Assembly: GCA_905182815.1 (NCBI GenBank)
Contig: CAJJCX010000001.1
Coordinates: 1-64,000 of the forward strand
Direction: 5' to 3'
Length of the DNA stretch: 64,000 nucleotides
Source of the DNA: an uncultured Candidatus Thioglobus sp.
Lineage (GTDB): Bacteria; Pseudomonadota; Gammaproteobacteria; PS1; Pseudothioglobaceae
The notes under the pieces were generated by a model that searched no databases, had not been told where the DNA came from, and worked only from the letters and a program-made list of their open reading frames with translations. Each line of letters opens with the position of its first letter. Position 1 is the first letter of the stretch. Both the position numbers and the translations under genes were made by a program. Positions 1-64,000 of the stretch are shown here, piece after piece.

Positions 1-5
1 AGCTT

Positions 6-2200
6 CTAATGTTTGACATAAATATGATCTGGCTCTAAACCTTGCTGATATCTGTCATACATCATGCTATAAGCAGACTCAAGATTTCTTGCAAACAGGG
101 AGGTATCATATAAGGGCGCTGTAGACAAGTTGCCCACTAACTTGTCTTTAATGATTTTAAGTTTTTCTGGATCTGTTGCGAGCTCTATAGCAAGTGACTC
201 GTACTCTTCTGCAGTGGTTGTAATTAGTTCTGGTAAATTAAGTGCATTTAGGATACTTGCCGCATGTCTACTAACAGCTGAGCTGCCAAGGTAGGTGAGC
301 ACGGGTAATCCCATTCGCAGTGCATCACTCGCTGTAGTCCCTGCATTGTAAGGGTGAGTATCTAAGAAAAAGATCAGCAACCCGATACCTCGCTAAGTAT
401 TCAGATTTAGACAAGCGTTTTCCAAAGATAAGCCTGCTAGGATCAATGCCCCTAAGGGTTATTTCTTTTGTTAAATTTATTTGTGCAGATTCATTATCTA
501 CATAAATTAGTAATACGCTGTCTTTAACTTTTTCAAGTATTCGCCCCCAACTGTCAAAAGTAGTGGGCGTAATTTTGAAATTATTGTTAAAACAACAAAA
601 TACAAACCCTGTCTCAGGAAGCCCAACATCTTGTCGAGTAAGAGTAGTCGAAGGAGGGGATTGTGTTGAATCATTGACTTGAAAGAGGGTAGATAGACGA
701 TTTTCTCTGCATAGTATTGTTGATTATCTTCAGGAATCATTGTTTGATCTGCCACCAAATAGTCGTAGTAATTTGCGCCCAAGGTTCCAATATAGCCAAT
801 ATAACTGGCCTGAATAGGGGCCGCTGACATGGCAAATATTCCCGTTCTAGCATTTGTAGTGGATCCTCCCAAATCCACAGCAATATCGATTTCTAAAGAC
901 CTTGCAAGCATTGCCACATCTTCATAAGACATCGTGCGTACATCATGAAAGTGATCAACTCCTGCTTTAATTCGAAGATGCATTTTATCGTTTGTTTCTG
1001 GGCCATAAGAAAACGCATGGATTTCAAAGTGGTTTCTATCGTGAACTTCATAAAGCTCTGCAGTTAGAGCTGCGACAGGATGTTCTTTGAAGTCAGCAGA
1101 AAAATATCCTATGCGGATCTTTTTATGTTTAGGGTAAAGCCCTATTTTAGGCAAATCATGATTTTTTGGAAGTTTTCGTTAACGAAGATTTCAGTAGCTT
1201 TTCTCTGTAGCTCAGGATCGTCAATCAGTCCCTAGCATTGGGAATGGGGGTATAACTTTTTCGTTATTATGAATTTTATCCTGTAATTCATCAAGTCGGC
1301 TTGAGAGGTCATCCCACAGACAAAGATGCATTTTGGTGTGTAGCAATTTGCCTAAGCATAAAAATTATATCAGGTTTGAGATCAAAGGCACGTTTCATAA
1401 CTTACTAGCGCCTCATCCAATCGCTTTAAATCTGTCAGCAGATCCCCTAGGTTTGAGTACGCCTCAGGGAAGTGTGGTGCAATAGCAAGCGCCTTATTAT
1501 AGCTAGCTTCAGCATCCTCAAATCTTCCTAGCTCGTTGAGTGTGATACCTAAGTTGTTGTGGGCCTCAGCATAGTCCGGCTCAATAGCCAGTGCCTTCAT
1601 ATAGCTCTTACCTGCAGCATTTGGTTGACCGAGAACATAAAGGGTGTTACCAAGATTATTATGTCCTTCAGCGTTTTCGGGATCAATAGTGAGCATCCTC
1701 TCAAAGCACTCTACTGCTTTACTCAGTCTACCGAGATTCTTAAGAGCATTACCGAGGTTGTTATGAGCCTCAGGATAGTCAGGTTTAATAATGAGAGCCT
1801 TTTCATAACACTTAACCGCTTCCTCTAGTTGGTCTAGATCCTTAAGGGTGACGCCAAGGTTATTATATGCCTCAGCATAGTCCGACTTTATCGTGAGTGC
1901 CTTCAAATAACTCTTAACTGCATCGTCCAGTTGATTGAGTTCTTGTAAAGTCAGCCCGAGGTTGTAATGGGCATCAGCAAAATCTGATTTAATTTCTACA
2001 GCCCTCTTAAAGGATTGAACCGCCATCTCTTGTTGCCCAGTCGCCTTGTAACAAACACCACTAATATTATGAAGTAGTGCTTCATTAGGATGCTGACTTA
2101 TTAAGGTTTGAACGGTATTGAGTGCTTCCCTTATATGTCCGGAAGAAAATAGCTCAATAATAGATTCAATTTTACTATTTAGAGGGGTGAGCGTGTCCAT
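6..2200 (-). CDS. TPR-repeat GT41 (O-GlcNAc-transferase-like) glycosyltransferase, frameshifted
   Basis: Reconstructed protein of about 730 residues. An intact N-terminal TPR array (1382-2200, repeats with a YxEAHNNLG core) runs into a GT41 catalytic domain. Reading across frames gives continuous family sequence: HTKMHLCLWDD (about 1330), IDDPELQRKA (about 1210), GYFSADFKEHPVAAL (1080-1130), RLIFGKRLSKSEYLARY (about 400), then LDTHPYNAGTT (about 350), and the end at 6. Frame changes lie near 1390, 1350, 1230, 1165, 687 and 368, several beside A or T runs. The family transfers a sugar, often GlcNAc, to Ser/Thr of proteins; target and sugar cannot be read here. It lies 9 nt downstream of another TPR gene, so co-transcription is likely. 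The sequence either holds errors or the gene is dying; clustering of shifts elsewhere in the window favours errors. Confidence 0.75.
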
Positions 2201-2209
2201 ATTGAAGCG

Positions 2210-2893
2210 CTAATCAGAGCTAAGTTCTTTTAAATTTTTCTGTGCTAGGAGATTGTTAGGCTCAATAGCGATGACTCTTTTAAAAAACTTAGCGGCCTCA
2301 TCTTTTTGCTCAAGATCTGTAAGGACGACTCCAAGATTTAAAAGGGCAAGAATATAGCTTGGGTTAATTTCTATAGCTTTTTCAAAATTTTTAGCTGCAA
2401 TACTAATTTGACCAAGTTTTCTATTGGCAACACCTAGGTTATTATGAGCCTCATAAAAATCATATTTATAGGCCACTGCCCACTCTAAATGTTCAATAGC
2501 ATCCTCAAATCGATTTAAGTCTATGAGCGTAATCCCAAGTTTATTATGGGCTTCAAAGTAATTTGGTAAAATTTCTACTGCTCTTTTAAAACTTTTAGCT
2601 GCATGATCTAGCTTGCCAACCTCTCTCATAACGATGCCATGATTCAAAAATGCTTCAGCGTAGTCTGGCTTTATTGAAATTGCGGTCTCAAAAAACTGAG
2701 CAGCAGGGTCAAATTGCCCTAATTTGTTATAGCATGCGCCCAGTAAGTTGAAAAGTAATGGGACATTAGGGTAATCTTCATTCAAAGCCTTAATCATATC
2801 AATTGCCTCGTCTATCTTATCACTAGAATATAGACCCATAACTAAATCGACTTGCTTCTTGGGAAGGGAAAGTGGAGTATTTTCATTTTTCAT
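2210..2893 (-). CDS. TPR-repeat protein, upstream partner of the GT41 gene
   Basis: An intact 227-residue protein made of roughly six tetratricopeptide repeats with typical spacing (AEAFLNHGIV, FEAHNKLGIT, YEAHNNLGVA, ILALLNLGVV). No signal peptide, membrane segment or catalytic domain is visible. Its first 80 residues parallel the N-terminus of the following GT41 protein (a LLFNLLGACYNKLGQ-type segment in both), so the pair looks like a duplication in which this copy has only the scaffold. The stop is 9 nt before the GT41 start, indicating one operon. A role as adaptor or substrate-presenting partner of the glycosyltransferase is inference. Confidence 0.75.
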   Translation of the reverse strand: MKNENTPLSLPKKQVDLVMGLYSSDKIDEAIDMIKALNEDYPNVPLLFNLLGACYNKLGQFDPAAQFFETAISIKPDYAEAFLNHGIVMREVGKLDHAAKSFKRAVEILPNYFEAHNKLGITLIDLNRFEDAIEHLEWAVAYKYDFYEAHNNLGVANRKLGQISIAAKNFEKAIEINPSYILALLNLGVVLTDLEQKDEAAKFFKRVIAIEPNNLLAQKNLKELSSD

Positions 2894-3093
2894 TTTTTAG
2901 GTTTTTTGTTTAGAATTAATAGATTTATGTTTAATAAACATTTGTTCCTTTTTATTTTACATATTATCTCGATTCTTGAAACTTTTTTATCTTCTAGAGG
3001 CCAGCTTTAAGTTTGCTTAGGCTATATTAAGCATTTACTTCATAAATTACTAACGAGGTTAAGATTATTGTCGATATCAATTAAAATGATTGC

Positions 3094-4036
3094 ATGAAGA
3101 TACTAAATATTATTATTCCAGAGAGGATGACAGGAAGTAGGCTTGATGCTTCATTAGCTGAAATGCTTCCTGATTATTCCCGCTCAAAAATAACAATATG
3201 GATTAAATCTGGAGACGCCTTAATCAATCAAAAAACCTTTAAGCCAAAGGATAAAGTTAGTGGCTCTGAGATTGTTTGTCTAACTTTAAATCAGAAGCAA
3301 AGTAATGACTGGATTGCTGAGAAAATTCCCTTAAATGTTGTTTATGAAGATGAAGACATTATTGTAATAAATAAGCAGTTTGGTCTTGTTACTCATCCAG
3401 GCGCAGGAAATTGGAGCTGGAACCTTAGCAAATGCTCTTCTTTATTATGATCCAGCTTTGTCAAGCACTTGATAGGGCTGGTATTGTTCATCGATTAGAT
3501 AAAAATACTTCGGGCTTAATGGTTGTTGCTAGAAATGAAAAGTCACAAAAATATTTGGTTGAGCAGCTCCAAAATCATTCTGTTGATAGGGAATATTCTG
3601 CCATAGTATATGGGCATATGATTGCTGGAGGAACAGTTGATGAGCCTATAGGCCGGGATCCTAAAGATAGGGTTAAGCAAGCTGTTTCAATGAGTGGTAA
3701 AGAAGCGACAACTCACTATAGGGCAATTGATCGGTTTAAAAGTCATACTCATGTGAAAGCAATTTTAGAAACTGGCCGCACTCATCAAATACGTGTCCAC
3801 CTTTCTCATGTTGGGCATTCTTTGATAGGGGATCCAATGTATGGTGGCCGAGTTCGTTTTCCAAAAAAAGCAAGTGAGGAGCTAAAAGATGCTCTAGTTA
3901 ATTTTAAAAGGCAGGCCCTTCACTCAAAAAAATTAACTCTAACTCATCCTATTTCAGGAGAGTAATGTCATGGAAGGCACCACTGCCAGATGACATGCTA
4001 AGGCTTTTGGAAGTCTTAAAAAAATTCGATTCCTGA
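3094..4036 (+). CDS. rluD: 23S rRNA pseudouridine synthase RluD, frameshifted
   Basis: RluA-family pseudouridine synthase; RluD modifies the helix 69 loop of 23S rRNA. An S4-type RNA-binding domain (MTGSRLDASLAEMLPDYSRS onward) is followed by the catalytic motif HRLDKNTSGL with the invariant Asp (about 3490-3520) and a TGRTHQIRVH segment (about 3770). Three frame changes are needed, near 3415, 3462 and 3963. The last restores the conserved tail MSWKAPLPDDM and a stop at 4034-4036. Total length is about 314 residues, normal for RluD. It is followed 20 nt later by pgeF, the usual gammaproteobacterial pair. The breaks are single-base and probably sequence errors. Confidence 0.9.
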
Positions 4037-4056
4037 TAATTTTGACTTTTAAATTA

Positions 4057-4776
4057 ATGAATTTTTTCCCAAGTAATATTAAATTACTTTCAACACCAAG
4101 ACTTATAGATGGTGGGAGCAGTAAGGGTAACTTTGATAACTTTAATTTGGCGCTTCATGTTAATGATGAGCAGAGTCAGTATTGGCAAATCGTGACTTAT
4201 TATTGAGGCGCTATAATTACCCTCTGCTCCAGTATGGATTAATCAAACGCACTCTAATATGAGCGTTGATGCCGATTCAATATCATCAATAGTTAATGCT
4301 GATGCAAGTTATAGCAAAAAACTTGGAACTGTTTGTGGGGTTCTTACTGCTGACTGCCTACCAGTTTTTGTCTGCAATAAAGAGGGCACTGCTGTTGGAA
4401 TTGCTCATGCTGGCTGGAGGGGTTTAGTTGATGGAGTAATTGAATCTTTAATTGAATCTTTGGATTGTAATGGAGAAGACTTAATAGTTCACTTAGGGCC
4501 GGCAATTTCTCAATTATCTTTTGAAGTAGGCGGTGAAGTTAAATCTCAATATCTTTCTAAAAATAAAAATTTTAAAATTGCTTTACTTATTTAAATAATA
4601 AATATTATCTTGATTTATATGACGCAGCAAGGGTAGTTCTAAAAAGCCTTGGAGTAGCTTCAATTAGTGGGGGCGATAGGTGCAGCTATAAAGAGTCAGA
4701 TCAATATTTTTCATACCGAAGAGATGGTGAGTGCTCAGGAAGGATGGCGCATCTAATATGGATGGAGCGGCCTTAA
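4057..4776 (+). CDS. pgeF: Multicopper-oxidase-fold protein PgeF/YfiH (laccase-domain), frameshifted
   Basis: Family of E. coli YfiH, described as peptidoglycan editing factor and as a purine-nucleoside or polyphenol-active enzyme. The N-terminus reads LSTPRLIDGGSSKGNFDNFN from ATG 4057. Across frame shifts near 4180 and 4225 it continues as WINQTHSNMSVDAD, then intact TADCLPVF and HAGWRG with the conserved metal-binding Cys and His. A further shift near 4582 leads to LYDAARVVLKSLG and the end MAHLIWMERP at 4776. About 240 residues in total, matching the family length. It directly follows rluD. Its 3' end overlaps the convergent S24-like gene by 4 nt. Confidence 0.85.
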
Positions 4777-5180
4777 GGGGTTATTTCTTTCTCTTTACCT
4801 TTTGCACTAAATTTCATTTCTCCACTCTCTTTTTCAAGTAAATAATAGTGAAGTGATTTCTGTTTACGCTGCTTTTGCTGAGTAATACATCCACGAACTT
4901 CAAAATCATCAGTCAGGTTTATATCCTCATAGGAAGAGTTAAGACATCTCATAAGCTGGTTATTGTTTTCGATAACATACTGACGAAAATAAAGCTCATC
5001 ATTAAAATCAATTATTACATAAGCCTCATTATGAATGGGCATTCCAGGATCGACAATGATAATGCAATTTTCACTGAATTCAGGCGACATCATATCACCA
5101 ATATTCTGAAGTGCATAAGGCTCTGAATTAGTTGAGCAAGTACTTTGAAATAAGGCTTTGGGATTATCTAATGCTGACAT
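4773..5180 (-). CDS. S24/LexA-like peptidase-fold protein lacking catalytic residues
   Basis: A 135-residue protein that aligns by eye with the C-terminal S24 (LexA/UmuD-type) beta-fold. GDMMSPEFSENCIIIVDPG stands where S24 proteins have GDSM-P----GD-vivd, YVIIDFNDELYFRQYV follows, and EVRGCITQQKQ closes the domain. The nucleophile Ser is replaced (GDMM instead of GDSM) and the Lys position of the VKR-type motif appears to be Arg (YFRQY). There is no N-terminal HTH. It is therefore probably a non-proteolytic S24 fold; function unknown. The start overlaps the end of mutM by 13 nt, so it is probably translationally coupled to that DNA-repair gene. Confidence 0.6.
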   Translation of the reverse strand: MSALDNPKALFQSTCSTNSEPYALQNIGDMMSPEFSENCIIIVDPGMPIHNEAYVIIDFNDELYFRQYVIENNNQLMRCLNSSYEDINLTDDFEVRGCITQQKQRKQKSLHYYLLEKESGEMKFSAKGKEKEITP

Positions 5181-5980
5181 TTAGGGCAATAATAAGTGGC
5201 TCGTTGATTTTGTACAATTTTTTTAATTGTACCACTGCATCTATTACATGGCATATCTTTACGGTCATAGACAGATAAGATTTGATAAAAATAACCAGCC
5301 TCACCGTCAACATTAGAAAAGTCATTTAGAGTAGTGCCGCCATTATTAATTGATTCTGATAAAACCTCTTTGATACAATTTACAAGAATCTTATAGCGCT
5401 TCTTCGACGTTTTACCCGCCTCTCTTTTAGGGGATATGCCGGCTAGAAATAAACTTTCTGATGCATAAATATTTCCTACCCCTACAACGATAGTGCTATC
5501 CATAATGAATGTTTTTATGTTTTTTGTTTTTCCAATTGAAGAATTGAAGAGTGAGTTTTCATCAAACTCATAACTTAATGGTTCTGGACCTAGTTTTTCA
5601 AGGAGCGAAAGCTGCTCACCATTTTTTTGCCAAAGAATTGAGCCAAATCGACGAGGGTCATGAAAACGCATGCTTGAATTATTATCTAATTTAAGCTCAA
5701 AATGGTGATGTTTTTTTAGCGGCTCATTAATAGGGACAACGCTTATTGATCCAGTCATTCCAAGATGCATAACCAGCTGTCCATCAGTAAAGTCAATTAG
5801 TAAATACTTCGCACGTCTCGATATTTTCTGGATAGTTTGATTTTTTAAAGTATCTACAAGATGTTTAGGGATTTCCCAGCGAAGCTTTTTTTTATAGATA
5901 TGAACAGATATAATTTTTCTATCAACTATTAGAGGTTCAAGACCTCTTCTAGTAGTTTCAACCTCCGGAAGTTCAGGCAT
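5168..5980 (-). CDS. mutM: Formamidopyrimidine-DNA glycosylase (Fpg/MutM)
   Basis: Intact 270-residue base-excision repair enzyme that removes 8-oxoguanine and formamidopyrimidines and cleaves the abasic site. The N-terminus MPELPEVE carries the catalytic Pro2 and Glu3. The conserved LGMTGS, FHDPRRFG and VGNIYASE segments are present. The C-terminal zinc finger is complete with two Cys pairs (CNRC and CPKC). Length is normal. It starts 5 nt after the stop of a small upstream ORF without an obvious own ribosome site, suggesting coupling. It overlaps the downstream S24-like gene by 13 nt. Confidence 0.97.
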   Translation of the reverse strand: MPELPEVETTRRGLEPLIVDRKIISVHIYKKKLRWEIPKHLVDTLKNQTIQKISRRAKYLLIDFTDGQLVMHLGMTGSISVVPINEPLKKHHHFELKLDNNSSMRFHDPRRFGSILWQKNGEQLSLLEKLGPEPLSYEFDENSLFNSSIGKTKNIKTFIMDSTIVVGVGNIYASESLFLAGISPKREAGKTSKKRYKILVNCIKEVLSESINNGGTTLNDFSNVDGEAGYFYQILSVYDRKDMPCNRCSGTIKKIVQNQRATYYCPKCQH

Positions 5981-5985
5981 GACTT

Positions 5986-6135
5986 TTATTCCTGGTCGTT
6001 AACTAGTGCAATCTTTTTGGTTGCACTAAAGGCAGTTTTTGATTTCTTGGCTTGTTTAAGCCAAGCCACATGAATAGGATCAAGCGTTGCGGGGTAGCTT
6101 TGCAACCCTGCAAAAGAACTAGGGGGATTCGACAT
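5986..6135 (-). CDS. Small hypothetical protein (49 aa) between chalcone-isomerase-like gene and mutM
   Basis: Starts at ATG 6133-6135, nine nt after a strong GGAGG ribosome site that also encodes the last codons of the upstream gene; stop at 5986-5988. The sequence begins MSNPPSSFAGLQSYP and ends KKIALVNDQE, basic in the middle and with no membrane segment. I do not recognise it. The ribosome site, the tight spacing (5 nt on each side) and absence of internal stops support translation. The frame is also open upstream and the neighbouring region is frameshift-prone, so a longer protein cannot be excluded. Confidence 0.45.
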   Translation of the reverse strand: MSNPPSSFAGLQSYPATLDPIHVAWLKQAKKSKTAFSATKKIALVNDQE

Positions 6136-6140
6136 AATGA

Positions 6141-6701
6141 CTAGCCTCCAAGCATCGCCTTTTTCAAATTTTTCTGAATTGGGTTTTTAGATAGCCAGAT
6201 TCCAAAGAAGGCTTTTTTAAATTCGATTCCAGGAATTGTATCGATGTATGTTGAATTTTTAAGTACGTTAGTTCCTGAGTCTGGCATATAGATAAATTCA
6301 AAAAAATCACTATCAGTAACATCACCAGTAAAGGTAGAGATGAGTTGCTCAATCTCTTTCAGTAATAGGGCCGGTATTGTTTCCTGTTGATTTAACTAAT
6401 CCTTCATTCAATGCATCTTTCATAGCATCTAGTAGTAACCATAGTGGACGTCACATCGAGACGAATAGCCATTGCCTCATCACTATTAAGTATTTCTTCA
6501 GCATTGCTGCTCTGAGACCTAGATAAAGACTTGTATCATAAACTTTCATGAAGAACTTTACGCGGGTCCCTGACCATTAAGCATTAGCTTTGTCCCTTGG
6601 TACTCCATAGAGCTGGGAGCTTCTGCAGCATTAATTGGCGATAATGTAAATATGCTAATTAAGATTAATAATGGCAGTAGTATTGTTGATTTAATGGTCA
6701 T
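6141..6701 (-). CDS. Secreted chalcone-isomerase-like protein (Chalcone_3 type), frameshifted
   Basis: An N-terminal signal peptide (STILLPLLILISIFTLSPINA) starting at ATG 6701 is followed by MEYQGTKLMLNGQG. After frame changes the text continues as RVKFFMKVYDTSLYLG, DAMKDALNEGLVKS, LKEIEQLISTFTGDV, SGTNVLKNSTYIDTIPG and FFGIWLSKNPIQKNLKKA to a stop at 6141-6143. This is the pattern of bacterial periplasmic chalcone-isomerase-like proteins (about 185 residues), whose substrate is generally unknown. Shifts lie near 6555, 6515, 6440 and 6360. It heads a probable operon with the small ORF, mutM and the S24-like gene. Confidence 0.65.
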
Positions 6702-6824
6702 GAGTTATTCCAAGTTTTATTTAAAATTGAGTATATCGTATTATAGATATAAATTATAAAAAAACATTTACCTCTTAGCGAACTATTTATAATGATAACT
6801 TTATTAATCAACTAACTATATATT

Positions 6825-7415
6825 ATGAATCCATTAACCTCTGTTAAAGGCACCATCGCTTCAGGCTTTGTTTTAGCAATTCTTGTTGCGTTCTACTTGT
6901 CACCTGAAGGCTCATCTTTGATTCAGCGTAACCTCAGTGTGTGGCTTCATGCCCTTGCAGGTGTTACTTGGGTTGGACTGCTCTATTACTTTAATTTTGT
7001 TCAAGTGCCGGCAATGGCAGACGCGCTAGCCGATGAAGGCGGTCCAGGTCCTGCTGCAATTGGTAAGTATATTGCGCCAAAGGCGTTATTATGGTTCCGT
7101 ATGTCAGCAGCTGTAACATGGTTAACAGGTGCGTGGGCTCTTTCATTGGGCTATGGCTTTACGAACGCATTCCTTTTGAAGCCTGGCGCTGAAATGATTG
7201 GCTTAGGTTCGTGGTTAGGAACGATTATGCTTTTTAATGTTTGGGTTCTTATTTGGCCAAACCAGAAAAAAATTCTTGGTATGGTTGAGGCGAGTGCTGA
7301 AGAGATTGCTAAAGCTAAGTTCACTGCGGCAATGGCCTCGCGAACTAATGTAGTCCTTTCGGTTCCAATGCTTCTTTGTATGATTGGTGCTGGCCATGGT
7401 GGGTATTTGTTTTAA
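6825..7415 (+). CDS. PuuD-like integral membrane protein (urate-oxidase N-terminal type)
   Basis: An intact 196-residue protein with four to five hydrophobic helices and the conserved segment NLSVWLHALAGVTWVGLLYY, typical of the membrane domain of PuuD-type urate hydroxylases. Full PuuD proteins end in a cytochrome c domain with CxxCH; none is present, and the protein ends MIGAGHGGYLF. No purine-catabolism neighbours are seen. It could be a heme-binding membrane subunit working with a separate cytochrome, but the substrate is unproven. It is monocistronic, ended by a good terminator at 7441-7466. Confidence 0.65.
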   Translation: MNPLTSVKGTIASGFVLAILVAFYLSPEGSSLIQRNLSVWLHALAGVTWVGLLYYFNFVQVPAMADALADEGGPGPAAIGKYIAPKALLWFRMSAAVTWLTGAWALSLGYGFTNAFLLKPGAEMIGLGSWLGTIMLFNVWVLIWPNQKKILGMVEASAEEIAKAKFTAAMASRTNVVLSVPMLLCMIGAGHGGYLF

Positions 7416-7440
7416 GTCACCAAGATTAAGTTAATTTTTA

Positions 7441-7466
7441 AAAACCGGGTTCGCCCGGTTTTTTTA
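7441..7466 (+). terminator. Rho-independent terminator after PuuD-like gene
   Basis: An inverted repeat AAAACCGGG / CCCGGTTTT with a TTCG loop followed by a T run, starting 25 nt after the stop codon. The stable tetraloop and T tract make it a standard intrinsic terminator. The remaining stretch to the next promoter (about 7467-7660) is very AT-rich and holds no ORF I can support. Confidence 0.9.
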
Positions 7467-7663
7467 TTGTATGAGTAAAAAAACAACAAAACTGCAAAAA
7501 AGTAACAAAATAAAGATCATTCAAATAAAAGTAAATAGTATTGGTGATTAGCGATCAATATCTAAAAAAAATATAACAGTAAAGCTTATCTAAAGGCTTA
7601 AAGCTAAAATATATAGAATTGTTGAAAAAAAACAACTAAATGTATTATTTTTACAAATAGTTG

Positions 7664-7692
7664 TTGACATTGGCATAGGAAGTGGTTATTAT
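7664..7692 (+). promoter_or_regulatory. Consensus sigma-70 promoter of the porin-like gene
   Basis: A perfect -35 box TTGACA (7664-7669), a 17-base spacer, and a -10 box TATTAT (7687-7692). This is the best vegetative promoter recognised in the window and points to high expression of the following outer-membrane protein. The predicted start of transcription near 7699 leaves a leader of about 70 nt. Confidence 0.8.
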
Positions 7693-7726
7693 GGTTTATT
7701 GTTATTCGTAAGAGTAGCAAAAGGCT

Positions 7727-7744
7727 GCTAAGGAAGTCCTTAGC
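7727..7744 (+). promoter_or_regulatory. 5' leader hairpin of the porin-like mRNA
   Basis: GCTAAGG-AAGT-CCTTAGC forms a perfect 7-bp stem with a 4-nt loop inside the untranslated leader, 18 nt upstream of the GGAG ribosome site. It may stabilise the mRNA or mark a site for post-transcriptional control, as is common for abundant porin transcripts; that role is inference. Confidence 0.55.
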
Positions 7745-7771
7745 AATTAAATATTCTAAATGGAGAATAAA

Positions 7772-8592
7772 ATGAAAAAACTAATCGCACTATTCGCAGT
7801 ATCTGCATGGCTTCTACATCAGCTGTTGCAGCTATTGCACTAAGTGGAGCGGCTTCTGTATCATATGATGATAACGGATCTGCAGCTTCTGCAACTACTT
7901 ATGACGCTGACTTACAGTTAGTTGGTACTGCTGGTACTACTACTGTAACATCTATGCGACGTTGACAGGCGCACAGCTTACTACTGCTGCTGCTATGGCA
8001 ACTACAATTGGTCCAGTAACTATTGCTGCTGACATGCATGATGAAGTTCATGAAGACAGCTACTACTGACTACTGGTGACTGGTAATCCTTGAGCAATTC
8101 TAGACTGATACAGGGTAACTATTAGCTTAGACGCTCCAATCGGTGACGCTACTGTTGGTGTTGATGACACTGGTAGACTTAACTGTTTCAGGTACTTGGT
8201 CTGGTATTACTATGTCATCTTCAACTGCTGACGTAACTACTGTTGCTGGAAGCATTGCTGGTATGGACGTAAGTGTAACTAACGATGATGGTTCTACTAC
8301 TTGGTCTTTAGGTACTACAGTTAGTGGTGTTGCTTTGACACTTAGCTAGCAGCCAGAAGTTACTGCTACATTTGGTCTTAGCTGGAAACACGATGGTTGT
8401 TTCAAGCTTCCTGCAGTAGCTGCAAGCTGCGATGTAACTCTGCTACAGGTAACGGTTATGGTAAGCTATAGCATCAGCTGCTTCATACTCAACTGTTGCT
8501 ATATCTCGTTCATTAACTTCAGGTGCAACATTAGCTGCTACTTATAGCACGTTGATGATTCACTTACACTTAAGGCTTCTGTTGCATTCTAA
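7772..8592 (+). CDS. Porin-like outer-membrane protein, heavily frameshifted
   Basis: Starts MKKLIALFAVSA and, after a shift near 7811, continues MASTSAVAAIALSGAASVSY: a signal peptide followed by mature beta-barrel-like sequence rich in Thr, Ala, Ser, Gly and Asp. Further in-frame stretches include LDAPIGDATVGVDDTG and TVSGTWSGITMSSS, and the end LKASVAF terminates in Phe as outer-membrane barrels do. At least six frame changes are needed over about 270 codons. Strong promoter, GGAG ribosome site at 7762 and a strong terminator flank it, so it was built for high expression. Exact porin family not determined. Either an error-rich patch or a decayed gene. Confidence 0.6.
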
Positions 8593-8637
8593 ATTCGTTT
8601 AGATTCAACGGTTGACTTAGGAATAAGTTAATATTCG

Positions 8638-8667
8638 AAAAACCCAGAGCTTGCTCTGGGTTTTTTT
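8638..8667 (+). terminator. Rho-independent terminator after porin-like gene
   Basis: AACCCAGAGC and GCTCTGGGTT form a 10-bp inverted repeat separated by two bases (effective loop larger), preceded by A residues and followed by T residues. It starts about 45 nt after the stop codon. Confidence 0.9.
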
Positions 8668-8734
8668 ATGCCTAATTAAAAATAAGCCCAGTGAAAATAG
8701 ATAAAATGAACCTACTTTAATAGCTATACAAATT

Positions 8735-9559
8735 ATGTTTTTTCATCTTAAAAATCGCTCACTTCTAAAGGTATCTGGCTCAGATGCTGAAACCTTCCTG
8801 CAGGGGCAGCTCAGCAATGATATTAGTAAGCTCGACGCATTAAGCGTTCAGCTGAATGCCTATTGCCAGCATCAGGGAAAGATCTTAGCGTTGTTCTGGG
8901 TAACGAAAAATGAGGATAGTTTCTTGCTGTCATTTCCATCAGACTTGCTCGAGGTAATAAAGCCAAGGCTTCAGATGTTTGTCATAATGTCTGATGTTGT
9001 TATTGAGGACGTAACGAAAGAGCATATCCAGTTGGCTCTATTGATGAGTCCAATCAGGAGGCATTGGTTATTAATGATAAATTATCACTAATAATTACTG
9101 ACAAAAAAGACATCAATCAATTTAATATGGAGCCAATAGAGCATTGGAATATGGCTTGTATTGATTCCTCTTTGCCAGAAATCTTTTCAATTACTAGTGA
9201 AAAGCTAGTGCCGCAGATGCTTAATTTAGATATTGATGAGTTTGGCGTTAATTTTTCAAAGGGCTGCTATCCCGGACAGGAAGTTGTTGCGAGGCTTCAT
9301 TACCTGGGCTCAGCAAAACGTCGTCTTTTTGCCTTTGAGTCTAGCTCAGAAGTAAATATTGGTGACTCTCTTTACTGCGCCTTCTTCTAAGTCTGCAAAA
9401 GCTAGAGGTGCTCGTTATAAATCAAGCGGAATAGTTATATTTAGGATAAAATATAATTCGCATTTTTATTGTTTAGCCACCCTAGAGGTCGAGCTTAAAG
9501 ATGCAAAAATAACCCTTAACAATGAACAAGGCCCAACACTAACAAGAATAAAAAAATGA
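8735..9559 (+). CDS. ygfZ: Folate-binding tRNA-modifying/Fe-S repair protein YgfZ, frameshifted
   Basis: GcvT-like folate-binding protein that supports Fe-S cluster enzymes and MiaB-dependent tRNA modification. The N-terminus reads SGSDAETFLQGQLSNDI. The family signature KGCYPGQE, with its conserved Cys, is at about 9260-9283, followed by RLHYLGSAKRRLF. Two frame changes are required, near 9030-9050 and near 9370. Reconstructed length is about 275 residues, a little below the E. coli protein. The stop (9557-9559) overlaps the nhaD start as ATGA. Confidence 0.85.
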
Positions 9560-10935
9560 ATAAAATATTACTAATAATACTTGGTTTAACTCCAAGCTTA
9601 ACTCTCGCCTCAACGGATGCTGTAAATCTTGACTTAACGAGTCACTGGGCTGGTTATCTTGCCGTAACGTTATTTGTTATTGCATATGCCTTTGTGATGC
9701 TTGAAGAGTTCACACATTTTCGTAAGTCAAAGCCAGTTATTTTGGTTGCTGGATTAATATGGGGAATTATAGGTTGGGTGTATGCCTCCAAAGGCATACC
9801 ACACGCAGCAGAGGCAGCTCTAAGGCATAATTTTTTAGAATATGCTGAACTATTCCTTTTTCTATTAGTAGCAATGACTTATATTGAGGCGATGCGTGAA
9901 CGCTTTGTTTTCGAGAAATTGAAGGTATATCTTATATCAAAAGGATTCAGTTATAGGCAGCTATTCTGGCTGACAGGATTTATAGCGTTCTTTATGTCGC
10001 CTATTGCTGATAATCTTACTACAGCTCTTGTCATGGGCGCAGTGGTCTTGGCAGTTGGCGCTGGGAATGCAAAGTTTATTTCGGTGGCGTTTGTGAATAT
10101 CGTTGTTGCTGCTAATGCTGGCGGCGCGTTTAGTCCGTTTGGCGATATTACTACGCTCATGGTCTGGCAGAAAGGTCTGGTTGACTTCCAGCAGTTCTTT
10201 GTCTTATTCTTTCCATCACTGGTTAATTTTCTTATACCCGCTGCGATCATGCACTTTGCAATTAAAAATGAGAAGCCAGAGGTTGTAGATGAAGTGGTTG
10301 TTATTAAGGATGGCGGCATTGTGATCACCTTTATGTTTTTGTTGACGATTGCAACAGCGGTAAGTTTTCATAACTTCCTGCATCTCCCACCTGCGATGGG
10401 AATGATGACAGGACTTGGATACCTTATGGTAGTGGGCTACTTTATTAAAGTTAGGCATAACTCGAATGACTCAATTTCAGAGAGGTTTGATGTATTTAGA
10501 AAGGTCTCTAGGGCAGAGTGGGATACGCTACTGTTCTTTTTTGGCGTTATTGTAAGTGTTGGTGGTTTAGGCTTTATGGGTTACCTAGCATTAGTTTCTG
10601 AGGCGATGTATGTTCAGTTGGGCGCTACCTATGCAAATGTTTTAGTAGGCATCCTTTCTGCCATCGTTGATAACATTCCAGTAATGTTTGCAGTCTTAAC
10701 GATGACGCCCGACATGTCTCTGGGTCAGTGGCTCTTGGTAACACTCACTGCAGGCGTTGGAGGAAGTATGCTTTCTATCGGATCGGCAGCAGGTGTTGCG
10801 TTGATGGGGCAATCAAAAGGACACTATACGTTCGTCTCACACCTTAAATGGATATGGGCTATTGCTCTAGGCTATGTGGCAAGTATTTTCATGCACTTAT
10901 GGATCAACGCAGCCCTCTTTGATGTCCCAATCTAG
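9556..10935 (+). CDS. nhaD: Na+/H+ antiporter NhaD
   Basis: An intact 459-residue inner-membrane antiporter of the NhaD/ArsB superfamily, with a cleavable or anchor-like N-terminal hydrophobic segment and about twelve further helices. Characteristic segments include FMSPIADNLTTALVMGAV and AFSPFGDITTLMVWQ, and in the second half GILSAIVDNIPVMFAVL and GSMLSIGSAAGVALMG, the paired re-entrant motifs of the family. It exchanges cytoplasmic Na+ for H+, fitting a marine cell. It is coupled to ygfZ upstream and overlaps coaX by 14 nt downstream. Confidence 0.95.
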   Translation: MNKILLIILGLTPSLTLASTDAVNLDLTSHWAGYLAVTLFVIAYAFVMLEEFTHFRKSKPVILVAGLIWGIIGWVYASKGIPHAAEAALRHNFLEYAELFLFLLVAMTYIEAMRERFVFEKLKVYLISKGFSYRQLFWLTGFIAFFMSPIADNLTTALVMGAVVLAVGAGNAKFISVAFVNIVVAANAGGAFSPFGDITTLMVWQKGLVDFQQFFVLFFPSLVNFLIPAAIMHFAIKNEKPEVVDEVVVIKDGGIVITFMFLLTIATAVSFHNFLHLPPAMGMMTGLGYLMVVGYFIKVRHNSNDSISERFDVFRKVSRAEWDTLLFFFGVIVSVGGLGFMGYLALVSEAMYVQLGATYANVLVGILSAIVDNIPVMFAVLTMTPDMSLGQWLLVTLTAGVGGSMLSIGSAAGVALMGQSKGHYTFVSHLKWIWAIALGYVASIFMHLWINAALFDVPI

Positions 10936-11614
10936 CCTCTTTATTGATATAGGTAACTCTGCTGTTAAGTGGCGTACATGTGACTCTGAGGTTTTTACTG
11001 AGGGCGTAGATCTTTTTTCATTAAAATTATTGCCCAAAGCGGATTCAGTTTGGGTAAGTGCTGTTGCGCATTTAAATATTGTGCAAGCCATAAAAACTCA
11101 ATTTTCTAACGTTAAGTTAGTAGAGCCGTTAAAGCAATATGGAAGATTAACCCTGTCCTATGATGATCCATCTAAGCTTGGTGTGGATCGGTTTCTTGCT
11201 ATGCTGGCGGCTCTTGAGCGCTTCCCAAATTCACCTTTACTAGTAATTGACGCTGGAAGCGCAGTTACCTTTGACGTTATTGACGCTAAAGGAATGCACC
11301 AAGGCGGACTAATAATGCCTGGTCTTAGGGCCCTAAGAGAAAGCTTTGCTAAGTTTTCAACAAATGATTTATCGATAAACACTTCTGAGCTGAAAAATAG
11401 TACTGAGGGGGCGTGGCAAAGCGGAACTCATGCAATGCTTGTGTCAGCTGTTAATTCTCAAATACATAATTTTGAATTAAAATACCCAGGCGGCGTTATA
11501 ACTATCTGTGGCGGCATTGTCAAAGAGATAATTAAAGAGCTTCCTGTATCGGTTAAATCCTTTGATAATTTGGTTTTAGATGGCCTGGAAAGCTATAGCC
11601 AATCTATGGGATAA
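10922..11614 (+). CDS. coaX: Type III pantothenate kinase
   Basis: Catalyses the first step of coenzyme A synthesis. Start chosen at ATG 10922 because it gives MSQSSLFIDIGNSAVKW, placing the ASKHA phosphate-binding DxGN motif near the N-terminus; longer in-frame starts lie inside nhaD. Other motifs are LGVDRFLAMLAA, IDAGSAVTFDVID and GGLIMPGL. About 230 residues, typical of CoaX. The coaD gene for a later step of the pathway is also in the window (32207-32689). Confidence 0.92.
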   Translation: MSQSSLFIDIGNSAVKWRTCDSEVFTEGVDLFSLKLLPKADSVWVSAVAHLNIVQAIKTQFSNVKLVEPLKQYGRLTLSYDDPSKLGVDRFLAMLAALERFPNSPLLVIDAGSAVTFDVIDAKGMHQGGLIMPGLRALRESFAKFSTNDLSINTSELKNSTEGAWQSGTHAMLVSAVNSQIHNFELKYPGGVITICGGIVKEIIKELPVSVKSFDNLVLDGLESYSQSMG

Positions 11615-11650
11615 TTGAGACATTAACATTTAAGCCTTCTATTAAGCACT

Positions 11651-12851
11651 ATGAAAGATCATCGAGTATTATCTGGAATGCGGCCCACAGGCCAATTACA
11701 CCTTGGCCACTATCATGGGGTCCTAAAAAATTGGATCCAACTTCAAAATGAGTATGACTCTTATTATTTTGTTGCTGATTGGCACGCCTTTACAACACAC
11801 TATTCTGACAGAATTAATTTAGAAGAAAATGTTTCGGATATGGTTGTTGACTGGCTGGCAACTGGTCTTAATCCTAATACTTCTACAATTTTTGTTCAAT
11901 CTAAAGTGCCAGAACATGCAGAGCTTCATTTACTGCTCTCAATGACAACCCCTCTTAGCTGGTTAGAAAGAGTGCCATCTTATAAAGACCAGCAAGAAAA
12001 ACTTAAGACTAAGGATCTATCGACCTATGGTTTTTTGGGCTATCCTCTTTTACAAAGTGCTGACATATTAATTTATAAAGCTGGCCTGGTTCCAGTTGGT
12101 GAAGATCAGGTCGCGCACGTTGAATTTACCCGAGAAGTTGCAAGACGCTTTAATTTTATTTATGGTCGCGAAGCTGATTTTGAAGAGAAAGCCGAAGCCG
12201 CTGTGACTAAGATGGGTAAAAAACAATCAAAACTCTATAGAGCATTAAGAAAGTCTTATCAAGAGACGGGTGATGATGAGTCTTTGGTTAAGGCAAAAGC
12301 TTTACTTGGTGAGCAGCAAAATATTACTCTTGGTGATAGAGAAAGGCTTTTAGGATATGCAGAAGGCTTAGGGAAGATAATTTTAACTGAGCCTGAGGCT
12401 CTTTTAACCAAAGCATCTAAAATGCCTGGCCTGGATGGACAGAAAATGTCAAAATCTTATAATAATATGATTTCCTTGAGAGAGGAGCCTGAAGCCGTCA
12501 AGCAAAAAATTAATAGAATGCCGACAGACCCTGCTCGCGTTAAATTAACTGACCCGGGTGATCCAAAAAAATGCCCAGTATCGCAGTTACATCAAATATA
12601 TTCATCAGAAGATACTCTCAAGTGGGTAAATGAAGGATGCACAAAAGCTAAAATAGGCTGCATTGAATGTAAGATGCCTGTTATAGAAGGCAATTAACGC
12701 TGAGTTAGAGCCTATCCAAGAGAATATAGCGAAGTATCAATCCAATCCAAACCTTATACAAGAAATCATCTTTGAGGGCTCAGAGAGTGCAAGGGCAGTT
12801 GCGCGAAGCACAATGGAAGAGGTTCGTGATGCGATGGGTATAACCTACTAA
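11651..12851 (+). CDS. trpS: Tryptophanyl-tRNA synthetase, one frameshift
   Basis: Class I aminoacyl-tRNA synthetase with the HIGH-like motif LHLGHYHG near the start and KMSKS at about 12447. It is of the long type with an insert (FEEKAEAAVTKMGKK onward). The first frame stops at 12695-12697. A single-base shift near 12690 restores INAELEPIQENIAKYQ through STMEEVRDAMGITY to a stop at 12849-12851, giving about 400 residues. TrpS is normally essential and only one copy is seen here, so the shift is most likely a sequence error. Confidence 0.93.
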
Positions 12852-12867
12852 AAAGAGATAAAACTAA

Positions 12868-13602
12868 ATGTCAGAAAGACTACAAAAACTTATTGCCAAT
12901 GCTGGCTATGGATCAAGACGCTGGGCGGAAAGGCTTATAGAGCAGGGTAGAATTTCTGTCAATAACAAAGAAGCGACGCTTGGCGATAAGGCAACAATCG
13001 CCGACAAGGTAACAATTGATGGAAGGTTGATAGACCTAAAGCGTTACTCAGAAGAAGAGACTAAGGTGTTGATGCTCAACAAGCAAGCAGGCGTTATTTG
13101 TTCAAACAAAGATGAAGAGGGCCGTAAAAGTGTATTTGACTTCTTGCCCGAAAATACGCGTTGGGTTATGGTGGGTCGACTAGACCTTAATACATCTGGG
13201 TTATTACTATTTACTAACAATGGAGATCTAGCAAACAAGCTAATGCATCCGAGCTCTGAAATAGATAGAGAATATGCAGTGCGCGTCTTAGGAAGAGTTA
13301 GTGATGAGGATATAAAACAATTAATTAGCGGAATAGAGCTTGATGATGGGTTTGCTAAATTTCATAAAGTAACTCTTGGCGGCGGTGATGGTGCAAATCG
13401 ATGGTATCACGTTGTTGTAAGGGAAGGCAGAAAAAGAGAAGTTAGGAGACTTTGGGAGGCTCTAGATTTTAAAGTTTCAAGGCTTATTAGAACAAGATTT
13501 AGTGACATTCGGATGCCAGATAACTTACGTGCAAATCAATCTGAACTTCTCAAACCTAAACAAGTTCAAGCGTTACTTAATGCAGTTAAATTGAAAGGCT
13601 AA
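12868..13602 (+). CDS. rluB: 23S rRNA pseudouridine synthase B
   Basis: An intact 244-residue RsuA-family pseudouridine synthase; RluB modifies position 2605 of 23S rRNA. N-terminal S4 domain (RLQKLIANAGYGSRRWAERL) and catalytic motif GRLDLNTSGLLL with the active-site Asp. The segment EGRKREVRRLWEA is family-typical. RluE and RluF are paralogues, but the length and the RRWAERLI start favour RluB. It lies 16 nt after trpS. Confidence 0.9.
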   Translation: MSERLQKLIANAGYGSRRWAERLIEQGRISVNNKEATLGDKATIADKVTIDGRLIDLKRYSEEETKVLMLNKQAGVICSNKDEEGRKSVFDFLPENTRWVMVGRLDLNTSGLLLFTNNGDLANKLMHPSSEIDREYAVRVLGRVSDEDIKQLISGIELDDGFAKFHKVTLGGGDGANRWYHVVVREGRKREVRRLWEALDFKVSRLIRTRFSDIRMPDNLRANQSELLKPKQVQALLNAVKLKG

Positions 13603-13713
13603 TTTAATCTTCTTTTATACGCTTTAATTTACTTTTCAAAAGCATTATCAATCTTGTTAAACCATATGTGTCAAGTATAATGGCGTTTTTATATAGAAAA
13701 AATTAACGCCTTA

Positions 13714-16482
13714 ATGTCTGACTATAAAAACACCTTAAATTTACCTGCAACTGATTTTCCGATGAAAGCTAATTTAGCAAATCGCGAAGGCGGTTTCCTA
13801 AAAACATGGCAGGATCAAGATTTATACCAACAAATTCGTCACAAGTTTAAAGGCAAGCCATTATTTGTGCTTCATGATGGGCCTCCCTATGCGAATGGAG
13901 ATATTCATATTGGTCACGCAGTAAATAAAGTGCTAAAAGATGTTATTGTCAAAAGCAAAACCTTGTCAGGTTTTGACGCTCCGTACGTTCCAGGTTGGGA
14001 TTGTCATGGGCTCCCTATTGAGCACATGGTGGAAAAAAAGAAGGGAAAGGTTGGCCATAAAATAAATGCTGATGAGTTTCGAGCTGCATGTAGGGTCTAC
14101 GCAGATCAACAGATTGAAAAACAAAAGGTTGATTTTAAGCGTTTAGGGATTCTTGGAGACTGGGACAACCCATATCTAACTAAGAACTTTAAGTATGAAG
14201 CTGATATTGTCCGCTCACTTGGGAAAATTGTTAAAAATGGACACATTGCTAAGGGTTTTAAACCAGTACATTGGTGCACAGAATGCTCTTCAGCGCTTGC
14301 AGAAGCTGAGGTTGAGTATAAAGACAAAGGTTCTGATACGGTAGATGTGGCTTTTAAGATTATTGGTGATTTTTTTGATCTAGATAAGCCTATTTCTATT
14401 GTTATTTGGACAACAACGCCTTGGACTTTACCTGCAAATGAAGCGGTTGCTCTTAATCCTGAGTTGGACTATGTTTTAGTTGATGTAGGGGAGCAATACT
14501 TTATTCTTGCTGAAGATTTACTTGAGTCTGCTCTTGAAAGGTTTGACCTAAAGTCAAAGAATAAGATAGATAAAGTTTATAAAGGCTCTGACCTTGAAGG
14601 CATAATGCTTCAACACCCATTCTATGATAAGCAGGTGCCAATTATCTTAGGTGAGCATGTAACAACTGAAGCTGGTACTGGTGCAGTTCATACGGCTCCT
14701 GCGCACGGCCAAGATGATTACATAGTTGGCCTTAAATATAACTTACCCGTAGAGTGCCCTGTTGATGGAAGGGGCGTTTTCATAGAGACAACTAATGGTG
14801 TTGCTGGAGAGTTTATCTTTAAAGCTAACAGCACTATTATTACCCTACTTCAAAATAAAGGCACTTTAGTCAAACACGAACCCATTACGCACTCTTATCC
14901 TCATTGCTGGAGACATAAGACGCCTGTAATATTTCGTGCGACACCTCAGTGGTTTGTCTCAATGACTCAAAAGAAATTAAGAGATAAAGTCAATGAAGAG
15001 ATTCTAAATGTTAAATGGATCCCTGATTGGGGTCAGAAACGCATTGAATTAATGGTTGGAAATAGACCTGACTGGTGCATTTCACGCCAAAGGTATTGGG
15101 GAACTCCAATTACTTTATTTGTTAATAAAAATTCTGGAGAGTTGCATCCTGAGACAGAATCACTATTTGAAATTGTCGCTAAAAAAATTGAACTTGAGGG
15201 TATAGAGGCCTGGTTTAAACTTAAAGTTGAAGATATTTTAGGTGATGAAGCGCCTGATTACGAAAAAACTACCGATACATTGGACGTTTGGTTTGACTCT
15301 GGCGTAAGTCATTATGCAGTATTGAAGGCAAGTGATCATTTAAGTGATGTCGCTGATATGTATCTAGAGGGCTCTGATCAGCATCGAGGATGGTTTCAAT
15401 CATCTCTGTTAACTTCATGCGCAATTAATGGCAGGGCGCCTTATAAGCAAGTTCTTACTCATGGCTTTACTGTGGATCAAAATGGTCATAAAATGAGTAA
15501 ATCGGTTGGTAATGTAGTTCCCCCTCAAAAAGTTGTTAACTCGCTTGGCGCAGATATTTTAAGACTCTGGATTGGAAGTACTGATTATTCTGGTGAAATG
15601 ACGGTGTCTGATGAGATTCTTAATAGAAGTGCTGATAGTTATCGCAGGATTCGAAATACAATGCGCTTTATGTTGGCAAACATGGAAGGCTTTGATCCAA
15701 GTAAAGATCTTGTAGATATAGATCATATGCTCGTTTTAGATAAGTGGATTGTTTCTAAGACTGCTGAATTACAAAAAAATGTTATTAGTGAATATGATGA
15801 GTACAATTTTCACTTTGCAATGAAGGCAATATTAAATTTTTGTACAAATGATCTAGGTGGTTTTTATTTAGATATTATTAAAGATAGACAATATACTACT
15901 CAATCTGATTCTTTAGCGAGACGCTCTGCTCAGAGTGCACTATTTCATATTTCCCATGCCATGGTTCGTTGGTTGGCTCCTATCTTGACGTTTACCGCCG
16001 AAGAGATATGGCAATTTTTACCAGGTGCTTCAAACGAAAGTATTTTTTTACAGACCTGGTATGAAGGGCTGGAAGCTAAATTCAATAATCATTCAATTGA
16101 TGTTTCTAGAGACATCAATGCCCATCTAAGAAAAGAACTTGAAGAGATGAGGCGCGCTAAAACTATTGGTTCATCACTAGATGCTGAGGTTGATATTTAC
16201 TGTGAAGATGAAAATTATCAGGCTCTGTTAGAACTAAAAGATGAATTAAGGTTTTTGTTTATTACTTCAGATGCAAAAGTTCATCAGCTGAAGGATAAGC
16301 CAGCAAATGCTATTAATATTGATAACTCACTGGCAATCTTAGTTAGAAAAAGTGAGTATGAAAAATGCGTTCGATGTTGGCATCATAGGCCTGAAATAGG
16401 TCAAAATAAATTGCATAAAGAGCTATGTAGTCGCTGCATAGAAAATGTTACAGGTGACGGAGAAACTAGGATATTTGCTTAA
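13714..16482 (+). CDS. ileS: Isoleucyl-tRNA synthetase
   Basis: An intact 922-residue class I synthetase. HIGH motif in [11 protein letters not shown] (about residue 65), editing-domain segments [12 protein letters not shown] and [21 protein letters not shown] at about 15490-15507, and a C-terminal zinc finger (CVRCW and CSRC). Length matches the bacterial enzyme. Its stop codon shares one base with the aroB start (16482). The usual ileS-lspA pairing of Gammaproteobacteria is not present here. Confidence 0.98.
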
Positions 16483-17570
16483 TGACGAATGATCAAACAA
16501 TTCTAAATGTAGAGCTTGGCGATAAGTCATATCCAATCTATATTGGATGTGACTTATTGTCTCAAAAATCTTTTTTTGAAGACCATATAAGCGGTCAGCA
16601 AGTTATGGTTGTTTCTAACACAACGGTTGCCCCATTGTATTTAGATAGAGTGACTAAGTTACTAGATAACTTTACTGTGAAGGTCGTTATATTGCCTGAT
16701 GGCGAGCAATATAAAACACTTGAAACTACAAACCTTATATTTGATGCACTTCTTCAAGAAAAGTTTGATCGGAGTGCCACTTTGATTGCTCTTGGCGGCG
16801 GTGTGGTTGGTGATATAACCGGTTTTGCTGCAGCGTCATACCAGCGTGGTATTAATTTTATCCAGGTTCCAACGACTCTTCTGTCTCAAGTAGATTCTAG
16901 TGTAGGCGGTAAAACGGGTGTTAATCATGAGTTAGGTAAAAATATGATTGGTGCATTCTATCAGCCGCAAGCAGTTATCATTGATGTTGACACCCTAAGT
17001 ACATTGAATGATCGTGAATACTCAGCAGGAATGGCTGAGGTTATAAAATATGGATTACTGGGTAATATTGATTTTTTATCCCATCTTGAAGCCAATATTG
17101 ATCCAATTATGAAGCGTGATAATAGTTTGATTATTGATTTAATTTATCGCTCGTGTAAAGATAAGTCGATCATCGTTTCTCAGGATGAATTTGAGCATGG
17201 GAAGAGGGCGCTATTAAATTTTGGGCATACTTTTGGGCATGCTATAGAGAATACTTTTGGGTATGGGGTCTACTTGCATGGGGAGGCTGTTTCTATTGGT
17301 ATGTGTATGGCTTCAATGCTATCGCAGTTCGAAGGAGAATTGTCCCAAACTGACTTTGAGCGAATTCAGAGTATTCTTAGTAAGGCTAATTTACCAATTA
17401 GCATAAGCAAGGGAGTTAAGAGTGAAAGCTTAATTCAGGCAATGTCAGTCGATAAAAAGGCAGTTGATGGTAGTTTGCGTCTTGTGCTTTTAAATAGTGT
17501 AGGAAGCTCTTTTGTTACTGGATCGTATTCAAAAGAAAACTTTCAAAAAGTTATATCAAATTTTTGTTAA
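16482..17570 (+). CDS. aroB: 3-dehydroquinate synthase
   Basis: An intact 362-residue enzyme of the shikimate pathway. NAD-binding GGGVVGDITGFAA, the substrate/zinc region QVPTTLLSQVDSSVGGKT and the zinc-ligand segment NFGHTFGHAIE are all present. It overlaps ileS by one base. The usual partner aroK is not adjacent. Confidence 0.97.
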   Translation: MTNDQTILNVELGDKSYPIYIGCDLLSQKSFFEDHISGQQVMVVSNTTVAPLYLDRVTKLLDNFTVKVVILPDGEQYKTLETTNLIFDALLQEKFDRSATLIALGGGVVGDITGFAAASYQRGINFIQVPTTLLSQVDSSVGGKTGVNHELGKNMIGAFYQPQAVIIDVDTLSTLNDREYSAGMAEVIKYGLLGNIDFLSHLEANIDPIMKRDNSLIIDLIYRSCKDKSIIVSQDEFEHGKRALLNFGHTFGHAIENTFGYGVYLHGEAVSIGMCMASMLSQFEGELSQTDFERIQSILSKANLPISISKGVKSESLIQAMSVDKKAVDGSLRLVLLNSVGSSFVTGSYSKENFQKVISNFC

Positions 17571-17586
17571 TAAATATTAATTAAAC

Positions 17587-17874
17587 ATGTCATTAGATAA
17601 AAAACAAGTTAAAGAGATTGCCTATTTAGCTAGACTAAGTATTGAAGATGTAGAGTTAGAGCAAAGTACGTCAGAATTAAATAATATACTTAGCTTGATG
17701 GATGATCTTAATGAAATAGATACTGGCGATGTTGAGCCTATGGCGCATCCTTTGCATATGTCTCAGCGCTTAAGAGATGATGAAGTGACTGAAGAAAACT
17801 TAGCTGAAGAATTTCAAGCAATTGCCCCCAAAATAGGCAAGAGTCACTTTCTTGTCCCAACGGTAATTGAATGA
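17587..17874 (+). CDS. gatC: Asp/Glu-tRNA amidotransferase subunit C
   Basis: A 95-residue GatC that clamps GatA and GatB in the amidotransferase converting Glu-tRNA(Gln) or Asp-tRNA(Asn) to the amide form. It starts [20 protein letters not shown] and contains the [20 protein letters not shown] segment. Its stop overlaps the gatA start. First gene of gatCAB. Confidence 0.95.
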
Positions 17875-19319
17875 TGATGCATAATCTATCTGTTGCCGCT
17901 CTAATCAAGGGACTCAAAAATAAAGATTTTTCATCTGTAGAGTTGACCCAACATTATCTAAATCGAATTAATAAATCTAAGCTCAATGCATTTATCTCAG
18001 TGACTGAAAATCTTGCGCTTGCACAGGCAAATGAAGCAGACTTGAAAATAGCCAAAGGAGACAATACTCCTTTGACCGGAATTCCATATGCACATAAAGA
18101 TATTTTTTGCACTAAGGGCGTAAAAACCTCTGCAGGCTCTAAGATGCTAGATTCATTTATTTCTCCATATGATGCAACACTGAGTCATAAATTTAATTCA
18201 GAAAATATGGTAATGCTTGGAAAGACAAATATGGATGAGTTTGCTATGGGGTCATCAAATGAAAATTCCTATTATGGGCCAGTAAAAAACCCTTGGAACT
18301 TAAAGAAAATCCCAGGAGGCTCTTCTGGAGGTTCTGCTGCTGCTGTTGCATCTCGTATTGCTCCATTTGCAACTGGAACTGACACTGGAGGCAGTATTCG
18401 CCAGCCTGCGAGTTTGTGCGGCATTACTGGGCTCAAGCCAACGTATGGAAGAGTTTCTAGATACGGGATGATTGCTTATGCTTCGAGTCTTGATCAAGCT
18501 GGCCCAATGACCCAGACTGCTGAAGACGCAGCAATCGTTTTAAATGCTATGGCGGGCTTTGATAATAAAGATTCAACCAGTGCTGCTAAAGAAACCCCTG
18601 ATTACACTAATCAATTAACAAACTCTTTGGATGGATTAAAGATTGGACTTCCTAAAGAATTTTTTTCCAGCGGCCTAGACGAGGGAGTTGAAAAAGTTGT
18701 TATGCATGCAATCAAAGAATATGAATCGATGGGCGCTAAGATTCAAGAGGTCTCACTTCCTAATTCAATGCATGCAATTCCAACTTACTATATTGTGGCG
18801 CCTTGCGAATGCTCTTCTAATCTATCTAGATTTGATGGAGTAAGGTATGGGTATCGATGTGAAGATCCTAAAGATTTAGATGATTTATATTTAAGGTCTC
18901 GCTCAGAAGGGTTTGGTAAGGAAGTTAAAAGACGAATTATGATTGGTGCTTATGCACTCTCTGCTGGTTATTATGATGCATATTATCTAAAAGCTCAAAA
19001 AGTTCGACAACTAATTAGTGAGGATTTTAAAAAAGCTTTTCAAAGTGTTGATGTCATTATGGGGCCAGTTGCCCCGACACCTGCTTTTGACTTAGGCTCT
19101 GTTAAGGATCCTGTCTCGATGTATTTAGCGGACATTTATACTCTCTCAGTAAACTTAGCAGGACTCCCTGGAATGAGCATTCCTGCAGGCTTCTCAAAAG
19201 AACTGCCAGTAGGTCTTCAGTTGATAGGTAATCACTGGTCTGAAGAGCTTTTGCTTAATACCGCCCATCAGTTTCAATTGAAAACTGATTGGCATACTTC
19301 CTCACCAATTGAGTTATAG
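17871..19319 (+). CDS. gatA: Asp/Glu-tRNA amidotransferase subunit A
   Basis: An intact amidase-signature enzyme of about 480 residues that frees ammonia from glutamine for the GatCAB complex. The Ser-cisSer-Lys triad is visible: Lys in [10 protein letters not shown], Ser in [17 protein letters not shown] and Ser in [11 protein letters not shown]. Three tandem ATG codons (17871, 17874, 17877) make the exact start uncertain; the first overlaps the gatC stop. Confidence 0.97.
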
Positions 19320-19331
19320 GGGAGATTTATT

Positions 19332-20760
19332 ATGACCTGGGAAACTGTAATTGGACTGGAAATACATACGCAATTAAAAACAAAATCAAAAATATTTTCT
19401 GGTGCATCTACTGAGTTTGGTGCAAAAGCAAATACTCAGGCATGCGCTGTTGATCTAGGCTTCCCTGGTGTTTTGCCTGTTTTAAATAAAGAGGCAGTTC
19501 GAATGGCGCTTAGATTTGGCTTGGCAGTTAATGCGACTATTAATAAGCACTCTATTTTTGCGCGAAAAAATTATTTTTATCCAGACCTCCCAAAAGGCTA
19601 CCAAATTTCACAGTTTGAAATTCCAATTGTTGGAAATGGAGCAATTGATATCCCACTAGATAATGGTGAAAAGAAGATGGTAGGAATTACCCGTGCACAT
19701 TTAGAAGAAGATGCTGGAAAATCAATCCATGATTTATATGATGATTACACAGCAATTGACCTGAATCGAGCAGGAACACCATTATTAGAAATAGTATCTG
19801 ACCCTGATATGAGTAATGCTAAAGAAGCAGTTGCTTATGCTAAAAAAATTCATGCATTGGTTCAATATATTGATATTTGTGATGGAAATATGCAGGAAGG
19901 ATCGTTTAGGTGTGACGCTAATGTTTCTGTTAGAAGGGCGGGCGAGGGGTTAGGTACTAGAGCTGAAATAAAAAACATTAACTCATTTAAATTTTTAGAA
20001 AAAGCTATTAATCTCGAGGTTGAAAGGCAAATAGATATTTTAGAAGATGGAGGCTCTGTAGCTCAAGAAACTAGACTTTATGATTCAATTAAAAATGAAA
20101 CACGGTCTATGCGCTCAAAAGAAGAAGCCAATGATTACAGATATTTTCCTGATCCTGACTTGCTGCCTGTTGTTATTGATGATGAGCTTCTTAAAGAAAT
20201 TAAAGATCGACTGCCTGAACTTCCTACTGAAAAGAAGGCTAGGTTTATAGATAAGCTTGGGTTGAGCGAATATGATGCTGAGAACCTAACCTCGCAAAAG
20301 GCAATGGCTGATTACTATGAAATTATCATTGATAAGGGCGCTGATGTTAAGCTTTCAGCTAACTGGGTTATGGGCGAGCTTTCAGCCTCCCTAAATAAAA
20401 ATCAAATTGATATTCAGGATTCACCAATATCAGCCTCTGAGCTTTTTAATCTAATTTCAAGAATTACTGATAATACTATTTCAGGAAAAATAGCTAAGGA
20501 TGTCTTTAGGCTCATGTGGGATGAAAAAAGAAGTGTAGATGAGATAATTAAAGACCAAGGCTTAGAGCAAATGACAGATGTTGGCGCTTTAGAGTCTAGT
20601 CATTGATGAAATCATTGCAAAAAATCTTAATCAAGTCGAGCAATTTAAAAATGGAAATACTAAGCTTTTAGGTTTTTTTGTTGGCCAAGTCATGAAGGCT
20701 ACTCAGGGAAAAGCAAATCCAAAACAAGTTAATCAAATTTTAAATGATAGGCTCTCTTAA
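19332..20760 (+). CDS. gatB: Asp/Glu-tRNA amidotransferase subunit B, one frameshift
   Basis: Activates the tRNA-bound Glu or Asp. The N-terminus [20 protein letters not shown] and [16 protein letters not shown] are diagnostic. The first frame stops at 20604-20606; a single-base shift near 20598 restores the C-terminal YqeY-like tail ([15 protein letters not shown], then [17 protein letters not shown]) to a stop at 20758-20760, giving about 475 residues. The tail contacts tRNA, so the shift is probably an error. The end overlaps selO by 17 nt. Confidence 0.94.
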
Positions 20761-22129
20761 ATACTTAAGTTTAGGTGATGATTACTTTGCTCAAGTTGAG
20801 ACTAAAAAGCTTGAGAATAGTAAATTAATTCATGTAAATCAAAGCCTTAAAAAAGATCTTAACTTAGACATGAGTGATGAAAATCTTTTAAGTATTTGCT
20901 CTGGTGAGAAAAAATTAGGTAATGTAAATCCTATTTCTACAGTTTATGCAGGTCACCAGTTTGGCTACTTTGTGCCACAGCTTGGGGATGGCCGCTCATG
21001 CCTTATTGGTGAAATTAGTAACTATGAGGTTTCTTTAAAAGGCGCTGGAACCTCTCCCTTTTCTCGAGGTGCTGATGGCCGCGCTGTTCTTAGGTCAAGT
21101 ATTCGTGAGTATTTATGTTCAATAGCCATGGAGGCTTTAAATATCCCAACCACGAAAGCTCTAGCTCTTGTTGCAAGTGATACCGGTGTTTACCGTGAGC
21201 ACCTAGAAAATGCATCAATTGTGACTCGTGTTGCAGAAAGCCATATTCGTTTTGGTCACTTTGAATTCTTTGCAGCAAGAGGTCAAACAGAAAACGTAAA
21301 AAAATTAGCTGATTTTGTTATTACGCATCACTTGCCTCATGTCGATCAAGAAAATTATTTAGAATTATTCAAGGAGGTAGTTAGGTCAACTGCATTAATG
21401 ATTGCGCGATGGCAGGGCCAAGGATTTGCACATGGCGTAATGAATACGGATAATATGTCAATCCTAGGCTTGACTATTGATTATGGCCCATTCAGCTTCA
21501 TGGAGACTTATAACCCTGGTTTTATCTGTAATCATTCTGATACTCAGGGCCGCTATTCATTTGAAAAGCAGCCATCAGTCGCATTATGGAACTTACACCG
21601 CTTGGCTGATGCCTTTAAGTCGCTTGTTGATGAAACTCAGTTGAAAGAAGCTATTACAGAATATGAGTCGTCATTAGTTAAAGAGTACTCTTCATTAATG
21701 AGAAGAAAGTTTGGATTATTAGAGGCTAATGATGAAGATAACTCATTAATTAATGAGTTTTTAGAGTTGCTTTATACTAATAAAAAAGATTACCACCGCT
21801 CTATGAGACAACTTTCAAGTAAGAGTGAGCATACATTGGGGAATAATTTTGATTCTTGGTTTGTTCGTTATAAGGCTAGGCTTGAGAAAGAGACTTCAAA
21901 GATGAATCAAAGGGTAACTATGATGCACAAGGTTAATCCTAAATATGTTTTAAGAAATTATTTAGCTGAAGTTGCAATTCGAAAAGCAGAAGATTTAAAT
22001 GAATACGATGAAATTGAAACTCTTTTTCAATTACTCAAAAAACCATTTGATAACCATGAAGGATATGAGTCTTATGATAGTGAGCCTCCTGAGTGGGCTC
22101 AAAACTTAGAGCTTAGTTGCTCATCCTAG
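20744..22129 (+). CDS. selO: SelO/YdiU-family protein adenylyltransferase (pseudokinase)
   Basis: An intact 461-residue SelO. Bacterial SelO transfers AMP to Ser/Thr/Tyr of target proteins and is linked to redox stress. Visible motifs are [17 protein letters not shown], the glycine-rich [34 protein letters not shown] and IDYGPF (the DFG equivalent). It ends in CSS like E. coli YdiU, with Cys at the site that is selenocysteine in some SelO proteins. It overlaps the end of gatB and converges on an M50 protease gene with a 9-nt overlap. Confidence 0.95.
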
Positions 22130-22771
22130 TAATACCAAAGCGAACTGAAACCAGCTTAAGAGTAGTCCCACGACTGGAAGAACTAAGTAATTAAAGCCAC
22201 CAATAAACATAAGCCCAAGTAATATAAATAATCCATATTGTTCAAGTTGATTATATTGATAGGCAAGACGATTTGGAAGAAGGGCACTGATTACTCTAGA
22301 TCCATCAAGTGGAGGTATTGGTAGAAGATTAAAAACAGCTAAAACACAATTTACCATTATTCCAATGCGGCCCATTTCTATTAAAACAGGAATGTTCATA
22401 TTAATTGCGAGAATCATAATAAACAGCCAACACACAGCCATAAATAAATTTGCTCCTGGGCCCGCTAAAGCAACCCAGATCATTCCAGATTTTCCAGAGC
22501 GCAAGGCATTAAAATTAATGGGAACTGGCTTAGCCCAGCCAAAGATAAATCCAGATGAAGATATTAATAAAAGCAACGGAATGGCGATTGTGCCTACTGG
22601 ATCGATATGTTTTACTGGATTAAGGGTAACTCTCCCCATCATTCTTGCAGTATGATCACCTAATTTACTTGCTACCCAGCCATGAGCTGCCTCATGAAGG
22701 GTTATTGCAAAAAGAAGAGGAATAATATAAATTAATAAAGTTTGAAAATCAGGCATTAGGTAAAATTGCAT
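22121..22771 (-). CDS. Site-2-type zinc metalloprotease (M50B), compact
   Basis: A 216-residue integral membrane protein with the zinc motif HEAAH in ITLHEAAHGWVASKLGD and the second M50 motif NLLPIPPLDGSRV. There is no PDZ or CBS domain, so it belongs to the small stand-alone S2P-like group often found beside tRNA-synthetase genes. Substrate unknown. An alternative start, five codons in (22756), gives MPDFQTLL. It is divergent from proS and convergent with selO. Confidence 0.88.
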   Translation of the reverse strand: MQFYLMPDFQTLLIYIIPLLFAITLHEAAHGWVASKLGDHTARMMGRVTLNPVKHIDPVGTIAIPLLLLISSSGFIFGWAKPVPINFNALRSGKSGMIWVALAGPGANLFMAVCWLFIMILAINMNIPVLIEMGRIGIMVNCVLAVFNLLPIPPLDGSRVISALLPNRLAYQYNQLEQYGLFILLGLMFIGGFNYLVLPVVGLLLSWFQFALVLLG

Positions 22772-22798
22772 TATTTATTGATATGAAAACCATTTTAT

Positions 22799-24502
22799 AT
22801 GAAAAGCAGTGATTTTTTAATCTCAACAGTCAAAGAAGCGCCTAATGATGCTCAAATCATATCTCATCAATTAATGATAAGAGCTGGTTTGATTTCTAAG
22901 TTAGCGTCGGGACTGTATTCGTATCTCCCAATGGGTTTAAGAATAATCCAAAAGGTAGAAAAAATAATACGTGAGGAGATGAATAAATCTAAAGCATTGG
23001 AAGTATTAATGCCAGTTGCACAGCCTGCAGAAATATGGAAAGAATCAAAAAGATGGGAAGAGTATGGCCCTGAGTTGCTTCGATTTAAAGATAGGCATGA
23101 TAGAGATTTCTGCTTGGGTCCAACTCATGAAGAGGTTATTACTAAAATTGCTAAACAGTACCTTAGAAGCTATAAGCAACTTCCAATAAATTTGTATCAA
23201 ATACAGACTAAGTTTAGAGATGAAATTCGTCCTCGTTTTGGGGTAATGCGCTCTAGAGAGTTTATTATGAAGGACGCTTATTCGTTTCATATTGATGAGC
23301 AATCACTAAATGAGACTTATCAATTAATGCACCAGACTTACTGTAATATTTTTGATAGAATTGGTTTTGACTATAGGCCTGTTTTAGCAGATTCAGGAAC
23401 TATTGGAGGAGACAGCTCTCATGAATTTCATGTACTTGCAGAATCTGGAGAAGATGCGATTTGTTTTTCTGATGGCTCTGATTATGCTGCTAATATTGAG
23501 CGAGTAGAGACTCTGCCTCAAGGAGAGCCAAAATCAGCTGAGAAAGCTTTAGAACTTGTTGAGACACCAGGTGTTAAAACTATTGCTGATGTTTGTAATT
23601 TGCTAAAAGTTGAGCCAATTAATTCTATTAAAACATTAATTGTTGAAGGAAATGATAATAATCTAGTTGCACTGGTTTTACGAGGTGATCATGAGTTAAA
23701 TGAAGTTAAGGCTTCAAAGATTGATGGCATTAAACAACCTCTTCAAATGGCAGAAGAAGGAGTGGTTAAGAAGCAATTAGGTTGCTCTTTCGGTTCAATT
23801 GGTGTTGTTAATCTTGAAATTCCAGTTATTGTTGACTTTGCGGCTGCAGCTTTGTCAGATTTTATTTGCGGCGCTAATGAAGATGATAAGCACTTTGTCG
23901 GGGTCAACTGGGGGAGAGACACTAAAAAAATTATTGCAAGTGATTTACGTATTGTTGTCTCGGGTGATCCTTCTCCTGATGGAAAGGGTAATCTTGAAAT
24001 TAAAAGAGGCATTGAAGTAGGGCATATTTTTCAATTAGGTACCAAGTATTCAGATTCAATGAATGCCAACGTTATTGGAGAAGATGGTCGATCAGTTAAT
24101 ATGAATATGGGCTGTTATGGTATTGGTGTTACAAGAATTATTGCAGCAAGTATTGAACAGAACCATGATGATAGGGGGATTATTTTTCCAGAGGCTATTG
24201 CTCCATTCCAGCTTGTTATTGTTCCAATTAATTATAATAAGTCATCACGAGTTAAGGCTTTGGCAGATCAGCTTTATATGGACTGTATAGAGCAAAATAT
24301 TGAAGTATTGCTTGATGATCGAAAAGAGCGTCCTGGAATAATGTTTGCAGATTCTGAGCTTATTGGTATACCACATCGACTGGTCATTAGTGACACCCAT
24401 GCTGATAATGGGAAAATTGAATATAAATCAAGAAAAATGCCCGATAAAGTTGAAGTGGATTTTAATGAAGTAGTAAGCTATATTCTTGATAAGCTTGATT
24501 GA
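22799..24502 (+). CDS. proS: Prolyl-tRNA synthetase
   Basis: An intact 567-residue class II synthetase of the bacterial type with the editing insertion domain. It starts [15 protein letters not shown], with [20 protein letters not shown], the motif 2 region [19 protein letters not shown] and a C-terminal anticodon-binding domain ([20 protein letters not shown]). The stop overlaps the psd ATG by one base. Confidence 0.97.
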
Positions 24503-25314
24503 TGGCATTTTTTCAATATCTTCTTCCTCAGCATTTTTTATCAAGGCTGATGTTCCGATTTGCCAGAATAGAAAATTCTTGGGTTAAAAATAATTTTACT
24601 CGCTGGTTTATTAAACAATATCAAGTCAATCTCTCAGAAGCTGAAATCGAAAATATCGAGGATTTTATTTCCTTTAATGATTTTTTTACTCGTGCAATTA
24701 AGCCAGGTTTGAGACCAATATCAGAATCGGATATTATCTCCCCTGTTGATGGTGTTGTTTCTCAGTCTGGTAAAGTTTATAATTCCCAAATTGTCCAAGC
24801 CAAAGGTCGTAAATATAGCATTTCAGCATTAATTGATGATATGCCGTCTAAAGAAATACAAAATGGAAGTTTTGCAACAATATATTTATCGCCTAAAGAT
24901 TATCATCGCATTCATATGCCATGCGATGGTGCTTTGATTTCGATGAAATATATACCTGGTGACCTTTTTTCAGTTAACCAGAATACTGTAGATAATATTG
25001 ATGGGGTTTTTGCTCGAAATGAACGTTTAGTTTGTTTATTCGAAACTGATTTTGGCGTTATGGTTTTTGTATTAGTTGGCGCAATTTTTGTAGGATCGAT
25101 GCAAACTTCATGGGAGGGTTTAATCACCCCGCCTTATTCTAAAGCAGTTAAAAACTATGATTATAAAGATCATCAGATTAAGCTATTAAAAGGCGATGAA
25201 TTGGGCCGTTTTAACATGGGCTCTACAGTTATCATGTTGATGCCAGAGGGCTCCCCTGAGCTTAATCTTGAGGTTGGACAGGCCCTTAAAATGGGCCAAT
25301 CAGTTACAGGTTAA
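24502..25314 (+). CDS. psd: Phosphatidylserine decarboxylase proenzyme
   Basis: A 270-residue membrane-associated enzyme that makes phosphatidylethanolamine. Start chosen at ATG 24502, overlapping the proS stop; an in-frame TTG lies one codon earlier. The self-cleavage site is FNMGSTVIM, where the Ser becomes the pyruvoyl group; most family members have LGST, so the Met before Gly is a mild variant. SPVDGVVSQSGK and SPKDYHRIHMPCDG are conserved segments. Confidence 0.95.
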   Translation: MAFFQYLLPQHFLSRLMFRFARIENSWVKNNFTRWFIKQYQVNLSEAEIENIEDFISFNDFFTRAIKPGLRPISESDIISPVDGVVSQSGKVYNSQIVQAKGRKYSISALIDDMPSKEIQNGSFATIYLSPKDYHRIHMPCDGALISMKYIPGDLFSVNQNTVDNIDGVFARNERLVCLFETDFGVMVFVLVGAIFVGSMQTSWEGLITPPYSKAVKNYDYKDHQIKLLKGDELGRFNMGSTVIMLMPEGSPELNLEVGQALKMGQSVTG

Positions 25315-26304
25315 CTATACAGTTTCTAACTTATCCATAGACTCAATTTGCGCCTCAAACTCCATTAAACGCTTATAGACACTTGCGAGCTCAATAATAG
25401 TAGGCCATGCTTTAAAAAGGTATTGGAGAGAGCCTTCTACTCTTCCAAACGCCCTAATTATTTGCTGCATTACTCCTAATGTCATAACTCCAGCTACTAT
25501 AGCAGGGGCTAAAATAACATAGGCAACTAATACATTTGCTTGAAGATAGGCAAGCCTAACAATATTAAAGTATAAGTAGTACAAGTAGTTTTTATAATTA
25601 ATCTTTCGAACGCCTTCAAAAAGCTCATCAATATCTTTTGGCCTAACGGTGCCATCATCCTCCGCAATAACAAGTATTTTTCGATAGGAAGCTTCTCTTT
25701 TTTGAAGGTCATATTCTATACCTACAAGACCTAAGATCCATGAAGCTCCAATCATTAGAACCGTTCCCCCTACAGCCCAAATAAGGGCGCCAGTTACTAG
25801 GCCATATTCCCAGTCACCAAACCACATAATTGGAATACCGACTGCTAATCCCATTAATAACGGAAAGTACTCTACCAAAACCATGATAGATTCAATTAAA
25901 GCTGTTCCAAGACTTTCCATGATTCTAGAAAATCTAACAGTGTCTTCTTGAACTCGCTGAGAGGCACCTTCAATAGTTCGCGCTTTGTCATAAACACTAT
26001 GATAGAACTCAACCATTGATGCTCTCCATCTAAATAAGAAGTGAGCAGTAAGGAATGAGGTTGCAAGGCCTAAAGCAATAGCTATTGCAGCAAGTTTTGC
26101 AAAGCTCCATAATCCACCAGTATATTCATCCATCGTAATTGCATTTGGAGCTCCAAGTGCTTTTTGAATCATGTCATAAAATTCACCAAACCATTCATTT
26201 ATCATCACATCAATTTGAACTGTTATCCATAATGAGCTGAGAATAATTGCAGAGCCAAGATAGGCCCAAAGAAACCATTTTTTTTCAGTAAAAAATTTAA
26301 ACAT
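25315..26304 (-). CDS. SbmA/BacA-family inner-membrane transporter
   Basis: An intact 329-residue membrane protein with an ABC-exporter-like fold but no nucleotide-binding domain. Segments WFLWAYLGSAIILSSLWITV, FLFRWRASMVEFYHS and RVQEDTVRFSRIMESLG match SbmA/BacA proteins, which take up peptides, antibiotics and corrinoids using the proton gradient. Somewhat shorter than E. coli SbmA (about 400). The stop abuts the convergent psd stop. Confidence 0.85.
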   Translation of the reverse strand: MFKFFTEKKWFLWAYLGSAIILSSLWITVQIDVMINEWFGEFYDMIQKALGAPNAITMDEYTGGLWSFAKLAAIAIALGLATSFLTAHFLFRWRASMVEFYHSVYDKARTIEGASQRVQEDTVRFSRIMESLGTALIESIMVLVEYFPLLMGLAVGIPIMWFGDWEYGLVTGALIWAVGGTVLMIGASWILGLVGIEYDLQKREASYRKILVIAEDDGTVRPKDIDELFEGVRKINYKNYLYYLYFNIVRLAYLQANVLVAYVILAPAIVAGVMTLGVMQQIIRAFGRVEGSLQYLFKAWPTIIELASVYKRLMEFEAQIESMDKLETV

Positions 26305-26354
26305 TATTTTTCCTTTTTGATTTGGAGATAGTTATTTGTTGGTAATGATAATAC

Positions 26355-27602
26355 CTAATTAACTTTGGTGATTTTAACAAGTTTTACACCTTGCTTATTT
26401 ACCTGAACGATTTCAATAATTAGTGAGTCCACTTTAAAAGAAACATTGTGTTGAGGGAAGCTTTGAAGTTGCTCGAGGATAAGACCATTAAGTGTTTTTG
26501 CATTGTCAAAAGGAAGGCTGACTTTAAGCTTTGCATTCAACTCGCGAATACTAATCCTAGGGTCTACAAGGTAACTTCCATCAGATTGTATATTGATTTC
26601 ATCTATACTTTCACCTTGAGAAGAAGTAAATTGCCCAACAATTTCTTCCAAAATATCATCTAAAACAACCATACCTTGAACCTCTCCATATTCATCAACA
26701 ACAATACCAAGTCTTCGTTTTTGAGTTTTAAAGTGTTCAAGTTGTTGAGATAAAGGAGTACCTTCAGGAATAAAATAAGGCTCTCTTATTATCTCTTTAA
26801 TTTTGGCCATATTGATTTCATCTCTGGCGTATATATTCACAACATCTCTCATATGAATAGTTCCTATAATATTATTTTCAGAGCCATCAAAAATTAACAG
26901 GCGAGTATGTTGGATTCTTTTCAATTGTTCAAATAATTCCTCTTCATTATTAATATCTGCACTTACGAGTTCGTGATGAGGAATCATAATGTCATCAACT
27001 TTAACTTTTTCAAGATCAATAATATTAAGTAACATATTTTGGTAACTCTTGGATAATACTGATTTTGAATCAACAACAGCCATTCTAAGTTCTTCAGAAT
27101 TGAGAATATCTTTACTAATGTTCTTCAGTCCAAGAAAATTTAGAATAGATTTTGATATCAAAGATATTAGATATATTAGTGGCTTAAAAATTTTAATTAG
27201 AAGATCAAGAAGCCAGGAGGCAGGCAAAGCAATTTTTTCAGGGTTTTTTGCTGCAAATGTTTTTGGGGTGTTTTCAGCAAAAATTAAAATAACTAATGTT
27301 AAAGCTAAAGAGGCAATAATTACTGATCCCTCGCCCCAAATCTTCAGAGCAAGAAGGGTTGCTATACTTGCAGCAAGTATATTAACAAAGTTGTTTCCTA
27401 GAAGAATTCCACCAATTAAATAATCAATATTTTTTAGAAGCCTTTCTACTCTTTGTGCCTGAAGATTGTTTTTTGAGCTCAAGGTTTTTAGGCGATAGCG
27501 ATTCAATGCCATCATCGAAGTTTCAGATGCGGAAAAGAAAGCCGAAGCTAGAATTAGTACAAACAGTAAAACACTAAGCCAAAAAGTGGAAAGTGATTCC
27601 AA
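26355..27602 (-). CDS. CorB/CNNM-type transporter protein (DUF21-CBS-CorC/HlyC)
   Basis: A 415-residue protein with a DUF21 membrane domain (ASAFFSASETSMMALNRYRL), a pair of CBS domains (VKVDDIMIPHHELVSADI and RRLGIVVDEYGEVQGMVVLD) and a C-terminal CorC/HlyC domain. This is the architecture of YfjD/CorB proteins implicated in Mg2+ or other divalent-cation efflux. Intact. Confidence 0.88.
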   Translation of the reverse strand: MESLSTFWLSVLLFVLILASAFFSASETSMMALNRYRLKTLSSKNNLQAQRVERLLKNIDYLIGGILLGNNFVNILAASIATLLALKIWGEGSVIIASLALTLVILIFAENTPKTFAAKNPEKIALPASWLLDLLIKIFKPLIYLISLISKSILNFLGLKNISKDILNSEELRMAVVDSKSVLSKSYQNMLLNIIDLEKVKVDDIMIPHHELVSADINNEEELFEQLKRIQHTRLLIFDGSENNIIGTIHMRDVVNIYARDEINMAKIKEIIREPYFIPEGTPLSQQLEHFKTQKRRLGIVVDEYGEVQGMVVLDDILEEIVGQFTSSQGESIDEINIQSDGSYLVDPRISIRELNAKLKVSLPFDNAKTLNGLILEQLQSFPQHNVSFKVDSLIIEIVQVNKQGVKLVKITKVN

Positions 27603-27682
27603 TTAGTCACCCAAAATAATCAATCAAAGTTTATTTTAACCTTAAATTAGTCAAAAGTCTCTGAACAACTTGTTTGAGAGAT

Positions 27683-28975
<1,293 letters not shown>

Positions 28976-29041
28976 TTAAGTTAGAGAAAAGAGTAATTTT
29001 ATACTTGAGTAATTAATACTATGTTACAAATTGTTTCAAGT

Positions 29042-30149
29042 TTACTCAAAGAATGACTTCATTTTTCCAAAAAATGAATTTGACTCTGGGTGATGCTTTG
29101 CTTCGCATGAGTCTGAAAACTCTTTTAATAATTTTTTCTGTTTAGAGTTTAGATTACATGGGAGTTTCAATTTTCACCTGGCAAAGTAAATCACCAGATC
29201 CATTATGCCTCATAGCAGGCATACCTTTACCGCGCAGTCTAAATAATTTAGAGGATTGCGTTCCTGCAGGGACTTTAATTTTGAGTTTGCCTTGCAAGGT
29301 TGGAACCTCTATTGAGCCACCAAGCGCGGATGTTGCAAAATCAATAGGGACTTCACAATATAAATCATTACCATCACGCTCAAAAATTGAATGTTCTTTA
29401 ATATGAATTTGAACATAAAGATCTCCATGAGGTCCACCGCGTAATCCAGCTTCACCTTCACCACTCAATCGAATTCTATTTCCAGTATCTACGCCCGCAG
29501 GAATCTTAACTGAAAGAGTTTTTTGACTTCTTACAACACCCTGTCCACGACATGTACCGCACGGAGATTCAATTTTTTCACCTGAACCATTGCATTGATT
29601 ACAAGGCCTTTGGACAGCAAAAAAACCTTGCTGCATAGTTGTTTGCCCTGTTCCGCGACAATTTACACAAGTTTTTACAGAGGTACCAGGTTTGGCGCCA
29701 CTTCCAGAGCAAGGCTCACAGGTATCATTTTTGGGAACTCGAATTTTTACAGTATCACTTTCTGCGGCTTGCTTTAAATCTATTTCTAGGTCATAGCGAA
29801 GGTCAGAGCCTCTGTTATCTGGCTTTGAGTTGCCTCCACCAAAAATATCACCAAAAATATCACCAAAGCCACCACCAGATCCACCAAATGGATTTCCACC
29901 ACCAAAGCCATTACCACCTTGCTCAACTCCTGCATGACCGAATTGGTCGTAGGCTGATCTTTTTTGAGGGTCTGAAACTACATCATATGCTTTACGGACT
30001 TCTTTAAATTTTTTCTCGGAACCAGCTTTATCATCAGCATTTCTATCAGGATGATATTTCATTGCAAGACGCTTGTAGGCTTTTTTAATTTTGGCCTCGT
30101 CTGCACCTTTATCAACGCCTAAAATTTCGTAATAATCTCTTTCTGCCAT
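29042..30149 (-). CDS. dnaJ: Chaperone DnaJ, one frameshift
   Basis: Hsp40 co-chaperone of DnaK. J domain with the HPD tripeptide in KYHPDRN, a Gly/Phe-rich linker, four zinc-binding repeats ([32 protein letters not shown]) and the C-terminal substrate domain. The first frame stops at 29154. A shift just upstream restores [18 protein letters not shown] through [10 protein letters not shown] to a stop at 29042-29044, giving about 368 residues. It follows dnaK with a hairpin in the gap. Confidence 0.95.
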
Positions 30150-30166
30150 GGGTCCCTTATATTATT

Positions 30167-30196
30167 AAACCTCCCATGCACAGACAAGGGAGGTTT
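30167..30196 (-). terminator. Hairpin between dnaK and dnaJ
   Basis: A perfect 9-bp inverted repeat AAACCTCCC / GGGAGGTTT with a 12-nt loop, followed on the minus strand by an AT-rich but not pure-T tract. It sits between the dnaK stop and the dnaJ start and may act as a partial terminator or RNA-processing stem that lowers dnaJ relative to dnaK. Confidence 0.55.
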
Positions 30197-30223
30197 TATT
30201 TATGCGTTAATTTCTTATGTTAC

Positions 30224-32133
30224 TTATTTTTCTTCATTAACCTCTTCAAAGTCAGCATCTACAACATCATCATTTCCTTCTGATTTGTCATCTTCACCAC
30301 CTTCTGCTGTTGCTTTTTCTTGAGCTTTTTGGGCTAGAACTTGCGCTTTTTCACTTAGATTTTGAACCTGAGTATCAATTGCTTCTTTGTCATCACCTTT
30401 GATGCTTTCTTCAAGCTCACTAAGCGCTGTTTCGATTGCACTTTTTTCATCGTCAGAAATTTCATCTTTTAGCTCTTCTAGAGATTGTTTTGTTGAATGC
30501 ACCAAGAGAGTCAGCCATATTCCTTGATGTTACTAGTTCATGGAATTTTTGATCTTCTTCAGCGTGCGCTTCAGCATCCTTAATCATTTTCTCAACCTCT
30601 TCATCAGAAAGACCACTTGAAGATTTGATTGTTATAGATTGCTCTTTTCCAGTATTTTTATCTTTGGCAGATACATTCAAGATACCATCAGAGTCCAAGA
30701 TCAAGGGAAACTTCAATCTGTGGCTGGCCTTTAGGTGCATTTGGAATACCTTCAAGATTAAACTGACCGAGTGATTTATTTGCACTAGCAACCTCTCTTT
30801 CACCCTGAAGAACATGAACTGTTACTGCCGATTGATTATCTGCAGCAGTTGAAAAGACTTGAGATTGGTTGGTTGGAATTGTTGTATTCTTCTCAATCAA
30901 CTTAGTCATTACGCCGCCCATAGTTTCAATACCTAGTGATAGAGGCGTTACATCAAGAAGTAAGACATCTTTAACATCTCCACCTAAAACACCAGCTTGA
31001 ATGGCTGCACCCATAGCAACAGCTTCATCAGGATTTAAATCTTTCTTAGGCTCTTTTCCAAAAAAATCTTTTACCATTGCTTGAACTTTAGGCATTCTAG
31101 TTTGCCCACCGACAAGGATAACTTCATCTACGTCACCACTTGATAGTCCAGCATCTTTAAGTGCTATTTTGCAGGGATCAATTGATCGCTTTAATAAATC
31201 AGCAACTAGAGATTCTAGCTTTGACCTTGTCATTTTGATATTAAGATGTTTTGGACCAGAGGCGTCCGCAGTTATGTATGGCAAGCTTACTTCAGTTTGC
31301 TCTGATGAAGATAGTTCAATTTTTGCTTTCTCTGCAGCTTCTTTAAGTCTTTGAAGCGCCATCGCATCTTTGGAAAGATCTAAACCCTGCTCTTTTTTAA
31401 ATTCTTCTACTAAATAGTTAATGATTCTATGATCAAAATCTTCACCACCTAAAAATGTATCACCATTGGTTGAAAGAACTTCAAAGTGTTTTTCACCATC
31501 AATATCTTCCATCTCAATGATAGAGACATCAAATGTTCCACCACCTAAATCATAAACTGCAACTTTTTTGTCACCTGTAGATTTATCAACACCATATGCC
31601 AATGCAGCAGCAGTAGGCTCATTTATAATTCTTTTAACAGTTAGTCCTGCGATTTTTCCAGCATCTTTTGTTGCCTGACGCTGAGAGTCATTAAAGTAGG
31701 CTGGGACAGTAATTACTGCTTCGGTGACTTCTGATCCTAAATAATCTTCAGCCGTTTGTTTCATTTTTTGAATTACACGAGCAGATATTTCTGGAGCTGC
31801 CATTTTTTTACCTTTGACTTCAACCCAGGCATCACCATTTTTAGCTTTGATGATTTTATAAGGAACAAGATCAATATCTTTTTGAACCGCTTCTTCATCA
31901 AAGCGACGCCCAATTAACCTTTTGATAGCATATAGCGTATTTTCTGGATTTGTAACAGCTTGTCTTTTAGCAGGCTGGCCTACTAAGATCTCATCTGAGT
32001 CTTTAGGGTAAGCAATAATAGAAGGTGTTGTTCGGTTTCCTTCTGAGTTTTCAATTATCTTAGCAACACCACCATCCATCACAGAGACACATGAGTTTGT
32101 TGTTCCTAAATCAATTCCAATTATTTTTGACAT
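30224..32133 (-). CDS. dnaK: Chaperone DnaK (Hsp70), two frameshifts
   Basis: The N-terminal ATPase domain is intact ([47 protein letters not shown]), followed by the substrate-binding domain. The first frame stops at 30688. Shifts near 30700 and 30515 restore [19 protein letters not shown] and [14 protein letters not shown], ending in an acidic tail ([11 protein letters not shown]) at 30224. Total about 635 residues, normal. grpE is not adjacent. Both shifts are in a normally near-essential gene, so error is the likely cause. Confidence 0.96.
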
Positions 32134-32206
32134 TCCATATACTCCTTGTATTTTTATATAAACCCTATTTAGGGGTTTAAAATATTATTTCAAGGTATTA
32201 ATGAAA

Positions 32207-32689
32207 TTATTTTTGAAGTGTGTCAAGGAGTATTGTTTTGACTTGGGCTGGAACAAATGGGCTAATATCACCACCAAGAGATAGAATTTCACGAACCAAG
32301 GACGATGAAATATTAGCAAATTCTTCAGAGGGGGTCATAAACAAAGTTTCAATTTCAGAGTTAAGGCGCTTATTCATTCCGCTAAGTTGAAACTCATATT
32401 CAAAATCTGATACAGCTCTGAGGCCTCTAATAATTATTTGAGCATCATGATCTCTTGCAAAGTCAACTAGAAGAGAATTAAAACTTAATACTCTGGTGTT
32501 ACTTAGAGAATCTATTGAGCTTTCAACTGCCCCAACCCTCTGATCAATTGATAAAAAGCTAGATTTATTAGCATTTTGAGTAATTGCAATAATTACTTCA
32601 TCAAAAATTTTTGATGCACGCTTTATTAGATCAACGTGTCCATTAGTAATAGGATCAAAAGATCCAGGATATATTGCAATTTTTTTCAT
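32207..32689 (-). CDS. coaD: Phosphopantetheine adenylyltransferase
   Basis: A 160-residue nucleotidyltransferase of CoA synthesis. Start chosen at ATG 32687-32689, which gives MKKIAIYPGSFDPITNGHVD with the TxGH nucleotide-binding motif (TNGH); longer forms add an unconserved leader. The ISSSLVREILSLGG segment near the C-terminus is conserved. The start overlaps the rsmD stop as ATGA, the common rsmD-coaD pair. Confidence 0.96.
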   Translation of the reverse strand: MKKIAIYPGSFDPITNGHVDLIKRASKIFDEVIIAITQNANKSSFLSIDQRVGAVESSIDSLSNTRVLSFNSLLVDFARDHDAQIIIRGLRAVSDFEYEFQLSGMNKRLNSEIETLFMTPSEEFANISSSLVREILSLGGDISPFVPAQVKTILLDTLQK

Positions 32690-33243
32690 GTTACCTCTAA
32701 GCTTATCAGACAATAGTGAACATTGCCTGATTTTTTCTGTTTTCTGATTCTACAATCATACTCAAGGTGATTTTCTAAGAGTGTAGGTGTTATTTCGTAC
32801 TCAGACTCAATATAAATCTGGCTTTCATTATGTAAGTAATTTTTTTGAGATAACAGCTCAAGAGTGATTGGTATTAAATTTTGGTTAAATGGAGGGTCTA
32901 AAAAAACTAAATCGAAAGGATTATTGTTTTGTTTATCAAGAAAGATAATTGAATCACTATTATTCAGTTGATATTGAAAGTTATCAAGGAGCTTAAAATT
33001 AGATTCAAGACTTTTAAAAACTATGCTATTTTTTTCAATTAAACAGACTTTTTTGGCTCCTCTAGATATCGCCTCAAGGCTAAGAGCCCCACTTCCAGCA
33101 AAAGGATCAATAATGGTCTTATCAGCAATATTAAATTGAAGCCAATTAAAAAGGGTTTCCCTTGTTTTACCAGGAGTAGGGCGAAGCCCTTCAGCATCAG
33201 GAAAATTAAATTTCCTTCCTTTAAGATTTCCTGCAATTATTTT
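32686..33243 (-). CDS. rsmD: 16S rRNA m2G966 methyltransferase RsmD, no canonical start codon visible
   Basis: Reading the minus strand gives IIAGNLKGRKFNFPDAEGLR, then PTPGKTRETLFNWL, the SAM-binding DPFAGSGALSLEAISRGA and the catalytic FLDPPFN, ending ISLEVT with its stop overlapping the coaD ATG. The frame is open back to a stop at 33295-33297, but no ATG, GTG or TTG occurs in frame before the conserved KIIAG. The start given is therefore approximate. A substitution or indel error, or an ATC/ATA/ATT start, would explain it. It sits between rnd and coaD. Confidence 0.85.
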   Translation of the reverse strand, partial: KIIAGNLKGRKFNFPDAEGLRPTPGKTRETLFNWLQFNIADKTIIDPFAGSGALSLEAISRGAKKVCLIEKNSIVFKSLESNFKLLDNFQYQLNNSDSIIFLDKQNNNPFDLVFLDPPFNQNLIPITLELLSQKNYLHNESQIYIESEYEITPTLLENHLEYDCRIRKQKKSGNVHYCLISLEVT

Positions 33244-33286
33244 AAAAGTATTATCTTTGATAGGGCTAAAGTAATTAAATGATAAG

Positions 33287-34363
33287 TTAAGTTTCTAGAT
33301 ATGATTTTAGTTTAAATATTTTTGATCTCCATCCCCTGTTAATAGAAACCTCTTTATCACCTCTAATGAATTTAACAAGATTTTTTGATGAGCAAATAAG
33401 TTCAGGAGCAATATCATATTCAATCGATATTTTTTTAATATAATCCTGTGCATGATTTTTTTTCAGCTTTTCATCTGCAGATAATGGTTTTTGAGATAAA
33501 AGAGGGGCTTGAAGTTTTTTTTCAGTTTGGTTAGTGTTTAGAAATTTTTCAAAAAGCTCTTGAGAGCTTGAAGATAACTTATTTTTTCCTGTAGCATAAT
33601 CTATTAAGCGCTCATCAGACATTATCCATTTACGAGGTTTATTTTCTTTCCTTGCAGTATCTTCTCGCCATATTACTAAATTTATTGCCTGTTTTTGTGA
33701 CTTAGAATCTATTTTTGAAATCCCACTAGTTTTTTTAATAATTTGCTTAAAATTTGGCTCATAAAGACTTTGCTCTAACAGGAAGCCAACTTCTTCACTA
33801 AGCCACTGAAGTTTTTTACTTTCAATTAACTCAGTTTTAAGCATTTCATAATGAGGAAGTAAGTATTTCACATCATCAAGTGCATACTGCAATACATCCT
33901 CTGGAAGGGGTCTTGTTTTCCAGTCGAATCGTGTATGCTTTTTTTCTAAATAAATATTTTGCAGCGTTTCAGTTAATGCTTGATATGATACTTGAAGAGG
34001 GTAATTTAATAGTGAGGCCGCAATTTGAGTATCAAAAATTGTATGAGGTATTCTTTCAGATAAGTAATAAAGAGCCTCAATATCTTGTCTAGCAGAATGA
34101 ATAACCCAAATAGTTTTACTATCGTATAGTTTTTCAAAAAGAGGTTCTAAATTTTTAATTGCAAGAACATCTATGCACTCTAAATAGTTACCAGCTGCAA
34201 TTTGAATTAAGCAAAGTTCTGGGAAATATGAATCAATTCTTCTAAACTCAGTATCAATTGCAAGAAGAAAGTCATTTTGAATACTTTGCAGATATTTGTT
34301 AAGTTGTAGCTCGCTTGAAATCAAAGGAATTGTCTCAGATAGATTGTTGTATTTTATCAACAA
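33287..34363 (-). CDS. rnd: Ribonuclease D
   Basis: A 358-residue 3'-5' exoribonuclease acting in tRNA maturation. DEDD residues are visible in LAIDTEFRR, VIHSARQDIEAL and LQYALDDVKYLLPHY, and HRDC-type domains follow (VIWREDTARKENKPRKWIMS). The only in-frame start near the expected N-terminus is TTG (34361-34363, or the codon after it); no ATG fits. It runs toward rsmD with a small gap. Confidence 0.9.
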   Translation of the reverse strand: MLIKYNNLSETIPLISSELQLNKYLQSIQNDFLLAIDTEFRRIDSYFPELCLIQIAAGNYLECIDVLAIKNLEPLFEKLYDSKTIWVIHSARQDIEALYYLSERIPHTIFDTQIAASLLNYPLQVSYQALTETLQNIYLEKKHTRFDWKTRPLPEDVLQYALDDVKYLLPHYEMLKTELIESKKLQWLSEEVGFLLEQSLYEPNFKQIIKKTSGISKIDSKSQKQAINLVIWREDTARKENKPRKWIMSDERLIDYATGKNKLSSSSQELFEKFLNTNQTEKKLQAPLLSQKPLSADEKLKKNHAQDYIKKISIEYDIAPELICSSKNLVKFIRGDKEVSINRGWRSKIFKLKSYLET

Positions 34364-34428
34364 CTCATGCTAGTAATAATTCATTTATGAGATAATCAAA
34401 ACACTTTAACATTTTATCAACAAAATTT

Positions 34429-36507
34429 ATGTTGCTAAATCAAGCTTTTTCTATAAAAGAAGCTCCTCGTGCCTTGTTTTGGATTGGTGTCTTTGTAATT
34501 TCATTTTCTGGAATGTTTTATCTTGGTTTAAATCCTGAGTTAATTGAAAAGTGGTACCTAGTTTTAGTTGGATTTAATATTCTAATGAGCTTGATTGCAA
34601 TATATTATATTGTGCTTTCCATGAGAAAGTTAAAGCTAAATACCGAGCAAGGAGTAATCGGATCAAAATTTACGTGGTCTTTTATAAAAATTGTTCCAGT
34701 TTTGGTTTTACTTCCAGTTTTATCATTTTATTTATTTTCTTTTGGATCAATCAGAGATAACCTTCAAATTGCTGAAATGCAATTTGATGAATTTAACTTA
34801 AAGGTGGGTGGTGAGGTTGACGAACTCTATAGGAATACTAATAATGTTGCTAGTAAGTATTATGAAGATAAAACTCGCAATATAGGAAAGCTTATCAATT
34901 ATTTTGATGCACCTAGAAAGCCTGCTGAGGAAATGCAATCCGTGCTGAATCTTCTAGTTAGTGATTTTTGGGCTTGTGAGCTTAAACTATATGACTCTCA
35001 AATGAATCTTGCTGCAACAAGTAAAAGAGATGATTCTGTCTGTTTACTGGATGGCTATACGGCGTCAACTGATGAGTTCACTTTAATCGCTCATTATTCT
35101 TCAGATATTAATATTGAAAGTCTCGTTTCTCGGATGACTCGTTTTCGTGCTGCTGCAAAAGATGCTGAGTTGACACTTAACTCTTCTATTATTAAAACTC
35201 GTTTTCTGATCGACTTTACCTCAACAATTTTATTATCAGTCTTAAGCGCTTTGCTTATTGTTTTTCGAATGATTGACCAATTGATGAGGCCAATGCAAAA
35301 CTTGTCAGTTGCTACAAGAGAAATTTCTTCTGGAAACTATGACGTAGAAATTAAGCTAGATCCAAAAAATAAGGATATGCAAGATTTAATAGGACATTTT
35401 AATGAAATGAGCAGTAGAATAAAGCAATCTAGAGAGGGTCTTGATACACATAATCTTTATTTAGAAACAATTCTAAAGTACTCTTTTGGTGTTATTGCTC
35501 TTAACCAAGATAAGAAGATACAAATTATTAATCCAGTTATTGGCAAAATACTTCAAATTGCAGATGAGGTGAAATTTATTGGGCAGTCATATGATGATGT
35601 TGTTAAAAATTATGAGAATCTAAGCCCACTTTTTTCATTTATTCAAGGGGAGATTGAGAACGAGTCGTTAGAGTGGAGTAAAGAAATTGAATTAACACTT
35701 GATGACAGGAGTCGGCTTATTTATTGTCAAGGCGCAGTCTTGGAGGTGGAAGGCAAAACACTTGGTTACGTAATTATAATCAATGATATCTCCAAGCTAA
35801 ATAGAGCACAAAAGAAGGCGGCATGGGGAGAGGTTGCAGTTCGTATGGCGCATGAAATTAAGAATCCACTTACCCCTATATTACTTTCTGCACAAAGGCT
35901 TAGGAATTTATTTTTAGAAAAGCTAGATAAGAAGGACTCTGCAATTATAAATAAAACAACTCAAACCATTATGGATCAGGTTGCATCTATGGATTCTATG
36001 GTTAGTGCTTTTGCAAATTATGCAAATACTCCTGAAATTCAAAAGACTCTTTCGTCACTAAATTCTCTAATAAATAAGTCAGCCGCACTATATGATAACC
36101 ACAGTGGCATAAGGGTTGACTTAGATTTGAGTGGAGATTTACCTAAACTTCAGCTTGATAAAGATGCTATTTCTAGAGTATTAATTAACTTAATTAAAAA
36201 TGCAACCGAAGCGAGGAAAGAAAAAAATAAGCTGAACATTAAAATTAAGTCAAGAGTTTTGAAAAAAGATGGAATCGTCCGATTAACAATTATTGACGAT
36301 GGCAATGGGTTTCCTGAAGATATTATTGATAAAGTATTTGAGCCTTATATTACAACAAAAGAAAAAAGTGGAGGGCTTGGTCTTGCCATAGTTCAAAATA
36401 TTATAGAGCAGCATGATGGTCAGATATTTGCAAGCAATGTAAAACCGCATGGGGCTAGAATAACAATTGAATTCAGTATAATTAATGCCCTAAGGGAGAT
36501 AAAATGA
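34429..36507 (+). CDS. ntrY: NtrY-like membrane sensor histidine kinase
   Basis: A 692-residue kinase. Two N-terminal membrane helices, a third helix (about residues 90-110), a periplasmic region, another helix near residue 270 (TSTILLSVLSALLIVFRMI), then HAMP, a PAS-like domain, HisKA with the phospho-His in RMAHEIKNPLTPI (about residue 475), and HATPase boxes NLIKNATEA, DDGNGFPEDI and GGLGLAIVQNI. This order matches NtrY, which senses nitrogen or redox state in relatives. The stop overlaps the regulator start as ATGA. Confidence 0.9.
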   Translation: MLLNQAFSIKEAPRALFWIGVFVISFSGMFYLGLNPELIEKWYLVLVGFNILMSLIAIYYIVLSMRKLKLNTEQGVIGSKFTWSFIKIVPVLVLLPVLSFYLFSFGSIRDNLQIAEMQFDEFNLKVGGEVDELYRNTNNVASKYYEDKTRNIGKLINYFDAPRKPAEEMQSVLNLLVSDFWACELKLYDSQMNLAATSKRDDSVCLLDGYTASTDEFTLIAHYSSDINIESLVSRMTRFRAAAKDAELTLNSSIIKTRFLIDFTSTILLSVLSALLIVFRMIDQLMRPMQNLSVATREISSGNYDVEIKLDPKNKDMQDLIGHFNEMSSRIKQSREGLDTHNLYLETILKYSFGVIALNQDKKIQIINPVIGKILQIADEVKFIGQSYDDVVKNYENLSPLFSFIQGEIENESLEWSKEIELTLDDRSRLIYCQGAVLEVEGKTLGYVIIINDISKLNRAQKKAAWGEVAVRMAHEIKNPLTPILLSAQRLRNLFLEKLDKKDSAIINKTTQTIMDQVASMDSMVSAFANYANTPEIQKTLSSLNSLINKSAALYDNHSGIRVDLDLSGDLPKLQLDKDAISRVLINLIKNATEARKEKNKLNIKIKSRVLKKDGIVRLTIIDDGNGFPEDIIDKVFEPYITTKEKSGGLGLAIVQNIIEQHDGQIFASNVKPHGARITIEFSIINALREIK

Positions 36508-37079
36508 CACAAGATTCTACATTTGGCAAAATATTGATTATCGATGATGAGAAAGATAATACTGAAATTATTAAAGATATTCTTGAAGATGTAAGTTATA
36601 CGACCATGCTAGCTAGAAGTGCTAATGAGGCAAAAGCAATAGTAGCTGCTAACACTTTTGATTTAATACTAATGGACGTTTGGATGCCTGGTCAAGATGG
36701 TATTTCACTTTTATCAGAATGGTACTCTGAGGGCTTATCAACTCCTGTAGTAATGATGTCAGGGCATGCTGAGCCAAGTGATATTGTTAAAGCGATGAAG
36801 CTTGGTGCTGTAGATTTTTTAAAAAAACCCCTTCATGATTTTTTACCAATATTGCGAAATATTATGACACGTAAAGAGCCAGAAAAATCAAATCAGCAAG
36901 TTAGTGGTATTGACTATTCTCTTAAGCTTAAAGAAGCTAGAAATATTTTTGAAAGTCAATATTTACTACATCATCTTTCAGATAATGATAATAATATTGC
37001 AGTTGTTGCAGAGATTGCGGGCCTAGAAAGAACAACGCTATATAGAAAACTTAAAGATTTAGGGATTGACAAGAAATGA
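36504..37079 (+). CDS. NtrX-like response regulator lacking the sigma-54 AAA+ domain
   Basis: A 191-residue regulator. The receiver domain spans residues 1-120 with acidic pocket Asp14-Asp15, phospho-acceptor Asp58 (LMDVWMPGQDG) and Lys in FLKKP. A short linker leads directly to a Fis-type helix-turn-helix (about 140-188, ending AGLERTTLYRKLKDLGI). NtrX proteins have a roughly 240-residue AAA+ sigma-54 activation domain between these; here it is absent with no trace of a frameshift. The layout equals RegA/PrrA/ActR-type regulators. It is coupled to ntrY upstream and trkA downstream by 4-nt overlaps. Confidence 0.88.
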   Translation: MTQDSTFGKILIIDDEKDNTEIIKDILEDVSYTTMLARSANEAKAIVAANTFDLILMDVWMPGQDGISLLSEWYSEGLSTPVVMMSGHAEPSDIVKAMKLGAVDFLKKPLHDFLPILRNIMTRKEPEKSNQQVSGIDYSLKLKEARNIFESQYLLHHLSDNDNNIAVVAEIAGLERTTLYRKLKDLGIDKK

Positions 37080-38446
37080 AAATATTAATTCTAGGCGCTG
37101 GTCAAGTTGGGTCAACTCTTGCAAAGTACCTTTGTTCAGATGACGATAACGATATTACAATTGTTGATCAAAAAGAAGAAATGTTGACCCCATTGCAGAG
37201 GCATTTAGATATAAAAACTGTTATTGGCTATGGTGCATATCCAAGTGTGTTAGAAAAAGCTGGCATTAAATCCATGGACGTAGTTATTGCTGTAATGCGC
37301 TCTGATGAGCGAAATATGGTTGCTTGCAGGATGGCGCATACCTTATATAACGTAAAGAAAAAGATTGCTCGAATAAGGACTACTGAATATTTACTCAGAC
37401 CGGAAATATTCTCTAATGATGCGTTACCAATAGACTTTTTAATTACCCCTGAGAATTTAATTACCGAATATATCCAGGGTATTGTTGAGCAGCCTGGGGC
37501 CTCTCAAGTATTTGATTTTGAAAATGGGCTGGTGCAACTTGTTGAAACGCGTGCTTTCATTGGAACGCCAATTGTCAATAGGCCTATTAAAGAGCTTCAT
37601 GAGCATATGCCTGATGTCAAAATACGCATAGTAAGCCTTTATCGAAATGAAAAAGCTATCCCTGCCAAAAGTGATACTATTATAAGAGAGGGAGACCAAG
37701 TCTACTTCCTAGCTAAAAAAGATCATATTTCTAGAGCTTTAAAAGAGTTTAGGCGTGCTGAAAATACTTATCAAAAAATCTTCATTGCTGGAGGAGGAAG
37801 TATTGGTATTAATGTTGCTAGACTTCTTGAAGACACTCACAATATAAGGATTATTGAGCTAAGTGAAGATAGAGCTAAGTATTTAAGTGAGAAGCTTAAT
37901 AATACCTTAGTGCTTCAAGGTAACGCTTCTGATGAAGACCTGCTAAAGGAAGAAGGCATTGAAAATACAGATCTATTTTTAGCTTTAACGGACTCAGATG
38001 AAGTAAATGTTATTGTATCAATTTTAGCTAAGCGTCTGGGTGCTCATAAAACTATTGCACTAGTCAAGCGTGATGTTTATGCAGCTCTCGCTGAGCAAAG
38101 TGGAGATGTAGATATTATTGTTTCTCCTGACCAAATTACAGTAAGTGGAATCTTATCTCATCTTAGGAAGGGTGATTGTATGAAGGTTCATTCCTTGCAG
38201 CATGGAAAAGCTGAGGCGATAGAGATAGTGGTTCATGGCAATGAAAAAACATCTGAGGTAGTTGGAGTTCAAATTAAAGATTTGCCTTTACCTGAAGATG
38301 TAGTTGTTGGAGCTATTGTAAGAAATGATGAATTATTAATGGGCTCAAAAAAACTAGTTATAGAAGAGGGAGACCACGTTTTAATGGTATTAATGGATGT
38401 TGGTAAAATTCATGAAGTTGAGGCTTTATTCCTTGAGAATGATTAG
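37076..38446 (+). CDS. trkA: Trk K+ uptake system NAD-binding protein TrkA
   Basis: An intact 456-residue cytoplasmic gating subunit with two RCK repeats, each with a Rossmann NAD site (ILGAGQVGSTLAKYL at the N-terminus and IAGGGSIGINVARLLED in the middle) followed by TrkA-C domains. It overlaps the regulator gene by 4 nt and precedes trkH by 39 nt, so kinase, regulator and K+ uptake form one operon. Confidence 0.96.
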   Translation: MKILILGAGQVGSTLAKYLCSDDDNDITIVDQKEEMLTPLQRHLDIKTVIGYGAYPSVLEKAGIKSMDVVIAVMRSDERNMVACRMAHTLYNVKKKIARIRTTEYLLRPEIFSNDALPIDFLITPENLITEYIQGIVEQPGASQVFDFENGLVQLVETRAFIGTPIVNRPIKELHEHMPDVKIRIVSLYRNEKAIPAKSDTIIREGDQVYFLAKKDHISRALKEFRRAENTYQKIFIAGGGSIGINVARLLEDTHNIRIIELSEDRAKYLSEKLNNTLVLQGNASDEDLLKEEGIENTDLFLALTDSDEVNVIVSILAKRLGAHKTIALVKRDVYAALAEQSGDVDIIVSPDQITVSGILSHLRKGDCMKVHSLQHGKAEAIEIVVHGNEKTSEVVGVQIKDLPLPEDVVVGAIVRNDELLMGSKKLVIEEGDHVLMVLMDVGKIHEVEALFLEND

Positions 38447-38485
38447 TAGTTACTTCCAATCAAATACTAAAAAGGTATGGGCTAA

Positions 38486-39937
38486 ATGCAGTTAAGTATT
38501 GTTGCAAAAACTTTAGGCCTTCTTTTAATGGTTTTCAGTTTTGCCCAGGTACCTCCAATATTAGTAGACTTGATATACTCAGAAGGCGAGTATCTAACTT
38601 TTGTATTTTCATTTATCCTGACAGTGTTTGGAGGCCTTGTATTATGGTGGCCATTTAGAGCAATAAAGAAAAGCTTTCGACTTAGAGAAGGCGTTTTAAT
38701 AGTCGTTAGTTTTTGGATTGTTTTGTCTCTTTTTGGAACGCTTCCTTTTCTAATTACTGAATCGATTAGTAATCTTTCATTTTCTAATGCATTTTTTGAG
38801 TCAATGTCTGGCTTAACAACAACGGGCGCGACTGTTTTAAGCCAGCTTGATGATTTGCCCAAAAGTATTCTTTTTTATAGGCAGCAACTTCAGTGGCTTG
38901 GAGGCATGGGAATTATTGTTCTTGCTGTTGCAGTCCTGCCTCTATTGGGCGTTGGAGGAATGGAGCTTTATCATGCAGAGTCTAGTGGTATTGCGAAAGA
39001 TAGGCTTACGCCAAAGTTGCGAAATACTGCGATAGCTCTTTGGAAAATTTACCTTTCGTTGACTGTTTTATGCGCACTTGCTTATTTCTTTTCAGGAATG
39101 TCTATTTTTGATGCGATTAGTCACAGTTTTTCTACGGTTGCAATTGGAGGTTTTTCAACCCATGACAGCTCTATTGGTTATTTCAACTCGATACCAATAG
39201 AAATGATTGCTATGTTTTTTATGTTTTTAGCGGGTATTAATTTTTCATTACACTTTGTGGCGTGGAATAACCGCTCACTAGTTGATTACATTAAAGATTC
39301 TGAATTTAAAACCTATGCAATGGTTTTGCTTTCTGCATCTGCTATTGTAATAATTGCTCTTTCTCTAAATAGTGAATATGGCTCAACTTCAGAAACAATA
39401 AGGCACAGCTTATTTCAAACTATTTCAATAGCTACCACAACTGGCTTTACCTCACAAAATTATAGCAACTGGCCTGCAGCAATACCCGTTTTCCTAATAA
39501 TGGTTAGTTTTATTGGTGCATGTGTTGGATCTACTGGAGGCGGAATTAAAGTGGTTCGGGTGCTTGTCATGTTTAGATTAGGAATGAAAGAAATACATAA
39601 GTTTATCCGCCCTAATGCTCAGGTTAGTATTAAGTTAAATAAGGCTAGTATCAATGAAAAAGCCCTAGTTTCAGTACTTGGCTTCTTTTCACTCTACGCT
39701 ATTTCTTTTATTTTTATTATGATGTTGTTAATGTTTGCAGGTTTAGATCAGGTAACTGCCTATTCTGCAACAGCAGCAACGATGAATAACCTTGGACCAG
39801 GCCTTGGAGAAGTAGCACAAAACTATGGATCTCTGGGCGAAACAGCTAAGTGGATTTTGAGTTTTTCAATGCTGATTGGAAGGCTTGAGGTTTTGACCAT
39901 TATTGCCATTTTCCATAGAGCTTTTTGGAGGCATTAA
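38486..39937 (+). CDS. trkH: Trk K+ uptake membrane subunit TrkH
   Basis: An intact 483-residue membrane protein with four M1-P-M2 repeats. Selectivity-filter regions include SMSGLTTTGATVL, FSTVAIGGFSTHD, SIATTTGFTSQNYSNWP and TAATMNNLGPGLGEV. Works with TrkA to import K+. It ends convergent with hppA. Confidence 0.95.
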   Translation: MQLSIVAKTLGLLLMVFSFAQVPPILVDLIYSEGEYLTFVFSFILTVFGGLVLWWPFRAIKKSFRLREGVLIVVSFWIVLSLFGTLPFLITESISNLSFSNAFFESMSGLTTTGATVLSQLDDLPKSILFYRQQLQWLGGMGIIVLAVAVLPLLGVGGMELYHAESSGIAKDRLTPKLRNTAIALWKIYLSLTVLCALAYFFSGMSIFDAISHSFSTVAIGGFSTHDSSIGYFNSIPIEMIAMFFMFLAGINFSLHFVAWNNRSLVDYIKDSEFKTYAMVLLSASAIVIIALSLNSEYGSTSETIRHSLFQTISIATTTGFTSQNYSNWPAAIPVFLIMVSFIGACVGSTGGGIKVVRVLVMFRLGMKEIHKFIRPNAQVSIKLNKASINEKALVSVLGFFSLYAISFIFIMMLLMFAGLDQVTAYSATAATMNNLGPGLGEVAQNYGSLGETAKWILSFSMLIGRLEVLTIIAIFHRAFWRH

Positions 39938-39984
39938 TAAGTTTATCAGCCCCACCAGGATGGCAGGGCCGATAGAGTATCTTT

Positions 39985-42000
39985 TTACAATAACGGCGCA
40001 ATAACTAAACTTACAATCGCCATTACATTGATAAGAATGTTCATCGCTGGACCAGAGGTATCCTTAAACGGGTCACCAACAGTATCACCTACAACAGTAG
40101 CTGCGTGAGTGTCAGTGCCTTTGCCGCCTAAGTTTCCTTTTTCAACATACTTCTTAGCGTTATCCCAAGCGCCGCCCGCATTAGCCATCATTAGAGCCAT
40201 TAGAACACAACCAAGAAGAGCGCCACCAAGCATTCCGCCAAGTGCCTCAGGACCAATAAGGAATCCAACTATAACTGGGGCTGCTACTGCAATGACTCCT
40301 GGAAGAATCATTTTCTTAAGTGCTGCAGTTGTAGCAATGTCAACGCATTTAGCAGTATCTGGCTCTGCTTTACCTTCTAGAAGTCCTTTTATCTCTTTAA
40401 ACTGCCTTCTTACTTCTTCAATCATTTCAAAAGCAGCATCACCAACAGCAGTCATCGTAAGAGAGGCAATTAAGAATGGAATCGTACCACCAATAAATAA
40501 GCCAATTAAAACGTCTGCACTATTTAACTCGAGTATAAAGTTCATTCCCATTGCGGCGTAATTAGCACTAACCGTCTCAGTATAGGCAGTAATAATCGCA
40601 AGAGCAGCAAGAGCAGCAGCGCCGATCGCAAATCCCTTACCAATAGCTGCAGTTGTATTACCAAGCTCATCAAGAGAGTCTGTAATCTTACGAGTATCCT
40701 CTCCAAGTCCAGCCATTTCTGCAATGCCGCCTGCATTATCTGCAATTGGTCCATAAGCATCAATTGCCATAGTCATACCGACCGTTGCAAGCATTCCTAT
40801 TGCAGCAATACCAACACCATACAAGCCAACAAAAAGATTAGAGACATAAATAATTAAGCAAATCATCAATACTGGAATTACAACAGATTGCATTCCAATT
40901 GCTAAGCCTTTAATCATTACTGTTGCAGCGCCAGTTTTTCCAGATTCCGCAATATCTCTAATTGGCTTTCCAGCAGTATAGTATTCAGTAACAAGACCAA
41001 TAATGATTCCGCCAAAGCTTCCCATGAGGACAGCTACCCAAATAGAATTTGAGACATCTAAAAAATCGATTAGAAAATAAGATGTAACAATAAATAATAA
41101 AGCAGAGCCAATTGTTCCCATTCTCAAAGCAGATTCAGGTGATTTATTTGAAGATAATTTAACAAATAAAATTCCAAGAATTGAGCAAACTAAGCCAAGT
41201 GATGCAAGCGCTAAGGGAAGAGACATTAACTCAGCTCGGTTTCCACCAAGTGAAGTAAGGCCATCAATAGCAAGAGTAGAGGCAATTGCTATTGTTGCAA
41301 TCATTGAGCCACAATATGACTCAAAGATATCTGAGCCCATACCAGCTATATCACCTACATTATCACCAACATTATCCGCAATAACTGCAGGGTTGCGAGG
41401 ATCGTCTTCTGGGATCCCTGCTTCTAATTTACCAACTAAGTCAGCTCCAACATCAGCACTCTTGGTAAAGATACCGCCGCCAACACGAGAGAATAGTGCA
41501 ACAACTGAGGCGCCCATAGCAAAACCATGAAGTGCTTCTGAATGCTCTGCACCAAAGAAGTAGTAAAGTCCGCCTAGTCCTAATAAACCAAGAGCCGCAA
41601 CCGATAAACCCATTACTGAGCCACCAAAGAATGCAACAGTTAGGGCAGCAGAGCTTCCGCTATCATGAGCCGCTTGAGCTGTTCTTACATTAGCAATAGT
41701 TGCTGTGTTCATACCTATATAACCAGCGGTGGCAGAAGTAACAGCTCCGACAAAGAAACATAAGGCACTTAAAGGGCCAAGGAATATATAAAGTAATACT
41801 AATAGGGCTAAAGCAAACATGCTTAGCATTTGATATTCACGCTTCATGAAAACAATCGCGCCAATATGAATTTGTTCACCAATTTTTTTAACGTCACCAC
41901 TTCCACCATCTTGTTTACTTATCCATTGATATATAAATACAACAATAAGTAAGCCCAAAACACCAAGTGCAGGTGCTATTAAATTTTGATCAAAATCCAT
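39985..42000 (-). CDS. hppA: Membrane-bound K+-dependent-type pyrophosphatase
   Basis: An intact 671-residue ion-pumping pyrophosphatase with about sixteen helices. The PPi site is in [19 protein letters not shown] and DNVGDNVGD. The segment [14 protein letters not shown] has Ala and Gly at the two positions that distinguish K+-dependent enzymes (K+-independent ones have Lys and Thr). Whether it pumps H+ or Na+ cannot be settled by eye. It recovers energy from PPi released in biosynthesis, which suits an autotroph with low energy yield. Confidence 0.96.
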
Positions 42001-42154
42001 TTCCTCTCCTTAAAATAAAATGAAGCGGCAATGATATCCTAAAGTGTTTAAAAATTGGAAAAAAAATACCAGTTTTGAATTGAAATGAACTAAATTAGCT
42101 ATAAATTTATCTTATAAAATTAAATTTATAAATTTTTGTTGTTTTGGATTCAAA

Positions 42155-43027
42155 ATGTTTGTAATTCGATTTGCACTTCTATCCTCTTTTTTTTATGCAC
42201 TTAATGTAACCATGGTGCCGTTAATTTATACTTTTGAGATTAGCGCTTTTTTATTTTTATTTGTTCGCTTTGGCACAACTTTCTGTACTTCACTGCTTGT
42301 TACCAAAAGTCTTTTCTCATTTAACGAAATTAAACATCAAAAACTGGGCATTTGGATTCTTATTCTTTCTGTTTTATTCGGTGTGCAGTCCTGGCTTTAT
42401 GTTGAAGCAGTAAAATATATGTCGGTAGGGCTTGCTAGTGTGGTGCTTTTTACTTATCCCTTAATTACTTATTTAATAGTTTCACTGACAAAGCGAAGAT
42501 CTCTCGATTTAATAACAATACTTATGTTTATACTTGCAACTCTAGGAATTGCTGCGCTCTCTCAGAGCTCAGAAGGCTTTTACACAATGGTAATTGGGAT
42601 AGTTTTAGCCTTACTTTCAGCAATGACCTATTCTTTAATTTTAATTACAACGCCAAAAGTGAGTGGTTTAAAAAACTGGGAAATTGTTAAATATACTACT
42701 CTCATTCCAGCGCTTACCTTCTTATACTTATTTATAAATGAAACTGGTTTTTATTGGCCGCAAAATGAAGGAATAATTCTGTCTCTCATTTCGGGAACTT
42801 TTTTTGCTACAGGAATGATGTTTTATCACATGTCTGTTCGTAAATATGGCCCTATAAGAACCGCTAATATTGGCTATACAGAGCCTCTATTGGTGTTAGT
42901 TTTCGGTTTTATGGCATATTCAGATGCAATTACTATTACTCAGGGAATAGGGGTAATCATGGTAGCAATTGCTTCAATTACAATTGAGAGGAGGCAATTG
43001 AAGCAAGATAAACGACTTAAGATGTAA
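42155..43027 (+). CDS. EamA/DMT-superfamily transporter
   Basis: An intact 290-residue protein with ten hydrophobic helices in two homologous halves (YVEAVKYMSVGLASVVLFTY in the first; a Y-MSVRKYGPIRTANI segment in the second), the drug/metabolite transporter pattern. Likely exports an amino acid or other small metabolite; substrate unknown. It converges on the Lrp-type regulator of the adjacent catabolic cluster and may or may not belong to it. The preceding gap is AT-rich without a recognised feature. Confidence 0.85.
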   Translation: MFVIRFALLSSFFYALNVTMVPLIYTFEISAFLFLFVRFGTTFCTSLLVTKSLFSFNEIKHQKLGIWILILSVLFGVQSWLYVEAVKYMSVGLASVVLFTYPLITYLIVSLTKRRSLDLITILMFILATLGIAALSQSSEGFYTMVIGIVLALLSAMTYSLILITTPKVSGLKNWEIVKYTTLIPALTFLYLFINETGFYWPQNEGIILSLISGTFFATGMMFYHMSVRKYGPIRTANIGYTEPLLVLVFGFMAYSDAITITQGIGVIMVAIASITIERRQLKQDKRLKM

Positions 43028-43077
43028 ACTATCCTTTAGAAGCTAATAGCTCATTTATCTTTAACTGAGAAACAAAG

Positions 43078-43542
43078 CTAGTCAATTGGAATAGATAAAT
43101 TTTCTTTAACTTTATTCATAACCACCATTGAACTAAAGCGTTTGATATTTGGATTTTCTAAAAAATATTTTTTTGTAAAATCTTCATAATCTCCCATTTC
43201 TTTAAAGGTGGCCATTAAAACATAATCATAATCACCAGTAACGTAGTAACACTGCATAACTTCTGGGGCATCAAACATTGTTTTTTTAAATTGAATATCA
43301 GGCGCTGTGCCCTCTATATCACTCAGTATCTGTACTATAATGGTAATTTTTCTATCCAGTTGATTACGATCTAAAACTGATATATCTCTTTCTATAATGC
43401 CAGTTTTACGCATTGAATTTAATCTTCTTTGACAGGCCGAAGATGATAATCCCACTTCTTTCGCTAACTGCTGAGAAGTAATCTTATTATTTTCTTGGAC
43501 AATTTTTAGAATTTTGTAATCAAAACTATCTAATTTATTCAT
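43078..43542 (-). CDS. Lrp/AsnC-family transcriptional regulator
   Basis: A 154-residue protein with an N-terminal winged HTH (ILKIVQENNKITSQQLAKEV, SSSACQRRLNSMRKTGII) and a C-terminal RAM ligand-sensing domain (VMQCYYVTGDYDYVLMATF). It is divergent from the Ehu-type operon, so it most likely controls that operon and itself from the 135-nt intergenic region. AsnC-type regulators (DoeX/AsnC) are also typical of ectoine-utilisation clusters. Confidence 0.93.
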   Translation of the reverse strand: MNKLDSFDYKILKIVQENNKITSQQLAKEVGLSSSACQRRLNSMRKTGIIERDISVLDRNQLDRKITIIVQILSDIEGTAPDIQFKKTMFDAPEVMQCYYVTGDYDYVLMATFKEMGDYEDFTKKYFLENPNIKRFSSMVVMNKVKENLSIPID

Positions 43543-43585
43543 AATACGATGTTATCACATAATTTATTTAAAAAAATCAAAATAA

Positions 43586-43600
43586 TGCGTAAATTATGCA
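43586..43600. promoter_or_regulatory. Candidate Lrp/AsnC operator
   Basis: TGCGTAA-A-TTATGCA is a 7-bp inverted repeat with one mismatch, in the space between the regulator and the transporter operon. Size and AT-rich centre fit Lrp-family sites. An AAGGAG ribosome site follows at about 43667 before ehuB. The assignment is inference from position and symmetry. Confidence 0.4.
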
Positions 43601-43677
43601 AATTTTAGCAAATCTAAATCTTTCTAATCTTAATGATAGTGTTAAACTTTCCTTCATAAATAAAAAAGGAGAACTTT

Positions 43678-44520
43678 ATGAAAAAAATCATTTCGATTTT
43701 TACATGTTTTTTTCTTGTTTTAGGTTTAGCACAAACATCTTCTGCTGAATCTGATACATTAAAAAGACTTAAGAAACAAGGATATGCAACAGTTGCTGTT
43801 GCAAATGAACCACCTTACAGTGATATTAAATCTGATGGCTATGTTACTGGTGCTGCACCAGATGTTGCGCGTGCTGTTCTTGCCGTTCTAGGTGTTCCAG
43901 AGTTAAAAGCTGAGGTTATTATGTATGGCGCTATGATTCCTGCTCTACAAGCAAGAAGAGTAGATATGGCAACTTCTGGTCTTTACATTAAGCCTGGCAG
44001 ATGTGAGTCTATCATTTATTCTGAGCCTGATTTATGTGGCGCTGAAGCTTTTGCTGTTCCAGCTGGAAACCCAAACAACCTATTAACTTATGAAGACATT
44101 GCTGCTAACCCAGCTTTAAAAATGACTACATGTGCTGGTTGTGCTGAAGAAAAATATGCTTTAGAGCGCGGTGTAAGTGCTGATCAGATTGTTTATTTTG
44201 ATGCGCCTCCAAGTGGTATTAAGATGCTACAACAAGGTAGAGTTGACGTTTTTGCTCTATCAGGTTTAGGTACAGCAGATCTACTTAATAAAACTAATGA
44301 TCCAAACCTTGAGTTAATAATGCCTGTTACAGGTGTTCCAATGGGTTGTGCTGGTGCAGCATTTAACAAGGATGATTTAGAGTTCAGGTCTGAATACAAT
44401 ATGGCTTTAGCTATGTTAAAGGCTACTGGAGAGTTTGAGGCAATTATTGCGCCTTATGGTTTCTCTGCGGCTGCAACTGCTTCGAAGTCTTATTTGACTC
44501 AATGTCCTGATGGAATGTAA
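43678..44520 (+). CDS. ehuB: Ehu-type ABC transporter substrate-binding protein, Cys-rich
   Basis: A 280-residue periplasmic protein with a signal peptide (IISIFTCFFLVLGLAQTSSA). The mature part follows the ectoine/hydroxyectoine-binding EhuB pattern: LKRLKKQGYATVAVANEPPY, GAMIPALQARRVDMATSGLY, KPGRC. Six Cys lie in the mature region (109, 120, 152, 155, 224, 276), including a CAGC motif where family members commonly have a GAVE-like sequence, suggesting disulfides or a metal site. The ligand may be ectoine or another small zwitterion; the neighbouring enzymes argue for something else. A stem-loop follows, which should favour excess of this subunit. Confidence 0.8.
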   Translation: MKKIISIFTCFFLVLGLAQTSSAESDTLKRLKKQGYATVAVANEPPYSDIKSDGYVTGAAPDVARAVLAVLGVPELKAEVIMYGAMIPALQARRVDMATSGLYIKPGRCESIIYSEPDLCGAEAFAVPAGNPNNLLTYEDIAANPALKMTTCAGCAEEKYALERGVSADQIVYFDAPPSGIKMLQQGRVDVFALSGLGTADLLNKTNDPNLELIMPVTGVPMGCAGAAFNKDDLEFRSEYNMALAMLKATGEFEAIIAPYGFSAAATASKSYLTQCPDGM

Positions 44521-44597
44521 ATTTATTCTTTAACCTTATTCTGCCCTGTAAATATTAGTGGCAGTGTTTGTTTTTAGAGTTTATTTAGTAACCTAAT

Positions 44598-44631
44598 CTG
44601 CCCTGTCGTTTTTTACAGGGCAGTTTTTTTT
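44598..44631 (+). terminator. Intra-operon terminator/attenuator after ehuB
   Basis: A 9-bp perfect stem CTGCCCTGT / ACAGGGCAG with an 8-nt T-rich loop followed by eight T residues, 10 nt before the ehuC start. A partial copy of the stem (CTGCCCTGTAAATATT) lies 50 nt earlier. It should terminate most transcripts after the binding-protein gene and let a fraction read through to the permeases. Confidence 0.85.
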
Positions 44632-44641
44632 AGAGTTTTTT

Positions 44642-45310
44642 ATGAATGAAGTTTTAGAGTTTTACCCACTACTTATTAAAGGAACTATCACAACGATACA
44701 GTTGACTGTAATGGGTGCAATCTTAGCACTCATTGTTTCATTTATTGTTGGAATTGCACGAATATCTTCATTTGCCTCAGTAAGAGTTGCAGCAATTATT
44801 TATTTAGAATTTTTTCGTGGCAGTTCAGCTCTTGTTCAAATGTTTTTTATTTATTTTGTTTTGCCAATGTGGGGCATTTATTTTGATGCCATAACTGCGG
44901 GTGTTATTGCTTGTGGCCTGAATGTTGGTGCCTATGGATCAGAAGCTGTAAGAGGAGCTATACTTGCTGTTAGCAAGGAGCAACATGAGGCATCAAAAGC
45001 TTTAAACTACTCAAGTTACGAGAAATATAGATACGTTATTATTCCTCAAGCAATTCCAATTATGATTCCTACATTTGGGAATCTACTTATTGAGCTGATG
45101 AAATTAACAGCAGTATGCTCTCTTATTACTATTTCAGATCTTACTTTCATGGCCCAAATAATTAGGGTTCAGACTGCTTTAACATTAGAGCCATTCCTAT
45201 TAATTCTCATTATTTATTTTATTATTGCTACAGTCTTAGTTCAGATAGTAGACATGATTGCTAAGAAGTTTTCTAAAGGTAGAAATATTATGACTGCAGG
45301 AGACAAGTAG
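44642..45310 (+). CDS. ehuC: Ehu-type ABC transporter permease EhuC
   Basis: A 222-residue polar-amino-acid-type permease with about five helices. It starts YPLLIKGTITTIQLTVMGA and contains the EAA-type coupling motif EQHEASKALNYSSYEKYRY. The stop is 2 nt before ehuD. Confidence 0.85.
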   Translation: MNEVLEFYPLLIKGTITTIQLTVMGAILALIVSFIVGIARISSFASVRVAAIIYLEFFRGSSALVQMFFIYFVLPMWGIYFDAITAGVIACGLNVGAYGSEAVRGAILAVSKEQHEASKALNYSSYEKYRYVIIPQAIPIMIPTFGNLLIELMKLTAVCSLITISDLTFMAQIIRVQTALTLEPFLLILIIYFIIATVLVQIVDMIAKKFSKGRNIMTAGDK

Positions 45311-45312
45311 TC

Positions 45313-45978
45313 ATGGAATGGAATTGGGATCATGCATATGCAGTCTTACCTCAGCTTCTTAAAGGCTTAGTCATTACAATTGAAGCTACCATTGTTGCAT
45401 CCTTAATTGCTTATATTTTAGGATTAGCAATAGCTATTTTCAAGATGTCTAAAAGCAAGTTTGTACGCGTTTCCTTATATTGGATGACGGAGTTTGTTAG
45501 AAGAACACCAATCCTAGTGCAGTTATATGTTGTATTTTATGTCCTTCCTGATTTTGGAATTTTCCTAGAAGCCTTTACATGTGGGGTAATTGTATTAGGT
45601 ATTCACTTTAGTACATATACGTCTGAAGTTTTTAGGGCCGGCATTGATAATGTTTCTAAAGGGCAGTGGGAAGCTGCAAAGTCTCTAAACTATAATCCAT
45701 ATCAAGCTTGGAAGCATGTTATTTTGCCTCAAGCTATCCCCCCTATGATTCCGCCACTTGCAAACTATTTGATCACAATGTTTAAGGAGACGCCATTGTT
45801 GGCATTTATTACAGTAGTTGAATTATTTAGAGCAGCGGATCAATATAGTAATAGTTATTACACTTATCTTGAGCCTATGACCCTTGTTGGGGTGTTCTTT
45901 TTAATCGTATCTATTCCCTCAGCAATGCTAGCAATGAAATTAGAAAAGAAATTTAAGCCAATAAAGGTGACTCGATGA
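45313..45978 (+). CDS. ehuD: Ehu-type ABC transporter permease EhuD
   Basis: A 221-residue second permease, paralogous to the first. YAVLPQLLKGLVITIEATIV at the N-terminus and coupling motif GQWEAAKSLNYNPYQAWKHV. Its stop overlaps the start of the molybdoenzyme gene by 4 nt (ATGA), tying that enzyme tightly to transport. Confidence 0.85.
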   Translation: MEWNWDHAYAVLPQLLKGLVITIEATIVASLIAYILGLAIAIFKMSKSKFVRVSLYWMTEFVRRTPILVQLYVVFYVLPDFGIFLEAFTCGVIVLGIHFSTYTSEVFRAGIDNVSKGQWEAAKSLNYNPYQAWKHVILPQAIPPMIPPLANYLITMFKETPLLAFITVVELFRAADQYSNSYYTYLEPMTLVGVFFLIVSIPSAMLAMKLEKKFKPIKVTR

Positions 45979-48257
45979 ATTTCGTAAGTTCGCACTGGGG
46001 AACTTATAATTTTTCAGTAGATAAGAATAAAAAAATACAATTAGATAATTGGGGGTTAGATTCTTCTCCAACAGAATTTGGTTTAGGTCTGGCTGATGCT
46101 GCTATCGATAATTTAAGAATCACTCAGCCTCATGTAAGAAAAGGATGGCTAGATAATATAGGTAAAAGTGATGGCAAAAGAGGCCAAGATGAGTTTATAC
46201 CTGTCAGCTGGGATGAGGCATTTGAGCTTGCATCTAAAGAGCTATTAAAAACTAAAAATGTCTATGGTAATTCAGCAATTTATGCCGGGTCGTATGGATG
46301 GGCAAGTGCTGGAAGATTTCACCATGCTAAAAGCCAAGTTAATCGTTTCTTTAATTTATTTGGAGGCTTTAGCTCATCATTTCAAAGTTACTCATACGCC
46401 GCAGCGCAAACCCTCCTTCCTCACATAATTGGTTTAGACTTATATACAACACTAGAGGAGCATACGACCTGGAATGCTCTATCTGAGGAGTGTGAGTTAA
46501 TATTAATGTTTGGCGGAATGCCATTAAAAAACTCTAAAGTTTCAGCTGGAGGCGTAGGAAAGCACGTTACCAAGTTAGGCATAAAAAAGTGCTTTGATAA
46601 AGGGGTCGAATTTATTAACATTAGCCCTCTTATAGATGACGCGCCTAAATTTTTAAAAGCACAGCAAGTTCCTATTCGGCCAAATACTGATACTGCTTTA
46701 ATGTTGGCTCTAGCTCATATTTTGATTAAAAATCAATCTTATGATAAGGGTTTCATAGAGAAATATACTGTGGGATTCGATAGTTTTTCTGACTACGTAC
46801 AAGGCAAAAAAAATAATCAAGAATGCAGCCCTGAATGGGCATCAAAAATTACAAATATTCCTGTCAAAACAATCTACGAGCTAGCAAATAAAATAATAAC
46901 AAAAAAAACCATGATTTCTTTATCTTGGAGCCTACAAAGAGCATCGAGAGGGGAGCAGCCTTTGTGGATGGGAATTACTCTTGCGGCAATGCTAGGGCAA
47001 ATCGGAACTGCCAGTGGTGGCTTTGGATTTGGATACTCTAGTGTAAATAGTACAGGTGATTCATTTGATAAAATTCCTTGGCAAAGCCTACCTCAAGGTA
47101 AAAATAAGATTAAAGATTTTATTCCAGTTGCAAGAGTAACCGATATGCTGGAAAACCCAGGAGGGGAGTTTGATTATGATGGAAAGAAATTAACATACCC
47201 AGATATAAAATTAATTTATTGGGCGGGAGGAAATCCCTTTCATCATCATCAAGACTTAAATCGACTGACTAAAGCTTGGCAAAAACCCAATACAATTATT
47301 GTTAATGAAATTTGGTGGAATTCTCAGGCTCGTCACGCTGACATTATTTTTCCAGCTAACACCGCTTTAGAGAGAAATGATTTAATGCTGAATCCAAGAG
47401 ATCCAACAGTTGTAGCGAATAAAAAAGCTATGAAAAGCTATAAAAATTCAAAAACTGATTTTGAAATATTTTCAGGGTTATCAAAAAAACTGGGCTTTCT
47501 AGAATCATTTACTGAAGATAAGAGTGAATTGGATTGGATAAAATTTATATGGAATAACAGCTCAAAAGCACATCAAAAAAATATAAGTTTTCCAAGTTTT
47601 GAAGAATTCTGGGAAAAAGGGTATTTTGAACTTCCAGCCCCAAAGATTGAAAAAATTATGTTTAATGATTTTAGAAAAGATCCAATTAATTTTCCTTTAA
47701 ATACCCCTTCAGGAAAAATAGAAATATCTTCTGAAACTATATCTAACTTTCAATTAAGTGATTGCTTCTCCCACCCTTACTGGTTTGAGCCATATGAGTG
47801 GTTAGGAAACATAGATGAATATCCATTGCATTTAATTTCAAATCAGCCAACGCATAGACTCCACAGTCAGCTTGATAACGCTGCCAATAGTCAGAACAGT
47901 AAAATAAAAGGCAAGGAGCCAGTGATGATTAATCCATCAGACGCTCTAGAAAGAGATATTCAGGATGGTGATATTGTGATGTTATTTAATAAAAGAGGAA
48001 GGGTATTGGCTGGCGCAAATATTTCTGATAGTGTTATGCCTGGAGTTGTTGTACTGTCAACTGGCGCCTGGTTTGATCCAGACTATGCTTTAAATTTAGA
48101 GAGACATGGCAACCCTAATGTTCTCACAAAAGATGTTGGAACTTCGTCTTTAAGTCAAGGACCAACTTGCCATACAACTTTAGTACAAGTGAAAAAAGCA
48201 AAGAGAGAGGAAATTGTGGATGTGAATATTTTTAAAACTCCAGAAACCCTTAATTGA
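45975..48257 (+). CDS. BisC/DMSO-reductase-family molybdopterin oxidoreductase, cytoplasmic
   Basis: An intact 760-residue bis-MGD enzyme without N-terminal Fe-S motif or Tat signal, as in BisC (biotin/methionine sulfoxide reductase). The probable Mo ligand is Ser140 in QSYSYAAAQTLLPH. Tyr107 in GSYGW matches the Tyr found in DMSO and biotin-sulfoxide reductases and missing from TMAO reductases, suggesting an S-oxide substrate. Other landmarks are WAGGNPFHHHQDLNRL, NEIWWNSQARHADIIFPA and SNQPTHRLHSQLDN. It sits between the permease and ATPase genes of the transporter, so its substrate is probably the imported compound or a derivative. Electron donor unknown. Confidence 0.85.
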   Translation: MNFVSSHWGTYNFSVDKNKKIQLDNWGLDSSPTEFGLGLADAAIDNLRITQPHVRKGWLDNIGKSDGKRGQDEFIPVSWDEAFELASKELLKTKNVYGNSAIYAGSYGWASAGRFHHAKSQVNRFFNLFGGFSSSFQSYSYAAAQTLLPHIIGLDLYTTLEEHTTWNALSEECELILMFGGMPLKNSKVSAGGVGKHVTKLGIKKCFDKGVEFINISPLIDDAPKFLKAQQVPIRPNTDTALMLALAHILIKNQSYDKGFIEKYTVGFDSFSDYVQGKKNNQECSPEWASKITNIPVKTIYELANKIITKKTMISLSWSLQRASRGEQPLWMGITLAAMLGQIGTASGGFGFGYSSVNSTGDSFDKIPWQSLPQGKNKIKDFIPVARVTDMLENPGGEFDYDGKKLTYPDIKLIYWAGGNPFHHHQDLNRLTKAWQKPNTIIVNEIWWNSQARHADIIFPANTALERNDLMLNPRDPTVVANKKAMKSYKNSKTDFEIFSGLSKKLGFLESFTEDKSELDWIKFIWNNSSKAHQKNISFPSFEEFWEKGYFELPAPKIEKIMFNDFRKDPINFPLNTPSGKIEISSETISNFQLSDCFSHPYWFEPYEWLGNIDEYPLHLISNQPTHRLHSQLDNAANSQNSKIKGKEPVMINPSDALERDIQDGDIVMLFNKRGRVLAGANISDSVMPGVVVLSTGAWFDPDYALNLERHGNPNVLTKDVGTSSLSQGPTCHTTLVQVKKAKREEIVDVNIFKTPETLN

Positions 48258-48303
48258 TAAAAATACTTAAACAAAATTAATAACTAACTAAAAATTTAAT
48301 ACT

Positions 48304-49080
48304 ATGAATAATATTATACAGTTTGAAAATGTTTCAAAATCTTTCGGAGATTTAAAGGTTTTAGATAAGTTAAATTTGGAAGTGAAAGATGGTGAAAAAT
48401 TAGCTTTGATAGGGCCAAGTGGTTCTGGAAAGACAACAATCTTACGAATTTTGATGACACTAGAAACTATTGATGATGGCTTTGTTTCAGTTAATGGTGA
48501 ATATTTATGGCATGAAAAAAATAATGGAAAAATTATCCCAGCCTCTGAAAATCATCTTCACAAAATGCGTGATCATATTGGGATGGTCTTTCAGCAATTC
48601 AATTTATTTCCTCATCTAACTGCTATTGAAAATGTTGAACAGCCCCAGATCTTAATAAAGAAAAGATCAAAGCCTGAGGCGAAAGATAAGGCTGAAGAAT
48701 TATTTAATTTAATTGGGCTAAACGATAAAAAAGATCATTATCCTCATGAATTATCAGGTGGCCAGCAGCAACGCGTAGCAATAGCTAGAGCTTTAGCTAT
48801 GGAGCCAAAAATTATGTTGTTCGATGAAGTTACCTCAGCTCTAGATCCAGAGCTTGTTGATGAGGTATTAACTGTTCTTCGTAAGTTAGCATCTGATACG
48901 GATACTACGATGTTAACGGTTACTCATGAAATGAACTTTGCACGAGAATTTGCAGATAGAGTTTTATTTTTTGATGCGGGTCAAATAGTGGAGTCTGGAA
49001 AGCCTGAGAATATTTTTGCAAATCCAGAAAAGAGACGAACTAAAGAATTTCTTAAAAAATTTATTAACAACGTCAATTAA
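48304..49080 (+). CDS. ehuA: Ehu-type ABC transporter ATPase EhuA
   Basis: A 258-residue polar-amino-acid-type ATPase. Walker A GPSGSGKTT, Q-loop FQQFNLFPHLTAIENV, signature LSGGQQQRVAIARAL, Walker B IMLFDEVTSALDPELV and switch His in TVTHEMNFAREFA. It completes the four-gene transporter started at ehuB, separated from the permeases by the molybdoenzyme gene. Confidence 0.9.
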   Translation: MNNIIQFENVSKSFGDLKVLDKLNLEVKDGEKLALIGPSGSGKTTILRILMTLETIDDGFVSVNGEYLWHEKNNGKIIPASENHLHKMRDHIGMVFQQFNLFPHLTAIENVEQPQILIKKRSKPEAKDKAEELFNLIGLNDKKDHYPHELSGGQQQRVAIARALAMEPKIMLFDEVTSALDPELVDEVLTVLRKLASDTDTTMLTVTHEMNFAREFADRVLFFDAGQIVESGKPENIFANPEKRRTKEFLKKFINNVN

Positions 49081-49109
49081 TACTAAACCTACCAAATATT
49101 TTTACGATT

Positions 49110-50318
49110 ATGATTAAACAATACAAACACTTAGTTCATTCAACAAAACATTTTGAGAATTTAAACATTCAAGCTGACTTTGAATACAAGCATCAGCATA
49201 TATTGAGTTTAGAGGCATTTGAACGAGCAAATAAAGAAATCACCACGTGGGATAATTATGAGCCAACACCGCTCCATTTTTTCCCTGATATGGCCAAAGA
49301 TGCCGGCGTTTCATCAATTGCATACAAGGATGAAAACTTTCGTTTCTCTCTCAAAAGCTTTAAAGCCCTTGGAGGTGCGTATGCAGTAGCCAATCTTTTA
49401 ATTAAGAAACTAAAGGACATTGGAATTACAGCTAGCTCAAAGGATCTTATTGCTGGTACATATAAACATGAAACTTCTAAAATTACTGTCTGCTGCGCAA
49501 CTGATGGAAATCACGGCAGGTCAGTTGCTTGGGGATCTCTTCATTTTGGGTGTAACTGTGAAATTTATATTCATCGAAATGTCAGTGTTGGGCGAGAAGA
49601 GGCAATTGCTAAATATGGAGCACAAGTTAATAGAATTAAAGGGAACTATGATGATTCAGTTCGTTTAGCTGCTGAAGTAGCCGATAAAAATGATTATACG
49701 GTTGTATCTGACACCTCCTATGAAGGTTATACGGATATTCCAAAAGATGTAATGCAGGGATACACTGTAATGGTGGATGAGTCTCTCAAGCAGTTGGATG
49801 AAATGCCAACACATGTTTTTTTACAAGGAGGCGTTGGAGGATTCCCAGCAGCTGTTGTTTCCTTCATAGTTGAGAGCCTCGAGTTTCCTCCTATTTTCGT
49901 GATGGTAGAGCCGACAAATGCTGATTGCTTATTTCAGAGTGCGGTTAATGAAAAGCCAACTGTTATCCACGGTGATCTAGATACCATAATGGCCGGTCTT
50001 GCTTGTGGAGAAGTATCTTTATTAGCATGGTCTATACTTGAGAGTTATGTGCCCCACTTTATGTCAATAACTGATGAATCAATCCCTAAAGTGATGCAAC
50101 TTCTTGCCAATCGAGACAAACCTATTGTTGCTGGAGAGTCTGCTGTTACTGGACTGGCAGGATTCCTCATAGCATGCAATGATAGTGACCTTAAAGAAAA
50201 ACTGTCAATTAATGAGAGTTCAAAGATTTTATTTTTTGGGACAGAGGGTGACACCGATGAAACGATGTACGAAGAATTAGTGGGCAGGTCTTCATCCGAA
50301 GTTTTAAGCGGCCTTTAA
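49110..50318 (+). CDS. dpaL: Diaminopropionate ammonia-lyase-like PLP enzyme
   Basis: A 402-residue fold-type II PLP enzyme close to YgeX/DpaL, which converts 2,3-diaminopropionate to pyruvate and two ammonia. The PLP Lys is Lys85 in SLKSFKALGGAYA. Asp132 in CATDGNHGRSVAWGS matches the second catalytic residue described for E. coli DpaL (Asp120). The phosphate/Gly loop is FLQGGVGGFPAAV and the C-terminal FFGTEGDTDETMYEELVG is family-typical. It follows ehuA by 29 nt. Related eliminases act on other beta-substituted alanines, so the true substrate may differ. Confidence 0.85.
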   Translation: MIKQYKHLVHSTKHFENLNIQADFEYKHQHILSLEAFERANKEITTWDNYEPTPLHFFPDMAKDAGVSSIAYKDENFRFSLKSFKALGGAYAVANLLIKKLKDIGITASSKDLIAGTYKHETSKITVCCATDGNHGRSVAWGSLHFGCNCEIYIHRNVSVGREEAIAKYGAQVNRIKGNYDDSVRLAAEVADKNDYTVVSDTSYEGYTDIPKDVMQGYTVMVDESLKQLDEMPTHVFLQGGVGGFPAAVVSFIVESLEFPPIFVMVEPTNADCLFQSAVNEKPTVIHGDLDTIMAGLACGEVSLLAWSILESYVPHFMSITDESIPKVMQLLANRDKPIVAGESAVTGLAGFLIACNDSDLKEKLSINESSKILFFGTEGDTDETMYEELVGRSSSEVLSGL

Positions 50319-50337
50319 TTTGACAGGAGATAAAGAA

Positions 50338-51504
50338 ATGATTATTCCAACTAGAGGCTTTGAAGTTTCTGAATATGAAAATAGGCTTAATAAAATTCAA
50401 AAACTTATGTTTGAGTCTAAGATGGATGTTATCTTATTGACTACTCAGGTTGATATTGAGTATTACACAGGTTTTAAAACTCAATTCTTTCAAAGTCCAA
50501 CAAGGCCTTGGTATGTTCTGATTCCAGCCAGTGGCAAACCTCAAGCAATTATTCCTACGATCGGTGAGTCTGGAATGAGAGAAACATGGGTTGATGATAT
50601 AAAGACGTGGACTTCTCCCAACCCAAAAGACGATGGAATTAGTATTCTCTTGTCTTCAATAAACTCCTTAACGAAGACTCATAAATGTCTTGGTGTTCCT
50701 AAAACCCTCGAAAGCACTCTAAGGATGCCACTGGGTGATTACGAATATTTAATAAACGCTTTAAATGGTATTGAGATTAAAGATGCAAACAAAATTCTCA
50801 GAAAAGTAAGGTTTGTAAAATCAGCAGCAGAAATTGCAAAGATTAAACATATCTGTCAGTTAACTTCACAAGGCTTTATAGATTTAGAAGGTTTTCTTAA
50901 GGCTGGTGAAAGCGAGCGTGAAAATTGCAAGAGATTCAAGCAGCACCTTCTATCTTTGGGGGCAGATGACACTCCTTATATTGTTTCAGGTTCTGGACAA
51001 GAAGGATATGGCTCAATTATTATGGGGCCAACAGAGAAAATCATTGAAGAGGGTGATCTTTTTATAATAGATACTGGCTCAGTTTTTGACAGTTATTTCT
51101 GTGACTTTGATAGAAATTATGCATTTGGACACATAGGAGATGAAGCTAAAAAAGCTTATAGAGTTGCCTATGATGCTACTGAGGCAGGATTTAATGCTGC
51201 TCAAGTCGGAAACACAACCTCAGATATTTTTAATGCAATGAATGATATCCTCCAAAAAGGTGGAGCTTTAGGCAACACAGTTGGCAGGCTTGGGCATGGG
51301 CTCGGAATGCAGTTAACTGAGTGGCCATCAAATACTTCAACTGACAATACTGTTCTTGAGCCGGGTGTTGTTTTGACTTTAGAGCCAGGAATGGCGTTTC
51401 TTCCAGGTAAAGAAATGGTTCACGAAGAAAATATTGTCATTACTGAAAACGGACCTGAGTGGCTCAGTATAAGAGCTGCGGATGAATTACCAATAATTCA
51501 GTAG
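50338..51504 (+). CDS. M24-family metallohydrolase (Xaa-Pro-peptidase/ectoine-hydrolase-like)
   Basis: A 388-residue protein with a creatinase-type N-terminal domain (VDIEYYTGFKTQF) and a pita-bread C-terminal domain. The five metal ligands are present: Asp245 and Asp256 (IIDTGSVFDSYFCDFD), His320 (RLGHGLGMQ), Glu349 (LTLEPGMAF) and Glu364 (VHEENIVIT). Start chosen at ATG 50338, preceded by AGGAG at about 50325. M24 proteins of ectoine clusters (DoeA/EutD) hydrolyse the ectoine ring, but others are peptidases or act on different C-N bonds. Last gene of the cluster, 19 nt after dpaL. Confidence 0.85.
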   Translation: MIIPTRGFEVSEYENRLNKIQKLMFESKMDVILLTTQVDIEYYTGFKTQFFQSPTRPWYVLIPASGKPQAIIPTIGESGMRETWVDDIKTWTSPNPKDDGISILLSSINSLTKTHKCLGVPKTLESTLRMPLGDYEYLINALNGIEIKDANKILRKVRFVKSAAEIAKIKHICQLTSQGFIDLEGFLKAGESERENCKRFKQHLLSLGADDTPYIVSGSGQEGYGSIIMGPTEKIIEEGDLFIIDTGSVFDSYFCDFDRNYAFGHIGDEAKKAYRVAYDATEAGFNAAQVGNTTSDIFNAMNDILQKGGALGNTVGRLGHGLGMQLTEWPSNTSTDNTVLEPGVVLTLEPGMAFLPGKEMVHEENIVITENGPEWLSIRAADELPIIQ

Positions 51505-51553
51505 ATTTAAATTTTTGCTTCATAAGCTTACATAAAGAGAATTACTCTTATAT

Positions 51554-51572
51554 AATAATGAGAATCATTACT
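51554..51572 (+). promoter_or_regulatory. Fur box upstream of the iron ABC ATPase gene
   Basis: AATAATGAGAATCATTACT matches 15 of 19 positions of the Fur consensus GATAATGATAATCATTATC. It lies 16 nt before the GTG start at 51588, so Fe-Fur should block transcription of the ATPase gene. Confidence 0.75.
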
Positions 51573-51587
51573 ATTTGTATTTAAACA

Positions 51588-52238
51588 GTGCTTAGTGTAA
51601 GTAATTTATCAATTTCGTTTGACGAGAGTCAAGTTTTGGAAGAGTTTAATCTAAACGTTGAAAGTGGTGATATTTTTGCCCTATTAGGCGATAGTGGAAG
51701 CGGAAAAAGTTCAGCTCTTCGGTTTATTGCTGGCCTTGAAAATGCAAAGAATGGATCAGTGGTGCTTGATGGAGCTAACTTAAGCCTTAATGGGGCTCAT
51801 TCAGTAAAGCCAGAGCTAAGAGAAATTGGTATGGTCTTCCAGGATTACGCTCTTTTCCCTCACATGACAGTGTTTCAAAATATTAGTTTTAGTATAGATC
51901 ATCTATCTAAAAAATCTAAAACTGAGAAAGTTACCTCGCTCCTTGAATTAATAAATCTTAATGGAATTGAAAAAAAATATCCTCACCAGTTATCTGGTGG
52001 AGAACAACAGCGCGTTTCATTAGCTAGAGCTTTAGCGAACTCTCCTAAGCTTTTATTACTAGATGAGCCCTTCTCTAGTTTAGATAAGTCCCACCGTGAC
52101 GAACTGGTTAAAGATGTTCGCTCGATATTAAAGAATCAGTTAGTTACCTCAATCCTTGTAACTCATGATGAAGCCGAAGCTATGGCCTTTGCAGATAAAA
52201 TTGGAAAAATTGAAAAAAAACAGTTGCTTCTTAATTGA
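51588..52238 (+). CDS. fbpC: Ferric-iron ABC transporter ATPase (short FbpC type)
   Basis: A 216-residue ATPase with Walker A GDSGSGKSS, Q-loop FQDYALFPHMTVFQNI, signature LSGGEQQRVSLARAL, Walker B LLLLDEPFSSLDKSH and switch His TSILVTHDEAEAMAFAD. It resembles FbpC but ends right after the ATPase core, missing the C-terminal regulatory extension of about 130 residues seen in full FbpC. Start GTG (51588-51590) beside the Fur box. The partner genes fbpA and fbpB lie further downstream after a second Fur box. Confidence 0.85.
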   Translation: MLSVSNLSISFDESQVLEEFNLNVESGDIFALLGDSGSGKSSALRFIAGLENAKNGSVVLDGANLSLNGAHSVKPELREIGMVFQDYALFPHMTVFQNISFSIDHLSKKSKTEKVTSLLELINLNGIEKKYPHQLSGGEQQRVSLARALANSPKLLLLDEPFSSLDKSHRDELVKDVRSILKNQLVTSILVTHDEAEAMAFADKIGKIEKKQLLLN

Positions 52239-52253
52239 TATTGTGTATCATTC

Positions 52254-52276
52254 GCAAATGATAATCATTATCATTT
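52254..52276 (+). promoter_or_regulatory. Strong Fur box upstream of DUF4856-fbpAB operon
   Basis: A perfect inverted repeat with 10-base arms AAATGATAAT and ATTATCATTT around one base (52256-52276), matching 17 of 19 Fur consensus positions in register 52254-52272. It lies about 45 nt before the DUF4856-type gene and is the clearest regulatory site in the window: iron repression of the downstream genes is expected. Confidence 0.92.
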
Positions 52277-52320
52277 GATACAAAACAACATTTAACTTCA
52301 ATTATTTAAGGAAATAAGCA

Positions 52321-53718
52321 ATGTTTATAAAGCGATTTACCGCCAAAGCGGTTCCACTAACTGTCGTTCTTACGTCAGCAATTTTGATTTCATCAGCATC
52401 ATTTGCTAGATCAAATGTCTATGCTGATTTTCCAATTACACTTAAAGACTACTCTGGAAGTGCAACAACCTCTACATCATATAAAGGGCAAATGGCGAGA
52501 CATGCTCTTGAAAGCTCTCTTAAGAAATTAATTTCTAAGGGTGATATGTCTGCAATGCAAAGTTATTATTCTGGTGGAAGCGCAGATCGAGTGATTATTG
52601 CTCCAGCAACAAAAGGTGATTTTGTTATTATGCAGTCTACCATTGGTGAACTCTCTAGTAAAAATCTTAGCGGAAAAACGTATAAAGGTTTAATTCCAGG
52701 CTGGCCTGGTAATATGACTGGCCCTGAAGTAGTCGCTTTTATGTTTGAGAAAGCTGCTGATGCTGAGGCTGGTTATGACGCTGCACATGCCTATGACTAT
52801 ACTCAATTAGTATCTAAATTTTTAATGGGTGCTGTTATGTATAACCAGGCAGTTGATAACTATCTTGATGAAAAGCTTGAGGCAGATACTAAGCCTAATA
52901 ATAAGCCATACAAAGATGGTGCTGCCTATACGGGTAAAGAGCATGTTTGGGATGAGGCATTTGGTTATTTTGGCGCTCCATCGCACACACTAACTCTTTC
53001 AGCTCAAGATGTTTACAATATTGCTAAACAAAAAGATGTATCTGCTGCTGACTATAACTATGACGGTAAAGTAGACTTGTATAAAGAAATGGCTTTTGGT
53101 CATGCCTATTATGCATCTTCATTTGATAAGGGTGGAAAAACAACTTACCTTCATGACATTGTCGGGGCATACATGGATGGAAGAGATATGCTAGTGGCAG
53201 CAGATGCTAACGCTCTTAGTGATTCTCAACGTGATCAACTTAAAGCTTACGCTAAAATAATTAAGACTAACTGGGAAAAAGTAATAGCTGAGGCAGTATT
53301 CAAGTACGCAGGTGAGACTTATGAGGACATGGTTAAAATTGAGGCAATCCTTGAATCTAATGGAGATGTTGCTAAAGCATGGCGTAACTATGCGAAGCAT
53401 TGGGGTGAGCTAAAAGGTTTTGCGTTAGCGCTTCAAGTTGGCGGAAAAGACATGGGCGCAGTATCTGTTAGGCTAAACCGTTTAATTGGACACAGCCCAC
53501 TACTTTTAGGTAACACCCAAGTTACTGGAGTTGATTCAAATGGAGAGTATATCCAGAGTAATTCTGAGTCATGGGGTGGCTATATGGCGCACATGTTGAA
53601 AGTTCAAAACCTAATGGTTGATGAGTTTGCAGTTGTTGCAAAATCTCATGATCAGACTGCAGGTTTAGCTGAATTAGTGAAAACTCTTGGTGGAAAATCT
53701 AGCGCGGAGAATGACTGA
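52321..53718 (+). CDS. Iron-regulated exported DUF4856-type protein
   Basis: A 465-residue protein with an N-terminal signal peptide (residues about 10-30, ending SASFA). The mature part is helical, with EHVWDEAFGYFGAPSHT, MAFGHAYYASSFDKGG and WRNYAKHWGELKGFALALQ, the pattern of DUF4856 proteins. These are sometimes found with imelysin-type iron-uptake proteins; function unproven. Immediately behind a strong Fur box and ahead of fbpA-fbpB, so a periplasmic or surface role in iron capture is a reasonable inference. The AAGGA ribosome site is at 52308-52312. The stop overlaps the next start by 8 nt. Confidence 0.75.
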   Translation: MFIKRFTAKAVPLTVVLTSAILISSASFARSNVYADFPITLKDYSGSATTSTSYKGQMARHALESSLKKLISKGDMSAMQSYYSGGSADRVIIAPATKGDFVIMQSTIGELSSKNLSGKTYKGLIPGWPGNMTGPEVVAFMFEKAADAEAGYDAAHAYDYTQLVSKFLMGAVMYNQAVDNYLDEKLEADTKPNNKPYKDGAAYTGKEHVWDEAFGYFGAPSHTLTLSAQDVYNIAKQKDVSAADYNYDGKVDLYKEMAFGHAYYASSFDKGGKTTYLHDIVGAYMDGRDMLVAADANALSDSQRDQLKAYAKIIKTNWEKVIAEAVFKYAGETYEDMVKIEAILESNGDVAKAWRNYAKHWGELKGFALALQVGGKDMGAVSVRLNRLIGHSPLLLGNTQVTGVDSNGEYIQSNSESWGGYMAHMLKVQNLMVDEFAVVAKSHDQTAGLAELVKTLGGKSSAEND

Positions 53719-54592
53719 CTTTTTCGCAAATTTTCTTAATCCTGAAAAGCGCTTATTTGTTGGATACCTAATAAGCGCTGCCTTTATAGCAGTAATTTGG
53801 CTTAGGGCAGTTCAAAAAAAACCACTGACAACTATTGTCAGTGGTTTTTTCAATTCTAAAATTTGGTTTTCTAAATCAGCAATTGGCGACTATAAATTAA
53901 TGGTTCTCAATCAATTTTTCATAAAGCTTTTAGCACCTATCTTACTAGGTCAGCTTGCTCTAACCTTATTTGTCTTTGAAAATATGCACCTGCTATTTTC
54001 GAGACCTTCAGAATCAATTCCTGTTTGGATGGTGATGATAATTTTTACTACTACTCTTTTTGTTGTAGATGATTTTTCAAGATATTTAGTTCATAGACTG
54101 ATGCATCGTGTTCCTATATTATGGCGATTTCATAAAGCCCATCACTCGGCAACTAATTTAACCCCATTAACAGTTCTTAGAACTCACCCTATTGAGGCAG
54201 TTCTTTTTAGCTTTCGAGCTTTAGTGGTTCACTCGTTATGTCTAGGAGTTTGTTTTTTCTTTTTCTCTGGAAGCGTTTCTCTGATCGAAATTTTTGGAGC
54301 AAGCTTATTTGTTGTAGTATTTCATGCCCTAGGTTCTAATCTTAGGCATTCTCATGTGAGTATTAGTTACTGGAATTGGCTAGAAAAAATTCTAGTCTCT
54401 CCCGCTCAGCATCAACTTCACCACTCAATTAACTCAAAGCATTTTGATTGTAATTTTGGTGCGATTCTTTCAATATGGGATACTATTGGAGGAAGTTGTT
54501 TAACGTCCAATAAAGATCAGCAAATTGAATTTGGACTTAAGGGGCAATCTGAAGCAGCCCATAACCTTAAAAATCTAATTGTTGGATCATAA
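53711..54592 (+). CDS. Membrane di-iron fatty-acid-hydroxylase/sterol-desaturase family protein
   Basis: About 293 residues with several membrane helices and the His-box set of the family: HRLMHRVPILWRFHKAHHS, LRTHPIEAV, LRHSHV and QHQLHH. Members hydroxylate lipids or carotenoids using O2 and a di-iron centre. Start ATG 53711 overlaps the DUF4856 stop. Its 5' coding region contains a perfect terminator-like hairpin (53816-53850). It lies in a Fur-controlled operon, which is odd for an iron-requiring enzyme; substrate unknown. Confidence 0.82.
   Translation: MTDFFANFLNPEKRLFVGYLISAAFIAVIWLRAVQKKPLTTIVSGFFNSKIWFSKSAIGDYKLMVLNQFFIKLLAPILLGQLALTLFVFENMHLLFSRPSESIPVWMVMIIFTTTLFVVDDFSRYLVHRLMHRVPILWRFHKAHHSATNLTPLTVLRTHPIEAVLFSFRALVVHSLCLGVCFFFFSGSVSLIEIFGASLFVVVFHALGSNLRHSHVSISYWNWLEKILVSPAQHQLHHSINSKHFDCNFGAILSIWDTIGGSCLTSNKDQQIEFGLKGQSEAAHNLKNLIVGS
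53816..53850. terminator. Perfect terminator-like hairpin inside the hydroxylase coding region
   Basis: AAAAAACCACTGACAA and TTGTCAGTGGTTTTTT form a 16-bp perfect stem with a 3-nt loop, ending in a run of T on the plus strand and, by symmetry, also on the minus strand. It begins 97 nt after the DUF4856 stop and lies in codons of about residues 36-47 of the hydroxylase. It could stop most transcripts after the DUF4856 gene and lower fbpAB expression. Confidence 0.8.
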
Positions 54593-54637
54593 ATTTACCT
54601 TTTAAAGTTATTTAACTTAACCTTTTTGGAGTGCAAA

Positions 54638-55657
54638 GTGACAAAATTAAAACTAATTCTTTCTGTACTGGTTTTTGCAATTTTTTCTACATCTTTTTCA
54701 ACTGCTGTTTTAGCAGCGACTAGCGATAGTATTACTGTTTATAGCACTAGGAAAGAGCACTTAATTAAACCACTATTTGATGCTTTTACTAGTAACACTG
54801 GAATTGAAGTTAAATATCTAACAGGCAATGGTGGAGCTTTGATTGAACGTATTAAACTAGAAGGCAAAAGAACCAAGGCAGATATGTTTATTACTGTTGA
54901 TGCGGGTAATCTTTGGTATGCAGCTTCACAAAATTTATTTCAGCAAGTAAAAAGTGAAATTATTAATAATAATATTCCAGATCATCTTAGGGATCCTGAG
55001 GGATTTTGGACAGGTTTATCGGTTAGAGCAAGAACAATTATTTATAGTACTGAAAGAGTAGACCCTTCAGAATTATCTACATATCAAGACTTAGCGGATA
55101 AAAAATGGAAAGGTAGGCTTTGTTTACGAACAAGTAAAAAAGTTTATACCAAATCTCTCGTAGCATCTTTAATTTATCATGACGGACAAAAAACTACTAC
55201 TGACGTTGTAAAGGGCTGGGTTGATAATTTGGCCGCAACTCCAAACGCAGAGGATAATCATGTTATGAGTGCTATCCTGGCAGGTCAGTGTGATGTTGGT
55301 ATTGTGAATACCTATTACTTTGGACGCCTCCAAGCTGAAAAGCCAAATGTTGCGCTTAAACTATTTTGGGCGAACCAAGGCTCTACAGGAACTCATGTAA
55401 ACATTTCAGGAGCTGGAGTTACAAAACACTCTAGTAACAAAGAAAACTCTATTAAGTTGTTAGAATTTTTATCTTCAATCGAAGCCCAAAAGATTTATGT
55501 AGAGTTAAATAAAGAGTACCCAGCAAGTCAAAAATTAAAAGCTGATAATTTAATTGCGCAGTGGGGTGATTTTAATCAGGATAAAATGAATTTATCTGTT
55601 GCTGGAAAAAATCAAGCAGATGCGGTTGCCTTAATGCAGAGAGAAGGCTATAGATAA
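54638..55657 (+). CDS. fbpA: Ferric-iron ABC transporter substrate-binding protein
   Basis: A secreted binding protein of about 339 residues with signal peptide (LKLILSVLVFAIFSTSFSTA). It starts its mature domain SITVYSTRKEHLIKPLFDAF and contains LTGNGGALIERIKLEG, DMFITVDAGNLWYAA and GIVNTYYFGRL, the pattern of FbpA/FutA ferric-binding proteins with the paired Tyr of the Fe site (NTYYF). Start chosen at GTG 54638, 7 nt after GGAG; a TTG 12 nt earlier is possible. Followed by fbpB. Confidence 0.9.
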   Translation: MTKLKLILSVLVFAIFSTSFSTAVLAATSDSITVYSTRKEHLIKPLFDAFTSNTGIEVKYLTGNGGALIERIKLEGKRTKADMFITVDAGNLWYAASQNLFQQVKSEIINNNIPDHLRDPEGFWTGLSVRARTIIYSTERVDPSELSTYQDLADKKWKGRLCLRTSKKVYTKSLVASLIYHDGQKTTTDVVKGWVDNLAATPNAEDNHVMSAILAGQCDVGIVNTYYFGRLQAEKPNVALKLFWANQGSTGTHVNISGAGVTKHSSNKENSIKLLEFLSSIEAQKIYVELNKEYPASQKLKADNLIAQWGDFNQDKMNLSVAGKNQADAVALMQREGYR

Positions 55658-55687
55658 TTAGGTAGGTATTACAATTTAAATAGCCCA

Positions 55688-57305
55688 ATGAGTATTAAAC
55701 AGAATAATTCAAATATCTTAATGGGCTTCCTAGCATTTTCGGTTGCTTTCCCAATAATAGTTGTATGTTCTGCCTGGTTATTACCTGGGACAGAGCTTTG
55801 GGGGCATTTTTCAGAAAATCTTCTTCCTGAACTAATTAGCTTCTACTTTAATATTGCTTCTAGGTGTTGGCATTGGAGTTAGTGTCCTTGGGAACAGTTC
55901 TTGGCATACCTTAGTTGTCATGGTTGAGTTTCCAGGAAGAGAAGTGGCTTGAGTGGGCTCTTTTTCTTCCTTTTGCGATTCCCGCTTATGTCTTAGCTTT
56001 TGTCTATCTGGGAGTTTTTGATTATTCAGGCTATGTGCACAGGTATGGTTAAGAGAGATTACTGGGAGTTCCAGGCTTTGATATTCGCTCTGGTCATTGG
56101 GCAATTATACTTAACATTCGTGCTAGTTTTCTATCCTTATGTTTATATGATGGCAAGGGCCTCGTTCAAGCGACAAAAGATTCAAATGATTGAGGCTGGT
56201 AAAATGTTGGGCGCCAACCCTTTAAGAGTTTTTTGGAGAATTTCTGTCCCACTAGCTAGGCCTGCAATAGCTGCTGGATTGCTAGTTACTCTAATGGAGA
56301 CTTTGGCAGACTTTGGTGTTGTTTCTTTATTTAATTACTCAACCTTCACAACTGCTATTTATTCTGCATGGGGGGACTTTCGTTCAATTGAAGTTGCTGC
56401 GCAGCTTGCTTCATTGCTTGTAGTCGTATGCTTTCTTTCTAATTTATTTTGAAAGAAAAGCGCAGAGGTAAGGCTAAATATTACTCTTCTGATGTCTCTA
56501 ATATAAAAGCCTTACTCATGCAAATGGCCTAATTACTGGTTGGTTAATTTTTGTATTTGTATTTGGAGTATTTATGCTCTCATTTGCAATGCCATTGCTT
56601 CAAATCATTAATTTGGAGTTCTGAAGTGTTTTCATTAGAATGGAGTGGATCGTTATTTTGATTATTTTGCTTCACAGTGGTATTCTAACTATTAGCGCTA
56701 CAGCTCTTATAGTTGTTATTGCTACAATATCTGGCGCTCCCTAGTCGCCGAAAATCAGAAAGTAAAACTCTTCAACTATTGATACGATTTTCAACTCTTG
56801 GTTATGCTCTCCCAGGATCAGTAATGGCTGTTGGTTTGCTATATGGCGTTCAAAATATCTCATTAATTAGCATTTATTTTGGCGGCTCATCAATTAACCA
56901 TATTCTATTTGGTTCAGTTGCATTGTTGCTATTTGCTTATGTATCAAGATTTATGGCAATTGCATATAATTCAACTAGCGCTTCAGCTGAGCAAATTAAG
57001 CCTGTCTATGGGCAAAGTGCAAGGCTCCTTGGCGCTTCAAGATTCCGCTTAATTAACGAGGTTTACCTCCCAATGATGATGCCTGGAATCTTAGCTGGAG
57101 GGTTATTGGTAGCAGTTGATGTCATGAAGGAACTACCAGCGACTTATTTATTAAGGCCTTTTGGCTGGGATACTCTAGCAATTCGTGTTTTTGAGTTAAG
57201 TTCTGAGGGCTTTATGAAAGAGCTGCAATACCCGCTTTAATCATGGTTCTTTTTGGTGCAATTATAATGCTTATATTTAATAAACTAGATAGTGAGAAAT
57301 ATTAA
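55688..57305 (+). CDS. fbpB: Ferric-iron ABC transporter permease, heavily frameshifted
   Basis: A fused permease of about 540 residues with two EAA coupling motifs. Readable pieces, in order: MGFLAFSVAFPIIVVCSAWL, KWLEWALFLPFAIPAYVLAF, GVPGFDIRSGHWAII, YPYVYMMARASFKRQKIQMI, KMLGANPLRVFWRIS, GWLIFVFVFGVFMLSFAMPL, LGYALPGSVMAVGLLYG, RLLGASRFRLINEVYLPMM, ending NKLDSEKY at 57305. At least seven frame changes fall between 55850 and 56750, plus one near 57235. The rest of the operon is intact and Fur-controlled, which favours errors over loss, but real decay cannot be ruled out. Confidence 0.8.
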
Positions 57306-57392
57306 AGCATCAATGGCCAGATTATAAAAAAAAATAGCTGTTATTTGAATTAGGTAAAATAATTTTATTATTTACCCTAATAGATTATTTTT

Positions 57393-58577
57393 ATGAGTAA
57401 TGATTTACTTGAAGTAAAAGGCGTTAAATTCTCCTCTATTGCTTCTGGCATAAAGAAAAATAATGACTTAGATCTGTCATTAATTTCACTAATTGATGGC
57501 ACTCAAACTGCAGCAGTTTTTACTCAAAACATTTTTTGTGCTGCCCCAGTTATTGTTGCAAAAAATCACTTAAATTCAAATGTAAAAGCCCTTCTTATCA
57601 ATAGCGGAAACGCCAATGCAGGGACCGGTCAAAAAGGCTTAGAGGCTTGTTTGAAGACGTGTGAGATTTTTGCAGGAAAATTGGATATTAATTCAGATCA
57701 AATTTTGCCATTTTCAACTGGAGTAATTGGACAATTATTACCCTTAGAGCCGTTTGAAAAAAATACAGAAAAGCTAGTTGATAGCCTCTCATCAAGTAAT
57801 ATGAGTGATGTATCTAAAGGCATATTAACTACTGATTTAGTTGAAAAATCTTGCTCGATTTCCTTTGCTATAAATGGAAATAATGTCACGCTATCAGGGA
57901 TTGCTAAGGGCTCAGGAATGATTCGACCGGATATGGCAACGATGCTAAGTTTTATAGTTACTGATATTGGGGCTTCAAAAGAAGAGCTTTATAACTGTTT
58001 AGATATTGCAGTAAATCAGTCTTTCAACCGGATTACAGTTGATGGTGATACTTCAACAAACGATGCCTGCACTTTAAGTGCTACCGATCAATCTAGCGTT
58101 CAGCTCAACGATTGTAAAGAAGAATTTCAAAATGCACTGAATGAAATAACAAAAACATTAGCCCAAATGATTATTAAAGATGGAGAGGGCGCCACTAAAT
58201 TTGTAGAAATAAAAGTTGGCGGTCTGTCTTCAGTTGATGATTGTCTGGAAGTTGCGTATACCGTTGCCCACTCTCCATTAGTTAAAACTGCATTATTTGC
58301 AAGTGATGCAAATTGGGGCAGGATCTTGGCTGCGGTAGGAAGGTCAAAAGTAGATGGAATCTCTATTGAAAATATTGATATTTTCTTAAATGATTTACAA
58401 ATTATCTCTTCAGGTGAGATAAGTAAAGACTACACAGAGGCCGCTGGAAGCTTGGAAATGCAAAAGTCTGATATCACAATTAGGATTAGTTTGGGGGCTG
58501 CGCACACTAGTGAGAGCGTATGGACAACAGACCTTTCGTATGACTATGTCAAGATTAATGCGGAATATCGCAGTTAA
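57393..58577 (+). CDS. argJ: Bifunctional ornithine acetyltransferase/N-acetylglutamate synthase
   Basis: An intact 394-residue Ntn-fold enzyme of arginine synthesis. Self-cleavage occurs before the Thr in KGSGMIRPDMATMLSFI. LLINSGNANAGTGQKG, TVDGDTSTNDACTLSA and DANWGRILAAVGRS are conserved. Whether it is mono- or bifunctional cannot be told by eye. It lies about 90 nt after fbpB, likely with its own promoter in an AT-rich gap, and converges on cbbR. Confidence 0.96.
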   Translation: MSNDLLEVKGVKFSSIASGIKKNNDLDLSLISLIDGTQTAAVFTQNIFCAAPVIVAKNHLNSNVKALLINSGNANAGTGQKGLEACLKTCEIFAGKLDINSDQILPFSTGVIGQLLPLEPFEKNTEKLVDSLSSSNMSDVSKGILTTDLVEKSCSISFAINGNNVTLSGIAKGSGMIRPDMATMLSFIVTDIGASKEELYNCLDIAVNQSFNRITVDGDTSTNDACTLSATDQSSVQLNDCKEEFQNALNEITKTLAQMIIKDGEGATKFVEIKVGGLSSVDDCLEVAYTVAHSPLVKTALFASDANWGRILAAVGRSKVDGISIENIDIFLNDLQIISSGEISKDYTEAAGSLEMQKSDITIRISLGAAHTSESVWTTDLSYDYVKINAEYRS

Positions 58578-58580
58578 GGT

Positions 58581-59477
58581 TTATAGATATTTTTCAGCCT
58601 TCGTATTTTCAATTACAAACTGTTTAAACTTTCTTGCAATTGGAGACAACTCTGCTTCTGCATGATGAACAATATGCCACTGCCTTACAATCGGAAAGGG
58701 AGCAACATTAAGCTGCCTGATGATATTGTTTTTAAGTTGAAGATTCACAGAATGCATCGAAACAAAACCAATCCCTAATCCTGCTTGAACCGCCTCAACA
58801 ATAGCTTCATTCGAGTTAATTTGAATATCTGAATTAAAGTTTAAACCAGTAAACTTTTCAATTGTTATGCGAGTGCCTGAACCAACTTCCCTCGTAAGTA
58901 AAGTTTCCTTGGCTAAATCTTTAATTGTGACTCTTTTCTTATTTAGCAGCTCATTCTCAGGGTGAGCGATTGCAATCAAAGGATTTTTCATAAATGCTTG
59001 AGAAATTAATGGAATATTTTTTGGAGGCTCTCCCATTATTACGAGATCAGCATTGTTATTTTTTAGGTTGTTAAGAAGTGACTGCCTATTTGTAACATCG
59101 ATATAGAAAGTCATTTTAGGAAACTCTTTTTTAAACTTTGCAAGTAATGCGCTAATAAATGAATTTGCAGTTGTTGCAACTGCTATTTGAAGATGGCCAG
59201 AATCTGGACTGAGTATTTCATCCATTTCAAGTTTTGAATTTTCAAGTGTACTGATCGTTTTTACTGCAGTTTCATAAAGCTTTTTTCCAATAAATGTAGC
59301 GCTGATTTTTTTTCCATTAATATCAAATAATTTTGCTCCAATACTATCTTGAAGCTGCTGTATCTGCATATATACTGCAGGCTGAGTGATATGGAGCTCT
59401 TTACTCGCACTTGTAAATCCGCCTAATCTAATGACTGATTCATAGCTATAGAGCTGTTTTAATGTATAATTAATCAT
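58581..59477 (-). CDS. cbbR: LysR-type regulator CbbR
   Basis: A 298-residue LTTR with N-terminal HTH (QLYSYESVIRLGGFTSASKE, LHITQPAVYMQIQQLQ) and an effector domain containing EVGSGTRITIEKF, like CbbR proteins that sense ribulose bisphosphate, PEP or NADPH. It is divergent from cbbL across about 100 nt, the standard CbbR arrangement, supporting control of the RuBisCO operon. Confidence 0.9.
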   Translation of the reverse strand: MINYTLKQLYSYESVIRLGGFTSASKELHITQPAVYMQIQQLQDSIGAKLFDINGKKISATFIGKKLYETAVKTISTLENSKLEMDEILSPDSGHLQIAVATTANSFISALLAKFKKEFPKMTFYIDVTNRQSLLNNLKNNNADLVIMGEPPKNIPLISQAFMKNPLIAIAHPENELLNKKRVTIKDLAKETLLTREVGSGTRITIEKFTGLNFNSDIQINSNEAIVEAVQAGLGIGFVSMHSVNLQLKNNIIRQLNVAPFPIVRQWHIVHHAEAELSPIARKFKQFVIENTKAEKYL

Positions 59478-59511
59478 AATATAAATTGATGATTATTTAA
59501 ATAAATATTAT

Positions 59512-59540
59512 TTTACATTATTTATTTCACCTACTATAAT
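59512..59540 (+). promoter_or_regulatory. Promoter of the cbb operon
   Basis: A -35 box TTTACA (59512-59517), 17-base spacer and perfect -10 box TATAAT (59535-59540), about 40 nt before the cbbL ATG; a GGGAG ribosome site is at 59569-59573. A 12-base palindrome TTATTTAAATAA (59493-59504) lies just upstream of the -35 box and could be part of a CbbR site, though the AT-rich context makes that weak. Confidence 0.7.
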
Positions 59541-59580
59541 GATTTCATTTTTATATTAATATTAAACAGGGAGTGGGACT

Positions 59581-61002
59581 ATGGCTAAGAAAGGTTACGA
59601 TGCAGGTGTAAAGGAATACCGCGATACATATTGGATGCCCGAGTATGAGCCAAAAGATACTGATATTCTGGCATGCTTTAAAATTACGCCCCAACCAGGC
59701 GTTCCAAGAGAAGAGGTTGCAGCCGCTGTTGCAGCTGAATCTTCAACAGGAACTTGGACTACAGTTTGGACTGATCTGTTAACAGATCTTGACCACTACA
59801 AGGGACGCGCCTACCGCATTGAAGACGTGCCAGGATCAGATGATGCAATTTATGCTTTTATTGCATACCCAATTGATTTATTTGAAGAGGGCTCAATCGT
59901 TAACGTTCTTACCTCTCTCGTAGGAAATGTATTCGGCTTTAAAGCATTAAGAGCTCTTAGACTTGAAGATATTCGTTTTCCGATAGCTTACGTTATGACG
60001 TGTGGAGGTCCCCCAAATGGAATCCAGGTTGAAAGAGACAAAATGAATAAATATGGCCGGCCGATGTTGGGATGTACCATTAAACCCAAACTTGGCTTAT
60101 CAGCTAAAAATTATGGACGCGCATGTTACGAGGGACTACGTGGTGGATTAGACTTTACAAAAGATGACGAAAATGTAAATTCACAGCCTTTCATGCGCTG
60201 GAGAGATCGTTTCGGTTTTGTTCAGGATGCAATTGAAAGGGCTGAAAGAGAAACAGGTGAAAGGAAAGGCCACTACTTAAATGTAACAGCTCCTACGCCA
60301 GAAGAGATGTACAAAAGAGCTGAGTATGCGAAAGAGTTAGGAACTCCAATCATTATGCATGACTTCTTTACGGCAGGCTTTACAGCAAATACAGGTCTTG
60401 CAAATTGGTGCCGCGATAACGGCTTATTGCTTCATATCCATAGAGCAATGCATGCTGTTGTAGATAGAAATCCAAATCACGGCATTCACTTCAGAGTGCT
60501 TGCTAAGTGTTTACGCCTTTCTGGAGGTGATCATATGCACTCAGGAACGGTAGTAGGAAAACTTGAAGGTGACCGTGAATCCACTTTGGGCTGGATTGAT
60601 TGCATGCGCGATAGCTTTATTAAAGAAGATCGCTCAAGAGGTATTTTCTTTGATCAGGACTTTGGGTCAATGCCAGGGATGCTACCTGTAGCTTCAGGCG
60701 GAATTCATGTCTGGCATATGCCAGCACTTGTAAATATATTTGGTGACGACTCAGTTCTCCAATTTGGCGGTGGAACACTTGGCCATCCATGGGGTAATGC
60801 GGCAGGTGCTGCTGCGAATCGAGTTGCTGTTGAAGCATGTGTTGAAGCAAGGAACGCTGGAAAAGACTTAGAAAAGGAATCTAAAGAGATTCTTACTAGT
60901 GCAGCAAAACACTCACCTGAGCTTAAGATTGCAATGGAGACATGGAAAGAGATTAAATTTGAGTTCGATACAGTTGATAAGCTGGACATAGTGCACAAGT
61001 AA
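59581..61002 (+). CDS. cbbL: RuBisCO large subunit, form I
   Basis: An intact 473-residue catalytic subunit that carboxylates ribulose-1,5-bisphosphate. Active-site segments are [11 protein letters not shown] (Lys168/Lys170) and [17 protein letters not shown] with the carbamylated Lys194. Also [11 protein letters not shown] and [18 protein letters not shown] (loop 6 region). Sequence and the following cbbS place it in form I, red-green group IA by resemblance; form II (CbbM) has no small subunit. No carboxysome gene adjoins, pointing to the cbbQ-associated cytosolic subtype. Confidence 0.98.
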
Positions 61003-61051
61003 TGCATCAATCAACTTTTATTACAAGAAAAACTAATATAAGGAAAATATT

Positions 61052-61411
61052 ATGAGCAAAGTTCAAGATTACCCATCACGCCTTGGCGATAACTCGAGCA
61101 GAAAGTTTGAAACATTTTCATACTTACCTGCAATGAATGATAAACAAATTCGACAACAAGTACAGTACATTGTTGATCAGGGTTATAACCCTGGCGTAGA
61201 GCATACTGAAGTTGAAAATGCTATGGAAAATTACTGGTATATGTGGAAACTTCCTTTATTTGGTGAGACAGATGTTGATACAATTCTTGCTGAATGTAAG
61301 GAGTGCCATGATGCTAACCCAGATAATCATGTTCGACTAATTGGTTATGATAATTACGCTCAATCACAGGGCGCTTCAATGGTTATTTACAGAGGCAAAG
61401 GATTTAAATAA
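61052..61411 (+). CDS. cbbS: RuBisCO small subunit
   Basis: An intact 119-residue small subunit. [39 protein letters not shown] and [14 protein letters not shown] are typical form IA segments. Ribosome site AAGGAAA just upstream at about 61040. It is followed by a terminator-like hairpin before cbbQ, so cbbLS should be expressed above cbbQO. Confidence 0.97.
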
Positions 61412-61441
61412 TCAAGTAAAATTAGGTAAGCTTGATTGGAT

Positions 61442-61472
61442 AAACCCCTGTCTAAGTGCAGGGGTTTTTTTT
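61442..61472 (+). terminator. Attenuator/terminator between cbbS and cbbQ
   Basis: AAACCCCTG / CAGGGGTTT is a 9-bp perfect stem with an 8-nt loop followed by a total run of eight T. It lies 30 nt after the cbbS stop and 15 nt before the cbbQ ATG. Partial read-through would set a high ratio of RuBisCO subunits to activase. Confidence 0.85.
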
Positions 61473-61487
61473 GAAGAGGATATAAAA

Positions 61488-62291
61488 ATGAATGAATTAG
61501 ATCAATATAAAATTGCAAAAGAGCCTTTTTACCAACCTCAAAATGATGAAATAGATATGTATACCGCTGCGTATATGAATCGTATGCCGGTTATGTTGAA
61601 AGGCCCCACTGGGTGCGGTAAGTCTAGGTTTGTAGAATATATGGCGTATAAATTAGGTAAGCCTTTAATTACAGTTGCTTGCAATGAAGATATGTCAGCC
61701 AGTGATTTAGTAGGGAGATTTCTTCTTGATAAGGAAGGTACAATTTGGAAAGATGGTCCTCTTGCAATGGCCGCTCGTTATGGCGGTATTTGTTATCTAG
61801 ATGAGGTCGTAGAGGCCAGGCAAGATACAACCGTTGTGATTCACCCTTTGACAGATTATCGCCGTACTTTACCGCTCGACAAGAAAGGCGAGTTGATTGA
61901 AGCGCATCCTGATTTCCAATTGGTTATATCTTATAACCCTGGCTATCAAAATTTAATGAAAGACCTTAAGCAATCGACTAAGCAAAGATTTTGTGGTTTT
62001 AACTTTCAATACCCAGATGAAAAAACTGAGGCACATATTATTTCTAAAGAGTCCGGCGTTGATCCAAAAATAGCATTGAAACTAGTCCAAATTGCTCAAA
62101 GAGCTAGAAATCTTGTCGGCCATGGGCTGGATGAGGGAATATCTACTAGATTATGTATCTATGCAGGACAATTAATTGCTAACAAGGTTAATGAAAAGTC
62201 TGCCTGTAAAATTGCAATGGTTAATCCTATTACGGATGACTTAGATATTGTCGACACTCTTAATGCTGCAATCGATACTTTTTTTGACTAA
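61488..62291 (+). CDS. cbbQ: RuBisCO activase AAA+ subunit CbbQ
   Basis: A 267-residue MoxR-type AAA+ ATPase. Walker A GPTGCGKSR (residues 39-47), Walker B GGICYLDEVVEAR, and an arginine-finger region near SGVDPK to GLDEGISTRL. It works with CbbO to remove inhibitory sugar phosphates from form I RuBisCO. Start chosen at ATG 61488 because the longer open frame runs back through cbbS and the hairpin; an AGAGGA ribosome site precedes it. Confidence 0.95.
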   Translation: MNELDQYKIAKEPFYQPQNDEIDMYTAAYMNRMPVMLKGPTGCGKSRFVEYMAYKLGKPLITVACNEDMSASDLVGRFLLDKEGTIWKDGPLAMAARYGGICYLDEVVEARQDTTVVIHPLTDYRRTLPLDKKGELIEAHPDFQLVISYNPGYQNLMKDLKQSTKQRFCGFNFQYPDEKTEAHIISKESGVDPKIALKLVQIAQRARNLVGHGLDEGISTRLCIYAGQLIANKVNEKSACKIAMVNPITDDLDIVDTLNAAIDTFFD

Positions 62292-62300
62292 GGATTAGTA

Positions 62301-64000
62301 ATGAGTGCGGTTCAACTTTCCGATTTTGAACAAAAGTTTCGAGATTCCTCTGACATTCTTCATGATGCGCTTGCAGGGAGCTTTGTTGAAGCCTCTAAGG
62401 TTATGTCCCCAAATGGACTTAAAGTCTATTTAGATGGTGCTGGTGCGCTTCATGCAATGGGTAAAGGTGAAGACATGGTTATCTCTTTCTTGGAAGAGAC
62501 GCCTATGGTCGTTAGGGAGGTTGGTGAGTCCATAATTGGTGAGATTGTATTTTCAATTATGAAAATGTCTTCACAAACATCCTCTTCTGTCTTGGTGCTG
62601 ATGATTGCAAGCCTTCCAAACGTTGCAAGGCGGATGAGTGACTTTGATTTATTAAAAGGCTACCTTAGGTTAATGGAGCGAATGATAGCTCTAGCCCCTA
62701 GAGGTATGAGGCCAATGCTAAATAATATTGATCAGTTGACTAGTAAGCTTACTCTTGGCGGCCTAAGAAGATGGGTTCTTTATGGAGCTGAATCATTCAA
62801 ACGAGATTTTAAAGCCCAAATCGCCTATTTTGAATTAAGTAGTGCAGAATCAATGCAAATACTTGAGCAGGAGAGGCGAGGAACGCTATTTATTGATAAT
62901 CAAAGAAAGTTGCAGTTTTATCTTAGAGCGTTTTATAACCGTGATTTTTTTCTACGACCGACTTCAGGTGACTACGAAACTAAGAAAGGTCTAAGACCTT
63001 ATATTGAATATGGAGTTATGCATATTCCAGATGCTTATGATGACTATAAGCATGCTTCTGGAAGAATTGTCCCTGGTATAGATTGTTATAGGGCGGTTTG
63101 TGCTCATGCCGCAGCTCATATTATGGAAACTAGAGTGGCTTTTAAAGGGGATGACTTAAATCCTTTGCAAGTTGCATGCATTTCTCTAATAGAAGACTTA
63201 AGGGTTGAGCTTAATACATTAAAAAAATTTCCAGGTATGAAGAAAACTTGGATTGCGCTTCATCCTGAAGATGAGGACTTAAAAGATTTAAATCCTTTCA
63301 TAGTAGATCTGGTTGATTTCTCAAGGGCTGCATTAGATCAAAAATACACAGTAAAGCAGTCATTTAACAGTGATTTTCTTAAGTTATTTATTAAAAAAAT
63401 GACCAAAATGCCTGAATCATCAGCAATGAGCTATGAGTTGGGTATGAATTATTACGAGCTACTTAAGACTGAAACAGATGTGAAAATAAGCGCTTCCGCT
63501 CTTGTATCAACGCCAATTATATATAGAGATGATAATAGATATATTTGGGAGTACGAAGAGCTTGATTGGTTGTCAGAGGGCAATGATTATGTCCCTGTTA
63601 GTCAAAGACAGGTACGTAAAAATGTCAATATTATGGAGATGTATAACGAGCTTGATGTTGAAACCGCAGGTGATGATGCGCAGGAAATTTGGACTTTAGA
63701 GTCAGAGTACTTTCCTGATGAGCTCGATGGCGTAAGTATTAATGAAATTGAGGGTAAGGAGCCAGTAAGTGAGCCTTTTCATTACAATGAGTGGGATTAT
63801 CAGCTTCAGCTCTATCGGCCAAACTGGGCAACTCTGTATGAAAGACGTTTGAGAAAAGGGGATCCAGAGTTAATTAATAAAATTTTAAAAACTCACAAAC
63901 CTATTGCCAATCAACTTAAAAATGCGATTGATCGAATGCAGCCTCAAGGTCTCGTAAAACTCAAGAAGCAACAAGAAGGAAGTGAGCTTGATCTTGATGC
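62301..64000 (+). CDS. cbbO: RuBisCO activase VWA-type subunit CbbO, partial at window end
   Basis: Open from ATG 62301 (9 nt after cbbQ) to the end of the window, 566 codons, with no stop. It starts MSAVQLSDFEQKFRDSSDIL. Conserved-looking stretches include NIDQLTSKLTLGGLRRWVLY, YNRDFFLRPTSGDYE and HYNEWDYQLQLYRPNWATLY. This matches CbbO/NorD-like proteins, whose C-terminal von Willebrand factor A domain would lie beyond the window. CbbO bridges the CbbQ ring to RuBisCO. Confidence 0.9.
   Translation, partial: MSAVQLSDFEQKFRDSSDILHDALAGSFVEASKVMSPNGLKVYLDGAGALHAMGKGEDMVISFLEETPMVVREVGESIIGEIVFSIMKMSSQTSSSVLVLMIASLPNVARRMSDFDLLKGYLRLMERMIALAPRGMRPMLNNIDQLTSKLTLGGLRRWVLYGAESFKRDFKAQIAYFELSSAESMQILEQERRGTLFIDNQRKLQFYLRAFYNRDFFLRPTSGDYETKKGLRPYIEYGVMHIPDAYDDYKHASGRIVPGIDCYRAVCAHAAAHIMETRVAFKGDDLNPLQVACISLIEDLRVELNTLKKFPGMKKTWIALHPEDEDLKDLNPFIVDLVDFSRAALDQKYTVKQSFNSDFLKLFIKKMTKMPESSAMSYELGMNYYELLKTETDVKISASALVSTPIIYRDDNRYIWEYEELDWLSEGNDYVPVSQRQVRKNVNIMEMYNELDVETAGDDAQEIWTLESEYFPDELDGVSINEIEGKEPVSEPFHYNEWDYQLQLYRPNWATLYERRLRKGDPELINKILKTHKPIANQLKNAIDRMQPQGLVKLKKQQEGSELDLD

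Follow-up and report, generated by a model that had tools for sequence, protein, structure and literature searches.

A predicted cytosolic oxide reductase encoded within an EhuABCD-type importer cassette of an uncultured Candidatus Thioglobus sp.

Organization of the locus

The window analysed here is a stretch of 64,000 nucleotides from an uncultured Candidatus Thioglobus sp. (contig CAJJCX010000001.1, positions 1 to 64,000, forward strand). It carries, in this order, hppA (reverse strand), eamA (forward), the divergent regulator gene lrp (reverse), the forward genes ehuB, ehuC, ehuD, bisC and ehuA, and two further forward genes for a lyase and an M24 metallohydrolase. The functional unit is the six-gene cassette lrp, ehuB, ehuC, ehuD, bisC and ehuA. 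The features are:

43078-43542, reverse strand: lrp, divergent regulator gene of the Lrp/AsnC family, left end of the cassette (Pfam AsnC_trans_reg)
43678-44520, forward strand: ehuB, substrate-binding protein of the EhuB family (TIGR02995, 287 bits, cut-off 190.9; best PDB match 2q88)
44598-44623, forward strand: hairpin with T-run in the gap between ehuB and ehuC, probable attenuator or partial terminator (terminator scan; consensus match alone)
44642-45310, forward strand: ehuC, permease (TIGR03004, 237 bits, cut-off 197)
45313-45978, forward strand: ehuD, permease, its stop codon overlapping the bisC start (TIGR03003, 273 bits, cut-off 205)
45975-48257, forward strand: bisC, predicted S-/N-oxide reductase of the BisC clade, cytosolic, 760 aa (with Tyr107, Trp109, Ser140 as predicted Mo ligand, and Arg322)
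48304-49080, forward strand: ehuA, ABC ATPase, right end of the cassette (TIGR03005, 395 bits, cut-off 345)
49110-50318, forward strand: PLP enzyme of the diaminopropionate ammonia-lyase family, resident, outside the cassette (NF006058, 481 bits)
50320-51504, forward strand: M24 metallohydrolase, Xaa-Pro dipeptidase-like and weakly DoeA-like, resident, outside the cassette

A first-pass annotation of this DNA had placed a molybdoenzyme gene inside an ABC transporter operon. The open reading frame is real, and its neighbours EhuB, EhuC, EhuD and EhuA all exceed the NCBIfam equivalog cut-offs for the ectoine/hydroxyectoine type. As that annotation also observed, bisC separates the permease genes from the ATPase gene, lying between ehuD and, at a distance of 46 bp, ehuA. 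The ATG of bisC overlaps the ehuD stop codon (ATGA) and is immediately preceded by AAGGTG, an arrangement consistent with translational coupling. Between ehuB and ehuC, a strong G+C hairpin (CTGCCCTGTCG...ACAGGGCAG) is followed by eight T; it probably lets EhuB exceed the permeases in amount. No electron-donor gene was found within the six-gene cassette. Downstream of the M24 gene, the segment 51588-55657 encodes an iron/Pot-type ABC ATPase, an imelysin-like protein and further ORFs, possibly an iron-uptake locus.

EhuB aligns with 2q88 across 246 residues. At the positions compared, which we take to be ligand-binding, lobe 1 keeps Glu, Tyr and Arg and has Tyr in place of two Phe, and lobe 2 of the cassette EhuBs reads AGCAEEK where 2q88 has GGGTEEK. 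Because of this lobe-2 segment, it may be too simple to regard EhuB of the cassette as an ectoine-binding protein. Ectoine catabolism proper was considered and rejected, as no DoeA is present: the window M24 protein scores 74 (NF038259) and 51 bits (TIGR02993), the cut-offs being 575 and 613.

The enzyme and its active site

The bisC product starts with ATG and has 760 residues. Its stop-to-stop frame extends just 6 codons beyond the ATG on the 5′ side, so that a signal peptide would not fit, and inspection of residues 1-40 revealed no RR. The earliest Cys is residue 173 and the N-terminal 4Fe-4S cysteine motif is absent. Hence, the protein is cytoplasmic and without an Fe-S cluster, in agreement with the earlier statement that it lacks a Tat signal and an Fe-S motif. 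It scores 904 bits against TIGR00509 (bisC_fam), under the NCBIfam cut-off of 1017, and contains two molybdopterin domains as its sole Pfam matches, PF00384 (Molybdopterin) and PF01568 (Molydop_binding). With a PDB match to 1eu1 (E 1.6e-186), nearest solved relatives that are all oxide reductases, the DMSO reductase fold, the molybdopterin domains, a Ser at position 147 and no 4Fe-4S motif, it has the features of type III (Dor/Tor/Bis). It is a soluble type III enzyme of the DMSO reductase family and, as predicted from its sequence, an S-/N-oxide reductase. The host genome contains moaA and mobA. A second molybdoenzyme in this genome was considered and rejected, the other PF00384 match being NuoG. 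In-frame stops seen in the bisC of three congeners are most likely matches overrunning the natural ORF end, because the open frames there span 752-767 aa.

The first-pass annotation had left the positions of Tyr107 and Ser140 to be checked by structural alignment, and both proved to be correctly placed. In the alignment with 1eu1, Tyr107, Trp109 and Ser140 correspond to Tyr114, Trp116 and Ser147 of DMSO reductase; the equivalents of Tyr114, Trp116, Ser147 and Arg326 are all retained, and the serine is invariant in every aligned row. An AlphaFold model (pLDDT 79.6, with low confidence at 109-111, 184-187 and 323-325) bears out the fold, Foldseek giving TM scores of 0.87-0.88 to MtsZ (7l5i) and DMSO reductase (1dmr/4dmr). 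By fold, pyrogallol transhydroxylase was also detected as a relative.

Tyr107 had further been read as a sign of sulfoxide rather than N-oxide reduction, and this goes too far. Every combined S-/N-oxide reductase has Tyr114, and TorA types alone are without it (Dhouib et al. 2016, PMC5122715), so that Tyr107 indicates a capacity for S-oxides, not a preference for S over N. The equivalent residue is constant across the members of the enzyme's clade and absent from E. coli TorA. Its presence makes a strict TorA-like N-oxide role less likely and is uninformative on which molecule is reduced.

In two trees, the window enzyme fell into a clade apart from E. coli BisC, TorZ and TorA, DMSOR, MtsZ and Tat-exported TorA-like proteins, with a support of 100/100 for the separate clade in one of the two; it did not group with BisC proper. 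The biotin sulfoxide reductase of Rhodobacter sphaeroides may belong in the same clade. The published three-group scheme of the enzyme family has no mention of this clade (PMC5122715).

The pocket was compared over the 223 columns that are invariant among BisC, TorZ, TorA, DMSOR and MtsZ. Residues replaced in spite of this invariance are D145, T148, Y165, Q167, Q168 and W196, and the DYST motif has become (S/T/N)YS(Y/F/other) in nearly all clade members. Among the most variable of the 223 columns within the clade are window positions 157-163 (DMSOR 163-168, including Tyr165) and 191 (Trp196); Tyr165 and Trp196 presumably line the substrate funnel of DMSOR. The equivalents of Trp116, Ser147 and Arg326 never vary within the clade. 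A constant core with shifting pocket positions fits a conserved chemistry acting on changing substrates.

Distribution, gain and loss of the cassette

Among 83 genomes of the family, the same nine, including that of the window, contain both BisC and EhuB and the other 74 contain neither, the nine not being independent because the block is co-inherited. BisC identity across these nine genomes is 82-100%; copies of 93-96% identity occur in the uncultured SUP05 cluster and one of 83% in a Candidatus Thioglobus, all within the genus of the window, which itself comes from a SUP05/Candidatus Thioglobus genome. Marine alphaproteobacterial single-cell genomes (AG-447, AG-457, AG-414) contain BisC at 67-73% identity in the order bisC-ehuA-lrp-ehuBCD. 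This linkage recurs in nine genomes of the genus as well as in marine Alphaproteobacteria, and the association of bisC with ehu genes is therefore not due to chance.

At other sites in the genus the order is bisC-ehuA-(lrp, reverse)-ehuB-ehuC-ehuD. The adjacency of bisC and ehuA (gap of 29-86 bp) is found in the Thioglobus and the AG-series alphaproteobacterial copies, except at two alphaproteobacterial loci (L043 and L076), and this pairing survives changes of block order and of chromosomal site. Since the window arrangement is nested in the tree within the arrangement led by bisC-ehuA, the split between permease and ATPase genes is a derived form. Moreover, lrp is co-located with the cassette in several Thioglobus and alphaproteobacterial copies.

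Most of the genus carries the diaminopropionate ammonia-lyase gene, irrespective of whether BisC and Ehu are there. In three genomes (G031, G007 and G008) eamA directly adjoins the lyase gene, representing an empty site at which the M24 gene follows as well; G007 and G008 have the cassette elsewhere. The lyase and M24 genes are therefore not cassette members. For the same reason, residence throughout the genus and presence at empty sites, the idea that both form the remaining pathway, e.g. an N-acetyl-diaminopropionate or DHMICA route, was rejected.

At the eamA-lyase junction of three other genomes (G005, G024 and G026; loci L114-L116) short 3′ remnants of lrp were found, in G005 and G024 together with 3′ remnants of ehuA, from which it follows that the cassette was once there and was then deleted. 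The breakpoints of these scars differ among the three. Apparently, the six-gene cassette has moved between distant lineages and has been lost more than once at the window site. Those parts of the literature on SUP05 and ectoine, on AEGEAN-169 and on SUP05 and DMSO reductase that were at hand gave no account of it.

Importers beside other members of the clade

An immediately adjacent, co-directional transporter subunit was found in 9 of 18 distinct clade contexts and beside 11 of 68 background genes (p = 0.005), in a small sample made up of 18 contexts chosen by hand and two stretches of background; this strict count supersedes a looser one (8/13 vs 10/69). Beyond the Thioglobus and the alphaproteobacterial AG copies, importers also recur next to plasmid-borne members of the clade. 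On Pantoea agglomerans plasmids (L101 and L103, both at 6974-9289) MetQ-MetN-MetI genes are followed, after a gap of 3 bp, by the bisC-like gene. In a plasmid of Bartonella sp. HY328 (L097, 8005-13292) the order is TctC-bisC-TctB-TctA, the enzyme gene being located within an operon for a tripartite tricarboxylate-type transporter, so that the window arrangement has an independent counterpart here. Pantoea dispersa has an amino-acid ABC transporter followed by bisC, and ABC-bisC arrangements occur in Agrobacterium vitis, Variovorax, Mycolicibacterium and rhizobia. The importer types beside clade members also include Pep. On a plasmid of Ponticoccus alexandrii (L091, 8980-11256) a clade member belongs to an MTA-salvage operon with purine-nucleoside phosphorylase, mtnA and a RuBisCO-like protein. 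For the clade members in the MetNIQ and MTA contexts, sulfur oxides are the natural guess. No adjacent importer was found beside the clade members of SAR116, Sagittula and locus L081.

Some of these neighbourhoods showed further features. Past the molybdoenzyme gene, the P. agglomerans loci encode an oxygenase of the isopenicillin N synthase family and a second MetQNI, a candidate operon for methionine sulfoxide scavenging. The P. alexandrii enzyme is a candidate methylthioadenosine/methylthioribose sulfoxide reductase. Near the BisC homologue of SAR116 (L044-L070) there are genes for a 980-aa FAD/Fe-S oxidase, a class V aminotransferase and an Asp/Glu racemase-like protein, together with two large genes resembling hydantoinase A/B, as judged from sequence.

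We tentatively propose, at somewhat less than even odds, that this large, apparently undescribed cytosolic clade is a plug-in module for uptake operons, in which the core Tyr, Trp, Ser and Arg stay constant and the pocket (157-163 and 191) changes fast, each copy being tuned to the oxidised cargo of its partner importer.

Proposed function and alternatives

Because of the strong genomic linkage to EhuABCD, action of the enzyme in the cytoplasm on an imported molecule, as the first-pass annotation suggested, is likely and well supported; that this molecule is the importer's own cargo we infer. Our main reading, to which we assign a probability of roughly two in three, is that BisC is a cytoplasmic bis-MGD oxide reductase that reduces the oxidised cargo of its partner importer. 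The cassette would probably be controlled by the Lrp-like regulator. The importer, with EhuB as binding protein, EhuC and EhuD as permeases and EhuA as ATPase, would bring in a small amino-acid- or ectoine-like molecule with an oxidised S or N. BisC would then remove the oxygen via its Ser140-ligated molybdenum, with Tyr107 and Trp109 in the pocket, and the reduced cargo would pass into the cell's normal metabolism. As the oxidised group, S-oxide is somewhat favoured over N-oxide or N-hydroxy. Candidates are methionine sulfoxide, other amino-acid sulfoxides and N-oxidised cyclic amidines or guanidines, which the evidence does not separate; for the cyclic sulfoxide amino acid chondrine, also considered as a cargo, a literature search gave nothing useful.

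The alphaproteobacterial copies bear on the nature of the cargo. There, the cassette is flanked by mostly co-directional genes for EutA-, EutB- and EutC-like proteins, a CysK-like PLP enzyme, M20 and M24 hydrolases, an aldehyde dehydrogenase and an arginine:glycine amidinotransferase-like protein (PDB 1jdx). In AG-457-A08 (L042, 4161-17697) amidinotransferase-, EutA-, EutB- and EutC-like genes, BisC, the Ehu importer and CysK-like, M20 and M24 genes form an apparent catabolic cluster. L043 and L076 retain the enzyme and the catabolic gene set, and the Ehu-like transporter nearby is a different one (EhuB 26-29%), so that the enzyme may be linked to the pathway rather than to EhuB; this and the clade members that lack an adjacent importer count against the main reading.

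Such surroundings, together with the ectoine/hydroxyectoine-type scores of all four transporter subunits and the fact that Tyr114-type enzymes also reduce N-oxides, could indicate a cargo akin to ectoine, namely a cyclic amidine or guanidine bearing an N-oxide or N-hydroxy group, with BisC, as an N-oxide/N-hydroxy reductase, heading a catabolic pathway. We consider this unlikely. The alphaproteobacterial EutA- and EutB-like proteins remain under the NCBIfam cut-offs and DoeA is far under (60 vs 613 bits), the lobe-2 segment of EhuB differs from that of 2q88, and we know of no natural N-oxidised ectoine. In addition, the cassette-bearing SUP05 genomes lack EutC- and amidinotransferase-like genes: no amidinotransferase-like gene was found in SUP05 genomes, and EutC appeared only distantly (about 30%), in three cassette-less genomes. 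Accordingly, in SUP05 the reduced cargo would most likely feed straight into resident metabolism.

It is a good deal less probable that BisC is an ordinary repair enzyme for methionine sulfoxide or biotin sulfoxide merely travelling beside an ectoine-type importer with no common substrate. E. coli BisC, which reduces free methionine sulfoxide and biotin sulfoxide without an operon-encoded donor (PMC7759655), does such repair from a stand-alone gene, and the family resemblance (TIGR00509) points the same way. Nevertheless, mere co-travelling would hardly account for complete co-occurrence, co-transfer, the retained bisC-ehuA pairing and the ATGA overlap, and the enzyme's clade is separate from BisC and has changed pocket residues. 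Finally, the six replaced pocket and loop residues and fold relatives such as pyrogallol transhydroxylase, which are not oxide reductases, might suggest that in vivo the cargo is hydroxylated, dehydrogenated or transhydroxylated rather than reduced; this is highly improbable with the Tyr114, Trp116, Ser147 and Arg326 equivalents all in place and oxide reductases as the nearest solved relatives.

Taken together, location, family, lack of Fe-S and a likely imported substrate stand from the first-pass annotation, and Tyr107 does not demonstrate S-oxide specificity; the distinct clade with its altered pocket, the gained-and-lost cassette and the position of the lyase and M24 genes outside the unit are points it did not contain.

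Marine dissolved organic sulfur and nitrogen include oxidised small molecules, most consumers of which are, to our knowledge, not known. A cassette of importer and oxide reductase that SUP05 exchanges with open-ocean Alphaproteobacteria suggests that a compound is being traded, and this compound could be identified by finding the ligand of EhuB. The wider clade would provide a rule by which substrates of annotated "S/N-oxide reductases" are predicted from their partner importers.

Comparison with known systems

The EhuABCD ectoine/hydroxyectoine importer of Sinorhizobium meliloti resembles the window importer in its four subunits, all over the equivalog cut-offs, and in the 246-residue EhuB-2q88 alignment. 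The window system differs by having bisC inside the gene order, by the changed lobe-2 ligand segment, by no adjacent doeA/doeB in SUP05 and by no enuR. With E. coli TorA and the Shewanella TMAO reductase the window enzyme has family and fold in common, but TorA is a periplasmic enzyme with TorC/TorD as partners and has no counterpart of Tyr107. The Rhodobacter DMSO reductase (DorA) and H. influenzae MtsZ share the fold (TM 0.88), the Mo-ligand serine and Tyr114/Trp116; at 39-40% identity to them, the window protein has neither the leader of an exported enzyme nor a cytochrome partner gene. E. coli BisC is likewise a cytoplasmic, single-subunit enzyme without Fe-S and without a dedicated electron donor gene, with a Tyr-Trp-Ser active site. 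However, identity to it is 37%, the clades are separate (100/100) and the E. coli gene stands alone; E. coli BisC keeps DYST and Tyr165/Trp196, whereas the window enzyme has SYSY, Leu160 and Ala191.
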